DNA of 39,819 nt from assembly GCA_938001965.1 (NCBI GenBank), contig CALLBC010000114.1:1-39819 (forward strand), given 5' to 3'. Both the position numbers and the translations under genes were made by a program. Numbering within the stretch: position 1 is the stretch's first letter; every line of letters begins with the position of its first letter. The notes under the pieces were generated by a model. The model made no database searches and was not told where the DNA came from. It saw nothing but the letters and a program-made list of their open reading frames with translations. Positions 1 to 39,819 of this stretch are shown one piece after another. The DNA is from an uncultured Bdellovibrionales bacterium (GTDB lineage: Bacteria; Bdellovibrionota; Bdellovibrionia; Bdellovibrionales; UBA1609).

Positions 1-141
1 ACAAAATCTAAAAAAAATCGTTAATTTAGATAATATTGAACAGAACATAAAAAAGTATAAATATATAGCGGCCGTAGTGTGTACTGCGATTTTACTGCTT
101 TCTTACTCATACATAAAAGAAACTAGGGTATCAAAAAAAGT
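1..141. repeat. Terminal overlap, left copy (circular contig)
   Basis: These 141 bases are identical to 39679-39819. The overlap falls inside a gene whose frame continues without a break from the right end into the left end. It is therefore an assembly overlap of a circular molecule rather than a biological terminal repeat. The length of 141 matches a common largest k-mer in metagenome assembly, which is an inference about origin only. Confidence 0.95.
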
Positions 142-1240
142 AAGTATTAAATTAAAGCCAAATTTTGATAATTCAAGAATAATTAGTAATAGAAAATCAG
201 CTTATTTAGATAAGAATAGGCAGTATAATGAGAACTTGAGAACTGTTTTAGGCTCTATAGATGAGCAAAAGCAGACTATAGCTTTACTAAAAGAAGAGTT
301 AAATAGACTAAAAGATAATGCTCATAGAGAGCCTTCTTCAGAAAAAGAAATAACAAAAGAGGACACTAAGCCAGAAGTTACAATTGATAATGCTGGAATT
401 AAAAGTGGTGCAGAAAAACTTGAGTATGTAGACTCTAAGATTCCAGGCCCATCAATAGTTAGTGGTGGAGGCGGAAAAACCATTGTTAGCAGAAGAAGAG
501 TTAAAAAAACTAGAGACCGTTTAGTCTTTCCAGTTAAGTTAAAAAGAGAAACACCAAGTTTTGTAGGGGTTCCAGTGCCAAGCGGCTCCCATGTGAAGGG
601 AAAAGTGCTTGCTGGTGCAAGAGTGGCCCAAGGTAAAACCATCCCTTTTTTAATACAGTTAGACTATTCGTATGTTACGCCGAACCATAAGTATTTGGAC
701 TTATCGGGCTGTTTTATAATAGCAAAAGGTGAGAGTGATCTATCTACTGAGAGGCTTGAATTACAACCTGATTTAATTTCATGTGTAAATGATAAGAATG
801 AAACATTTGAACAAAAAATATCTGGTTGGGCCGTTGATGACAGTGACAATAACTTTGCCCTGGATGCTAAGTTAATTTCAAAAAGAGGGCGTGTGGCTTC
901 AATGGCTTTTTTAGCCAGTATTGTTAAGGGTGTTTCAGAATCTATTAAATTAGCTCAAACAACACAAATAAGAACGCCTCTAGGTGGTAAAGATCAGGTT
1001 ATCAATGGGAATAGCTCAAAGTATATCGCCGCTGGCGGTGCCTCTGAAGCATCAAACATGGTTGCCCAGTGGTACTTAGAGCATGCAAAAAATCTTCTAC
1101 CAACTTTAGAGGTGGGTAGTGGTCGTGATGTTTGGCTTGTACTTTCTAAGTCATTCAAAATTCCAATGAAGTTTTATAAAGAATTTAACATAAAAAAAGG
1201 GGCAAAAAATGAAGAAAATATTAACTCTATTGGTATTTAA
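1..1240 (+). CDS. traB: TraB/VirB10-like T4SS scaffold protein (3' part; start lies at 39665)
   Basis: This is the inner-to-outer membrane scaffold of the type IV secretion channel. Joined across the circle, the gene starts at GTG 39665 and encodes about 417 residues. An N-terminal cytoplasmic stretch is followed by one membrane segment around residues 27-43 (AAVVCTAILLLSYSY), then a coiled coil rich in E, K and Q, then a TraB/VirB10-type periplasmic domain. Typical marks are the proline/glycine segment GVPVPSGSHVKGKVLAGARV, the conserved cysteine in LDLSGCFIIAKG, and GWAVDDSDN. F TraB is somewhat longer, so this is a compact version. It overlaps traK upstream and the small lipoprotein gene downstream, which indicates translational coupling. 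The role assignment is firm because the flanking traE, traK and traC genes are in F order. Confidence 0.88.
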   Translation, partial: QNLKKIVNLDNIEQNIKKYKYIAAVVCTAILLLSYSYIKETRVSKKVSIKLKPNFDNSRIISNRKSAYLDKNRQYNENLRTVLGSIDEQKQTIALLKEELNRLKDNAHREPSSEKEITKEDTKPEVTIDNAGIKSGAEKLEYVDSKIPGPSIVSGGGGKTIVSRRRVKKTRDRLVFPVKLKRETPSFVGVPVPSGSHVKGKVLAGARVAQGKTIPFLIQLDYSYVTPNHKYLDLSGCFIIAKGESDLSTERLELQPDLISCVNDKNETFEQKISGWAVDDSDNNFALDAKLISKRGRVASMAFLASIVKGVSESIKLAQTTQIRTPLGGKDQVINGNSSKYIAAGGASEASNMVAQWYLEHAKNLLPTLEVGSGRDVWLVLSKSFKIPMKFYKEFNIKKGAKNEENINSIGI

Positions 1241-1436
1241 GTTCTTACTTATATCTTGTGCAAGTTCTGGCTCATACAAAGAACTAAGTGCAAGAGCTAT
1301 GTATGGAATAAAAGACAAGCGAATTAAAAAGTATGCTCGTGGCTCTAAAAAAGTACCAGTCTATATGTCTTCAAAAGTTACTGAAGATGGTGATTATTTT
1401 TATGGAGGCTATTTAGATATAGCAATTTCAAAATAA
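1209..1436 (+). CDS. Small lipoprotein in the TraV position
   Basis: A 75-residue protein with a lipoprotein signal peptide: MKKILTLLVFKFLLISC, with the lipobox LISC and the lipidated cysteine at residue 17. The rest is basic and has no domain I recognise. It starts inside the end of traB (32-base overlap, ATG preceded by AAAAAGGGGC) and ends just before traC, exactly where F-type loci carry traV, the outer-membrane lipoprotein of the core complex. F TraV is more than twice as long and has extra cysteines. The call as a minimal TraV analogue rests on position and lipidation, not on sequence similarity. Confidence 0.6.
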   Translation: MKKILTLLVFKFLLISCASSGSYKELSARAMYGIKDKRIKKYARGSKKVPVYMSSKVTEDGDYFYGGYLDIAISK

Positions 1437-1446
1437 AGAGGTCAAA

Positions 1447-3957
1447 GTGGACAAACTAAAAAATATATTTTCAAGTTCAACCAAGTACTATAAAGCGCTT
1501 TTCAAAGAAGAGAGCTTGCTGTCTGAGCATTTACCCTATGAGTCTGTTGTAGACGAAAACTTTGTTATGCTAAAAGACGGAAGTTTTGGTGTGATTTATC
1601 AATTCCCATTATTTGAGCATGAGCCACTGTCTAAGGTAGACTTGGAGGAGGTTAAAGAAAAGCTGGTTTCTTCAATAGTTTTAGATGAAAAAATATCGTG
1701 TGATGTTTTATATTTACAGAGGCACATCTCGGGAAAAAAACTAAATTCATTTAAGAGAAATAATGGAGAAAATAAAATAGCTGAAGGCCTTTTAAATGAA
1801 AGGATTGATTTTTTTTCTAAAGAATTAAAAGAAAATATTTTTGAAAGAAATGTCTTTATGTCATTTAGGTATTACCCTAAGGGACTTGCGAATAAGAACA
1901 TCCAACACTTCTTAAGCAAGAAAGAAAAAGTGTATTTTGATTATATAAAGGATTATGTAGAAAACATAAAAGAATTTAAAAAGTGTTTATTACAGTTTGA
2001 AGGCCTACATTTATCAAGAGGCTTAAAAAAACTTGATGGTTTAGGGATTAAAACCTTACTGAAAAGCTATGCAAACCCTTACTCTACTGATTTTGTTACA
2101 CTAAACGAGAAGCAGTCCCTATCAAAACAGGTTTTTCCAGGTCTTAATAAAATAGATTTTAGTGGGATTTGTGACACTGATATTAAAACTAGAACTTTTT
2201 CTCTAAGTTTGCCAGATAAGTCTTACCTGGGGCAAATGACAGCCCTATTAGAGACAGATTTTCCACTGTCATATTCATTGAAATATAACAAACTGCCAAC
2301 TAAGGATTACGGATTTCTAATTAGTTCAAAGGATATATTTTTATCTACAGCTTTGGGAGATGTTAATGAGCGGATGCTATTAGACCTAAGAGAGACACAA
2401 GAAAAGTACAGCACTGGAGATAAGCTTTTAAATGTATCAATTAGTATAACTGTTTATGGTCGTACAGAGGATGAGCTGGATCATAATTCTAGCCGCTTGA
2501 AACTATTGTTTTTAGAGAAGTTAAATTATGAGTTGTTAGAGGAAGAAACAATAGGATTTGGGTTATTTCTAACCTCACTACCTCTTTCTTATAACCCAAA
2601 GGTTTCATCATTTACTAAAAGATCGTTTCTTGCACATCAATCGGAAGTTACAGATTTCTTTCCTATTTACGATAGTTTTAATGGTTTTAAAACCCCTTTA
2701 CAACACTATGTTTCAAGAGAAGGGAACCTTTGTAATTTTGATCTTTTTTCAAACCAGTCAAGTCATCATACTGTAGTGCTTGCAGACACAGGTGCTGGAA
2801 AATCATTTTTTTTAAACTCGATTAGACATGGCTTAATGGCTCAGAAAGTTCAGCCCCTTATATTCATATTAGAGAAGAAAACTTCAAACAAGATGGCTAC
2901 AGTTTCTTTTAATGGTGAACTTAATGAGTTTTCTAAACTTGATACTAACCACAGCCCCTTTAGAGGGATATATGACGAACAAAAAGTAAATTTCTTAACA
3001 ACTTATTTAAAATCAGCCGTTAAAATGACCTCTGAGAGCTTTAAATGGGAGGCCGAACACGATGAATTCATTAATAGGTCAATAAGACTTGCTTATAACC
3101 AGAAAATTGACATCGGAGATATTGAGTTCAATGGTAAAGAGCTAATATCAAAAGATTCAAAAAAATCAGCGGCTATTACAGTTGAAGATATAATTTCTAC
3201 TTTATCATTGATAGCTAGTGAAGATAAAAAATTCTTAGAGCCTATTGATGACTTAAAGATAAAGCTAATGCCTTTTTATGGTGAAGGTAAATATTCAGAC
3301 CTATTTGATTTTGATGAAAGGAAAATAGAGCACGATAAATTATTTTATGTATACGACATTGATGGTTTAGATTCAGATCCGATTAGACGAGATTTACTTG
3401 TGCTTTCACTGTTTGATGAGATCAGACAAATAAAAGCCTTGCCTCAACATAGCCATAGAGATGTTTATTTTGAAATTGATGAAATTGCACAGTTTGATTC
3501 TATTCCTTATGCTTCAGAGTTAATTACACAGTTTGCGGAAATGGGCCGTAAAGAAGGCATATGGCTTGTGGGAGCCACTAATAGACCTTCTAATTACGTA
3601 AAAAAAGAGTGTTGTAAGGCTATGTGGAGTGTTGCAGATAACTTTATATTCCTGCAAATGGGCTTAGATAATGCTCAAGAAATACATGAGAGCTACCCCC
3701 AGAAAATAACAGAAGTTGATCGGGATATCATTGCTTCTTTAAAAACTAAATCTGGTGAGTACTCTGAGGTTTATTATTTAAACAAATCAAAAACTAAGAT
3801 GGGAGCTTTCCGCTACCACGCCACTAGAAAAGAAATGTGGCTCACTCCATCAAATATAAAGGCTGAGCGCGAAGTGAATAAAGCGTTTAAACAATTCGGC
3901 AAGAATAACAAAGCCTTAGACTACTTACTTAAAACTTTTCCTAACGGAATTTCATAA
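1447..3957 (+). CDS. traC: TraC/VirB4-family T4SS ATPase
   Basis: The 836-residue cytoplasmic ATPase that powers pilus assembly and secretion in type IV systems; its length is close to that of F TraC. The N-terminal half (about residues 25-280) is the TraC/VirB4 non-catalytic region, with the typical opening FVMLKDGSFGVIYQFPLFEHE. The Walker A motif ADTGAGKS lies near residues 446-453, the Walker B motif VYFEIDEIAQF near residue 675, and LVGATNRPSNY follows. It starts with GTG after the ribosome binding site AGAGG. It lies 10 bases after the lipoprotein gene and 13 bases before traH, so it is part of one long operon. Confidence 0.95.
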   Translation: MDKLKNIFSSSTKYYKALFKEESLLSEHLPYESVVDENFVMLKDGSFGVIYQFPLFEHEPLSKVDLEEVKEKLVSSIVLDEKISCDVLYLQRHISGKKLNSFKRNNGENKIAEGLLNERIDFFSKELKENIFERNVFMSFRYYPKGLANKNIQHFLSKKEKVYFDYIKDYVENIKEFKKCLLQFEGLHLSRGLKKLDGLGIKTLLKSYANPYSTDFVTLNEKQSLSKQVFPGLNKIDFSGICDTDIKTRTFSLSLPDKSYLGQMTALLETDFPLSYSLKYNKLPTKDYGFLISSKDIFLSTALGDVNERMLLDLRETQEKYSTGDKLLNVSISITVYGRTEDELDHNSSRLKLLFLEKLNYELLEEETIGFGLFLTSLPLSYNPKVSSFTKRSFLAHQSEVTDFFPIYDSFNGFKTPLQHYVSREGNLCNFDLFSNQSSHHTVVLADTGAGKSFFLNSIRHGLMAQKVQPLIFILEKKTSNKMATVSFNGELNEFSKLDTNHSPFRGIYDEQKVNFLTTYLKSAVKMTSESFKWEAEHDEFINRSIRLAYNQKIDIGDIEFNGKELISKDSKKSAAITVEDIISTLSLIASEDKKFLEPIDDLKIKLMPFYGEGKYSDLFDFDERKIEHDKLFYVYDIDGLDSDPIRRDLLVLSLFDEIRQIKALPQHSHRDVYFEIDEIAQFDSIPYASELITQFAEMGRKEGIWLVGATNRPSNYVKKECCKAMWSVADNFIFLQMGLDNAQEIHESYPQKITEVDRDIIASLKTKSGEYSEVYYLNKSKTKMGAFRYHATRKEMWLTPSNIKAEREVNKAFKQFGKNNKALDYLLKTFPNGIS

Positions 3958-3970
3958 CAAAAAGGACTTT

Positions 3971-5254
3971 ATGATGAACTATACAGTTTTAATTTTACTC
4001 ATATCATTGATTTCACCCAAGCTTTTAGCAGAGCAAATATTTGTAGAAAAAAATCTATACTCTGAAGATTACCTTTTAAAGGACTATCAAGGCAGGAACA
4101 AAAAAGAGATCCTAGATTTTGAAATTGTCGATGTTGATGCTGGTTTTAAAGTGGGTTCTTCTTGTGGAAAGCTGAATGTTAGCTCATCACTACAAGCAAA
4201 CTTTAAAGATGTATTTAATAGAAAGAACTTAGAAAAAGTTGGTAAAAACTTGTTAGCTTCAAGCCCTCACTTACTAACCTGCTACTTAAGCCCGAGTGCT
4301 TGTTCAGTGCTTAAGCATATAGAAAAGCAAGCCTCTGAGATGATGCGCTTTAGACTCGATCAGTGCGCTATTATTGACAAATATACTGATGATAGGGCTG
4401 CTGAATTTGACCAGGGAAAACAAACTTGTGTGCGTAACATAATGTCTCGTAATGGAGGTAATATTAATGACGCCATTGAGTCTTGTGATAATAACTCTTT
4501 ACCTGATATTTCAGGTAAAAATGCCACCACTGCAAAGTCAAAATTAATTGAAGATTCTGCTCGCTGGGCGGGGATTAAGGACATTGAAAGAAAACGGGTA
4601 CTTGATTTCGCAAAAAGCATAGTGGGGGATAATATCCGCTCAGGCGGTGAACTAAAAAATAGCTACGGTACTGCGAAGACCCCGCAAAGTATATCTTTGA
4701 TTACCCATAAGCGAAGTGAAAAGATCTTTAAAACCTTAATTGATATCACAAATAAGATTATTGAAAAAAGAGAGAGGGGGTTCCTTTATAAGGTGTCAGA
4801 TCAGGATTTAAAACCCATTAAAGAACTACTCTCATCAGATCACTTAAACATTCAAACAATATATAAACTATCAAACATAGGTGATGAAAGACGATCTCAA
4901 GCTCTGTCGATACTCTCTAATAAGATTGCCAAAAGTACCATTGCTTCTGACACACTAAAAGCCTCAGAGCTTTTAGGTGTATTCCTAGCTAACCCTAATC
5001 TCTCATCTACTGGGAAAAAAGAGATCTTAGAAAAACAGTATTTGTTAGCACGTGCTTTAAACTTCAATTTACAGGTTTCTGAAAAGTCTGAAAGCTTAAT
5101 CAAAAACTCGTTATACTCAGCCAGTAAGCTTAGTGAGTTTGATGCAAGCTCAAGAAGAAATTCAAATTTAAACCAGACATTCAATCAGATTAACAATAAC
5201 CAAGCAGACTCAGGGCTCTTTGATTGCTCTGATCCTGTATTCTGTGTGGAGTAA
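3971..5254 (+). CDS. traH: TraH-like F-type mating-pair protein
   Basis: A 427-residue exported protein with a signal peptide, MMNYTVLILLISLISPKLLAEQ. In F-type systems TraH is a periplasmic/outer-membrane-associated protein needed for pilus assembly. The family signature near residues 55-110 is recognisable: VDAGFKVGSSCGKLNVSSSL, then NFKDVF, then a cysteine-containing SPSACSVLKHIE segment. The C-terminal half is helical and polar. It lies between traC and the traG-like gene, and traH-traG adjacency is standard in F-type loci. The gap to traG is only two bases, implying coupled translation. Confidence 0.75.
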   Translation: MMNYTVLILLISLISPKLLAEQIFVEKNLYSEDYLLKDYQGRNKKEILDFEIVDVDAGFKVGSSCGKLNVSSSLQANFKDVFNRKNLEKVGKNLLASSPHLLTCYLSPSACSVLKHIEKQASEMMRFRLDQCAIIDKYTDDRAAEFDQGKQTCVRNIMSRNGGNINDAIESCDNNSLPDISGKNATTAKSKLIEDSARWAGIKDIERKRVLDFAKSIVGDNIRSGGELKNSYGTAKTPQSISLITHKRSEKIFKTLIDITNKIIEKRERGFLYKVSDQDLKPIKELLSSDHLNIQTIYKLSNIGDERRSQALSILSNKIAKSTIASDTLKASELLGVFLANPNLSSTGKKEILEKQYLLARALNFNLQVSEKSESLIKNSLYSASKLSEFDASSRRNSNLNQTFNQINNNQADSGLFDCSDPVFCVE

Positions 5255-5256
5255 CC

Positions 5257-6783
5257 ATGTACACTTTAGATGCTTACCAAGCCATGTATCAATACATTGG
5301 ACTGTCAACTCTACAAGGGATAGTCGCCTTTCTGACCTCAACTTCAATCATCAAAGCAAGCCTTGTGATGATTTTTGGAACTACTTTTTTGTTCTACTTA
5401 ATAGGTTATTTCTCAAACTTCATGTCATTTGGTTTTTTAAACCAGCGTGGAGTGAGTGTAAGTCGCATTTTTAGATTAATAGTATCCTTTTACATAGGTC
5501 TATCCATACTTAGTGTTCAGAAAGGGGCTCATATTCAAAACTATGGCGGCACTTCTTACGAAAACAATAAGTATATACAAGCCAACCTTACTAATGATGT
5601 TTCAAATATCAAAGTCCCTTGGCTGTTTGATTTAACAACAAGAGTGGCTGAGGAGATCGGTTATTTATTCAATCACACCATTGATAAAGTTTTAAAGGGC
5701 GATCGACAATCAAACCTTAAAGCTCCGAACTTCTTTTATAAGGCCGCTATGTACTCCACCACTTCAACTATTAAGGGCCCTAAAATCAGAAAATCTTTAG
5801 TTAACTATATTGAAGCTTGCGCAGGTCCTGCGCTAGCAAATTCAGGTAAAAACGACATAGACGATTATTTTTCAGCAAGTAAAACACCTGAGCTACTGAG
5901 GTCAATTGTTGTGAACTCCAATACTGGCGACACTTGTTATGATTTAAAAAGAAATCTGATGACTAGCGTAAGAAATGAAACAGAAAGCGGGCGGCTAGCC
6001 AAGTTAAACTCTATGTCTTCTGATAGAGGTAATAGTTATAGGACTGGCCTAGCTGTAAGCACAAAAATACTTAACACAGTAACTTCAAAACAATTAGCCA
6101 ATGAATACATTGGCAAAAGGTTCCTGGTAGGCGGTGATATGGCCTCAGCTGAAGCAACCTCTACTTTAGTTAACTTAAAACAAATGTTTAGTACGCTAAA
6201 TAGTACTGAGGGAAAGCTAGCTCTTTTCGGCGGCTCTAAATACCAAGGGTTCAATGAAGCAGCAAAAAGGCAAAAGGCTTTTTCAGAGCATTTAAAAAGA
6301 GCACCTCATATTTTGGGATTACTAAAAATGTGCCTCATGGTTATCTTTCCATTTTTAGTGTTCTTCATTATTGCTGGTAAATGGAAGCCATTTGTTTGGT
6401 GGTTCATGTTTTATTTATCTTTATGTATTTGGCCAGTGTTCTGGAATTTATTTTATTATGTGATGGTTGGGATCACAGAGTCTACCGCTGAAATGAAAAA
6501 GCTCACTGAGTTGAACGAGCTGAGTTTGACCTCTTCGGCGATTTTATCGCAGTCAATTTATTACTTCCATCAAATATACAGTTACCTCCAGTTAGGGGTC
6601 GGCGTCGCCATCTCTGGTGCATTTATTCCCCTTACTAGGTCACTAATGACTGATACCGCTGAGGATAAGCTCGATGTTCTGGGCACCTTTCAAAAAGGAA
6701 AAGCTGGAACACAGCTTGCTAAAAGTGGAGTTGGTGCAGCAACAAAGATAGCATCAAAAGTTGTGACGAAGGGGGTCGTATGA
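5257..6783 (+). CDS. traG: TraG N-terminal-domain inner-membrane protein
   Basis: A 508-residue polytopic protein resembling the N-terminal domain of F TraG (TraG_N), which acts in pilus assembly and mating-pair stabilisation. Hydrophobic segments are seen near residues 29-52, 68-86, 352-372, 376-405 and 445-465, with a long periplasmic region (about 90-345) between the second and third. F TraG is nearly twice as long and has a large C-terminal periplasmic domain linked to entry exclusion. That part is absent here, and the protein ends soon after the last membrane segment. The stop codon overlaps the next start (ATGA). Confidence 0.75.
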   Translation: MYTLDAYQAMYQYIGLSTLQGIVAFLTSTSIIKASLVMIFGTTFLFYLIGYFSNFMSFGFLNQRGVSVSRIFRLIVSFYIGLSILSVQKGAHIQNYGGTSYENNKYIQANLTNDVSNIKVPWLFDLTTRVAEEIGYLFNHTIDKVLKGDRQSNLKAPNFFYKAAMYSTTSTIKGPKIRKSLVNYIEACAGPALANSGKNDIDDYFSASKTPELLRSIVVNSNTGDTCYDLKRNLMTSVRNETESGRLAKLNSMSSDRGNSYRTGLAVSTKILNTVTSKQLANEYIGKRFLVGGDMASAEATSTLVNLKQMFSTLNSTEGKLALFGGSKYQGFNEAAKRQKAFSEHLKRAPHILGLLKMCLMVIFPFLVFFIIAGKWKPFVWWFMFYLSLCIWPVFWNLFYYVMVGITESTAEMKKLTELNELSLTSSAILSQSIYYFHQIYSYLQLGVGVAISGAFIPLTRSLMTDTAEDKLDVLGTFQKGKAGTQLAKSGVGAATKIASKVVTKGVV

Positions 6784-7067
6784 TGCTTTGTTGTTCTTTT
6801 TATTTGAGCGAAGCTCACGAAACCCCCGGAAGCATTTTTGCTGGAGGACGGATTTTGCTAGCAAATATCCCCGCTTGCGGCGAAAAATTCGCCTTCAAAT
6901 CAGGGAGACTTTTAATAAAAGATACATCAGCTTTTCAAAAAAAGGTCCGCGCAGCTGGCGTTTGTGACACTAAAAAATTTTTTGCAGAATACTTTGTGGC
7001 AATAACTCGTGCCCTCTTGGCCAAAGAACAAGTGCATAGATTAAATAAATTTTGGACCAAAAAATAA
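6780..7067 (+). CDS. Hypothetical protein, coupled to traG
   Basis: A 95-residue protein that I do not recognise. Its start overlaps the traG stop as ATGA, which favours genuine coupled translation. The N-terminus (MMLCCSFYLS) is cysteine-rich and only weakly hydrophobic. The C-terminal half is basic, with a helical stretch FFAEYFVAITRALLAKEQ. The first 150 bases are richer in G and C than the surroundings and contain a perfect inverted repeat, GGCGAA/TTCGCC. It is the last gene before the mobilisation genes. It could be a periplasmic accessory of the transfer system, but nothing in the sequence proves this. Confidence 0.5.
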   Translation: MMLCCSFYLSEAHETPGSIFAGGRILLANIPACGEKFAFKSGRLLIKDTSAFQKKVRAAGVCDTKKFFAEYFVAITRALLAKEQVHRLNKFWTKK

Positions 7068-7100
7068 AAGGATTGGACCTGTTTTTTTGTGGAACGGGTC
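7052..7100 (+). other. Inverted/direct repeats upstream of mobC; candidate oriT or attenuator
   Basis: Between the last tra gene and mobC there is a direct repeat TTGGACC (7052-7058 and 7073-7079) and an imperfect hairpin GACCTGTT (7076-7083) / AACGGGTC (7093-7100) with a T-rich loop. Origins of transfer of MobC-type relaxases usually lie next to mobC and carry an inverted repeat beside the nick site, so this is a reasonable oriT candidate. I cannot recognise a nick-site consensus. A weak terminator or attenuator is an equally possible reading. Confidence 0.25.
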
Positions 7101-7145
7101 TATTTAGAACAAGTACAGAAATACTTTTTAAATAAGGAGAAAATC

Positions 7146-7505
7146 ATGGACAAGAACAAAAAAGACACACAGGATTCAAGAAATGGTAAATCTACCAGAA
7201 AGTGTGTGTACCTAAGGCTATCAGATCAAGAGTATGAATCACTAGATAGATTAAGCCTCAAGACTGGTCTTAAAAAAACATCTGTACTCAAAGAAGGCTT
7301 AAATAGACTTTCAATTCAACCAGAAATAGTTACTCAAAAAGATTATAAAGCACTCCTTACACAACTCATAAAAATTGGCACTAACATCAATCAAATTAGT
7401 AAAGTGGCCAATAGTAGACAATATATAAGTCAAAAACAGGTCCTTCTAAAGATCTCTAGTCAGGTTAATGAAATCAAATCAATGGTGGAAAGTGGCATAC
7501 GTTAA
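7146..7505 (+). CDS. mobC: MobC-like mobilisation accessory protein
   Basis: A 119-residue protein that helps the relaxase open the origin of transfer. Residues 18-55 (CVYLRLSDQEYESLDRLSLK and following) look like a ribbon-helix-helix DNA-binding fold. The C-terminal part, with LIKIGTNINQISKVAN near residues 71-86, is the typical MobC motif. I chose ATG 7146 because it has the ribosome binding site AAGGAG; the frame is open further upstream. Its end overlaps the relaxase start by 14 bases, the usual mobC-relaxase arrangement. Such proteins commonly repress their own promoter. Confidence 0.85.
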   Translation: MDKNKKDTQDSRNGKSTRKCVYLRLSDQEYESLDRLSLKTGLKKTSVLKEGLNRLSIQPEIVTQKDYKALLTQLIKIGTNINQISKVANSRQYISQKQVLLKISSQVNEIKSMVESGIR

Positions 7506-9180
7506 AGCAAAATTTGTTCACCATGTAAAAGACTTAGAGATCTATTTGCTAGCTCGTGATGAGAAAGATTTAAAGGCCTCAACATCAGGCTTTGAGTTAG
7601 GTGGTGCACATAATTTTTTCACCGAGATACAAAGCTATGCAGCTCATAGGGATACCCCAAACAAAGGAATACACATTATCCAGTCATTCCACGAGAAAGA
7701 AACCGCTAAGTTGAGTATCGAATTTTTACACCAAATGGGTCGAGAGTTTATAGAAAAAGCATACCCAGGCTTTGATTATATGGTCGTTAGTCATTGGGAT
7801 ACAGAGCACAAACATAATCATATTTTACTTAATAACTATTCTCTCGAAAATGATAAATTAATTAGAAACAAGTACTCTGTACGTGATCATCTAAGAGATG
7901 TAAGTGACGATATCATTAGCCGTTATGGATTTGAAATTATACACGAAAAACCCAAAGGGCAGGTTCATGGCTTCTTTAATAAGGTAACTCCAACTGAAGA
8001 CGAAGAGTCTAAACCCTCTTTAAAAGAGAAGCAGTTCATGTATAGAGTAGAGACCGGCTTTGCTCTATCAAATAACTTAAAAGAATTTGAACGAGTACTT
8101 GAAATTTTCTCTGTGGAGGTTAGCTATACTAAAAATGGAGTTATTTTTGACTCCGGTAAGGGTATTAAAAATCTTAATGGCGGTAACTACTCAGCACATC
8201 TTGAGTCAAAATCGAGCCTTAAACAGTTCTTCAAAGAAAGAGCACTTGAAACTACAGTTCCCACATTAAGTGTTACAGAAGTTAAAAAAGTTAAGTCTAT
8301 TACTATGTACTCACTTCGTCAGCATTATCCTGATATATTCAAAGAAAAAGATGGGGACACATACTATAAGCACAATCGCAGTGTTCGTGTAGATTTTGAA
8401 AAAAACCGCTACGTGATGGAGTTTAAACCCAAAGTCACAGAAGAAAATCCAGAACCTAGAAAAGTAGATGGCCTAAAAGGGTCTCCCATAGAATTTTTAA
8501 TGGCCCACAACAGATTAGAGGCACCTAAGGTTTTAGCCAAAATAGTAGAAAACAAAGATGCTCTAAACAAAATAAAAATCCAGACGCAACACACTCCATT
8601 TAAAAGATACTCTCCTGGAAAAAAATATAAAACAAAGATAGAGAACTTTTTAACTTTCTTAAATGGGTCAGGGCTAAACAAAGATCAGTACAAATTATTT
8701 AAAACCCATGCTTCAAGTACTTTAGGAAAAAATAGAATTATTAAATACAAAAATCCATTAAATAAAATTAAGAACTCAATGTATTTTTACTTTAGCCAGA
8801 ATAAGAACGAATGGAGGCCCTACAGATATTTAGATTATGAAGATATTAATTTGAAATCAAATCCATCAGCTGAGCTTATAGCCTATGACAACCCATTAAA
8901 GTATTTTAAGGATAATGGCAAAGAAGAATTAAAAGGTAAGAATACCTTAGTTATATCAGAAAATAGCCTACAGCTATTAACTGATCCAGTCCTCGATATA
9001 TTAAATACATCTAGTAAAATCACTATCAAATCAGACAAGCCAGAGATATTTAGTTATTTAAAAAATTATTCAAATTTGAAAGATAAACTTCATTTCGAGC
9101 ATCCATCAAAAAATGATGTCTTGCGCCAAAAATTATTGTTAAAAACAAAAAAAATTAATGAACAAGAAATTAAACTCTAA
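7492..9180 (+). CDS. Relaxase (MobA/VirD2-like, HxDxxHxHNH type)
   Basis: The conjugative relaxase nicks one strand at oriT and pilots it into the recipient. The metal-binding motif is clear: HWDTEHKHNH near residues 102-111, preceded by GIHIIQSFHEKE, as in the Relaxase family (PF03432, MOB-P/Q-like). After about residue 160 the sequence is no longer familiar and has no helicase motifs, so this is not a TraI-type MOB-F relaxase although the secretion system is F-type. The start is taken as GTG 7492 inside the end of mobC; the frame is also open from 7468. Length is about 562 residues. The catalytic tyrosine cannot be assigned with confidence; SYAAHRD near residue 42 is a candidate. Confidence 0.88.
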   Translation: MAYVKAKFVHHVKDLEIYLLARDEKDLKASTSGFELGGAHNFFTEIQSYAAHRDTPNKGIHIIQSFHEKETAKLSIEFLHQMGREFIEKAYPGFDYMVVSHWDTEHKHNHILLNNYSLENDKLIRNKYSVRDHLRDVSDDIISRYGFEIIHEKPKGQVHGFFNKVTPTEDEESKPSLKEKQFMYRVETGFALSNNLKEFERVLEIFSVEVSYTKNGVIFDSGKGIKNLNGGNYSAHLESKSSLKQFFKERALETTVPTLSVTEVKKVKSITMYSLRQHYPDIFKEKDGDTYYKHNRSVRVDFEKNRYVMEFKPKVTEENPEPRKVDGLKGSPIEFLMAHNRLEAPKVLAKIVENKDALNKIKIQTQHTPFKRYSPGKKYKTKIENFLTFLNGSGLNKDQYKLFKTHASSTLGKNRIIKYKNPLNKIKNSMYFYFSQNKNEWRPYRYLDYEDINLKSNPSAELIAYDNPLKYFKDNGKEELKGKNTLVISENSLQLLTDPVLDILNTSSKITIKSDKPEIFSYLKNYSNLKDKLHFEHPSKNDVLRQKLLLKTKKINEQEIKL

Positions 9181-9192
9181 AAGGGGGAATGT

Positions 9193-9591
9193 ATGGAAGT
9201 GCAAACAAGTAAAGTGAAGAGAAAGCCAACTACTGTTAAGAAATCTTTAACTTATAAGTCAAATTTATTACTTAAAAAAATTAGTGAGAAGGTCAATGGA
9301 GTAAAAGACGGTATAAATCCAAAGAAGTACGTCAAAGATGATGAGTTGTTAGCTTTTGCTATTTCTAAGATCACTGACAGTGACATTAGTCAGCTTTGGC
9401 AATCTAGGCTAAGTGTAGAAGAACTCATTAGGGTTGATCACAAAAAGTATAATGAGAAAAGTAGAGATAAAATTAGCTATGATGACTATTTAGAGATGTT
9501 ACGGCTTGGATTTAAACAAAAAAATAATATTGAATACGATAATAACCATATCGAGTCTGAAGATAATAGTATCAAAAAAATGGCAAACTAA
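9193..9591 (+). CDS. Hypothetical protein of the mobilisation operon
   Basis: A 132-residue, highly charged protein that I do not recognise. The first 45 residues are strongly basic (KVKRKPTTVKKSLTYKSN), which could contact DNA, and the C-terminus is acidic and asparagine-rich. It begins 12 bases after the relaxase with a strong ribosome binding site (AAAGGGGGAATGT before ATG) and is followed by a strong terminator, so it is the last gene of the transfer operon. Possible roles are relaxosome accessory or transferred effector; neither is shown by the sequence. Confidence 0.7.
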   Translation: MEVQTSKVKRKPTTVKKSLTYKSNLLLKKISEKVNGVKDGINPKKYVKDDELLAFAISKITDSDISQLWQSRLSVEELIRVDHKKYNEKSRDKISYDDYLEMLRLGFKQKNNIEYDNNHIESEDNSIKKMAN

Positions 9592-9604
9592 TACGACTAG
9601 AAAC

Positions 9605-9657
9605 AAATGAAGTAAAGGGTATACAAAGCGGCTAAAAAGCCGCCCTTGACTTCATTT
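9605..9657 (+). terminator. Long-stem terminator ending the transfer operon
   Basis: An outer stem AAATGAAGT (9605-9613) pairs with ACTTCATTT (9649-9657). Inside it, AAGG pairs with CCTT and the inner hairpin GCGGCT-aaaa-AGCCGC closes the structure. It lies 13 bases after the last mobilisation gene. The flanking A- and T-rich bases would allow termination in either direction. Confidence 0.75.
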
Positions 9658-9663
9658 ATTTCG

Positions 9664-9742
9664 AGTCTCCTTCGGTGGTTAAGAATTATCTTTGAGAGAT
9701 AATTCTCTTTAAAAAAGAGAAGAACCAACAAAAAAGGAGACT
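9664..9742 (+). promoter_or_regulatory. Structured leader pairing with the ribosome binding site of the next gene
   Basis: AGTCTCC (9664-9670) is complementary to GGAGACT (9736-9742), which contains the Shine-Dalgarno sequence of the gene starting at 9748. Nested inside are TGGTT/AACCA (9676-9680 with 9723-9727), the 9-bp hairpin GAATTATCT/AGATAATTC (9683-9691 with 9697-9705), and a short hairpin TCTTT/AAAGA (9706-9710 with 9714-9718). Together they form a multi-branched RNA fold that would mask the ribosome binding site. I recognise no known riboswitch class. The pairings are seen in the sequence; the regulatory role is inferred. Confidence 0.5.
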
Positions 9743-9747
9743 GTAGA

Positions 9748-9945
9748 GTGAGTGAAGTTAAAAATTTATTTAAAGACGGGTATAGTAAAGTAGAAGCAAA
9801 GAAGATTGAAGAATTTAGGGATTATGTACTCGCTAACTTAAGATACGAGGGATTTCATATAACTAAAGAAGAATTTGATAGCTTCCACAAAGTATACCCT
9901 GAAGTTGTTTTGGCTGATTTAAAGATTTTTCTGAAGAGAGAATAA
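9748..9945 (+). CDS. Small hypothetical protein with a structured leader
   Basis: A 65-residue acidic/basic helical protein that I do not recognise. It starts with GTG, preceded by AAGGAG at 9734-9739, and that ribosome binding site is buried in the leader structure at 9664-9742. The only recognisable character is a helix-rich, soluble composition (EAKKIEEFRDYVLANLRYEG). Its separate leader and the terminator upstream show that it is transcribed apart from, or attenuated from, the mobilisation operon. The following HNH gene lies 38 bases on and may share its transcript. Confidence 0.55.
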   Translation: MSEVKNLFKDGYSKVEAKKIEEFRDYVLANLRYEGFHITKEEFDSFHKVYPEVVLADLKIFLKRE

Positions 9946-9983
9946 TTTTTTTATTTATTTACTTTACGCATAAAAGGATATGA

Positions 9984-10364
9984 ATGAGAGAAATATTTTT
10001 TATATTTAAAGTATTAAATTTTTGGATAAGTGACAGGACTTATAAGAACGAGGGTGGCTATGTTCTAGTGCGACGCTTTTTTGGATACGATACATTTGAA
10101 CACCGAGATGTTGCTAGTCTATATCTTGGTAGATTATTAGTTAAAGGCGAAGTTGTACACCACATTAATCATAAAAGAGATGACAATCGTCCTGAAAATT
10201 TATGTGTTATGGATTCAGAACTACATGAAGATTGGCACAGGGATATGGATTACCTTGCAGCTGACAAAGGTATTTATTTAAAGATAAAGACACGAAGAAA
10301 AAGATTGGTTGAGCAATATGGTGGGATTTTATTAGTCGATGAAAACAATAGGATAAATCTTTAA
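9984..10364 (+). CDS. HNH homing-type endonuclease
   Basis: A 126-residue protein with a complete HNH nuclease core: VVHHINHKRDDNRPENL at about residues 55-71, followed by ELHEDWH at about 79-85. This supplies the expected metal- and phosphate-binding histidines and the central asparagines. An N-terminal segment with YVLVRRFFGYDTFEHRDVAS is typical of small phage-like HNH proteins. The start ATG 9984 has AAAGGA upstream. Stand-alone genes like this are often free-standing homing endonucleases, or supply nicking activity to mobile DNA. No intron or intein is visible next to it. Confidence 0.8.
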   Translation: MREIFFIFKVLNFWISDRTYKNEGGYVLVRRFFGYDTFEHRDVASLYLGRLLVKGEVVHHINHKRDDNRPENLCVMDSELHEDWHRDMDYLAADKGIYLKIKTRRKRLVEQYGGILLVDENNRINL

Positions 10365-10383
10365 ACATACTTGTAATTCACTT

Positions 10384-10403
10384 AATATTTGTAAATATTT
10401 TTT
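10384..10403 (+). terminator. Possible terminator after the HNH gene
   Basis: AATATTT-gt-AAATATT (10384-10399) is a perfect inverted repeat followed by a run of T, 20 bases after the HNH stop codon. The stem is all A-T and the loop is only two bases, so its strength is doubtful. Confidence 0.3.
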
Positions 10404-10433
10404 CATGCAGCCTTTACTGTAAGTTAGTAGCAG

Positions 10434-10521
10434 GACTATAGTCTACACTTGTTAATATCTATATTTAGAAAATGTACTATATTATTAAATACTTGAGTGT
10501 TTATTATATTTATCTGATAAT
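10434..10521 (+). promoter_or_regulatory. Promoter and possible operator of the signalling cassette
   Basis: TTGAGT (10493-10498) and GATAAT (10516-10521) are separated by exactly 17 bases and match the sigma-70 -35 and -10 hexamers at 4/6 and 5/6 positions. This would place the transcription start about 20 bases before the PilZ-synthase ATG. Upstream, GACTATAGTC (10434-10443) is a perfect 10-bp palindrome that could bind a regulator. The promoter is well supported by sequence; the operator is a guess. Confidence 0.55.
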
Positions 10522-10547
10522 ATAGTTAAAATTACCAAGGATGGCTT

Positions 10548-12194
10548 ATGGAAAAAATTTCTGATAAAGCAAGACACCGTAGATTCAGTGTAAAAGATGA
10601 TTCTAATCTCATTCTAAATTTTAGTTCACCTTTAGGTTCAGAATATCAAATGAATATTCTCGACTGTTCAATCTCTGGAGCGCAAGGCCTAATTGAATCA
10701 AAATTGGTTGATTTTAAAGTTGGTGATATTTTAAATAATGCTAAGCTTATATTTGAAGATAATGAGTTACAGTGTGGCCGCTTAGTTGTTAAGAGAATTA
10801 TTGAATCAAATAATAAATCTAATATTGCTATCTCTACTATTGATATACGCCTTCCCTTGGATGGGTTCCTTGCTAAAGCCATAGATCGTGATTTCACAGG
10901 TAGAACTAGCTCTTTAGACATGCAACTAGATGAAAAAAAATTCTCGTTGGCTGATTTTCTTGAAGCAAGTTATGACAGTAATGATATATTAGATAGGTGC
11001 AGTAAATTTAATCTTTACTTTAAAGAATTTCAAAAATCTAAAAAGTTCTCATATTTTTATCCTAGAGAGTCGCTAAACTCCTCTAGAGTTAAAATTAAAT
11101 TCACCGATGCAAGACCTTCCAGAGAGCTACTAATGTTTGGATCAAATGATTATTTAGGGTTAGCCTCGAACCCTGAGGTAATAGAAGCTGCTAATGAAGC
11201 CAATTTAAAGTTTGGCATTGGTACTGGTGGATCAGCACAGACAGCAGGAAATACGACCCTTCATGAGGAATTAGAGGAGGTTGTAGCCCGGATGCATGGT
11301 AGAGAAGACGCCATAATTATGTCTTCTGGATTTGGAGTTAACCATGGAATTATTGGTGGTCTTGCTAGTGTTGGTGATTTAGTTATAGCTGATCAGAAAA
11401 GCCACGTCTCTATACAAGAAGGAATGGGGTCTTCGAGGGCTGCAATGCGATTTTTTAAACATAATGACATTGGCCATTTAAAAAAGGTATTAGACCGCGA
11501 AAGAGAGAAACATAAAGGCTGCCTTGTTGTTACTGAGGGGGCATTCTCTATGAGTGGGAACCTTGGAAAAATAGCTGAAATTGTAGATATTGCCAATCAA
11601 TATGACTTCAGAACAATGACCGATCAAGCTCACTGCTTTGGTATTCTAGGAGAAAACTATACTGGTGCCGCTGAGTACTTTGGAGTGTCTGATAAAGTTG
11701 ACATTATTATGGGTGTATTTTCTAAATCTGCTGGAACTATGGGAGCTTATGTCACAGGCTCTACTGAACTTATAAATTGGTACAAGGCTTATGCTAGGCC
11801 GTATCTATTTAGTACCTCCTTACCTACTGGAATAATAGCGGCAACGCTGAAAGCTATCGAGATAATGAAAAAAGGACACCTACAAGTAAAACTAGCAGAT
11901 AACATAAATAGATTTAAAAATGGACTTACTGCAATTGGACTCCCTGTTGATTTGGAAAGCTCAACAGCAATTATTCCAGTTGAAGTAGGTGATGAAAATT
12001 TGATGGGAGAAATTAACGATATCTTAATTAAAAATGGCGTTTATGCCATTCCTGTTGGTTACCCTGCGGTTCCCAAAAATACCTGTCGTTTTAGATTTTC
12101 AATCTCTGCAAAGCATAGCTCTAGTGATGTTGATTTTGTTTTAATGGTTTTGAAAAATGCCTTAACTCAAGTAAATTTTAAATTAAAATCTTAA
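10548..12194 (+). CDS. PilZ domain fused to an alpha-oxoamine synthase (CqsA/LqsA-like)
   Basis: A 548-residue fusion. Residues 1-120 resemble a PilZ cyclic-di-GMP domain: an arginine cluster RHRR near residue 9 and the DxSxxG motif DCSISG at 39-44. The exact RxxxR spacing is not perfect. Residues about 150-545 are a full PLP-dependent alpha-oxoamine synthase: FGSNDYLGLASNPEV, GTGGSAQTAGNTTLHEELE, a stacking histidine at H286 (KSHVSI), D359 and H362 (DQAHCFG), and the PLP lysine K393 (GVFSKSAG). This family condenses an acyl-CoA with an amino acid. Members include BioF, KBL, HemA, serine palmitoyltransferase and the autoinducer synthases CqsA and LqsA. The downstream sensor kinase favours a signal synthase. 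The start has AAGGA eight bases upstream. Confidence 0.85.
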   Translation: MEKISDKARHRRFSVKDDSNLILNFSSPLGSEYQMNILDCSISGAQGLIESKLVDFKVGDILNNAKLIFEDNELQCGRLVVKRIIESNNKSNIAISTIDIRLPLDGFLAKAIDRDFTGRTSSLDMQLDEKKFSLADFLEASYDSNDILDRCSKFNLYFKEFQKSKKFSYFYPRESLNSSRVKIKFTDARPSRELLMFGSNDYLGLASNPEVIEAANEANLKFGIGTGGSAQTAGNTTLHEELEEVVARMHGREDAIIMSSGFGVNHGIIGGLASVGDLVIADQKSHVSIQEGMGSSRAAMRFFKHNDIGHLKKVLDREREKHKGCLVVTEGAFSMSGNLGKIAEIVDIANQYDFRTMTDQAHCFGILGENYTGAAEYFGVSDKVDIIMGVFSKSAGTMGAYVTGSTELINWYKAYARPYLFSTSLPTGIIAATLKAIEIMKKGHLQVKLADNINRFKNGLTAIGLPVDLESSTAIIPVEVGDENLMGEINDILIKNGVYAIPVGYPAVPKNTCRFRFSISAKHSSSDVDFVLMVLKNALTQVNFKLKS

Positions 12195-12211
12195 TTGGAA
12201 ATTAACTAATT

Positions 12212-14080
12212 ATGTATGATTACTTAGTATCTATCTTTGTTTCCAGCCTAGTCTTCTTTGGGGCACAGCTAGAGCCACCAAACAGTAATAAATGGAGCAT
12301 TGAACAAAACTGGGATGGTGGAAATACCTTCATTGCCACCATTCCCGTTCAGAGTCTTAACTGCGTAGACGGACATTCACTTTACCTTCCTGTGGTTCAG
12401 TATGGCCAACAAGAAATATTAATTGGTACTAAATCCTTAAAATTTAATAACCCAAAAGAGCCTAAGAGTGTATATGCAAAGCCCTCAGTTAGCTGCAATC
12501 TTTTGGACTCGTTTAGTCAGAGTCAACTGACCTGGAAAGTTAAGTCATATAGTGAGTACTATGCTAGAGTAATGAGTTGGCCAACTGTGAAAGAGACAAC
12601 AAGAGTATCAAGGTCTGAGCTCATATATGTAGGCTCAACTTACTCTTTAATAGTCTTAGTATTATTCATGTTAATTTTATTCTATTCTACCTCAGACACC
12701 ACGTTACTACTCTATATTTGTTCTTCTGGAATACTTCAAGCTTTGTACTCTATTCTAACCGCAGGAGAAATGTTTGGCATAAAACTACAATTCAAAACAA
12801 TTCATCAATTAGCAGACCTCTGTCTTATTTTGGGTAACTGCCTACTATTCTATGCATTTAATAAATTTGGTTACTCAAGTAAAAGTTTTTTAAAAGCCCT
12901 AACAGTCGTTTCTATACTTTCATGCTTCTTAGTAATAATTGGTAAAAACGGAAATGAAATACAGTTTGGCACGACATTCTCTTTCTTACTTTGTTTAGTT
13001 GGACTACTATTTATTTTGGCCAAAAGTTTCATTGAAATTATAAGAAACATCACAATCAAAAATATATCTATACTATTTTGCATAATGTTCTTGTTTATTG
13101 GCTCCCTCGTAGAATCAGCTATTGCCGGCGGGTCTATCGAGGCAGATAGTTATTTCCCACTATATTTACTAATGGCGTTTATATCTTTTGCAATCTCTAT
13201 AAACGAGAATATAAGATATACTTATATTCAAAGAAATAAATTAGTAAATGAAATGGAGAGTATTATTGAGGATAAGACTATTGAGCTTAAAAAAACAAAT
13301 GCCAAACTTGTTGAATCTGAGAAGTTAAGTTCAATTGGGATCATGTCTGCAAGACTTGCTCATGAAATAAATAATCCTCTTAACTTTTTTTCTAGAATTA
13401 TATTAGACTATAACAGTGTAATTGAAGGCCTTTTTAAGCAAAAAGAAATCCTTATTAAAGATGAGCTTACAGAAGATAAGAAAACACATCTAAAAAAAAT
13501 AGATGAAGAATTTGAAATATCTGATTTTTTAGATGAAAAAGAATATATTTTCAAGACAAGCAGTGAATTAATTAATAAGATGACTAGTATTATAAAGAAA
13601 GTCGGTAATAAAGCACACAAAGAGCAGAGTAGCCCTCAAAAAGAAGATGTCAACATATTAGACGTACTAGAGGGACTCCACCTAACTGTTGATACAAAAA
13701 TTTATAACAAACACGATATTGAACTCTTAATAAATAAAAAAAACTCATTTATTGCTAACATTAATTCGGTTGAAATAAATCAAGTTCTTACTAATTTAAT
13801 TTCGAATTCATATTTTGCAATTAAAGAATCTGAAAAACCTGGAAAGATTACTGTCTCTTGCACAAAAGACAAAGAAATTATCGTTGAAGATAATGGGCCA
13901 GGTATTGATCAAGAAATTATCAGTAAAATATTCGATCCTTTTTTTACAACAAAAGATATCGACAAAGGTACCGGCTTAGGACTTCATATATGCAAAGACC
14001 TCGCGGCTAGTAATAACTCTACTTTAGATCTTGCTGAAAGCAAGCCTGGGTATACAAAATTTATTCTTAAATTTAACTAG
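12212..14080 (+). CDS. 7-TM sensor histidine kinase (possible signal receptor)
   Basis: A 622-residue membrane kinase. An N-terminal hydrophobic segment and an exported domain of about 110 residues are followed by seven membrane segments between about residues 140 and 340, the layout of 7TMR-DISM receptors. A short coiled coil leads into the kinase core: RLAHEINNPL with phosphoacceptor H384, the N-box NQVLTNLISNSYFAI, the G1 box VEDNGPGI, the F box FDPFFTTKD and the G2 box GTGLGL. It starts 17 bases after the synthase, so the two are co-transcribed. CqsA and LqsA are likewise linked to sensor kinases CqsS and LqsS, which have about six membrane segments and no large exported domain, so this receptor is of a different build. 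The ligand is inferred, not shown. Confidence 0.85.
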   Translation: MYDYLVSIFVSSLVFFGAQLEPPNSNKWSIEQNWDGGNTFIATIPVQSLNCVDGHSLYLPVVQYGQQEILIGTKSLKFNNPKEPKSVYAKPSVSCNLLDSFSQSQLTWKVKSYSEYYARVMSWPTVKETTRVSRSELIYVGSTYSLIVLVLFMLILFYSTSDTTLLLYICSSGILQALYSILTAGEMFGIKLQFKTIHQLADLCLILGNCLLFYAFNKFGYSSKSFLKALTVVSILSCFLVIIGKNGNEIQFGTTFSFLLCLVGLLFILAKSFIEIIRNITIKNISILFCIMFLFIGSLVESAIAGGSIEADSYFPLYLLMAFISFAISINENIRYTYIQRNKLVNEMESIIEDKTIELKKTNAKLVESEKLSSIGIMSARLAHEINNPLNFFSRIILDYNSVIEGLFKQKEILIKDELTEDKKTHLKKIDEEFEISDFLDEKEYIFKTSSELINKMTSIIKKVGNKAHKEQSSPQKEDVNILDVLEGLHLTVDTKIYNKHDIELLINKKNSFIANINSVEINQVLTNLISNSYFAIKESEKPGKITVSCTKDKEIIVEDNGPGIDQEIISKIFDPFFTTKDIDKGTGLGLHICKDLAASNNSTLDLAESKPGYTKFILKFN

Positions 14081-14765
14081 TTATTTTTGATCGGAGCTCA
14101 CTGAAAGCCTGCTCCAGAGATGAAAATGATTGTACATCATTGGTCGGAAGATACTTTAGCTCATGATTTGAATCACTTTTTGTGATTTCAGCTATTTCAT
14201 TTATACCCTCTGAGATAATAAACTTATCAAAAATCATGAACATTCGTACACTATTCTTTTCTAATTTTATTTCTTTAACAAGTCCATTCAATTTAACATA
14301 GTCTTCCATTTCGTAGGGATTACTACAATAAAACTCTAAAGCCCTAGCTCTGTACATAGTTAATAAATTTCTCCAACTATATGAAGCAGCCGTCTTAATC
14401 GTATTAACTATAGAATCCGAGTCTTCAATCCAATTAATTGGCTTTTCTAAATAATCAAAAAAGAATTTTTTACTTAAAATTCTAGATGACAAACCATCAT
14501 CTTCTTCTAAGTTACCGGTGATCATTATAAAATTTAAATATTCTTTTTCCAAAGCTAGTGCTCTAGCCAGCTCTTCACCTTTCATCTCAGGCATAGTCTG
14601 ATCAGTAACTACAACTAGAGGCTTGCTGTTTTTTTGAAGTAAATAATCTTTAGCTTCAACTGGATTACTGAAGGTTTTTAAATCAAAAATTTTTTTAAAA
14701 GTTTTTTTATAAACATATAAGTTCTGCTCTTCATCATCGACAAATACTATTTCTACATTTTTCAT
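14073..14765 (-). CDS. Response regulator with an unfamiliar C-terminal region
   Basis: A 230-residue protein. Residues 1-125 are a receiver domain with every key residue: D10 and D11 (FVDDEEQN), phospho-acceptor D55 (VVTDQTMPEMKGEE), T83 (MITG) and K108 (LEKP). The remaining 105 residues are not a DNA-binding, GGDEF, EAL or HD-GYP domain that I recognise; they are helical and acidic. The gene is convergent with the histidine kinase and the two overlap by eight bases at their 3' ends. It is the obvious partner of that kinase, but it is expressed from its own promoter on the other strand. Confidence 0.85.
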   Translation of the reverse strand: MKNVEIVFVDDEEQNLYVYKKTFKKIFDLKTFSNPVEAKDYLLQKNSKPLVVVTDQTMPEMKGEELARALALEKEYLNFIMITGNLEEDDGLSSRILSKKFFFDYLEKPINWIEDSDSIVNTIKTAASYSWRNLLTMYRARALEFYCSNPYEMEDYVKLNGLVKEIKLEKNSVRMFMIFDKFIISEGINEIAEITKSDSNHELKYLPTNDVQSFSSLEQAFSELRSKITS

Positions 14766-14864
14766 ATTTATATTTTACATTTTTTTTACGCAACATCAAG
14801 ATGACATAGCTTTAATAACTTTAGTCGAGTTGATCCTTATATGCTCATGAGATACTATGAGGGT

Positions 14865-15788
14865 ATGATTATAAATTTTAATGGCGTTAGAGGCTCTATA
14901 CCTTTTGGCAGAAGTCCCAATGACATGAAAGAACTACTAAATAGTGATCGCTCTTTTGACTTAAACAACCAAGAAGACTTTATTAAATACTGTGGGCTAG
15001 GCTTTCATAGTACGAATATCATGATTGAGAATGACAAAAAAGATAGTTGCCTACTAATTGATGGCGGATCAGGTATTATGTCAGCTGCCAATAAAATTTT
15101 CCGCGACTATGCTAGAGAGCCAGAAATAAATATTTTGCAAACCCATTTCCACTGGGACCACTTAATGGGTTATAACTTCTTTCCCCAGGTTTATATGGGT
15201 AAAGTGATTAACATCTACAGCCCTTTAGATAATTTAGAGGAAAATTTTGCACAGTTATTTACAAAACCATTTTTTCCGATTGAATATTCTTTCTTAAAAT
15301 CTAATTCTGAATTTAATTTTTTCAAAGTTGATCCTTACAAACAATATAATATCAGTAGTTTTGATGTCACGTTTTACAAACTTGACCACCCTGACCCATG
15401 TTGGGGGCCTCGTGTATCTATAGATGGCAAAACATACTCTCACGCCATTGATACAGAAGCTGAACGACTAGATATGGACTCATTAGGCAAAGATAGTGGG
15501 CTATATGAGAATTGTGATTTATTACACTTTGATGCTCCATACCTAGAAGAAGAAGTCATTGGCCCTAAAAAAGGGTGGGGACACGGTTCAACTTTACGAG
15601 CTTTTAAACTGGCAGAGTTATTTAACATAAAAGAGATATCTTTTGGTCATTACACACCAGATGTTAATTACCAAAAATATCAGAAAATTCTTAGCGCGAC
15701 ATCATCATACTTTGATAAGTTAGCTCCAAATCTTAAAAATAAATTAAAGTATAACTTTACGTACGATGGACAAATTATTAATATTTAG
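14865..15788 (+). CDS. Metallo-beta-lactamase-fold hydrolase
   Basis: About 307 residues. The opening MIINFNGVRGSIPFG is the hallmark of a hydrolase subgroup of the metallo-beta-lactamase fold that includes PhnP-like and phosphodiesterase-like proteins. Metal ligands are visible: HFHWDH (the HxHxDH motif) near residue 95, then DHPDPCWGPRV, DTE and GWGHGS. I chose ATG 14865 because family members start just before GVRGSIP; the frame is also open from ATG 14841 and neither has an ideal ribosome binding site. It sits beside the synthase-kinase-regulator genes, so it may hydrolyse a signal or nucleotide second messenger. The substrate cannot be read from sequence. Confidence 0.82.
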   Translation: MIINFNGVRGSIPFGRSPNDMKELLNSDRSFDLNNQEDFIKYCGLGFHSTNIMIENDKKDSCLLIDGGSGIMSAANKIFRDYAREPEINILQTHFHWDHLMGYNFFPQVYMGKVINIYSPLDNLEENFAQLFTKPFFPIEYSFLKSNSEFNFFKVDPYKQYNISSFDVTFYKLDHPDPCWGPRVSIDGKTYSHAIDTEAERLDMDSLGKDSGLYENCDLLHFDAPYLEEEVIGPKKGWGHGSTLRAFKLAELFNIKEISFGHYTPDVNYQKYQKILSATSSYFDKLAPNLKNKLKYNFTYDGQIINI

Positions 15789-15843
15789 ACAGACTCTCTA
15801 ATAAAGAATTCTTTGTATTCTATAATTGGATAGAATATTTCTT

Positions 15844-16329
15844 TTAATGTACTAATGCTTCTTTGGAAACAAGATCTTCAATACTCAATGGCCCTTTAAA
15901 ACCTAAATTTTTGCATATAATATCAAGTGTATACAAATAAAAGTTACTTAAGTTATCTGATTCGTAAACAGACATATTTTTAAAAAACTCATCTTCAAGT
16001 ACAACTAGTTTATGAAACACTGGGCCTAGTATTTCACTAAGAGATAAATGTTTGAATGGGTAAAATGCAACTAGATGTTCACCTTCATCATCCTCTAGAC
16101 AGCTTTTTTTTGCTAAGAATAGCATCTCTAAGACTTTTGCTACAAATTTTGTGGAATTAAGTTTTACATGAGCCGTGTTCTTTGGACCTGGATGGCAAAT
16201 CACGTAATTTTCTTTAATATAGTCTAAAGCAATTTGAACAGTTGGTTTAAAGTGAGAGTTCCTAAGTTCTAAATAATTCTCCTCTCCAAAAAACACCTTA
16301 ATACTCTTGTATTTATCTATTTCACTCAC
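15844..16329 (-). CDS. Hypothetical protein, paralogue of the 31531 gene
   Basis: A 161-residue soluble protein of unknown family. Its whole length aligns with the 195-residue protein at 31531-32118. Shared features are GE-YL near the start, a YP(F/Y) pair followed by L-x-x-IL-x-P, then LE, FYL, IIC, LG and a terminal VH. Both end in valine-histidine. The second copy opens the conjugation block, so the pair probably has a plasmid-specific role such as transfer control. Here it is convergent with the hydrolase gene and divergent from the nuclease gene at 16714. Confidence 0.65.
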   Translation of the reverse strand: MSEIDKYKSIKVFFGEENYLELRNSHFKPTVQIALDYIKENYVICHPGPKNTAHVKLNSTKFVAKVLEMLFLAKKSCLEDDEGEHLVAFYPFKHLSLSEILGPVFHKLVVLEDEFFKNMSVYESDNLSNFYLYTLDIICKNLGFKGPLSIEDLVSKEALVH

Positions 16330-16713
16330 CCTTACCCCCTCAAGATAAAAATTTAGTTAGTTTAACTTAGACATACGAGCTATTTATAGGCCTTATTAGA
16401 TATACAAAATAGACTCAGTAAAAAATAAACATTAGCACTTCTTGTGGTTAAACTTTAGATGCCCCTACCTAAATAGTAATTTTTTCCGTATTATATTGTA
16501 GTCTTTTTTAATGAAAGTAATCATATCTAATGAGTTCGTCTTCATATTTCATTTTTCACTTATGAAACTTGATTGGTTTTTCCTATAAATATTTTTTAGG
16601 AAAAATGCATCAAATTGATAAAAAATTATCAATAATTTCGACAAATAAAAAGTCTATAAATTTTTCTTAAATCTTGCCGATAAATAATAATAATTTATTT
16701 GCAGGAAAAATTT
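16330..16713. promoter_or_regulatory. Divergent AT-rich control region with three hairpins
   Basis: 384 bases without a gene, between two divergent genes. I see three inverted repeats near the nuclease start: TTTTTCCT/AGGAAAAA (16577-16584 with 16598-16605), a perfect ATTGATAA/TTATCAAT with a four-base loop (16614-16621 with 16626-16633), and ATAAAT/ATTTAT (about 16682-16700) just ahead of the ribosome binding site. These could be operators. I do not see a convincing full promoter. Confidence 0.4.
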
Positions 16714-18066
16714 ATGTCTGAATTAGCTTTGTATTCATTAATTATTTTATTAATAGGCACCACAGTATACCTAGCTAAGCAACTTTTAATAAAAAGAAAG
16801 AAACTCAAAAAATACTCAGCCATTATTGATATTGAAAAAGAAAAGGAAACTCAGCTTAACCAAGTTATTAAATTAAAAAGCTCTTACGAAGAACTAGCTA
16901 AACGACATCTCATTTTAAAATCTGAAGTTAAAGACCTTGATGATGAATATCTAATATTAGAATATGGGCTATATAAGCCCAGATATGACTTTAATAATTC
17001 AGCCAAATATAAGGCTCGCTTAACTGAAATACGAAAAAAACAGAAGGCCATGATCAAAGATAATACAGCTATGCATTGTGCAACTAATTGGTCTGTTGGC
17101 GACAGTGTTAAGGCTGGAGAGGCCATGACAAAAAAAATACACAAACTGGCACTTACAGCCTTTAATGTCGAATGTGATAACCTTATAATGAAAGTAAAAT
17201 ATAATAACATTTATATCATAGAAGAACGAATTGAAAAGCTAGCTTCAAGAATAGAGAAATACCTCTCAAAATGGGGTTCTCATATAGTTGCTAGTTTTAT
17301 ACAACTTAAAGAGGAAGAGCTTTACTTAGTTCACGAGTACAAAGAAAAAGTTCAGGAAGAAAAAGAAGAACAAAAAGAAATTAGAGAACAAATGAGAGAA
17401 GAAGAGTTAGCAAAAAGAGAATTTGATCAAGCACAGAAAGAAGCTGAAAAAGAGGAGAGATATTACAAGAAGGCCCTAGATGAAGTTCATAAAGAATTTA
17501 AACTAGCAGATGATGATGAAAAGAAAGAACTCGAGGAACAAATTAAAAAACTTGAAGCCGAATTAAAAAAAGCTCAAGAACATAAAGTCCGAGCACTATC
17601 GATGGCACAGCAAACGAAAAGAGGTAATGTTTATATTATCTCAAACATAGGCTCCTTTGGTGAAAACGTATATAAGATAGGTATGACGAGAAGACTTGAC
17701 CCTATGGATAGAGTAAAGGAGCTTGGTGATGCCTCTGTACCCTTCACATTCGATGTCCATGCAATGATATACTCTCAAAATGCCCCTGAATTAGAAAAAG
17801 ATCTACACCGACAATTCAGTGCAAATAGAAAAAACAGAGTAAACAAAAGAAAAGAGTTCTTTAATGTAAGCTTTGAGGAAATAGAAAGTTACTGTAATGA
17901 AAAAAATCTTGATATTGAATTTACAAAAAAGGCAGTCGCAAAAGAGTTTTGGGAAACCAAAGCCATTTTAGCCAAAGAAAATAAAGTTCAAGATATAAAT
18001 TTATCAAACAAGCATGACACTACTGATGTTGAACTTCTTTTAAATGAAATTAACAAAGCTGCATAG
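16714..18066 (+). CDS. Membrane-anchored DUF4041/GIY-YIG nuclease (SNIPE-like anti-phage protein)
   Basis: A 450-residue protein with one N-terminal membrane segment (residues 3-24, LALYSLIILLIGTTVYLAK). A region resembling DUF4041 follows (about 55-230), containing the typical LEYGLYKPRYDF and RLTEIRKKQKAMI. Next comes a charged coiled coil (about 205-305), then a T5orf172/Mug113-type GIY-YIG nuclease domain (about 315-415) with GNVYIISN, VYKIGMTRRLDPMDRVKEL, LEKDLHRQF and RKEFFNV. This architecture matches SNIPE, a membrane-bound nuclease reported to cut phage DNA during injection. I chose ATG 16714 because AGGA lies eight bases upstream; the frame is also open from TTG 16699. No partner gene is needed or seen. 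Confidence 0.8.
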   Translation: MSELALYSLIILLIGTTVYLAKQLLIKRKKLKKYSAIIDIEKEKETQLNQVIKLKSSYEELAKRHLILKSEVKDLDDEYLILEYGLYKPRYDFNNSAKYKARLTEIRKKQKAMIKDNTAMHCATNWSVGDSVKAGEAMTKKIHKLALTAFNVECDNLIMKVKYNNIYIIEERIEKLASRIEKYLSKWGSHIVASFIQLKEEELYLVHEYKEKVQEEKEEQKEIREQMREEELAKREFDQAQKEAEKEERYYKKALDEVHKEFKLADDDEKKELEEQIKKLEAELKKAQEHKVRALSMAQQTKRGNVYIISNIGSFGENVYKIGMTRRLDPMDRVKELGDASVPFTFDVHAMIYSQNAPELEKDLHRQFSANRKNRVNKRKEFFNVSFEEIESYCNEKNLDIEFTKKAVAKEFWETKAILAKENKVQDINLSNKHDTTDVELLLNEINKAA

Positions 18067-18174
18067 CTTAATAAAACCCCGTTTAATGACTCCAAAAAAC
18101 GGCTAGAAAGTTAAACGATTGAATAAAAATATAGTGAAATCCATTAGCTTTAAAAGTTGACCCGAGTTTTAGTC

Positions 18175-18209
18175 TTTTTAAGGTCTAGTACAGTTAATGC
18201 AACAGATCC
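18175..18209 (-). repeat. Solo IS6-family end (remnant)
   Basis: These 35 bases are an exact reverse-complement copy of the left end of the IS at 21996. They include the 18-bp terminal repeat GGATCTGTTGCATTAACT read leftwards. Similarity fades within about ten bases further left, so only the tip of an element remains, in the opposite orientation. It marks the left border of the segment carrying the AbiE genes. Confidence 0.8.
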
Positions 18210-18418
18210 ATTATTTTACAGTAGATGACGCATACAAGATTCAAAAATGTTATCTAGAAGGACTAGAAACTGCTAGAGACAAGACAACATTAGGGACTGA
18301 TTTAGTTACACACAGAAACAAGCTCTATGAGTTGTTAAATATAGTCGGCTCATATTGCCCAATGAGTAATATAAAATTTCAGGATGACAAATTTATTAAA
18401 GACTACATGACAATATGA
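18197..18418 (+). pseudogene. ORF fragment fused to an IS end
   Basis: A 73-codon frame whose only start codon lies inside the IS remnant, so its first four residues (MQQI) are encoded by the IS tip. The rest (HYFTVDDAYKIQKCYLEGLE and on) reads like a normal soluble protein of unknown family. The likeliest reading is a gene that lost its 5' end when the IS inserted. No clear ribosome binding site precedes the ATG. It could still be expressed from a promoter created by the IS. Confidence 0.4.
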
Positions 18419-18682
18419 GACATCAAGAATTGAAACAGGCGCCTAGAATTCATCTAAATATCTATTTATTCTAATCTTAATAACACCATTATTTTTAATA
18501 CTTATAAACAAAGCTTATTCTGATTGCGTGCCTCAAGATACTTAATAAGTTGAAATAGATGTTGTATTTAAATAAACAGTCACCATGACAATTTTCTAGT
18601 CATAAGTCTTGTGGAGCAAATAAATATTATTTGATATAGTCATGCAATATTAACTATTATAAGAAATAAAAATGAGGTCTAT
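18419..18682. other. Non-coding gap before the lipoprotein gene
   Basis: 264 AT-rich bases. I see no gene, RNA or strong hairpin. The last 25 bases hold the probable ribosome binding site (GAGG) of the lipoprotein gene at 18683. Confidence 0.4.
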
Positions 18683-19192
18683 ATGCAAACTTTTTTCCTG
18701 GTACTATCACTTATTTTGGCAGCTGGATGCGTTTCCACACCAACCGCAACAAACATAGGAAATGGATTCAATATAATACAACAAAAAAGCTCTAAAATGG
18801 AAGATGGGCACGGAGCCACCAGAATTGAGTATAAACCTTATGAGTTAGTCATTGAACAATTTAAGCAGAGAGAGAAGTTAAAAATGACTCCTGAAGGTAA
18901 AATTACTGAAAAAATAAAAAGTATCGGTAAAGGTGGTTATGTTCTGGTACATATTGATAGACTCACAATTGGTGCTGCAAATACTAAAATTTTTAATTAT
19001 GTAGTAAGTAAAGACTCTAAAGTTCTTCAGAGGATAAAAGGAAAGCACAGACTACCTAGACCTCCAAAAAATCGTCGCGGATTCTGGACTAATATTGATG
19101 TTATTGAAATAAAAAATTCCATTGGAAACGATTTTAATTTCTATGTTATAGACCCTGTTTATGGAAGAGAGGAGTTTAGAGTTAGTAAGTAA
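18683..19192 (+). CDS. Hypothetical lipoprotein
   Basis: A 169-residue protein with a lipoprotein signal peptide: MQTFFLVLSLILAAGC, with lipobox LAAGC and the lipidated cysteine at residue 16. The mature part has no familiar domain. It is basic in the middle (KGKHRLPRPPKNRRG) and beta-rich elsewhere. It lies inside the IS-flanked segment upstream of AbiE and appears to be a single-gene unit with its own ribosome binding site. A surface or entry-exclusion role is possible for a plasmid lipoprotein, but that is speculation. Confidence 0.65.
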   Translation: MQTFFLVLSLILAAGCVSTPTATNIGNGFNIIQQKSSKMEDGHGATRIEYKPYELVIEQFKQREKLKMTPEGKITEKIKSIGKGGYVLVHIDRLTIGAANTKIFNYVVSKDSKVLQRIKGKHRLPRPPKNRRGFWTNIDVIEIKNSIGNDFNFYVIDPVYGREEFRVSK

Positions 19193-19473
19193 ATTTATTT
19201 TATATTTCCAATTCTATAAACAAATGAAAATCATTAAATAATATCAAATAGATGTAGTCTTTCAGATAGATACGACTATATGATAAGTTATGTTATGTTA
19301 TGTTACAATGCTGGAGTTATAATTTAAGAACTGTGGTTTGCCAGCGAAAACGTCTCGCTTAAGTGACAGCGATTATGTCCCGGCTGAAATCATTAAGGAA
19401 ATCAATTTTGAATTTAATTCTTAGTCTTTTACATACTAAACATAAGCTTGAGATCTCTTCTAAATTAATATCT
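19193..19473. other. Non-coding gap with a GC-richer decayed coding patch
   Basis: 281 bases without a convincing gene. Around 19300 there is a short tandem repeat of GTTAT. From 19323 to 19424 a 33-codon frame without a proper start is open and is richer in G and C than the surroundings; its end reads DSDYVPAEIIKEINFEFNS. It looks like the tail of a foreign gene that has decayed. The parent family is not recognised. Confidence 0.35.
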
Positions 19474-19942
19474 TTATCTGGCTAGCAAGTATGAAACCAA
19501 CTTCCATGCCCCAAGTCCAAAAAATATATATCTCAAAGAAGAAAGTATATTATAGGGCCAGTTTATCCATCTTGGTAATGAAAATGATTCTAATTTCTCC
19601 TTACTAGACTCAATATTCCTATGATAAAACATCCAAATATAACTAGGTATTAAATACGTTAAAAGGTCAATCAAGATTGTTAAAAAAAAGAAAAACAATA
19701 TATCTTCCTCTATAGTTATCAAGTTTTTACCTTTCATTGCCCAGATAACCGCGATTGCAGAGTATGAAGCATTTCTTGTTAACTGACCTGATATTTTACT
19801 ATAGTCTTGGTAAGCTTGTAATACTTCACCCACAGTCGTTGTATTAGCTTTATTACTTCCTGCCACGTTTCTTCCTACCACCTGTTGAGCCAGTTCCTGA
19901 TTTCTTCTTAGCCTTCTTCTTTGATACTTTCTTTTTCGCCAC
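19474..19942 (-). CDS. Small membrane protein, possibly frameshifted near its start
   Basis: The 135-residue frame 19474-19881 encodes a protein with two hydrophobic segments (ILFFFFLTILIDLLTYLIPS and YIFFGLGAWKLVSYLL) and a soluble N-terminus. Its apparent GTG start has no ribosome binding site. A good start, GTG 19942 after GGGGG, opens a lysine-rich peptide (VAKKKVSKKKAKKKSGTGS) that stops after 29 residues in the neighbouring frame and overlaps the longer frame. A one-base shift would join the two into a protein with a basic tail. This may be a sequencing error, a real mutation or programmed frameshifting. The family is unknown. Confidence 0.5.
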
Positions 19943-20015
19943 TTAATTACCCCCTACATAATCGTAATAACCCTTAAAATAGTTATCGTCTAAACCACCC
20001 TTGTTGATTAATAAA

Positions 20016-20046
20016 ATTGTAGAGATTGTAGAGATTGTAGAGATTG
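20016..20046. repeat. 9-bp direct repeats
   Basis: TAGAGATTG occurs three times in tandem (20020-20046) with a partial fourth copy at the left. It lies in the 300-base control region between the membrane-protein gene and abiEi. The role is unknown: possible regulator-binding sites or simple slippage. Confidence 0.6.
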
Positions 20047-20093
20047 TTACTTTCGGTTAAGTCTGCACATCAAAACTTTAGTATACAGTAAAA

Positions 20094-20119
20094 GCATATA
20101 TGTATATATACATATATGC
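20094..20119. promoter_or_regulatory. AbiE operator-like palindrome, distal copy
   Basis: A perfect 26-bp palindrome centred on ATATGTATATATACATAT. The same 18-bp core recurs at 20221-20246, with the two centres 127 bases apart. AbiEi antitoxins repress their own promoters by binding inverted repeats, so this is a probable operator. Confidence 0.55.
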
Positions 20120-20220
20120 TATCACAGTTATCAAAATAAATCTATAAGTAATTGATATAATTTAGAATAATACGGGTGTAAATTAATACTTATTCTTGTT
20201 GCTTTTTTTTGAAAACATGT

Positions 20221-20246
20221 TACCATATGTATATATACATATGGTA
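20221..20246. promoter_or_regulatory. AbiE operator-like palindrome, proximal copy
   Basis: A perfect 26-bp palindrome (arms TACCATATGTATA) with the same 18-bp core as the distal copy. It ends 11 bases before ATG 20258, so a bound repressor would block the promoter and start region of abiEi. Confidence 0.6.
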
Positions 20247-20257
20247 GATGGGTGAAT

Positions 20258-21139
20258 ATGAGAAAAAATACTACTCAAGAGATTAAATCTCGAATCAAGA
20301 CAGAACTGCCCGCTGTTTTTACCTATAAAAAAATAATGCAATTCATAAATAAGCTACAAGTGGACCTAGGTTTTAGTGACTCAATAAAATCAAACCTTAA
20401 TCGACATATATTTAAAGTTGAAGCTAAATGGTCATTAGCTCCTGAACTAGACTTTAGGTCGCTGAACAAAGAACCAAGTATACTAGAGCTGCTAGAAGGA
20501 GTATGCAATAGTGGAGCAAAGTATTACTTATCTCATCAGTCAGCATTGTACTTTAATGAATTAATTGAGCAGCGCCCATTAAATTATTATATATCGAGAG
20601 AATCAAAAGACAGAAAAAAAGGAGAAAAAGATACTTATAATCCTCGCCTTATAAAACAGTCCTTTATGAAGTCTCATCGAGTAACCTCAAAGTATTTTTC
20701 TTATGAGGGTTATAAGTCTTATATACTTGAAAAACAGGATTTAAAAAATACAGGAGTCATAGAAAAAAGAGTTAAAGACCAGGATAAATATATTTCAATA
20801 AGAATGACAGACGTTGAGCGTACTCTTCTCGATGCTGTTATAGCTCCGCAGTACTCAGGGGGTATATTAACAACCATCAATTGCTTTGAAAAAGCTGAAA
20901 TTAATTTAAAATACTTATTCCAATTATACAGTATCTACAGTCCTTTTTATCCTTACTGGCAAGCCTTGGGTTTAATTCTGGAAAAGTTAAAAGGTAGTGA
21001 GGTTGGTTATATCTGGGATTCATTTTTTAGCGATCAAAAAAAAGAGTTTTATTTAGACAGAAAGTTTAGATCATCTTGGCTCTATTCAGACAAGTGGCAA
21101 ATTCATTACCCAAAAGGAGTTTTTAGAGATGGATATTAA
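20258..21139 (+). CDS. abiEi: AbiEi-family antitoxin
   Basis: About 293 residues. The antitoxin of a type IV toxin-antitoxin/abortive-infection pair of the AbiE kind acts mainly as a DNA-binding repressor and opposes the nucleotidyltransferase toxin. The N-terminus (VFTYKKIMQFINKL, LNRHIFKVEAKWSLAPELDF) looks like the winged-helix part. The middle has the family segment YYLSHQSALYFNEL and later MTDVERTLLDAVIAPQYSGG, which is typical of AbiEi C-terminal domains. I took ATG 20258; GTG 20252 in the same frame is possible. Two palindromes upstream support autorepression. The gene overlaps abiEii by 11 bases. Confidence 0.8.
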   Translation: MRKNTTQEIKSRIKTELPAVFTYKKIMQFINKLQVDLGFSDSIKSNLNRHIFKVEAKWSLAPELDFRSLNKEPSILELLEGVCNSGAKYYLSHQSALYFNELIEQRPLNYYISRESKDRKKGEKDTYNPRLIKQSFMKSHRVTSKYFSYEGYKSYILEKQDLKNTGVIEKRVKDQDKYISIRMTDVERTLLDAVIAPQYSGGILTTINCFEKAEINLKYLFQLYSIYSPFYPYWQALGLILEKLKGSEVGYIWDSFFSDQKKEFYLDRKFRSSWLYSDKWQIHYPKGVFRDGY

Positions 21140-21992
21140 TGAAGTCATTGAAACTGCTTTAATAGCTATTTATAAAGATGATGTACTTAATGAGACGTTA
21201 TATTTAAAAGGAGGACAAGCATTGCGTTTTAGTGAAAACCTCACAGATAGATTTTCTAAAGATATTGATTTCTCTATTCGAGGAAAACTAATAAATGGAG
21301 ACCCTTTCTTTAAAAACTTAAAGCGTGCTCTGTATAAGGAATTTATTAGTAAAGGGTTTTATTTATTTGATTTTAAGCCAATAAAGAAGCCAAAAATTAA
21401 AAAGGTTGGAACCCCAGACTTTTGGGGAGGTTGGAGAATAGAGTTTAAAATTATTAATTCAAATAAAAAAGTATTACCCACAGAGGAAATGAGAAGGCAG
21501 GCTTTGATGCCTTTAGGATCAAATTCAACAGCTATTCCAATAGATGTTAGTGAGTATGAATATTGTCAGTCTATTGAAAAGGTAAAAATTAAGTCTGTTG
21601 AAGTGCAATCATACTCTAGGCTCTTAATAGTTTTGGAGAAACTGCGAGCAATATGTCAGCAGCATCCAGATTATAAGCTTGTTAGTTCTACGCCGAAAGA
21701 TAGGTCTCGTGATTATTACGATATCGAAAGATTACTATTAAAAGCTATATCAGAAAATACAATGGATATCTTTATTGATGAGGCTCGTAAGCATATAAGT
21801 GGTGTCTTTAATGCAAAAGAGGTGCCTTTAGTGTTACTTGGTAAAATATTTGAAAAAAATTTTATGGACATTCAAGAACTAGGATGGAAAGGTTTAAGAT
21901 CTACAGTATCAGTTAAAGTACAGGACTTTGAGTATTATAACGAAACACTTAAAAGTTTTATTCAGGAACTTAACTTAGATCTTACTGTATAA
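21129..21992 (+). CDS. abiEii: AbiEii/AbiGii-family nucleotidyltransferase toxin
   Basis: A 287-residue nucleotidyltransferase toxin. The fold's signature is complete: LKGGQALRF (the GG motif) near residues 27-35, then the catalytic RFSKDIDFS near 41-49, and later PIDVSEYEY. Family toxins add nucleotides to tRNA or otherwise stop growth, and they abort phage infection. It has the ribosome binding site AAGGAG inside the end of abiEi, so the two are translationally coupled. The IS begins only three bases after its stop codon, so the downstream context has been cut away. Confidence 0.85.
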   Translation: MDINEVIETALIAIYKDDVLNETLYLKGGQALRFSENLTDRFSKDIDFSIRGKLINGDPFFKNLKRALYKEFISKGFYLFDFKPIKKPKIKKVGTPDFWGGWRIEFKIINSNKKVLPTEEMRRQALMPLGSNSTAIPIDVSEYEYCQSIEKVKIKSVEVQSYSRLLIVLEKLRAICQQHPDYKLVSSTPKDRSRDYYDIERLLLKAISENTMDIFIDEARKHISGVFNAKEVPLVLLGKIFEKNFMDIQELGWKGLRSTVSVKVQDFEYYNETLKSFIQELNLDLTV

Positions 21993-21995
21993 ACT

Positions 21996-22868
21996 GGATC
22001 TGTTGCATTAACTGTACTAGACCTTAAAAACTAACCTATTGTCTCCCGATTTATGTCTCAATATTAAGAGCTTAGTTGCTCTTTCTTGCCCAAATACTTA
22101 ATCTAAAACACCTTTTACAAAAAGATAATTAATGACAATTAAACGAATGCGATTCTCTCAATTCATCATCTGGCGGTCGCTATTTTATTATTTTAGATTT
22201 TCTTTAAGTCTGAGAGAGGTCGCTGAAATGATGAAAGACCGTCGTATAGATATTCACCATACTACTATATAGATGGGTAATTAAGTTTGCACCCATATTA
22301 GAAAAGAGGTTTCGCAAACATAAGCAGCCTGTGAATGGTTCTTGGCGCATGGATGAGACTTATATTAAAGTGAAGGGTAAGTGTAAATATTTATACAGAG
22401 CCGTTGATAAAAATGGCGACACAATTGATTTTTTACTTAGAGCTAAGCGTGACCATAAAGCCGCCCTTTCCTTTTTCAAAAAGGCTATCAAGGCCAGCGG
22501 AAACCCTAAAACTGTAGTTATTGATGGCAGCAAAAGCAATAAAGGTGTTTTACAAAAAATAAATAAAACTCGGGCTAACCCAATAAATATAATTAAAGAA
22601 AAATTTTTAAATAATTTAGTAGAACAAGATCATCGAAAAATAAAAAGGAAGATGAAAATATCCTTAAATTTTAAATCAATGAATGAAGTCAGCCAAGGCT
22701 ATAATAAGTGGGGTTGAAGTTTTACATATGATTTACAAAAAACAGTCCGGTTTTATGAGATTATTCAGCAAAAGTTCTTATGAAGATTACTGGAATCTAG
22801 CTCTATACTAACTTTAAAGCATAAAATAATATCCTGATTTAGTCGTGGCTAGTTAATGCAACAGATCC
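21996..22868 (+). mobile_element. IS6-family insertion sequence (inactive)
   Basis: An 873-bp element with perfect 18-bp terminal inverted repeats, GGATCTGTTGCATTAACT at 21996-22013 and its complement at 22851-22868. Both the ends (compare the GGCxCTGTTGCA start of IS26-like elements) and the transposase place it in the IS6 family. The eight bases on either side (TATAAACT and ATTATCTT) do not match, so there is no target duplication around this copy. The eight bases beyond the solo end at 18209 (ATTATTTT) differ from the right flank by one base, which hints at past rearrangement between the two. Confidence 0.88.
22132..22811 (+). pseudogene. IS6-family transposase, two frameshifts
   Basis: The N-terminal frame starts at ATG 22132 (MTIKRMRFSQFIIWRSLFYY) and runs to HHTTI near 22271, where one base is missing and a stop follows. 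The frame resumes as RWVIKFAPILEKRF and continues through the DDE parts (RMDETYIKVKGK, VIDGSKSN, VEQDHRKIKR). A second shift near 22680 moves the end into another frame (KSAKAIISGVEVLHMIYKK). All the catalytic segments are still recognisable, so inactivation is recent. Frameshifts due to sequencing error cannot be excluded. Confidence 0.85.
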
Positions 22869-22885
22869 ATTATCTTTACTAACCT

Positions 22886-23764
22886 CTATATATCTATTGC
22901 ATTACAACTACTTACGCCAATACCAACCTTAGCGTACTTAGTCGTTGTTGATATAGACTCATGCCCGAGTGTTTCCTGAATAACTCTAAGGTCTGCGCCG
23001 TTTTCTAAAGCAATAGTTGCATGAGTATGCCTCAGCCAGTGCGGAGAAACATTGTCGTTGATTCCTGCTCTTATAGCGGCCTCTCTAACTAACTTAAATA
23101 TGGTTACCGTCGATATTTTCTTACCATAACGAGAAGTAAATATTGGGTCACTCGGCTTACCACTATTTAGCTCAATGTAGGACAAAAGTTCTAAATGTAA
23201 TCTTTCTCCAATAGTAATTGTGCGAACCTTGTTACCCTTGCCTAAAACTATCAACAAGAAACCAGAGTCTCTTTTTTTAAGACTAGAGACTTTTAAGTTA
23301 GAAAGCTCTGAAACTCTAACCCCAGTTTTAATGAATGTTTTTAGTATTAATTTATTTCTAGTAGATGGCTCAAGTTCAATCATTCTCTTTACAACATCTA
23401 ATGAAAGAACTTTATACGTTGTATTGTCCTGTACTGAAATTTTATCTAAAGACTCCGTTGGATTTTTATTTAGCACCCCAACTTTTACTAGATATCTACA
23501 TAAAGAGGATATTGAGGCTCTATGGCGAACAAGAGTAGCGTTTCTTGCGCCACCTTCTTTTAGGCTCATTAAATATTTTGAAACTGAAAAAATCGTTATC
23601 TCATCAACTGACTGAATAGACTCACTTTCAAAAAAACTTAGGATATCTTTTTTGTAAGCCCGTCTTGTGTTGTTAGTCTTCTGAAAAAGCCAGGAGTTGA
23701 TATGGCTCATTTCCTGAATCACATCTTCAGTCTCTTTTAACTTACTAGTTTTTACTAATTCCAA
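22886..23764 (-). CDS. Tyrosine recombinase (XerC/XerD-like)
   Basis: A 292-residue site-specific recombinase. The N-terminal core-binding domain covers residues 1-100. The catalytic domain carries the conserved residues: arginine in KTGVRVSELSNLK, lysine in VLGKGNKVRTI, HWLRH, the second histidine in LGHESISTT, and tyrosine in TTKYAKV. It starts with TTG after AAAGGGG. Its length fits XerC/D more than phage integrases, so plasmid dimer resolution is the natural role. Alternatively it served integration of the accessory region. No recognisable dif-like site is seen beside it. The IS right end lies 17 bases past its stop. Confidence 0.9.
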   Translation of the reverse strand: MELVKTSKLKETEDVIQEMSHINSWLFQKTNNTRRAYKKDILSFFESESIQSVDEITIFSVSKYLMSLKEGGARNATLVRHRASISSLCRYLVKVGVLNKNPTESLDKISVQDNTTYKVLSLDVVKRMIELEPSTRNKLILKTFIKTGVRVSELSNLKVSSLKKRDSGFLLIVLGKGNKVRTITIGERLHLELLSYIELNSGKPSDPIFTSRYGKKISTVTIFKLVREAAIRAGINDNVSPHWLRHTHATIALENGADLRVIQETLGHESISTTTKYAKVGIGVSSCNAIDI

Positions 23765-23875
23765 CTTGCCCCTTTTATATATCTCGCCCTGAATCGATAT
23801 CTTTGTTACTAGAATACTAACACTTGTTTGGTAAAAAAATAAATCCTATCTCTACTATCAGCAGTTAACTAATTT

Positions 23876-24508
23876 TTAATACAATCTTACACCATTCAAT
23901 CCTCTGGTAGATTTAATTAAAATAGGTTTCGCAACCACTCTCCTTGTATTGTCAGTGGTATAAGGAACATTAAAACAAAAATCCTCTGTACAGGCGCTAG
24001 GGTCAAAAAAGAGTTCAGGTCCAAGATTGATATCAATTGAAGGCAAATTAGGAGAAAAACACAGGTAAAAACGATATTCCTTTTCTTCTGAATATTTTTC
24101 CGCTTTTGTTAGCATTATGTCGCTAACCTGCTTATTATTTGTTGGATTATCTTCATAATTGATATCACCATGATTAAATGAAGCCTTTACATCATTTTCT
24201 GAAATAAAGTTTGTTAATAACTCTTTCATATCTTTTAAACAAAATTCTACGCCATATCCTCCATGTTTTGATGAGTTAGAAGGGCTAAGTTGGGAAACTT
24301 TTGAGGAACAAAGTATATAAATTTGTTGTGATACTTCAGATGAATAATTAATTCCCCTATGGATAGTGTTCAATTTACCTTCGTTAGGGTCATTTTTATT
24401 TTCTTCTTCACTCCAATATTGAATATAATGACCCATGCGAAATTCTCCCGATAAAAAATTATCAGCAAATTTCTTTTCTTTAAAATACTTAACTAATTTC
24501 ATTCTCAT
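23876..24508 (-). CDS. Hypothetical protein, DUF2971-like pattern
   Basis: A 210-residue soluble protein. The layout resembles DUF2971-type proteins: an opening KYFKEKKFADNFLSGEFRMG, a charged tract NKNDPNEG, a strand-helix with YILCSSK, then GGYGVEF, and a late KEYRFYL. That family is common in accessory and defence islands but has no settled biochemical role. The similarity is by pattern only and I hold it loosely. The gene lies between the recombinase and the HigBA-like pair, transcribed on the same strand as both, with no clear ribosome binding site. Confidence 0.5.
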   Translation of the reverse strand: MRMKLVKYFKEKKFADNFLSGEFRMGHYIQYWSEEENKNDPNEGKLNTIHRGINYSSEVSQQIYILCSSKVSQLSPSNSSKHGGYGVEFCLKDMKELLTNFISENDVKASFNHGDINYEDNPTNNKQVSDIMLTKAEKYSEEKEYRFYLCFSPNLPSIDINLGPELFFDPSACTEDFCFNVPYTTDNTRRVVAKPILIKSTRGLNGVRLY

Positions 24509-24573
24509 TTTACTATTTTCTATAAATAACCATTTTTTTTAATTTAATACGGAATAATATGATTAGTAAATAC

Positions 24574-24888
24574 TTATGAGGCAGATAGTTTTTTAGATTT
24601 CCTTTCAATATCCTTATGTTCTTCAGACTTTTCCCACTTTCCATTTGGAAACAATATTCTTTGTGGATGGACGCCAAGGGCTGCGGCTAAAAGTCCAGCT
24701 CTTTTAACTCCAAGGTCTACTTTATCATTTTCAATTGCAGATAAATTTGATTTAGATATACCAGTTAGCTTTCCAACTTCTTCCAGTGTAAAACCCCACC
24801 TTTTTCTATAGGCACGAACTGTCATACCCACAGTAAATTGAGTATTATCAATACTCTCTAAAAATTTTATAGCCCTTGATTTACTCAT
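24574..24888 (-). CDS. XRE-family antitoxin (HigA-like)
   Basis: About 104 residues. A central helix-turn-helix of the Xre/Cro type is clear: TVGMTVRAYRKRWGFTLEEV, then GKLTGISKSNLSAIENDKVD and RAGLLAAALGVHPQRIL. It would neutralise the toxin encoded just upstream and repress the pair's promoter. I chose ATG 24888 (AAGG upstream); the frame is also open from TTG 24900. The toxin-first gene order, with an eight-base gap, is that of HigBA systems. The basic tail after the fold is short and of unknown function. Confidence 0.82.
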   Translation of the reverse strand: MSKSRAIKFLESIDNTQFTVGMTVRAYRKRWGFTLEEVGKLTGISKSNLSAIENDKVDLGVKRAGLLAAALGVHPQRILFPNGKWEKSEEHKDIERKSKKLSAS

Positions 24889-24896
24889 TATCACCT

Positions 24897-25199
24897 TCAA
24901 ACTTTATAATTATGATCCTCAGTTATTCTAATTACTTTTACTATTAATTTATTGTTTCTAACCTTATAAATTATTCTTCCCGCGGGGCTAAATGAAGAGG
25001 ATCTATAACCCTGCCACTTTCCGCTTAAAGCATGATCTTTCCATCCTTTATTTTTTTTCAAGCTCTCTGGACCAAAATCTTCTACGTCCTTAATCCAATC
25101 TTGAATAATTTTAATCTCGTAAAGATTAATAAGACCCTTCTTTTTCTTTAGTTTAAAGTCCTTTTCTACATTTTTTAAGTCGACAATCCATTGTCCCAT
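24897..25199 (-). CDS. RelE/HigB-superfamily toxin
   Basis: A 100-residue basic protein with the RelE/ParE-superfamily layout. There is an N-terminal strand-helix and a long helix ending in DWIKDVEDFGPESL. The core HALSGKWQGYRSSSFSPAGR is followed by IIYKVRNNKLIVKVIRITED and a terminal HNYKV. Members with these traits cleave mRNA on the ribosome. It precedes its antitoxin gene, as in HigBA. Together the two would act as an addiction module that stabilises the plasmid; a phage-defence role is also possible. Confidence 0.85.
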   Translation of the reverse strand: MGQWIVDLKNVEKDFKLKKKKGLINLYEIKIIQDWIKDVEDFGPESLKKNKGWKDHALSGKWQGYRSSSFSPAGRIIYKVRNNKLIVKVIRITEDHNYKV

Positions 25200-25654
25200 A
25201 TAATTAGCTCCAAAATATATATTTAGTAAAATTGGCGCTGGCTTAAAGTCTTAGCTTTTGTTCTGTTGCCTAGGTCGAAGAAATAAAATCACCAAAAGTT
25301 ATTAAAAATAATAACATTTATTCTATTAAATGTAAAGCCCAAATTAAGACTCTTGGGGTGATATCTCCATAGCTCAAAAAAGGGGGTATTTTGATGCCTA
25401 CTTTACATATTTTTGAAATTTAAAATAATTAAATAATTTTGGTTATGATAACTATCTTTATCTTAATCAAAAAAGGTATATCCAGCCCTACCTCAAACCA
25501 AAAAATAACAAAGTCTAGAGTTTCGTTTTCTTTCGTTTTTACTTTGGCTAATTTATTCACTTACTTTATAATTTTACTAAATTATGAGAATTTATTTGTT
25601 TTTAACAGATATTATGTTCCGTTAACTGATTTTATCGACAAGGATGTGAGATAA
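25200..25654. other. Non-coding region with a perfect hairpin
   Basis: 455 AT-rich bases between the divergent toxin gene and the 25655 gene. ACATTTA/TAAATGT (25314-25320 with 25327-25333) is a perfect stem with a six-base loop. The toxin promoter must lie near 25200-25260. A 71-codon frame at 25439-25654 has no ribosome binding site and I do not accept it. The ribosome binding site AAGGATG for the next gene is at its right end. Confidence 0.4.
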
Positions 25655-26251
25655 GTGTTCGATCAAAAAAAACAGGCCAACAAAAAATATAACGACCACC
25701 TAGACCGACTCATTAAAAAATCTAAAGAAACTGAAATTAGTCGTGTTAAGAAAAAAAACAACAAATCAAATGGTCTTTCAAGAGCCACCCACTTTTCACA
25801 ATACCCTACCGTCACTTTTTATGACCCGCTTAGGCCTGAGTTTTCAAGGGTTTCTTGCCCCGACCTTAATTTATTTGAAAGTATTGGGGTAAAAGAGTTT
25901 AAAATGGGTGACGGCTTAATTGCCGCAGAAGCCATAGCTAAAAAAAAGTTATTATTTAAAATGAAAGCGCATATTGAGGCCAGAAAAAAAGCCTCTATTC
26001 CCTACCCTGAGATTAGCCTCATTAAAGAACTAGTAACTAAAAAATCTAAAAATAAAGGGACTGAGATTCCTATCAAACTTGTATCTAAAATTGTTGGTGT
26101 CAGTGAACAGTCCGTCCGCAAACGCTGTAATAAAGGGCTAATCCCCCACTCACGTGGTAAAGGCGTTAAGCGATATTTTTATTTAGAAGAGATTTTACCG
26201 CTTGCTTGCGAAGCTTATAAAAAAAGTCATCCAGAGTTGTTTAAACCCTAA
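25655..26251 (+). CDS. Putative DNA-binding protein with a C-terminal helix-turn-helix
   Basis: A 198-residue basic protein starting with GTG, with AAGGATG upstream. The N-terminal third is lysine-rich and probably disordered. The C-terminal 70 residues (VSKIVGVSEQSVRKRCNKGL, then IPHSRGKGVKRYFYLEEILP) look like a MerR/excisionase-type helix-turn-helix followed by a wing. It is convergent with the probable replication gene. A role in replication control or partition is plausible from position, but I do not recognise the family. Confidence 0.6.
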   Translation: MFDQKKQANKKYNDHLDRLIKKSKETEISRVKKKNNKSNGLSRATHFSQYPTVTFYDPLRPEFSRVSCPDLNLFESIGVKEFKMGDGLIAAEAIAKKKLLFKMKAHIEARKKASIPYPEISLIKELVTKKSKNKGTEIPIKLVSKIVGVSEQSVRKRCNKGLIPHSRGKGVKRYFYLEEILPLACEAYKKSHPELFKP

Positions 26252-26359
26252 TGATCTAGTTTTTTTACAGCTTTAATTGAAGATTCAATTTGATCAAAAC
26301 GCTCAATGTTAAACTTTTGTTGCTCATTGAACTGACTTTTTAATTTCATCATTCATAGC

Positions 26360-28114
26360 TTATTTACCTTCATTTTCATTAAAATTAGTTTCAAAATAAC
26401 CCTGTAACTGAATATCCTGTAGTTTGCTCCCTTCAGAAATTAAATTACTTGGAGGAACATAGTTATTAATTTGATCCTGGGTAAGCCCTTCCTTCCAGCT
26501 ATTAAACTTTTTAAGTAACGCAATTTCAGCTTTTTGTTTTTCTAATTCATCTAATAACCTCTTCCTTTCTGCAAGCTCTTTAAGCATATTTTGTTCTTCG
26601 CTTATATAAGCCTCAGATACGTACTGGTTCGATTTTTTCAAAATACCTACAATCATATTAAGTTTACCAAATCCTGCTCTTACAGAGCCATTTTGCAAGT
26701 CTAAGGCATAATGGTTAAGCGACTCCTGAAGAGAATTCATATCTAATTTATACTGTGGGATAATTTGTCTTAAATGAGATTCATTAAAACCAACATTTAA
26801 AACTTCTTCTGGAATCTCGATTTGGTTAAGCAGGCTATCTAGGTCATTCTCATTTATAGTAGTAGTATTTTTTAAATTAAAATTATTACTACTACTATGA
26901 GGAGCTGAACCCTTTTCTAGACCCCTTTCTGAACCCCTATTGTGCTCTTTATGTGCTCCTATTGTGCTCTTATTATTCAAGTTTTCTTTAGCTTGATTAT
27001 GGTTTGAATATAAAATTTTAGTGTATAGTTCCTCTGAAATAGTAAACTTAAGCCAGCCTGAGCGGCCTCTTTTACTACCGCTTCTTGCTAAAAATCCTTT
27101 ATCAACAACCCTTTTAATAACAGTTTTCAAGGTGTTACCTTTAATTTCAAGAGCTTGGGTTATATAAGATCGACTAAGCTTTGAGCTTTCTAGGCCGCCC
27201 TGTAATACGCAGTTTGAGTGGATAAACATTAGAAGTCTAAGCTCTAGCCCCCCAAGTACCTCATAATCAGCCCTCAATGTTCTGTGCTCTAATTGTGCTC
27301 CAATTAAATCTAAGCTTGTACCCTTTTTAGCACCCTTATTGTGCTCTAAATAAGAGTTTTGATTTACACTTTCGTGCTCTAATTGTGCTCTAACTAACTC
27401 CTTGTGCTCTTTATGTGCTCTAATTGTGCTCTGTTTTTCTTTTACATGTTTATTTTTACTTAATGGCTTAGAGTTATATTCGTGCTCTAATTGTGCTCTT
27501 ATTAGGGTGTCTGAAAGCTCTTTGATTTCACTATTTTCGTGCTCTAATTGTGCTCTAATTGAGAGAGTCTCTTTATTTGCTTCTTGTGCTCTAATTGTAC
27601 TCTTATTCTCCGTTAAAAAGCTGCCTTTACTATTTTCAAGTTCATTCTCGTGCTCTAATTGTGCTCCAATTGTGCTCCCTGTTACGGATGCGACTTCAGT
27701 ATTTTTGTGCTCTAATTGTGCTCTTAATAATTTATTATCTACACAATCATCTTGTGCTCCAATTGTGCTCTTATTTTTATTAAATGTTTCATTCTTATTA
27801 CTCTTAGGCTCTTTATTTCTGTGCTCTAATTGTGCTCCAATTGTGCTCTTTTTAAAGCTAATTTCCCCAGCAGTAGTTTTATCCTTGGTAAGGGTAGGGT
27901 TTCTATTTTTGTTTGATGATGAGCTTTCTGGGGGCTCTATGACCTTGTCAATATTAGAAGAACCATTTACCTCTAAACTAGACTGCTTGTTAGTAACCTG
28001 TTGCTCAGGCTCATCCCAAGGCTTCGGTCGCTTTTTCTTTTTGACCCTTTTATTAAGTTTTTTTGCGAGCTTATCAGAGACTGGACTCTGTATAAACTTT
28101 TCATCTAAAGCCAT
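26360..28114 (-). CDS. Probable replication initiator carrying an internal iteron array
   Basis: A 584-residue protein. Residues 1-85 are basic and low in complexity. Residues 88-278 are dominated by repeats of the type IGAQLEH and IRAQLEH, encoded by 11-bp-spaced DNA iterons. Residues about 280-375 form a winged-helix domain (GGLELRLLMFIHSNCVL, SRSYITQALEIKGNTLKTVI, RSGWLKFTISEEL). Then comes another iteron-coded patch (residues 381-391), a helical region and a coiled coil (MLKELAERKRLLDELEKQKA). It lies four bases after parA and no other replication gene is visible, so it is the best initiator candidate. A lambda O-like plan, with the origin inside the initiator gene, would fit. A ParB-like centromere-binding role is the main alternative. 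Confidence 0.6.
   Translation of the reverse strand: MALDEKFIQSPVSDKLAKKLNKRVKKKKRPKPWDEPEQQVTNKQSSLEVNGSSNIDKVIEPPESSSSNKNRNPTLTKDKTTAGEISFKKSTIGAQLEHRNKEPKSNKNETFNKNKSTIGAQDDCVDNKLLRAQLEHKNTEVASVTGSTIGAQLEHENELENSKGSFLTENKSTIRAQEANKETLSIRAQLEHENSEIKELSDTLIRAQLEHEYNSKPLSKNKHVKEKQSTIRAHKEHKELVRAQLEHESVNQNSYLEHNKGAKKGTSLDLIGAQLEHRTLRADYEVLGGLELRLLMFIHSNCVLQGGLESSKLSRSYITQALEIKGNTLKTVIKRVVDKGFLARSGSKRGRSGWLKFTISEELYTKILYSNHNQAKENLNNKSTIGAHKEHNRGSERGLEKGSAPHSSSNNFNLKNTTTINENDLDSLLNQIEIPEEVLNVGFNESHLRQIIPQYKLDMNSLQESLNHYALDLQNGSVRAGFGKLNMIVGILKKSNQYVSEAYISEEQNMLKELAERKRLLDELEKQKAEIALLKKFNSWKEGLTQDQINNYVPPSNLISEGSKLQDIQLQGYFETNFNENEGK
26942..27848. repeat. Iteron array inside a coding sequence
   Basis: The hexamer GTGCTC followed by a spacer such as TAATT recurs with starts exactly 11 bp apart in twelve clusters of one to three copies. 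First bases are 26942, 26953, 26964; 27284, 27295; 27341; 27374, 27385; 27404, 27415, 27426; 27482, 27493; 27539, 27550; 27586 and a variant GTACTC at 27597; 27650, 27661, 27672; 27707, 27718; 27754, 27765; 27821, 27832, 27843. That makes 26 exact copies and one variant. Because 11 is not a multiple of three, neighbouring copies are read in different frames, so the DNA word is what is conserved. A near-consensus DnaA box, TTATCTACA, lies at 27735-27743. Confidence 0.9.
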
Positions 28115-28118
28115 AGCT

Positions 28119-29204
28119 TTACCTTCTTGCTAAATTGTCAGAGCTTTCTGATGTAACTTTATCTTCGATTGAAACATCATCATCATCAATAAACTCAACT
28201 AACTTTTGGAACTCTATAAATACTTGTATTAGATCAGCATAAGTTGCTGAAGTGGGTGAGTACTCAGCAATAGATTTATGAATTTGCTGAGCTTCATCAA
28301 ACACAACAGACTCTTTGAGAGCAGTTCTCGAGCAAATATCCGAATATTGAGTTTCATATACGGTTCTTACTTGTCGACTTAATTTTGAGCTTTTAAGAAG
28401 GGTAGGGATAATAAACTTTTGTGCGTCAGTATGGCCATCCTCTTCAAATTCATTAAGCATATTAAAAAATACTCGCGAGATTTTTAAAGTTGAAGAATTA
28501 CATGCCAATGGTGATAAAATTATATCAGATATATAAAGTACAGAGTTTACAGTTCTGTTCCATGCGGGGTTGCAATCAAAAACAATATAATCATATTTAG
28601 ATAATGATTTTGATTGTAAAATCTTTTTCATAGCAAGCAATGGATTAGGGTGACTAGAAATTAGACTTTCAAAGGCTGCCAGCCCTGCGTTTTCAGGAAT
28701 GTAGTGGAGTAAATCATTTAATTCAGTACTTTTTATAACTTCATCAATTTTTTTATCACCCTTAAGACATTCATATAAACCGTCGTTATACAAGTCGTCT
28801 AAATCATCAGGTAATTGCTCTAATTCTGCGCGCGCCCCCAACAAAGAAGTAATAGTCTCCTGTGAGTCTAAACCAATAACAAGTGTCTTAAGGTTGTGTA
28901 AAGATAATGTTCTGGCAAAATTAAATGCTAAAGGAGTTTTTCCTGTGCCCCCTTTTTGTGTATAAAAAGTAACAATCTTCTGCTCTTTAGGTTTTTTAAA
29001 AAAACCTAGTTTCTCACCAATCTGAGGTAGATCTGAAAGTTCCCAGTATCTAAAGGTCGAGCTCTTACCACGCGCCCCGCGCTTCGCTTTGGGTATCTTA
29101 CCCTCATTTTCCATTTTAATTAGTCCAGCTCTAGTTATATTCTTTCCAAACATATTTAAAACATTATTAACTGTAAATTGATTGCTAGTATTAGTTCCAG
29201 ACAT
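28119..29204 (-). CDS. parA: ParA-family partition ATPase with N-terminal DNA-binding domain
   Basis: A 361-residue plasmid-type ParA. Residues 8-65 look like a MerR-type helix-turn-helix (FTVNNVLNMFGKNITRAGLI, FRYWELSDL), as in the long autoregulatory ParA proteins. The deviant Walker A motif KGGTGKT is at 84-90, preceded by IVTFYTQ. LVIGLDSQ follows, and DYIVFDCNPAWN forms the Walker A'/B region. The start ATG has AGGGGG five bases upstream. It is followed after four bases by the iteron-bearing gene. No classical parB is seen, so the partner is probably the next gene or the protein at 25655. It likely represses its own promoter at the GTATAC palindromes upstream. Confidence 0.9.
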   Translation of the reverse strand: MSGTNTSNQFTVNNVLNMFGKNITRAGLIKMENEGKIPKAKRGARGKSSTFRYWELSDLPQIGEKLGFFKKPKEQKIVTFYTQKGGTGKTPLAFNFARTLSLHNLKTLVIGLDSQETITSLLGARAELEQLPDDLDDLYNDGLYECLKGDKKIDEVIKSTELNDLLHYIPENAGLAAFESLISSHPNPLLAMKKILQSKSLSKYDYIVFDCNPAWNRTVNSVLYISDIILSPLACNSSTLKISRVFFNMLNEFEEDGHTDAQKFIIPTLLKSSKLSRQVRTVYETQYSDICSRTALKESVVFDEAQQIHKSIAEYSPTSATYADLIQVFIEFQKLVEFIDDDDVSIEDKVTSESSDNLARR

Positions 29205-29436
29205 ATAGGCCCCCTATGTATACATCAAAGTATATATTTTAAGTGTTAAACGTATACGAGCAACATTCAATACTTTTTTATCAATATCTGCAGTAAAGTA
29301 TGAATTAGTGACTATTGTCTAGTTTAAGGTGCTATTTTCTAAGTTTTTAATGAGGTTCAAAGATTATACAGTCTCATATCAAATAGGGAAGAGTTTATGG
29401 TTCATAACTCATTTTTGATTGAAATAATCAAATAAA
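29205..29436. promoter_or_regulatory. parA promoter region with GTATAC palindromes
   Basis: ATGTATACAT (29216-29225) and CGTATACG (29251-29258) are perfect palindromes sharing GTATAC. Their centres are 34 bases apart, directly upstream of the parA ribosome binding site. ParA proteins with an N-terminal DNA-binding domain usually bind such sites to control their operon. The rest, up to 29436, shows no gene and nothing further that I recognise. Confidence 0.45.
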
Positions 29437-29468
29437 CAAAAAAAGGCCCACGTTAAAAATTGTGGGCC
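29437..29468 (-). terminator. Rho-independent terminator after the secreted-protein gene
   Basis: GGCCCAC (29445-29451) pairs with GTGGGCC (29462-29468) around a ten-base loop. On the minus strand the stem is followed by seven T, 46 bases after the stop of the gene ending at 29514. This is a textbook terminator for that operon. Confidence 0.85.
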
Positions 29469-29513
29469 GTATTAGAGTAATGCTGATTAGGTTAGCATTA
29501 CCAAAGTTACTTT

Positions 29514-29981
29514 TTAAGGATTAATAATTAAATCACTAGACACATCTTGCCACTGGATTGAGCTATTTGTTTCTAGTGCTCTTTTAAACTCAATTTCAAT
29601 GTTCGCTGAGCTTTGTTCGACTTTAATTGCTCTAACCTTATCTTGGCCTATATCGTAAGATAATGTGTTTAATATTTTTACTTCAATAGGAGAAGCTACA
29701 GCTTTTATATCGTCAATAAGTTGAGATGCATTGCTATATTTAATTTTATCAATAGCGAGACTGTCTTTATCTATTTTTAGTTTAATTATTGAGTTGTTTT
29801 TCAATGCTCCATTTAGTAACCAATCTTCACTTAGATTAGAAATTACTAATGGTCCAGTTCCAGCTCCATTATCTGCTGTTAGTAAGTTTCCCCTAAGCGG
29901 TCCAGTCCCTGTTCCGTTAGCCAAGACTAGTGATGATGTTAATAGAGTAAATGATATAATTGAATAGAATTTAAATTTCAC
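29514..29981 (-). CDS. Secreted protein with GTGTGPL repeats
   Basis: A 155-residue protein with a clear signal peptide (MKFKFYSIISFTLLTSSLVLA). Just after it come two short repeats, NGTGTGPLRGN and NGAGTGPLVIS. The rest is a mixed alpha/beta sequence without a known domain (KLKIDKDSLAIDKIKYSNAS, then SPIEVKILNTLSY). It starts with GTG after the strong ribosome binding site AAGGAGG and overlaps the upstream regulator by 11 bases, so it belongs to a three-gene operon. A secreted product controlled by the two upstream regulator halves is the natural reading; its function is unknown. Confidence 0.7.
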   Translation of the reverse strand: MKFKFYSIISFTLLTSSLVLANGTGTGPLRGNLLTADNGAGTGPLVISNLSEDWLLNGALKNNSIIKLKIDKDSLAIDKIKYSNASQLIDDIKAVASPIEVKILNTLSYDIGQDKVRAIKVEQSSANIEIEFKRALETNSSIQWQDVSSDLIINP

Positions 29982-30585
29982 TTAAAACCTCCTTATCCAA
30001 GCTGCATGTAGATAGGCTAATGTAATGTACCTTATCGTTATTTTCGATTTTTTTTGTTTTTTTCTTTAAATTATTAATTTTTACAAAACACTCGTTAACA
30101 ATGGACTTAAACTCTTTGTCTGAATCAGGTGTGCTATAGACTGACAAGACATTAACCGAAGATAAACCAGCCTTAGCTGTTTTCTTTAAATCTTTAATTG
30201 CGACGTCAGTGACAGTCTTTGCAATAGGTTCTAATATTTTGGTTAGAGTGTCGTTGTTATGGCCCCAGAACACATTTTTATTATCTTTATTGTATTTAAA
30301 ACTCCCATCAGAGCCGATTTCAATTAGCTTATCTTCTATTGCCTTAAACATCCATCGATCTAAGTATTTTGCATATAGATTATTTTGTTCTTTTAGTTTT
30401 TCAATCTCTCCAAGGTTACTAATTAAGCCTGCCTTGATTGCATCATGAAAGAAATAAATAAACGGGACTTCAAGATCTTTAGCATTAGAGGGAGTATACC
30501 CTTCAAACTGAACCTTTTCATCTTCGTAAACTCGATCTTTTGGTTTATTTATACTGTGAGCCAGCTTTTTTTCCGTCTCTAGCAC
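29971..30585 (-). CDS. Regulator, C-terminal half (TIGR02147/DUF4423-like)
   Basis: A 204-residue protein. From about residue 40 (FIYFFHDAIKAGLISNLGEI) to the end (FKSIVNECFVKINNLKKKTK, then DKVHYISLSTCSL) it follows the layout of DUF4423. There, a winged-helix-like part is followed by a domain ending in a regulator-specific helix and a final strand such as YQLNISLFPL. In typical TIGR02147 proteins this half is fused to a DNA-binding N-terminus; here that part seems to be a separate gene, 30601-31134. The start is GTG 30585 with AAGGGGG upstream. Similarity is judged by pattern, so confidence is moderate. Confidence 0.5.
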   Translation of the reverse strand: MLETEKKLAHSINKPKDRVYEDEKVQFEGYTPSNAKDLEVPFIYFFHDAIKAGLISNLGEIEKLKEQNNLYAKYLDRWMFKAIEDKLIEIGSDGSFKYNKDNKNVFWGHNNDTLTKILEPIAKTVTDVAIKDLKKTAKAGLSSVNVLSVYSTPDSDKEFKSIVNECFVKINNLKKKTKKIENNDKVHYISLSTCSLDKEVLSEI

Positions 30586-30600
30586 ATCTTCCCCCTTTGT

Positions 30601-31134
30601 TTAGTTAACCATTTTTTCTAAGTAATTGTAATTGTTAGTAAGTGTTTCACCTTTTGGCGGGTCTAATACTTTATACACCTGTATTGTTTTTAATAAGTCT
30701 TTAGCTAGTATTTTTTTTAATTGTATAGGAAATTTGTCATATGTATCGGCAACTTGTTGCGCCTCCATAGATAAGGTGCCTTCAGAGAACTCATCCGATA
30801 TTAATTTAGTGCTTAAATCCTGTAAGATGTTATTACAAGTACTTAAGTCAGCTCCGCTAGAAGATGATATACTATCTTTGGCTCGAAGTAAGATGGCTTG
30901 TAGTTTTTGATTGGGGTTTAGTTTTAATTTTGAAATTAAATCAACCCATGAGTCTAAGCCAATATTAAAAGCCTTAACATACTGATTATTTCTGTCTTTT
31001 TTAACAACCCTTGAAATTGTAGATGAGGAAACTATGCTATCAATCGCAGATTCAAAAGACTTCATAGAGTGTTTGTGAAGCTTTATATAGTTATCCAGAA
31101 ACTCACGATGACATGAAAAGTAAGATATATTCAT
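30601..31134 (-). CDS. Regulator, N-terminal half (TIGR02147-like)
   Basis: A 177-residue protein. Its first 90 residues (CHREFLDNYIKLHKHSMKSF, then ESAIDSIVSSSTISRVVKKD, ending NQKLQAILLRAKD) mirror the opening of TIGR02147 proteins: a YRDFL-type start, a helix-turn-helix with SS-x-x-L, then a helix ending in LL. The later part is helical with no family that I know. It has AGGGG before its ATG and lies 15 bases before the next gene, so the two halves are co-translated. It is divergent from the conjugation block and could repress or activate it. Confidence 0.45.
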   Translation of the reverse strand: MNISYFSCHREFLDNYIKLHKHSMKSFESAIDSIVSSSTISRVVKKDRNNQYVKAFNIGLDSWVDLISKLKLNPNQKLQAILLRAKDSISSSSGADLSTCNNILQDLSTKLISDEFSEGTLSMEAQQVADTYDKFPIQLKKILAKDLLKTIQVYKVLDPPKGETLTNNYNYLEKMVN

Positions 31135-31530
31135 TATTTTCCCCTAATGCTAGTTAATTCATTTTTGACTCACAGTCAAAGGCTGTCTCTTTATTTTGAT
31201 TATATGGAGTGTTAAGGGGGAAGCGACTATTAAATTAGATCTGGTGAGTCATAGCCTATAAATGAAACGCCAGAGCTGACAGGATTCACTTAAGGTATAT
31301 ATTTCGTATTGCATAAATGAAACACAAGTTTCTGGTTAAAAAAAATTTAGATATTTTAAGAAGTAAGCTAGGGTTCAAGCATAAAGAAGACCCATTCTTG
31401 GAATACATTTGATTGCAGTCAAATGAAAGAATGAGCCTTAGACAACATTGATCGTCTATTTATGGCTTATAGCAAATGTATTGTTTATTTCAAGTGATCG
31501 GTCCGAAATTAAATTTATCGGAGGAAATAA
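31135..31530. promoter_or_regulatory. Divergent control region ahead of the conjugation block
   Basis: 396 bases without a gene, between the regulator operon and the first gene of the transfer block. Seen here are: TTGAC/GTCAA at 31165-31179; an 11-bp direct repeat ATAAATGAAAC at 31258-31268 and 31313-31323; a nested hairpin in which CATTCTT/AAGAATG (31393-31399 with 31427-31433) encloses CATTTGA/TCAAATG (31406-31412 with 31419-31425); and TAGAC/GTCTA at 31439-31458. This is the natural place for the main transfer promoter and its operators, and possibly oriT. Confidence 0.5.
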
Positions 31531-32118
31531 ATGAGTTTAAACAAAAAAGGTATGCAGCTTGCTTCATTTGGTTTGCCTATGCATGAAAAGAACGCATTAT
31601 CGATTCAAAAACCAACAGAAGATAAAAGTAAAGGTAAAATATTTAACCTCAGTCGATTGCAGCTATTATTAGATAGTGGAGAGTCATACTTGTATTCTGG
31701 TTTAAGCATTCAGGAGAAACCTAAGCAATGGTTGTATGATAAACTTGAGAGTTCTTTTATTGTGATTGGTTATAATAAAGATGGCAAAGTCATACTTGAA
31801 AAAAACACAAATAGTTATCTGATGTCATTTTTAAAAATATTTAATATTGCGAGGAATCAGTATCTGAACAAAAAAGAAGTAGATGTGTTGGCGCCAATAT
31901 ACCCATATGGCAACACGCCACTTAATAAAATACTAGAGCCAAATATTGTTAGGTTGATAAAGTTAGAGAAAAAATTATACGCTGATTTACCAATTGCAGA
32001 TAAAGAAAATATTTACAGCTTTTACCTAGAAGCAACAAGTATTATCTGTGAAAGCCTAGGCTTAGCAGACCCAATCACTATCATGAGCTATGAATCAAAC
32101 TTAGAAACAGTCCATTAA
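31531..32118 (+). CDS. Hypothetical protein, first gene of the conjugation block
   Basis: A 195-residue soluble protein of unknown family, with ATG after GGAGGAAATAA. Residues 45-195 align over their whole length with the 161-residue protein at 15844-16329. Shared positions include GE-YL, the YPY/YPF pair, L-x-x-IL-x-P, LE, FYL, IIC, LG and the terminal VH. The first 45 residues are extra and rich in polar residues. It is separated from the coupling-protein gene by two perfect hairpins, so it may be more strongly expressed than the genes after it. Its leading position suggests a regulator or recipient-recognition role, which is inference. Confidence 0.65.
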   Translation: MSLNKKGMQLASFGLPMHEKNALSIQKPTEDKSKGKIFNLSRLQLLLDSGESYLYSGLSIQEKPKQWLYDKLESSFIVIGYNKDGKVILEKNTNSYLMSFLKIFNIARNQYLNKKEVDVLAPIYPYGNTPLNKILEPNIVRLIKLEKKLYADLPIADKENIYSFYLEATSIICESLGLADPITIMSYESNLETVH

Positions 32119-32158
32119 TTATGAATTAATGGAATTAAAACTATCGAGATTACTCGAT
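32111..32158 (+). promoter_or_regulatory. Tandem hairpins between the first gene and the coupling-protein gene
   Basis: TCCATTAATT/AATTAATGGA (32111-32120 with 32124-32133) is a perfect 10-bp stem with a three-base loop that covers the stop codon of the first gene. ATCGAG/CTCGAT (32143-32148 with 32153-32158) is a second perfect stem with a four-base loop. Neither is followed by a T run. They suggest RNA processing, transcript stabilisation or attenuation rather than plain termination. Confidence 0.5.
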
Positions 32159-32171
32159 CGAAGGGATAATT

Positions 32172-35162
32172 GTGTCTTCTGCAGAATTTAAAAATACAAA
32201 ATCGAGTGAAGGTGATGCTTTAGTGTATGCCTTGATTGGTTTATGTGTGTTTTTGTACTTAGTGTTTAAGGCTAAATACGCGACATTCTTCGAACAGTTA
32301 ATATATGAGTTTAATTCAAATAGTGTGTACTTTTATATAAGTATAGTTACTTTAACGCTGGCTTTTTTGTTAAAGGCAAGTTTTGTTCTGTCTACTGTTG
32401 GTTTTTTTAGGTCTGGTAACAGGTTAAGAGCTTACGCCGGCCTGAAAAAGAAGGGGGTTAAGTCTGTATTAGAAGCACAGTTTTTTATTGTTTTTCTCAC
32501 TCTGGCCTCACTTTTCATAACTGAATATATTATCGAACTAAATAAGCAGAGGTATATAATCTACACAGTATTTATGTATGCAAACCTTTATGTTGGCTGG
32601 AGTTTATCCGTACATTTTTACTCCCATATATTTACTGAAAAAAATGTGCGCGGGGATAAACTAAAAAAATATAAACCAGAAGATAATAAAATAAGGATAG
32701 GTACAGAGGTCTTAATTGAAGAGTCAGAAGATGGTGAGAAAAAAGAGCATGAGATATCTCATTTACTTTTAAACAAAAACCAACTTAAAGAAAACATACT
32801 AATTACGGGGCAAATAGGAACGGGCAAGACCTCAGGGCTTATTCTTCCTATAGTGGATCAAATATTGAGTAATTTTTCAGACCCTACATTTGTCTGTTGT
32901 ATAGATCCCAAACATACATTTATTAAAAGCGTAAAAAAGATGGTGTTAAAAAAGCATACATCAAAAAAACTTATTCATATTTCATTTGATAATAATATTA
33001 CATTTAATCCTATATATGTGAAAGATGTATTAAAAAACGGGCGTTATGTAGAAGTTAGCTCAATGATACAATCAGCGACGACAAACTTTGTAGGCGGCGA
33101 AGGAGGTGGCAATGATAAATTCTGGACTTATTCATCTCAGAGCTTAATCAAGTACACATTAATATATTTAGCTTCTTTTAAATGTTACTACACTTTAAAA
33201 GATTTTTATCAAGTATTACTGGAAGTATCAGCAGTTCAGGACGAGGAAACAACACCACCACATGAGAAAATTGCAGTTATATTAGAAGAAAATGAATTTG
33301 ATGCTGAAGAAACTTATAATATTGAAACGGCATATAGCTATTTCAAAGATGTCTACTCAAATATGGACTCAAAAATTAAGAGTTCTATATTTGCCACAGC
33401 CACGGTCTTCCTTGAGCAATTAAATGAATTTAATATTTCTAGAATATTCTGCCCTGAAGAAAAAGATTTAACTATTCATAGTATAGATAACTTAGTGAAT
33501 GAAGATGGAATTCTATTATTTGATATAAAAAGTCCGGCACTATCTAAGCCAATGTGTGCAATTATGAAGATCCTAGTGCAAGGGGCTATATTAAAAAGAA
33601 CGTCTTTACCCGAGTGGGGCACAAAAGAGTTTCCGCTAGCATTTATTGTAATAGATGAAGCGCAACAGGTTGTATCAAGCGGCGGTGGTCACTCTATGGG
33701 TGATGATCGCTTTTTATCAATGAGTAGAGAGCCAGGAGCTTGTTCTATATACGCTACGCAGTCATTAACCAGTATTAGGAATACTCTAAAGTCTGAAAGT
33801 GCCACTAATGAACTTATCCAAAATTTCCGTACGTGGGTATTTTGCTCAAACACTGATGCTTTGACAATAAAAGCTATTTCAAACGTAGCGGGTAAAGTTA
33901 AGTACTTAAAGCAAAACAGAACAGTTGGAGAATCAAGCTCAAACGCGAACAAGGGTCTGCTTACAACAGATTTTAAAAGTGAAAAGTTTAACTTAAGTGA
34001 GTCCATATCTTTTGTTGAAGAGAAAAAAGATCTAGTCTCTGCAAATCGTTTGGCTACTCTCGGTAAATTTGAGGCCTACGCATTTATATCTGGTGTGAAG
34101 CCTAAATTTACTAAGATGTTTTTAAAGCCCATTTTTTTAAAAGACATAAACACAAATCATCAAGACTTATTAAAATTAATTCAGTGTTTAGTGTTATTCG
34201 TACTCATGGGTAGCGCAGACCTATCTAAAGCAACCCCCAATGTTTGCGACATAGTTTCAAGTACTAGCTTTACAAGCTGTATGGAGGAAAGGCTTTCAAC
34301 TTGCACTTGTGGTTATCCTCCTCACCCCTGTCAGAATTATCAGTACTATATTCCTTATGCCTTTGTGGAAGTTGTAGCTAACCCTAAAAAAACATTTTTT
34401 TCGGGCTATTCATTTCAAAATATTAAAGAAACAAGAGGGGCTGGGAATATATCAGACAATGGCTTTTTTTATACCGCTAGGACAATAACCATTCCTTACT
34501 CTTATTATACTTTAAATAACATGGCTTGTGGTGGGGCTCGGATGGAAAAATATTGTTACGACATTAAATCAGGTGATTTAGGCAATAATTGGCTAACAGG
34601 GAAGGCTGATATGAATCAGTTGCAGTTTAAAGCCTGGACTAGTTCACCAAACTCTTGCCTACAAGTCGGTGCTGTAAGTGGTGCCGCCGGAAACTTTGGA
34701 GGTATCGGCGCGGGACTTCCTTCATGCTCTTTTAAAACTAAAATGGATAAATACCCCCCGTCCCAACACCCCCAATGCACGGGGTGGGGGTTCCATTTTC
34801 CTAGGGTTGGCTATGATAATAATCCGCAAAGTACAATTTCAGCCCTTAATGTAGGGGCTAGAATCTTATCTCTTGGTAAAGAGGTGATGATGACTTTGAA
34901 GGGGGGACCTTTAGAGAAATGGCAAATGATATACCCACAAAAATCAAGCTGCTTTAAAGAGGGTAAAAACCCAGGGATTTTGGAGCTTGGAAAGGCTGTA
35001 AATGATGCCAAAAGAACCAAAGGGAAAATGGATCAAGATTATCTGTTTGTAGTTTGGAAGCAGGTTTCTTGTTGCAAAGAATATACAACTTTAGTGAGTC
35101 ATAACATTGTTAAGGCCGCTTTGATGGGCGTTTGCCAGGGAGGAAGTAGTGGAAACAATTAG
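32172..35162 (+). CDS. Coupling protein TraD/VirD4 fused to a TraU-like domain
   Basis: A 996-residue fusion starting with GTG (AAGGG upstream). Residues 15-150 hold four hydrophobic segments. The ATPase domain follows, with Walker A GQIGTGKT at 213-220 and Walker B FIVIDEAQQVV near 495, as in coupling proteins that feed DNA to the channel. Near residues 665-685 a hydrophobic stretch LIQCLVLFVLMGSA looks like a signal sequence. Beyond it come 310 cysteine-rich residues with TraU features: CTCGYPPHPC, a late FHFPRVGYD, EKWQMIYPQKSSC and VVWKQVSCC. F TraU is exported and about this long. The ATPase must face the cytoplasm and TraU the periplasm, so the hydrophobic stretch must span the membrane or be cleaved. 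I see no ribosome binding site for a separate TraU start. Confidence 0.82.
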   Translation: MSSAEFKNTKSSEGDALVYALIGLCVFLYLVFKAKYATFFEQLIYEFNSNSVYFYISIVTLTLAFLLKASFVLSTVGFFRSGNRLRAYAGLKKKGVKSVLEAQFFIVFLTLASLFITEYIIELNKQRYIIYTVFMYANLYVGWSLSVHFYSHIFTEKNVRGDKLKKYKPEDNKIRIGTEVLIEESEDGEKKEHEISHLLLNKNQLKENILITGQIGTGKTSGLILPIVDQILSNFSDPTFVCCIDPKHTFIKSVKKMVLKKHTSKKLIHISFDNNITFNPIYVKDVLKNGRYVEVSSMIQSATTNFVGGEGGGNDKFWTYSSQSLIKYTLIYLASFKCYYTLKDFYQVLLEVSAVQDEETTPPHEKIAVILEENEFDAEETYNIETAYSYFKDVYSNMDSKIKSSIFATATVFLEQLNEFNISRIFCPEEKDLTIHSIDNLVNEDGILLFDIKSPALSKPMCAIMKILVQGAILKRTSLPEWGTKEFPLAFIVIDEAQQVVSSGGGHSMGDDRFLSMSREPGACSIYATQSLTSIRNTLKSESATNELIQNFRTWVFCSNTDALTIKAISNVAGKVKYLKQNRTVGESSSNANKGLLTTDFKSEKFNLSESISFVEEKKDLVSANRLATLGKFEAYAFISGVKPKFTKMFLKPIFLKDINTNHQDLLKLIQCLVLFVLMGSADLSKATPNVCDIVSSTSFTSCMEERLSTCTCGYPPHPCQNYQYYIPYAFVEVVANPKKTFFSGYSFQNIKETRGAGNISDNGFFYTARTITIPYSYYTLNNMACGGARMEKYCYDIKSGDLGNNWLTGKADMNQLQFKAWTSSPNSCLQVGAVSGAAGNFGGIGAGLPSCSFKTKMDKYPPSQHPQCTGWGFHFPRVGYDNNPQSTISALNVGARILSLGKEVMMTLKGGPLEKWQMIYPQKSSCFKEGKNPGILELGKAVNDAKRTKGKMDQDYLFVVWKQVSCCKEYTTLVSHNIVKAALMGVCQGGSSGNN

Positions 35163-36207
35163 AAGGTTAAAAGTACAACAAGGCTTTTCAGCTGATGAAA
35201 AATTAAATGAGAAGACTCCTGTTGTAGAACAAATAAACGTAATCATTAATAATGCAAAAAATCTAAACGCCTCTGACATTCATATAGAAACAACAAGAGA
35301 GAATTGTATAGTTAGGTATCGTGTGAATGGTGATTTACGTAAAGTTCAAACTATTCAGAAATTTATTAAAAACCAGTTTATTACTGAGTTAAAACGCATT
35401 TGTAAGTTTAATATTTCCTCAATTGATACCCTTCAAGATTCTTCAGTTGAGTTTAAAACATTACAATTGACTATTAGGGGAAGCTTAATCCCCTCATTAT
35501 ATGGTGAGAATATAGTTTTAAGATTGATTAACCAAGAACACCAGCCATGTCTTTCTGATATCATTCGCAAAGAGCAAGAAGATCTAAGCAAACAAGTTCT
35601 AAATAAATTAAAGAGGAAGTCAGGTGTTATATTACTATCTGGTGCCACGGGCAGCGGTAAATCTACGACAGTCTACGGAATGTTAAAAGAGCTTGATAAG
35701 AAGATTAAAAAAGTAGTTTCGATAGAAAATCCAGTTGAAAAAAGAGTGGCTGGCGTTAGTCAGTTTGAAGTCACTAAAAAGATGGAATTTAAAACTATTT
35801 TAAAGGGTGTTTTAAGGCATGACCCTGACATTATTTTTATTGGAGAGATTAGAGACGAAGTTTCTGCCGAGATAGCCTTTCAATCTGCAAATACTGGGCA
35901 TTTAGTGATTTCAACTATTCACGCGAATAACCCAAGCAGTGTGGTTCCAAGACTAAAAGGGCTTGGGATATCAGAGGACATTGTAGATGACTCTTTACTG
36001 CTTGTGATGTCACAGCGTTTGGAAAAGTTACTTTGTGCCTGTAAGCAGATTGGAGGTCAATCAAGTGAGGGTTGTAAAAAATGCCATGAGGGTGTGATAG
36101 GTCGCACGGCACTGTTTGATTACTTAACTCAGGAACAAATTTTAGCAGGTGAAAGGTATAAGAAGTTTGATGACACTGAGTTAAGATCAAAAGGAATTAT
36201 CTTATGA
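35149..36207 (+). CDS. GspE/PilB-type secretion ATPase
   Basis: A 352-residue ATPase of the GspE/PilB/PilT group. Visible are NASDIHIE (N-terminal domain), Walker A GATGSGKSTTVYGML near residue 165, the Asp box IENPVE, Walker B RHDPDIIFIGEIRD, the His box TGHLVISTIHANN, and a zinc-type cysteine cluster (CAC, GCKKC) ahead of GVIGRTALFDYL. Its length lacks the extra N-terminal domain of full GspE. It starts with GTG after GGGAGG, overlapping the coupling-protein gene by 14 bases, and overlaps the next gene as ATGA. F-type systems normally have no VirB11-type ATPase, so this may fill that role, or drive pilus dynamics. Confidence 0.9.
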   Translation: METIRRLKVQQGFSADEKLNEKTPVVEQINVIINNAKNLNASDIHIETTRENCIVRYRVNGDLRKVQTIQKFIKNQFITELKRICKFNISSIDTLQDSSVEFKTLQLTIRGSLIPSLYGENIVLRLINQEHQPCLSDIIRKEQEDLSKQVLNKLKRKSGVILLSGATGSGKSTTVYGMLKELDKKIKKVVSIENPVEKRVAGVSQFEVTKKMEFKTILKGVLRHDPDIIFIGEIRDEVSAEIAFQSANTGHLVISTIHANNPSSVVPRLKGLGISEDIVDDSLLLVMSQRLEKLLCACKQIGGQSSEGCKKCHEGVIGRTALFDYLTQEQILAGERYKKFDDTELRSKGIIL

Positions 36208-36893
36208 TCTTATTACTATTTATATTTTCAATAACAATTCAGACTCATTCAAAGCCATATTTTGATTCTAAGATTAGTTATTTTGATGAAGTAAAAAAAG
36301 AAATTCCCAAAAAAAAGGCTAATAAACAAACTAAAAAGGATGGCTTTTCATGGGCGGAGCAGATGGACCCTAATAATGATGAGTTTTTCAAAGAGGGTAA
36401 CTATATGCCTCCGAAGGCTTACATTGAAGCGATAAGAAATCCAAGTGATGAAAATGTGAAAAACTATTTAAGCTATATGGGTAAAAAGCAAAAACTGTTG
36501 GAAGCATTTAAAAATAAAGTTGCAAATCTGTCCCAAACTAAAAAAGTAAATGTTCATTTACAGGATCAGCCGCAAATATCAAACTTTGATCAAAAGGTAC
36601 TATTTTTTCATGATATTGACTGTCCTTTTTGTAAAAAAATGTATCCAGAAATCAATCAAGCCTTAAATAGTGGGGTGTTTGTTGAAGCCATACGCGTGGA
36701 CAAAAAAAGAGAGCAGACAAAGGGGTTAATTATCCCTTCAAGAAGAATAACTAAGAAAGAGCGCGCAAAATATAAAATTGAGGCGGTTCCGGCGCTGTTG
36801 GTCGTGAATAAAAAGAACAAAAAAATACTTAAGTACAGTGGTTATAAAAATTTTAAAGAAATAATTAATATTCTAAAAAGTGGGGAAATATGA
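36204..36893 (+). CDS. traF: TraF/TrbB-like periplasmic thioredoxin
   Basis: A 229-residue exported protein with a short signal peptide (MILLLFIFSITIQTHS). Residues 48-110 (GFSWAEQMDPNNDEFF, PPKAYIEAIRNPSDENVKNY) are typical of F-type TraF. The C-terminal thioredoxin domain has an active CPFC motif at C140/C143 and a cis-proline in EAVPALLV. TraF of F lacks an active CXXC while TrbB has one, so this combines both. It would form or shuffle disulfides in the cysteine-rich TraU domain encoded two genes upstream. It is coupled by ATGA overlaps at both ends. Confidence 0.82.
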   Translation: MILLLFIFSITIQTHSKPYFDSKISYFDEVKKEIPKKKANKQTKKDGFSWAEQMDPNNDEFFKEGNYMPPKAYIEAIRNPSDENVKNYLSYMGKKQKLLEAFKNKVANLSQTKKVNVHLQDQPQISNFDQKVLFFHDIDCPFCKKMYPEINQALNSGVFVEAIRVDKKREQTKGLIIPSRRITKKERAKYKIEAVPALLVVNKKNKKILKYSGYKNFKEIINILKSGEI

Positions 36894-37219
36894 AAAATAA
36901 AGAAAAATACGTACTAGGGTTGGTAATTATGATGGCCGCATCAGCTGCTTCAGGCTCTGATATTCCAGTGAGTGGTGATGATATATCCGGCGATCTTGAG
37001 GCTATTGGTACAGTGGTGAAAACTGCCGACACAATTATATTTGGATGGGTTACAAAAATTATTGCAGGTGCATTTTTAATTTCAGCAGGTCTTGCAATCA
37101 AGTCAACAAGAGTGGCACTTGCAAGTCTTTGCTTCTTAGCCAGCATGCTTTTAATTTTTACACCTTGGATAGTTAATAATGTAAGTAATGCGACTGATTA
37201 CAGTTCTGTTCTTAAATAA
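36890..37219 (+). CDS. traA: Conjugative pilin (TraA/VirB2-like)
   Basis: A 109-residue precursor. A signal peptide ends near AASAASG (residues 15-22), leaving a mature protein of about 87 residues with two hydrophobic helices (IIAGAFLISAGLAIK and LASLCFLASMLLIFTPW) separated by a short basic loop, as in VirB2/TraA pilins. Its place directly before traL and traE is that of traA in F-like operons. It overlaps traF as ATGA. No separate strong promoter is visible, so high pilin levels would need post-transcriptional control. Confidence 0.78.
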   Translation: MKNKEKYVLGLVIMMAASAASGSDIPVSGDDISGDLEAIGTVVKTADTIIFGWVTKIIAGAFLISAGLAIKSTRVALASLCFLASMLLIFTPWIVNNVSNATDYSSVLK

Positions 37220-37229
37220 GGGTGTTGTA

Positions 37230-37541
37230 GTGAGGAGTTACAAATCTATCAGACGAAATGAGTCCATTAGCCTTTCCTATGCGGTGAACAAACCTATTAA
37301 GATATTTAATTACATTGAGTTAGCTGATGTTTTTGTTGGCTTAATTGGAGTGATGATATCAGTTATGTTTTTCAACTCCGTGAAGCTAATGTTCTTTTCC
37401 TTATTAATTACTTGGGGCTTTGTTCCAGTTTTAAAAACAAAATATAAACGAGGCTTTGTACAACATTACTTATATAGAAAGTTCGGCTTTCGAGTATTTA
37501 ATTTTATAAATCCATTTAAAAAAAATAAATTTAATAACTAA
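37230..37541 (+). CDS. traL: TraL-like T4SS inner-membrane protein
   Basis: About 103 residues, similar in size and layout to F TraL/VirB3-class proteins: a basic N-terminus, two adjacent hydrophobic segments (ADVFVGLIGVMISVMFF and LMFFSLLITWGFVPVL), and a basic tail. I chose GTG 37230, which has AAGGG seven bases upstream and lies just after the pilin stop; ATG 37188 in the same frame would overlap the pilin gene. Position between pilin and traE supports the call. Confidence 0.72.
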   Translation: MRSYKSIRRNESISLSYAVNKPIKIFNYIELADVFVGLIGVMISVMFFNSVKLMFFSLLITWGFVPVLKTKYKRGFVQHYLYRKFGFRVFNFINPFKKNKFNN

Positions 37542-37556
37542 CAAAAGGGAGAATAT

Positions 37557-37778
37557 ATGTCAGAGAAAAAAGAAGAGCCATTTTTTTGGCCAGCAAAAGG
37601 AGTGACACTAAATAAAGACACTGGGCATTTAACGGTTAAACTGGGAGATAATGCTTTTGTAAGCTTATCAAAAAAATATCTAGCCAAAGCTGGAATTTCT
37701 GCAAAACACGAAGAAAAGGTAAACGAAATAGATCAGGGCTTTAATAAAAAAAAAGATAGCTTTGCTCTAGAACTTTAA
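37557..37778 (+). CDS. Small hypothetical protein in the tra operon
   Basis: A 73-residue soluble, charged protein with AAAGGGAG before its ATG. The pattern FWPAKGVTLNKDTGHLTVKL suggests a small beta sheet. It has no membrane segment or signal peptide. No F gene occupies this place between traL and traE, so it is a lineage-specific addition. Function unknown. Confidence 0.6.
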   Translation: MSEKKEEPFFWPAKGVTLNKDTGHLTVKLGDNAFVSLSKKYLAKAGISAKHEEKVNEIDQGFNKKKDSFALEL

Positions 37779-37791
37779 AAAGGGGAAAGTA

Positions 37792-38025
37792 ATGAGTGTA
37801 GAAAAGAAAAAATATGAAAATAAGCCTTACGAAAGATACTGGGTAGAGGCTAGTGAAGATGGAAAATTTATTGATGTAAATATTTTGAAAAAAGTTCGTT
37901 ATCCGGTGAGTTATTACCGCAAGGTATTGGGGACAATTGATGAAAAAAATAAAAGTGCAGAAAAAAATGAGAGACTTATTATTGAAAACCAAGAAGAGCC
38001 AGCTGTGTTTGCTCCGTCTTTATAG
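37792..38025 (+). CDS. Small hypothetical protein in the tra operon
   Basis: A 77-residue soluble protein with AAAGGGGAAAG before ATG. The middle (RYWVEASEDGKFIDVNILKK) resembles its upstream neighbour in being a short beta-rich segment, and the tail is acidic. It ends 16 bases before the traE start; its own stop region supplies the GAGGGTGG ribosome binding site for traE. Function unknown. Confidence 0.6.
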   Translation: MSVEKKKYENKPYERYWVEASEDGKFIDVNILKKVRYPVSYYRKVLGTIDEKNKSAEKNERLIIENQEEPAVFAPSL

Positions 38026-38041
38026 AGGGTGGAAAAACAAT

Positions 38042-38770
38042 ATGATTGGTTCAGCTAATAAGGGCATTGAGGCTTCACGTCTCTGCGCCCCTGCACTAGG
38101 TAGTTATAATGGGTATAGTCTTGATTCTATCCCTTCATATGTGACTTTTAAGGCCGCAACTTTTGTTCAAAAACAGACGTTACAAACAGTTATCTTGTTA
38201 TTGCTGGCAGTCTGGGGAATTAGGGAAATAGTTAGCTTTAAAAATATCAAAGCCTTAGAGACTCAGTTATCACAGAAAGAGATTATATTAGCTCCAGGAG
38301 TAATGGATTTTACTTTTGCATATAAAAATAAAATTTCAGATAAATATGTTGAAGGTGCAGTAAAAGAATTTGTTTCTTTGATGGGTTCTTATTCTCCTTC
38401 ATCCATAGAAGATCAAATAGAATCTATTAAAAGCCATATGTCTAATGATTTAAGGGTTCAATATGCCTTAGAGATGGCTCCTATAGTTAGCGAAGTTAAG
38501 CAAGAAAACATAGCTGAATTGGTTTCAATAGATAGATTAGAGGTGATTGGAGACGACAAAGGTAATTACCGAGCGGTGGCTTTAATTAAGGTTAAACGTT
38601 GGATTCAAGATCAGCCAGTAATGCCCAGGTCAGAGGTTATGCAATTTGATTTACAAGTTAAAGGAAGAAGTAGCGAAAGGCGTTGGTTTTTCGAAATACA
38701 GAACTTAGTGAGAGAGTCTGTGGGATCATACGAGAACAAGAAAAGATTAAAGAAAAAGGGGAACAAATGA
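38042..38770 (+). CDS. traE: TraE/VirB8-like T4SS protein
   Basis: About 242 residues: a 50-residue cytoplasmic start, one membrane segment (QTVILLLLAVWGI, near residues 44-58) and a periplasmic domain. The periplasmic part (YVEGAVKEFVSLMGSYSPSS, then IDRLEVIGDDKGNYRAVALI) has the NTF2-like pattern of TraE. F TraE is about 190 residues, so this copy has a longer N-terminus. I chose ATG 38042 after GAGGGTGG; the frame is open from 37937. It ends in an ATGA overlap with traK. TraE forms part of the inner-membrane platform. Confidence 0.82.
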   Translation: MIGSANKGIEASRLCAPALGSYNGYSLDSIPSYVTFKAATFVQKQTLQTVILLLLAVWGIREIVSFKNIKALETQLSQKEIILAPGVMDFTFAYKNKISDKYVEGAVKEFVSLMGSYSPSSIEDQIESIKSHMSNDLRVQYALEMAPIVSEVKQENIAELVSIDRLEVIGDDKGNYRAVALIKVKRWIQDQPVMPRSEVMQFDLQVKGRSSERRWFFEIQNLVRESVGSYENKKRLKKKGNK

Positions 38771-39702
38771 AAAAAGGAATTTTAAGTATTACTGTTTTAC
38801 TACTTACTGCCACGTCACTAGCTAAAACAGTTTACTTTGAAGAAGGAAAGACAGTTAGAATAAATATTGATTATCGTTATTCACAGGCTTTGAAGGGATC
38901 TGAGCCAACCTTGTTTAGGTTTCCTACAGACGTATATAGTGTAGATGGCACATCAAAATTTAAGATTCAAAGTATAGGGCGAGATGAAGACTCGTTTTCT
39001 GACCTTAAAGTAACACCGTATTTTACAGGAGGGAATGAATCTTTACAATTTATACTTGTGGATGGCACTGAGGTGGAAGTAATTGCTCGTGTGAGTAAGT
39101 ATCATGCTGTTAAACCAGCAAGTTTTTACGAATTTAAACCCAAGATACCTTACCAGGATAAAAATTCATATAAATTTAAGGGCATGAAACAGGTTGATTT
39201 TATGCGGAAAATTATTAGTTCTTCAAAAAATAAATTTAAATCTAAAAAGATAAACATTAAACAGACTTGTGACAGTCGAGGCCTAGAGTTTATTTTTAAA
39301 GAGTCAATAGTTGGTTCAGGACACCTTGCCTATAAGATTGAAGTAACCAATAAGAGCAAAACTCTGTATAAAATTTTCCCACAAAATTTGTTAATAAGAG
39401 GCCGTGATCCAAAAAAGTCATTCTTGGTTTATTCTAAAGAACCTTCTATATCTAAAAAAGGAGCTAATTCAATTATTATTGTTACTGAGGAAAAGATTAG
39501 GCCAAAAAATATTTTTCTTTGTGGCCAGAAGAATATGTTTATAGAGACCAAAGAGCTGGCTCAAAAGAATCCAATTAATGAAGTTAAAAAGTATGTAATG
39601 TCCCCTAGAAAGTTAATAAAATCATCAAGAGCGAATAAAATATATTTTGCGAAGGGAGTTAAAGGTGGAAAAAATAATACAAAATCTAAAAAAAATCGTT
39701 AA
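38767..39702 (+). CDS. traK: TraK/VirB9-like T4SS outer-membrane core protein
   Basis: About 311 residues with a signal peptide (MKKGILSITVLLLTATSLA). The N-terminal half starts VYFEEGKTVRINIDYRYSQA and continues with FRFPTDVYSVDG, as in TraK secretin-like core proteins. The C-terminal half (YKIEVTNKSKTLYKIFPQNL) is beta-rich. TraK forms the outer-membrane ring with TraB and TraV. The last 38 bases overlap the traB start at 39665. It is somewhat longer than F TraK, with a basic, lysine-rich tail. Confidence 0.78.
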   Translation: MKKGILSITVLLLTATSLAKTVYFEEGKTVRINIDYRYSQALKGSEPTLFRFPTDVYSVDGTSKFKIQSIGRDEDSFSDLKVTPYFTGGNESLQFILVDGTEVEVIARVSKYHAVKPASFYEFKPKIPYQDKNSYKFKGMKQVDFMRKIISSSKNKFKSKKINIKQTCDSRGLEFIFKESIVGSGHLAYKIEVTNKSKTLYKIFPQNLLIRGRDPKKSFLVYSKEPSISKKGANSIIIVTEEKIRPKNIFLCGQKNMFIETKELAQKNPINEVKKYVMSPRKLIKSSRANKIYFAKGVKGGKNNTKSKKNR

Positions 39703-39819
39703 TTTAGATAATATTGAACAGAACATAAAAAAGTATAAATATATAGCGGCCGTAGTGTGTACTGCGATTTTACTGCTTTCTTACTCATACATAAAAGAAA
39801 CTAGGGTATCAAAAAAAGT
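39665..39819 (+). CDS. traB: TraB/VirB10-like T4SS scaffold protein (5' part; continues at position 1)
   Basis: The start of the gene described at 1-1240. GTG 39665 is preceded by AAGGGAG with a six-base spacer. The encoded start is VEKIIQNLKKIVNLDN and runs into the membrane segment AAVVCTAILLLS. The frame passes through the 141-base overlap and matches the frame at position 2 of the window, which proves the circular join. Confidence 0.88.
   Translation, partial: MEKIIQNLKKIVNLDNIEQNIKKYKYIAAVVCTAILLLSYSYIKETRVSKK
39679..39819. repeat. Terminal overlap, right copy (circular contig)
   Basis: Identical to bases 1-141. Removing one copy gives a 39678-bp circle with traB intact. Confidence 0.95.

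Follow-up and report, generated by a model that had tools for sequence, protein, structure and literature searches.

Why should a PilZ-like domain and a PLP-dependent alpha-oxoamine synthase (AOS) be joined in one protein, and why should its gene have those of a membrane histidine kinase and a response regulator as neighbours on a plasmid of an uncultured Bdellovibrionales bacterium? The locus lies in a stretch of 39,819 nucleotides (contig CALLBC010000114.1, hereafter the window), and a preliminary description had taken it for an alpha-hydroxyketone quorum-sensing system under cyclic di-GMP (c-di-GMP) control. Our analyses favour, with a probability that we put at roughly 0.57, a self-contained synthase-receptor-regulator module of the Bdellovibrionota that would act like quorum sensing or like another system based on a self-produced signal. 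The synthase-sensor-regulator module is real and recurrent, and apparently undescribed. Of the preliminary description, the PilZ fold, the linkage of synthase, kinase and regulator, and the conjugative plasmid were upheld, while the placement of the enzyme in the CqsA/LqsA branch and the idea of a plasmid census were not.

Gene arrangement of the cassette and its carrier plasmid

The PilZ-like domain and the AOS part are encoded, as first described, by a single open reading frame (10548-12194, plus strand, 548 aa; Table 1), in which the motif DCSISG was found at residues 39-44 and the catalytic residues H286, D359, H362 and K393 at the positions assigned to them. These four residues, and likewise S41 and G44, are invariant among the 16 family members aligned. 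The kinase gene (12212-14080, 622 aa) begins 17 bp after the synthase stop, and the regulator (230 aa) is convergent with it, the two reading frames overlapping by 8 bp, which agrees with the gene order originally given. Pfam models matched above their cut-offs in the synthase (Aminotran_1_2), the kinase (HATPase_c) and the regulator (Response_reg).

Table 1. Features of the cassette and of the carrier plasmid (window positions)
Feature	Position	Strand	Details
MobC-like protein and relaxase of carrier plasmid	7089..9180	+	plasmid context
PilZ-like N-terminal domain of synthase	10548..10922	+	residues 1-125; D39xSxxG44 kept, R9xxR12 replaces RxxxR
PLP-dependent AOS part	10980..12191	+	residues 145-548; H286, D359, H362, K393
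Membrane histidine kinase, sensor half	12212..13216	+	residues 1-335; N-terminal hydrophobic segment, predicted periplasmic domain (invariant C51/C95), about 7 TM segments
Histidine kinase half	13217..14080	+	residues 336-622; H384 in AHEINN, HATPase_c
Response regulator	14073..14765	-	receiver with invariant D10, D11, D55, K108; short C-terminus; without the cyclase-like output of relatives
MBL-fold (metallo-beta-lactamase) hydrolase, cassette gene 4	14841..15788	+	divergent from regulator

Because the window begins and ends with the same 141 bases, it closes into a circle of 39,678 bp. This is a complete circular plasmid with conjugation genes: alongside the MobC-like protein and relaxase, matches were obtained to TrbI, TraC, TraG, TraU, TraF, a coupling protein, a T2SSE-type ATPase and ParA, and the conjugative nature attributed to it earlier is thereby corroborated. 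VirB11 is usually absent from F-type transfer systems; here a strong match to a T2SSE (VirB11-like) ATPase adjoins a TraF-like thioredoxin-fold protein (35149-36893). A 996-aa reading frame (32172-35162) has a fusion-like composition, matching a TrwB/TraD-type coupling protein at residues 513-639 and TraU at residues 905-969. Near the cassette, the reading frame at 16699-18066 combines DUF4041 with T5orf172/MUG113 domains, a phage-like combination.

The source genome of the plasmid (3.5 Mb in 266 contigs) carries, on contig C82, a second set of all four cassette genes in an identical arrangement. Similarity at the DNA level between the two loci is limited to the four-gene block and the flanks are without match, which is why we count the MBL gene as part of the cassette. 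Amino-acid identity between the copies is uneven. It reaches 88% in the synthase core and 93% in the linker compared with 62% in the PilZ domain; within the kinase it is 48% in the predicted periplasmic sensor, 73% in the TM part and 72% in the kinase proper; the receiver (75%), the C-terminus of the regulator (53%) and the MBL protein (67%) complete the set. At third codon positions around half of the sites differ throughout. Together, the uneven identities and the third-position divergence point to an old split of the plasmid and C82 copies with the enzyme as the most constrained part; judged by these identities, the catalytic core is the most strongly constrained of the main domains.

The PilZ domain and its possible ligand

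The switch between predatory and free growth in Bdellovibrio is c-di-GMP-dependent. Bdellovibrio bacteriovorus HD100 is reported to have 15 PilZ proteins, whose study was still called for (PMC3271064). The Pfam PilZ model (PF07238) gave no direct match to the window protein. A profile built from 17 N-termini, searched against the PDB, retrieved only YcgR/MrkH-type PilZ chains at E <10 (best E 0.003), and hhalign paired it with an alignment of 23 PilZ domains taken from the same genome and its relatives at 92.8% probability, compared with at most 1.4% for 40 column-shuffled controls and at most 0.3% for unrelated alignments. Foldseek, run with a model of residues 1-130 that lends weak support (pLDDT 43, with one relative, L044, as input), gave ranks 1-14 to PilZ proteins or to a cellulose synthase complex that contains PilZ, none of them at E <0.001; a full-length synthase model made from the same single relative (pLDDT 37) was not used. 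Since the profile, shuffled-control and Foldseek results agree, the assignment of the N-terminus as a divergent PilZ domain is well supported, in keeping with the fold previously surmised for residues 1-120.

Whether this domain binds c-di-GMP is less certain. Among the 17 aligned N-termini S41 and G44 are invariant and position 39 is D, N or E, so the D/NxSxxG motif of PilZ c-di-GMP receptors is present. The accompanying RxxxR motif is not: all 17 domains have R9xxR12 in its place, with the first Arg offset by one residue relative to ordinary PilZ domains of the same genome, and because of this alteration c-di-GMP binding is not assured. The domain thus resembles the receptors YcgR, MrkH and Alg44 in profile, in weak structural similarity and in keeping DxSxxG, and differs from them in its RxxR, in its fusion to a PLP enzyme and in escaping the Pfam PilZ model. 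Some PilZ domains are known to lack c-di-GMP binding, and the altered arginine motif, common to 17/17 domains, could mean that the domain serves protein interaction or structure and not the sensing of a second messenger, the remainder of the signalling reading being unaffected. We consider this quite possible, though not the likelier case; the invariance of R9, R12, S41 and G44 in domains whose identity averages only about 31-33% suggests a conserved site and argues against it. Gating of the synthase by c-di-GMP is a plausible hypothesis, given the kept DxSxxG and the altered arginine motif.

Recurrence of the cassette in the Bdellovibrionota

We found the PilZ-AOS fusion in 17 of 369 Bdellovibrionota genomes belonging to several families, in 18 copies, one of which is cut N-terminally by a contig end; among named relatives, the one closest to the synthase comes from a Pseudobdellovibrionaceae MAG (L044). 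A profile search for the sensor half of the kinase retrieved 20 of the 369 genomes. Synthase and sensor are common to 16 genomes, that is, to 16/17 synthase carriers and 16/20 sensor carriers (Fisher p 2e-23). The kinase lies immediately downstream on the same strand, with a receiver protein adjacent, in 16/18 synthase copies, so that the synthase-kinase pair, for which a search in other genomes had been advised, does recur. The exceptions are G024, where the synthase occurs without the sensor kinase, and G021, where the kinase is divergent and a kinase-less 7-TM sensor (324 aa; L064 2323-3297) directly precedes the synthase. This kinase-less sensor could act as a decoy receptor, or it could be what is left of a kinase after decay. 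Solitary occurrence of the kinase in relatives, raised at the outset as an objection to the pairing, is rare: the sensor was clearly without synthase in only 2 of the 20 genomes (G264 and G249, both with divergent kinases), and two further cases were cut by contig ends. The sensor of G264 (L204 7107-9752), an assembly with an estimated 8% contamination, is fused to a kinase that looks, when read from sequence, to be of the CheA type. No other gene families recurred in the neighbourhoods of the 18 synthase copies beyond pairs of close relatives.

Outside the phylum, contigs were scanned with peptides of the window protein, and coverage there was weak. No relative was found in the viral collection; phage records yielded only AOS relatives, each covering <80% of the query; and the relatives in plasmid records were mainly AOS proteins that align with the synthase part. 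Of these 543 plasmid matches 2 extend over 80% or more of the query, and the best among the matches listed is a Streptomyces AOS (30.7% identical). The earlier remark that no such PilZ-synthase fusion had been described agrees with the open-licence PMC literature, in which we found no description of one.

Distance matrices for the parts of the cassette were compared across 11 non-redundant loci, which are few and non-independent. Synthase-core distances correlated with sensor distances (Mantel r 0.51, p 0.0008; 0.53 when controlling for the kinase) but not significantly with those of the kinase half (r 0.26, p 0.08), and the sensor and kinase halves of one and the same protein were uncorrelated (r 0.02). 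When all 15 loci, including near-copies, were considered, the correlation with the kinase was significant too, albeit weaker (0.42 compared with 0.60 for the sensor). A case in point is G021, whose kinase half shares 66-70% identity with the two copies of the plasmid's genome, but whose sensor shares only about 25-33% with any relative; the synthase core of G021 is closest to L097-L099 and its periplasmic sensor closest to L098/L099. By these comparisons G021 is a natural sensor/kinase chimera. That synthase distances track the sensor, and not significantly the kinase, is what would be expected if the sensor reads the synthase product, and the pattern fits a synthase together with the receptor of its product. 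Quorum-sensing systems are characterized by a linked synthase and cognate receptor; here linkage, co-occurrence and co-divergence are all observed, and the receptor is putatively cognate.

Family placement of the synthase

The synthase scored below the curated cut-offs for BioF (320 of 426 bits), KBL (313 of 460), HemA (278 of 339) and two serine palmitoyltransferase (SPT) models (292 of 640 and 286 of 500), and reached 188.5 bits against a cut-off of 428 with the CqsA/LqsA model NF005526, a cut-off exceeded by no gene in 59 genomes of the phylum. Maximum-likelihood analysis grouped all PilZ-AOS in one clade (100/100), separate from CqsA (100/100, on a long branch), SPT (99/92), KBL (100/100), BioF and HemA, and nearest to unassigned AOS of the same phylum (92/95); the exact place of BioF is unsure because its branches are long. 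The CqsA reference in the tree agrees with PDB 2wk8 at every residue along its whole length, and LqsA is represented by the NF005526 model only. Membership in BioF, KBL or SPT was rejected on the sub-cut-off scores and the separate clade, the firm grouping with one of these families that had been envisaged as an objection thus not being seen, and membership in CqsA/LqsA was rejected on the NF005526 score and the tree. The enzyme shares its fold and catalytic residues with BioF, KBL, HemA and SPT; it differs from them in forming its own clade, in falling short of their cut-offs, in its PilZ fusion and in its linkage to a kinase.

The main rival of the signalling reading is membrane-lipid homeostasis, in which the AOS would make a sphingoid- or sulfonolipid-like long-chain base for the cell's own envelope, the kinase would monitor the state of envelope or lipids and provide feedback on synthesis, and the PilZ domain would add lifestyle control, none of it intercellular. 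The close structural relatives of the synthase include solved serine palmitoyltransferases and a cysteate acyltransferase, and the co-divergence of sensor and synthase suits feedback sensing too, as it would equally suit a kinase that senses a product retained in its own membrane. However, the SPT clade is separate from PilZ-AOS, two genomes (G318 and G347) hold a second AOS besides PilZ-AOS, SPT-like in G318, lipid-pathway genes are not recurrent beside the cassette, and the patchy distribution (17/369 genomes) is unlike that of a core lipid pathway. On balance, we regard lipid homeostasis as rather unlikely. An ordinary metabolic enzyme, a BioF of biotin synthesis or a KBL of threonine catabolism that lies beside a two-component system by chance, would be in line with the BioF- and KBL-like top single-family scores, but is very improbable in view of scores that all stay under the equivalog cut-offs, the separate clade, the recurrence across families of the kinase and regulator, and of them alone, beside the synthase, and the co-occurrence of the sensor in 16/17 carriers. 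Likewise very improbable is true alpha-hydroxyketone (CqsA/LqsA) quorum sensing by which the plasmid would count its carriers, as the preliminary description had it: the gene logic is that of lqsA-lqsS-lqsR and the plasmid is conjugative, but the synthase is far from this family (189 bits compared with 428; tree separation 100/100), and a plasmid-specific census is unlikely because the cassette occurs phylum-wide and, in other families, without the plasmid (in G221 on a single 3.35-Mb contig of 3,348,710 bp) and has a duplicate with an 88%-identical core in the same genome.

Sensor, output and proposed mechanism

Family-averaged hydropathy places a hydrophobic segment at the N-terminus of the kinase, followed by a region of ~120 aa and then by six clear segments and a weaker seventh, the last judged from sequence; to speak of a 7-TM kinase, as was done at first, is reasonable on this basis. 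The ~120-aa sensor domain has invariant W28, W34, C51 and C95. The sensor half found no convincing match in Pfam or the PDB, and Pfam 7TMR-DISM did not match the window kinase or two of its relatives. Kinases of the 7TMR-DISM family have an N-terminal extracytoplasmic domain ahead of about seven TM segments and the kinase part, and the architecture of the present kinase is alike.

In the relatives the regulator is ~400 aa long: its receiver is joined by a linker to a domain of ~230 aa, for which the top PDB profile matches were class III adenylate cyclases, albeit weak ones (E 0.02). D27, D69 and R155 of this cyclase-like domain are invariant, and D151 stands where Asn is usual; we take D27 and D69 to be the two metal-binding Asp residues of class III cyclases, and positions 151 and 155 to be those of the Asn and the Arg. 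The plasmid regulator is without this domain. Cyclic nucleotides may be a common theme of the output.

The Lqs system of Legionella has the gene logic lqsA-lqsS-lqsR (PMC10692735), and the output domain of LqsR is reported to resemble a degenerate diguanylate cyclase (PMC10653808). As in LqsA-LqsS-LqsR of Legionella and CqsA-CqsS of Vibrio, a PLP-dependent synthase of the AOS fold is accompanied here by a membrane histidine kinase together with a response regulator; the regulators of the relatives end in a cyclase-like domain. Unlike in Lqs/Cqs, the synthase belongs to another clade, lies far under the family cut-off and has an N-terminal PilZ domain, the sensor half of the kinase is without a PDB match, and the output, where there is one, is class III cyclase-like and not GGDEF-like. 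The best reading of the cassette by this analogy is that it is quorum-sensing-like and of separate origin.

The signalling reading can be set out step by step. From its fold and intact catalytic residues, the synthase would condense an amino acid and an acyl thioester, and its product would be of the aminoketone type and probably able to cross membranes; the PilZ domain would regulate the synthase through a bound cyclic dinucleotide, with c-di-GMP as the likeliest ligand. The sensor half of the membrane kinase, as linkage and co-divergence suggest, would detect this product, and the kinase would pass phosphate to the neighbouring receiver, which in the relatives would drive the class III cyclase-like output. 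On the plasmid the short C-terminus and the divergent MBL hydrolase would replace this output, and the hydrolase may act in the turnover of the signal or of a nucleotide messenger. The complete scheme, an intercellular system of separate origin in which one second messenger, c-di-GMP or another cyclic dinucleotide, directly gates signal production through the PilZ domain of the synthase, the receptor pathway ends in another nucleotide messenger and the plasmid output has been rewired, is put forward tentatively, as more doubtful than the general signalling reading. If true, communication between cells in a phylum of predatory bacteria would be tied directly to a second messenger, through the PilZ domain of a putative signal synthase that has its own receptor, and PLP-synthase/kinase signalling would extend to a separate AOS clade. 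The cassette is small and self-contained, and hence testable in E. coli.

The same genome encodes a third MBL paralogue (C139; L211 1235-3644), 35% identical, which adjoins a 443-aa reading frame whose N-terminus resembles, by eye, a cNMP-binding domain.

Follow-up and report, generated by a model that had tools for sequence, protein, structure and literature searches.

Background

Some replicons keep their origin of replication inside the gene for their own initiator, as has been proven for lambda and pSK41. The lambda O gene carries iterons in its middle, with an AT-rich tract adjoining them (PMC7466680). In pSK41, a RepA_N plasmid, the origin repeats lie inside rep, where they code for a dispensable linker and are bound by the winged-helix (wHTH) domain (PMC5703833). 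Natural RepA_N chimeras like pPR9 have swapped the DNA-binding domain along with the origin and kept the C-terminal domain, and they are compatible (PMC5703833). The repABC plasmids of the Alphaproteobacteria have a parA-led operon ending in an initiator, and the A+T-rich coding region of that initiator holds the origin (PMC3155836).

The published analysis of the Piscirickettsia salmonis LF-89 plasmids found neither an origin nor iterons on any of them, and on three it found no initiator or rep gene (PMC6963756).

The plasmid gene described here is alike in design. Judged from its sequence and that of its relatives, there is roughly a two in three probability that it encodes a plasmid replication initiator and contains its own origin, made up of iterons and an unwinding element. 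An intragenic origin is favoured over a centromere alone, and the origin would probably be the centromere as well.

The plasmid and its gene

The window, meaning the whole stretch of DNA analysed (39,819 nucleotides), has ends that overlap exactly over 141 bp. This bears out the 39,678-bp circle of the preliminary description. A sister plasmid, C197, is also circular. The genome is a draft of 266 contigs, and co-residence of the window and C197 is for that reason presumptive.

The gene, its parts and its neighbours are:

26360..28114, minus strand: initiator-like gene, 584 amino acids
27284..27848, minus strand: array 1, with 23 exact copies of GAGCAC and the variant GAGTAC at 11-bp pitch, coding for the linker that precedes the winged helix
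27005..27271, minus strand: winged-helix domain, about amino acids 282-370, the apparent reader of the words judging by word covariation
26942..26969, minus strand: array 2, with three words at 11-bp pitch, past the winged-helix coding region
26856..26898, no strand assigned: palindrome of ATAGTAGTAGTA, 19 bp that are all A-T, and TACTACTACTAT, a probable unwinding element
26363..26851, minus strand: C-terminal domain, 163 amino acids, helical, pLDDT 91.6
28119..29204, minus strand: ParA ATPase whose N-terminus has an HTH-like extension, immediately upstream of the gene
25655..26251, plus strand: HTH_17 protein, convergent with the gene; C197 has a 74% identical copy at the corresponding position

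Along the protein (gene 26360-28114), a basic N-terminus is followed by an array-coded linker, the winged helix, a short array-coded linker, the palindrome-coded SSSNNFNLKNTTT and the helical C-terminal domain.

The rest of the window holds some other recognisable genes. A tyrosine recombinase (22886-23764), 77% identical on C197, is perhaps a plasmid dimer resolver. Cargo genes at 10548-15788 encode an enzyme of the BioF/serine-palmitoyltransferase type that carries an additional N-terminal portion, together with a histidine kinase, a response regulator and a protein resembling metallo-hydrolases; there is also an NCBIfam match to an alpha-hydroxyketone autoinducer synthase family, and this is possibly a signalling module. 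The gene pair at 20252-21992, with an AbiEii nucleotidyltransferase as its second member, is likely a type IV toxin-antitoxin system. Paralogous small proteins without an assigned function (15844-16329 and 31531-32118) also occur in two copies on C197. The intergenic stretch 20016-20047 is a perfect 9-bp tandem repeat, ATTGTAGAG, in 3.6 copies.

The 11-bp words

The sequence GTGCTC, which reads GAGCAC on the gene strand, has 26 exact copies between 26942 and 27848, plus the variant GTACTC at 27597. These 27 words fall in 12 clusters, with GAGCAC(AATTA) as the repeat unit, and the iterons, their 11-bp spacing and their use of three frames are as the preliminary description had reported. It had treated them as one array. 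The copy total and the clusters stand, but there are in fact two arrays, which flank the winged-helix coding region with some 315 bp between them.

Over both strands of the whole 39.8-kb window GTGCTC is seen 34 times, against 7.8 expected by chance, and 26 of the 34 are in the gene. There, 14 word pairs are exactly 11 bp apart. The protein was also held fixed while synonymous codons were redrawn from the plasmid's own codon usage. In 2000 such runs the mean was 2.9 words and 0.17 11-bp pairs, with maxima of 9 and 3. The real count exceeds these values, which marks the word as a feature of the DNA.

The words are read as E-H (10 copies), as (G/R)-A-(Q/H) (11 copies) and as S-T (5 copies). Because the copies are read in all three frames, the word is kept as DNA and not as peptide, as was first proposed. 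The frames can also account for clusters stopping at three copies, the last one E-H: in the consensus GAGCACAATTA, another copy straight after the E-H frame gives ...AAT TAG, a stop. It is proposed that the coded STIGAQLEH residues are a spacer.

A reading at the protein level would have a low-complexity linker selected as peptide, with the DNA repetition as a by-product of slippage. A few relatives (L124, L014) do have in-frame repeats of 33 or 45 bp. Yet nearly all members have the 11-bp word in several frames and above synonymous resampling, and the word covaries with the wHTH. The synonymous-codon test rules out a peptide repeat here, and for the family this explanation has a negligible chance of being right.

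The family of relatives

About 64 distinct relatives were gathered through tblastn, genome searches and collection scans. Their hosts are Bdellovibrionota, Piscirickettsia salmonis, Legionella, Fluoribacter, Coxiellaceae, Holosporales, Bandiella and Cardinium, and thus include Legionellales; there are also IMG/VR contigs. With one relative as query, tblastn matched 140 P. salmonis plasmid records, and pPSLF89-3 of strain LF-89 carries a gene of this family, with degenerate words and a palindrome. Searches of phages by tblastn gave no relatives, and viral contigs queried with the C-terminal domain gave no match. A profile of the diverse family was nowhere conserved well enough to be used in collection scans. 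No published description of the family was found in the open-access literature.

In 42 of 55 relatives parA is directly upstream, usually within 30 nt; the others are mostly contig ends, fragments or loci that do have an annotated parA. Nearly all of the measurable gaps between parA and the gene fall between -23 and +30 nt.

Most relatives have an 11-bp ladder at the same place, in two or three frames and usually on both sides of the wHTH coding region. Each lineage has its own word, among them AGACAAAGTGG, AACGGAACACA, TAGTTCAAATC and AAAGTCGGGGC. In a few cases, Legionella L011 and L025 and Cardinium L012, there was no clear ladder. It had been suggested to look for homologues that keep IGAQLEH while the codons drift. 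This was not seen; the word is replaced outright, and the multi-frame DNA ladder of 11 bp is kept. Comparison of relatives in this way supports the earlier placing of an origin or centromere within the gene.

Successive runs of words are for the most part separated by 11n+1 to 3 bp, which would keep the words close to a single helical face; the statistic (Rayleigh R 0.61 at 11.0 bp, 154 gaps) is indicative only, as members share ancestry.

Some relatives are short. They have ParA, array and wHTH, and lack the palindrome and the C-terminal domain (L125 1047-1916, L127 1047-1796 and L020 1050-1781). They occur on plasmids of F. dumoffii and P. salmonis, where a neighbouring divergent gene has matches to O-like initiator profiles. 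The cassette of these short forms is probably a partition module only, which points to the long form being a partition reader coupled to a replication module.

Locus L126 has a short wHTH gene without an internal array. Beyond it, downstream of 2716, there are imperfect tandem repeats with the palindrome AATAGGGG...CCCCTATT, possibly an external centromere. The archaeal MAG loci L106-L110 were rejected as members: the wHTH is similar, but there are no arrays or palindrome, and several are in frames with cytochrome-oxidase-type sequence. L107-L110, which are Marine Euryarchaeota MAG contigs, show this combination of a similar wHTH, such open frames and no arrays.

The palindrome

Just past array 2 is the palindrome ATAGTAGTAGTA-TTTTTTAAATTAAAATTAT-TACTACTACTAT, with the pattern (TAG)n, an AT-rich core, and (CTA)n. 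Relatives code it as SSSS...TTTT, using AGT for 117 of 146 serines (background 0.23) and ACT for 85 of 92 threonines (background 0.29). It is fixed at the codon level, with P about 1e-48. In one subgroup the arms covary, a left-arm AAT being matched by a right-arm ATT (permutation P=0.0005).

The core averages 95% A/T in relatives, and nowhere is the gene richer in AT (median top 0.5% of windows). The order, array and then AT-rich tract, is fixed within the gene. In position and composition the palindrome matches the AT-rich tract beside the iterons of known origins, and it is probably an unwinding element. No strict DnaA box was found near it, and an Rfam search gave no match.

Among complete genes with the C-terminal domain, 34 of 59 have the palindrome and 25 have no recognisable one, versus 0 of 6 complete genes without that domain.

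The palindrome also folds stably as a single strand, which would suit a scheme of autorepression: the arrays would be operators for a protein that represses its own operon, and the palindrome an mRNA hairpin. Folds of the wHTH type are typical of repressors. The words, however, are inside the coding region, and the GTGCTC count across the window has no cluster upstream of parA. Ten to 30 copies on one helical face are also many for an operator, and autorepression leaves both the AT-richness of the palindrome and its link to the C-terminal domain unexplained. This makes it very improbable.

Protein domains

An AlphaFold model of the wHTH together with the C-terminus has a confident MarR/ArsR-like wHTH, so that the winged helix proposed earlier is backed by model as well as sequence. 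The stretch coded by array 2 and the palindrome is predicted to be disordered. The preliminary description took the repeat-coded residues for a tolerated linker; the comparison of relatives favours this, and the disorder prediction agrees with it for the modelled part, which is the one past the wHTH.

PDB matches of the wHTH model are generic wHTHs, the pNOB8 centromere-binding protein and TubR among them. Named viral matches include several replication proteins. Profile matches of the wHTH-plus-C-terminal crop and of relatives are led by phage replication-initiation, O-like and DnaD-like families, mainly via the wHTH. The window crop matches phrog_678 'O-like' at 3e-4, mainly over the wHTH, and relatives match several such profiles. 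The full window protein gave only weak wHTH matches in Pfam (to E=1), NCBIfam and PHROGs; no RepA_N domain or O-type match was found in it with Pfam to E=1, and Pfam and NCBIfam scans had no match to RepC.

The C-terminal fold (pLDDT 91.6) has no confident relative, with a best Foldseek E of 2.9 and a VIA-align Z of at most 4.4. This is no evidence for a new fold.

No other known initiator family was detected among the window proteins scanned or on pBdHAGR4, a plasmid discussed below that also encodes a Replic_Relax-type protein and others of unassigned role.

Probable word reader and cassette swaps

Over 40 non-redundant members, the more alike the wHTHs are, the more alike the words (Mantel r=0.444, 0 of 3000 permutations). 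For the same members r is 0.014 against the C-terminal domain and 0.022 against ParA. We infer that the wHTH reads the words.

Natural exchanges point the same way. L037 and L058, which come from two separate genomes within the phylum, have wHTHs that are 77% identical and the same word, and C-terminal domains that are 13% identical. Conversely, pBdHAGR4 and pBdHAGR5, complete plasmid records from one strain, have a 7,264-bp block in common at 99.7% and C-terminal domains that are 95% identical, whereas wHTH, word and ParA differ. Between the window and C197 the C-terminal coding region is 97% identical as DNA; the wHTHs are 21% identical, and the words differ. Both of these plasmid pairs, the two swaps that were examined, break at the outer edge of the palindrome.

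In 13 co-resident pairs with comparable words, word similarity is no higher than background (0.48 versus 0.49), and five co-resident pairs have C-terminal domains that are 82-97% identical. Diverged words with shared C-termini are as predicted for a determinant of incompatibility.

The strongest rival is partition only. The gene product would then bind an intragenic centromere as the partner of ParA, with replication starting elsewhere on the plasmid. parA adjoins in nearly all relatives with no separate ParB, the short relatives live beside a divergent O-like initiator, and the many proteins that the wHTH resembles include TubR and the pNOB8 protein. Against this, the AT-rich palindrome and the conserved C-terminal domain have no obvious role in a centromere, and the scans of window proteins and of pBdHAGR4 found no other known initiator. 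A shared initiator elsewhere would also be expected to make pBdHAGR4 and pBdHAGR5 incompatible, given their common 7.3 kb and differences mainly in cassette and ParA. On balance partition only is unlikely, if far from negligible.

Proposed mechanism

For a replication initiator with its own origin, the following steps are proposed. In both arrays the wHTH would bind the words on a single face of the helix. An array loaded in this way would strain or melt the adjoining palindrome at 26856-26898, helped by the AT core, after which the C-terminal domain would recruit a host helicase or primase. ParA, from the same operon and without a separate ParB, probably uses the loaded array as its centromere. 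The cassette of word and wHTH, sometimes with ParA, would set incompatibility and be swapped while palindrome and C-terminal domain stay.

Several results argue for the initiator reading: the excess over synonymous resampling, the covariation of wHTH and word, and the shared C-terminal domains with different wHTHs and words in both plasmid pairs and others. To these can be added the palindrome occurring only with the C-terminal domain and forming the edge of both swaps, the replication profiles that lead the matches, and a layout shared with lambda and pSK41, whose intragenic origins are proven (PMC7466680, PMC5703833).

Other results weaken it. The short relatives beside an O-like initiator mean that the cassette alone may be for partition only. 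The profile matches run mainly via the wHTH, a fold common to repressors and centromere-binding proteins. The 25 of 59 genes without a recognisable palindrome, the C-terminal fold without a named relative and the Replic_Relax-type protein of pBdHAGR4 also count here. Cumulative GC skew, put forward earlier as a check on the origin, lends no support: its detrended minimum is near 31.2 kb, away from the gene, and is confounded by gene orientation.

The array past the wHTH, the conserved AT-rich palindrome, the covariation and the natural cassette swaps between co-resident plasmids all go beyond the preliminary description. In a wider reading, one gene would be initiator, origin, centromere and incompatibility tag. 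A word read by the gene's own wHTH would melt the palindrome and carry ParA segregation, and exchange of the word-wHTH cassette would be how co-resident plasmids diversify, with a single replisome-recruiting module common to them. Such plasmids would form a widespread and so far uncharacterised class of Gram-negative replicons that originated in the fusion of a ParA-wHTH partition module and a replication module. It is a tentative picture, with a chance somewhat short of even.

If true, it would explain the upkeep of many Bdellovibrionota, Piscirickettsia and Legionella-type plasmids that lack a recognisable rep gene or origin. The roughly 40 naturally matched wHTH-word pairs are a data set for a DNA-recognition code, and incompatibility can be tested directly with co-resident plasmids whose main difference is the cassette. 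As a comparative method, conservation of short words across reading frames reveals origins inside coding sequence.

Comparison with known systems

RepA_N plasmids are similar in that repeats inside the gene code for a linker, a wHTH is present, and swaps keep the C-terminal domain; here, binding and origin activity are predictions. The differences are the missing RepA_N domain, a central wHTH flanked by words, a word of 11 bp that is read in three frames, a palindromic AT element and an immediate parA. The hosts here are Gram-negative, while RepA_N is found on Gram-positive theta plasmids.

With lambda O the gene shares iterons and an adjoining AT-rich tract in mid-gene; there is also a weak O-like profile match, mainly over the wHTH. 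It differs by having no Pfam O match, many short words in place of lambda's 4-6 longer iterons, inverted TAG/CTA arms around the AT core, and a plasmid with parA as its setting. The repABC operon is likewise led by parA, but here there is no RepB between parA and the gene and no RepC domain; repABC origins have no iterons, whereas here they dominate.

Systems of ParA with a small centromere-binding protein, or with wHTH binders like TubR and pNOB8 AspA, also place ParA next to a wHTH protein and repeated words, and the short relatives fit this. A ParA ATPase in an operon with a predicted DNA-binding partner is present here too. The repeats in this case are, however, inside the binder's own coding sequence, and the long form adds the palindrome and C-terminal domain.

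The palindrome arms, as repeated TA(G/A) trinucleotides beside an AT-rich core, recall the DnaA-trio/BUS elements (PMC8287927). The arms are an inverted repeat with no strict DnaA box nearby, and a DnaA-trio interpretation was set aside as the polarity to the AT core appears reversed.

By the features tested, this is a separate family from lambda O, RepA_N and repABC, even if the design is alike.
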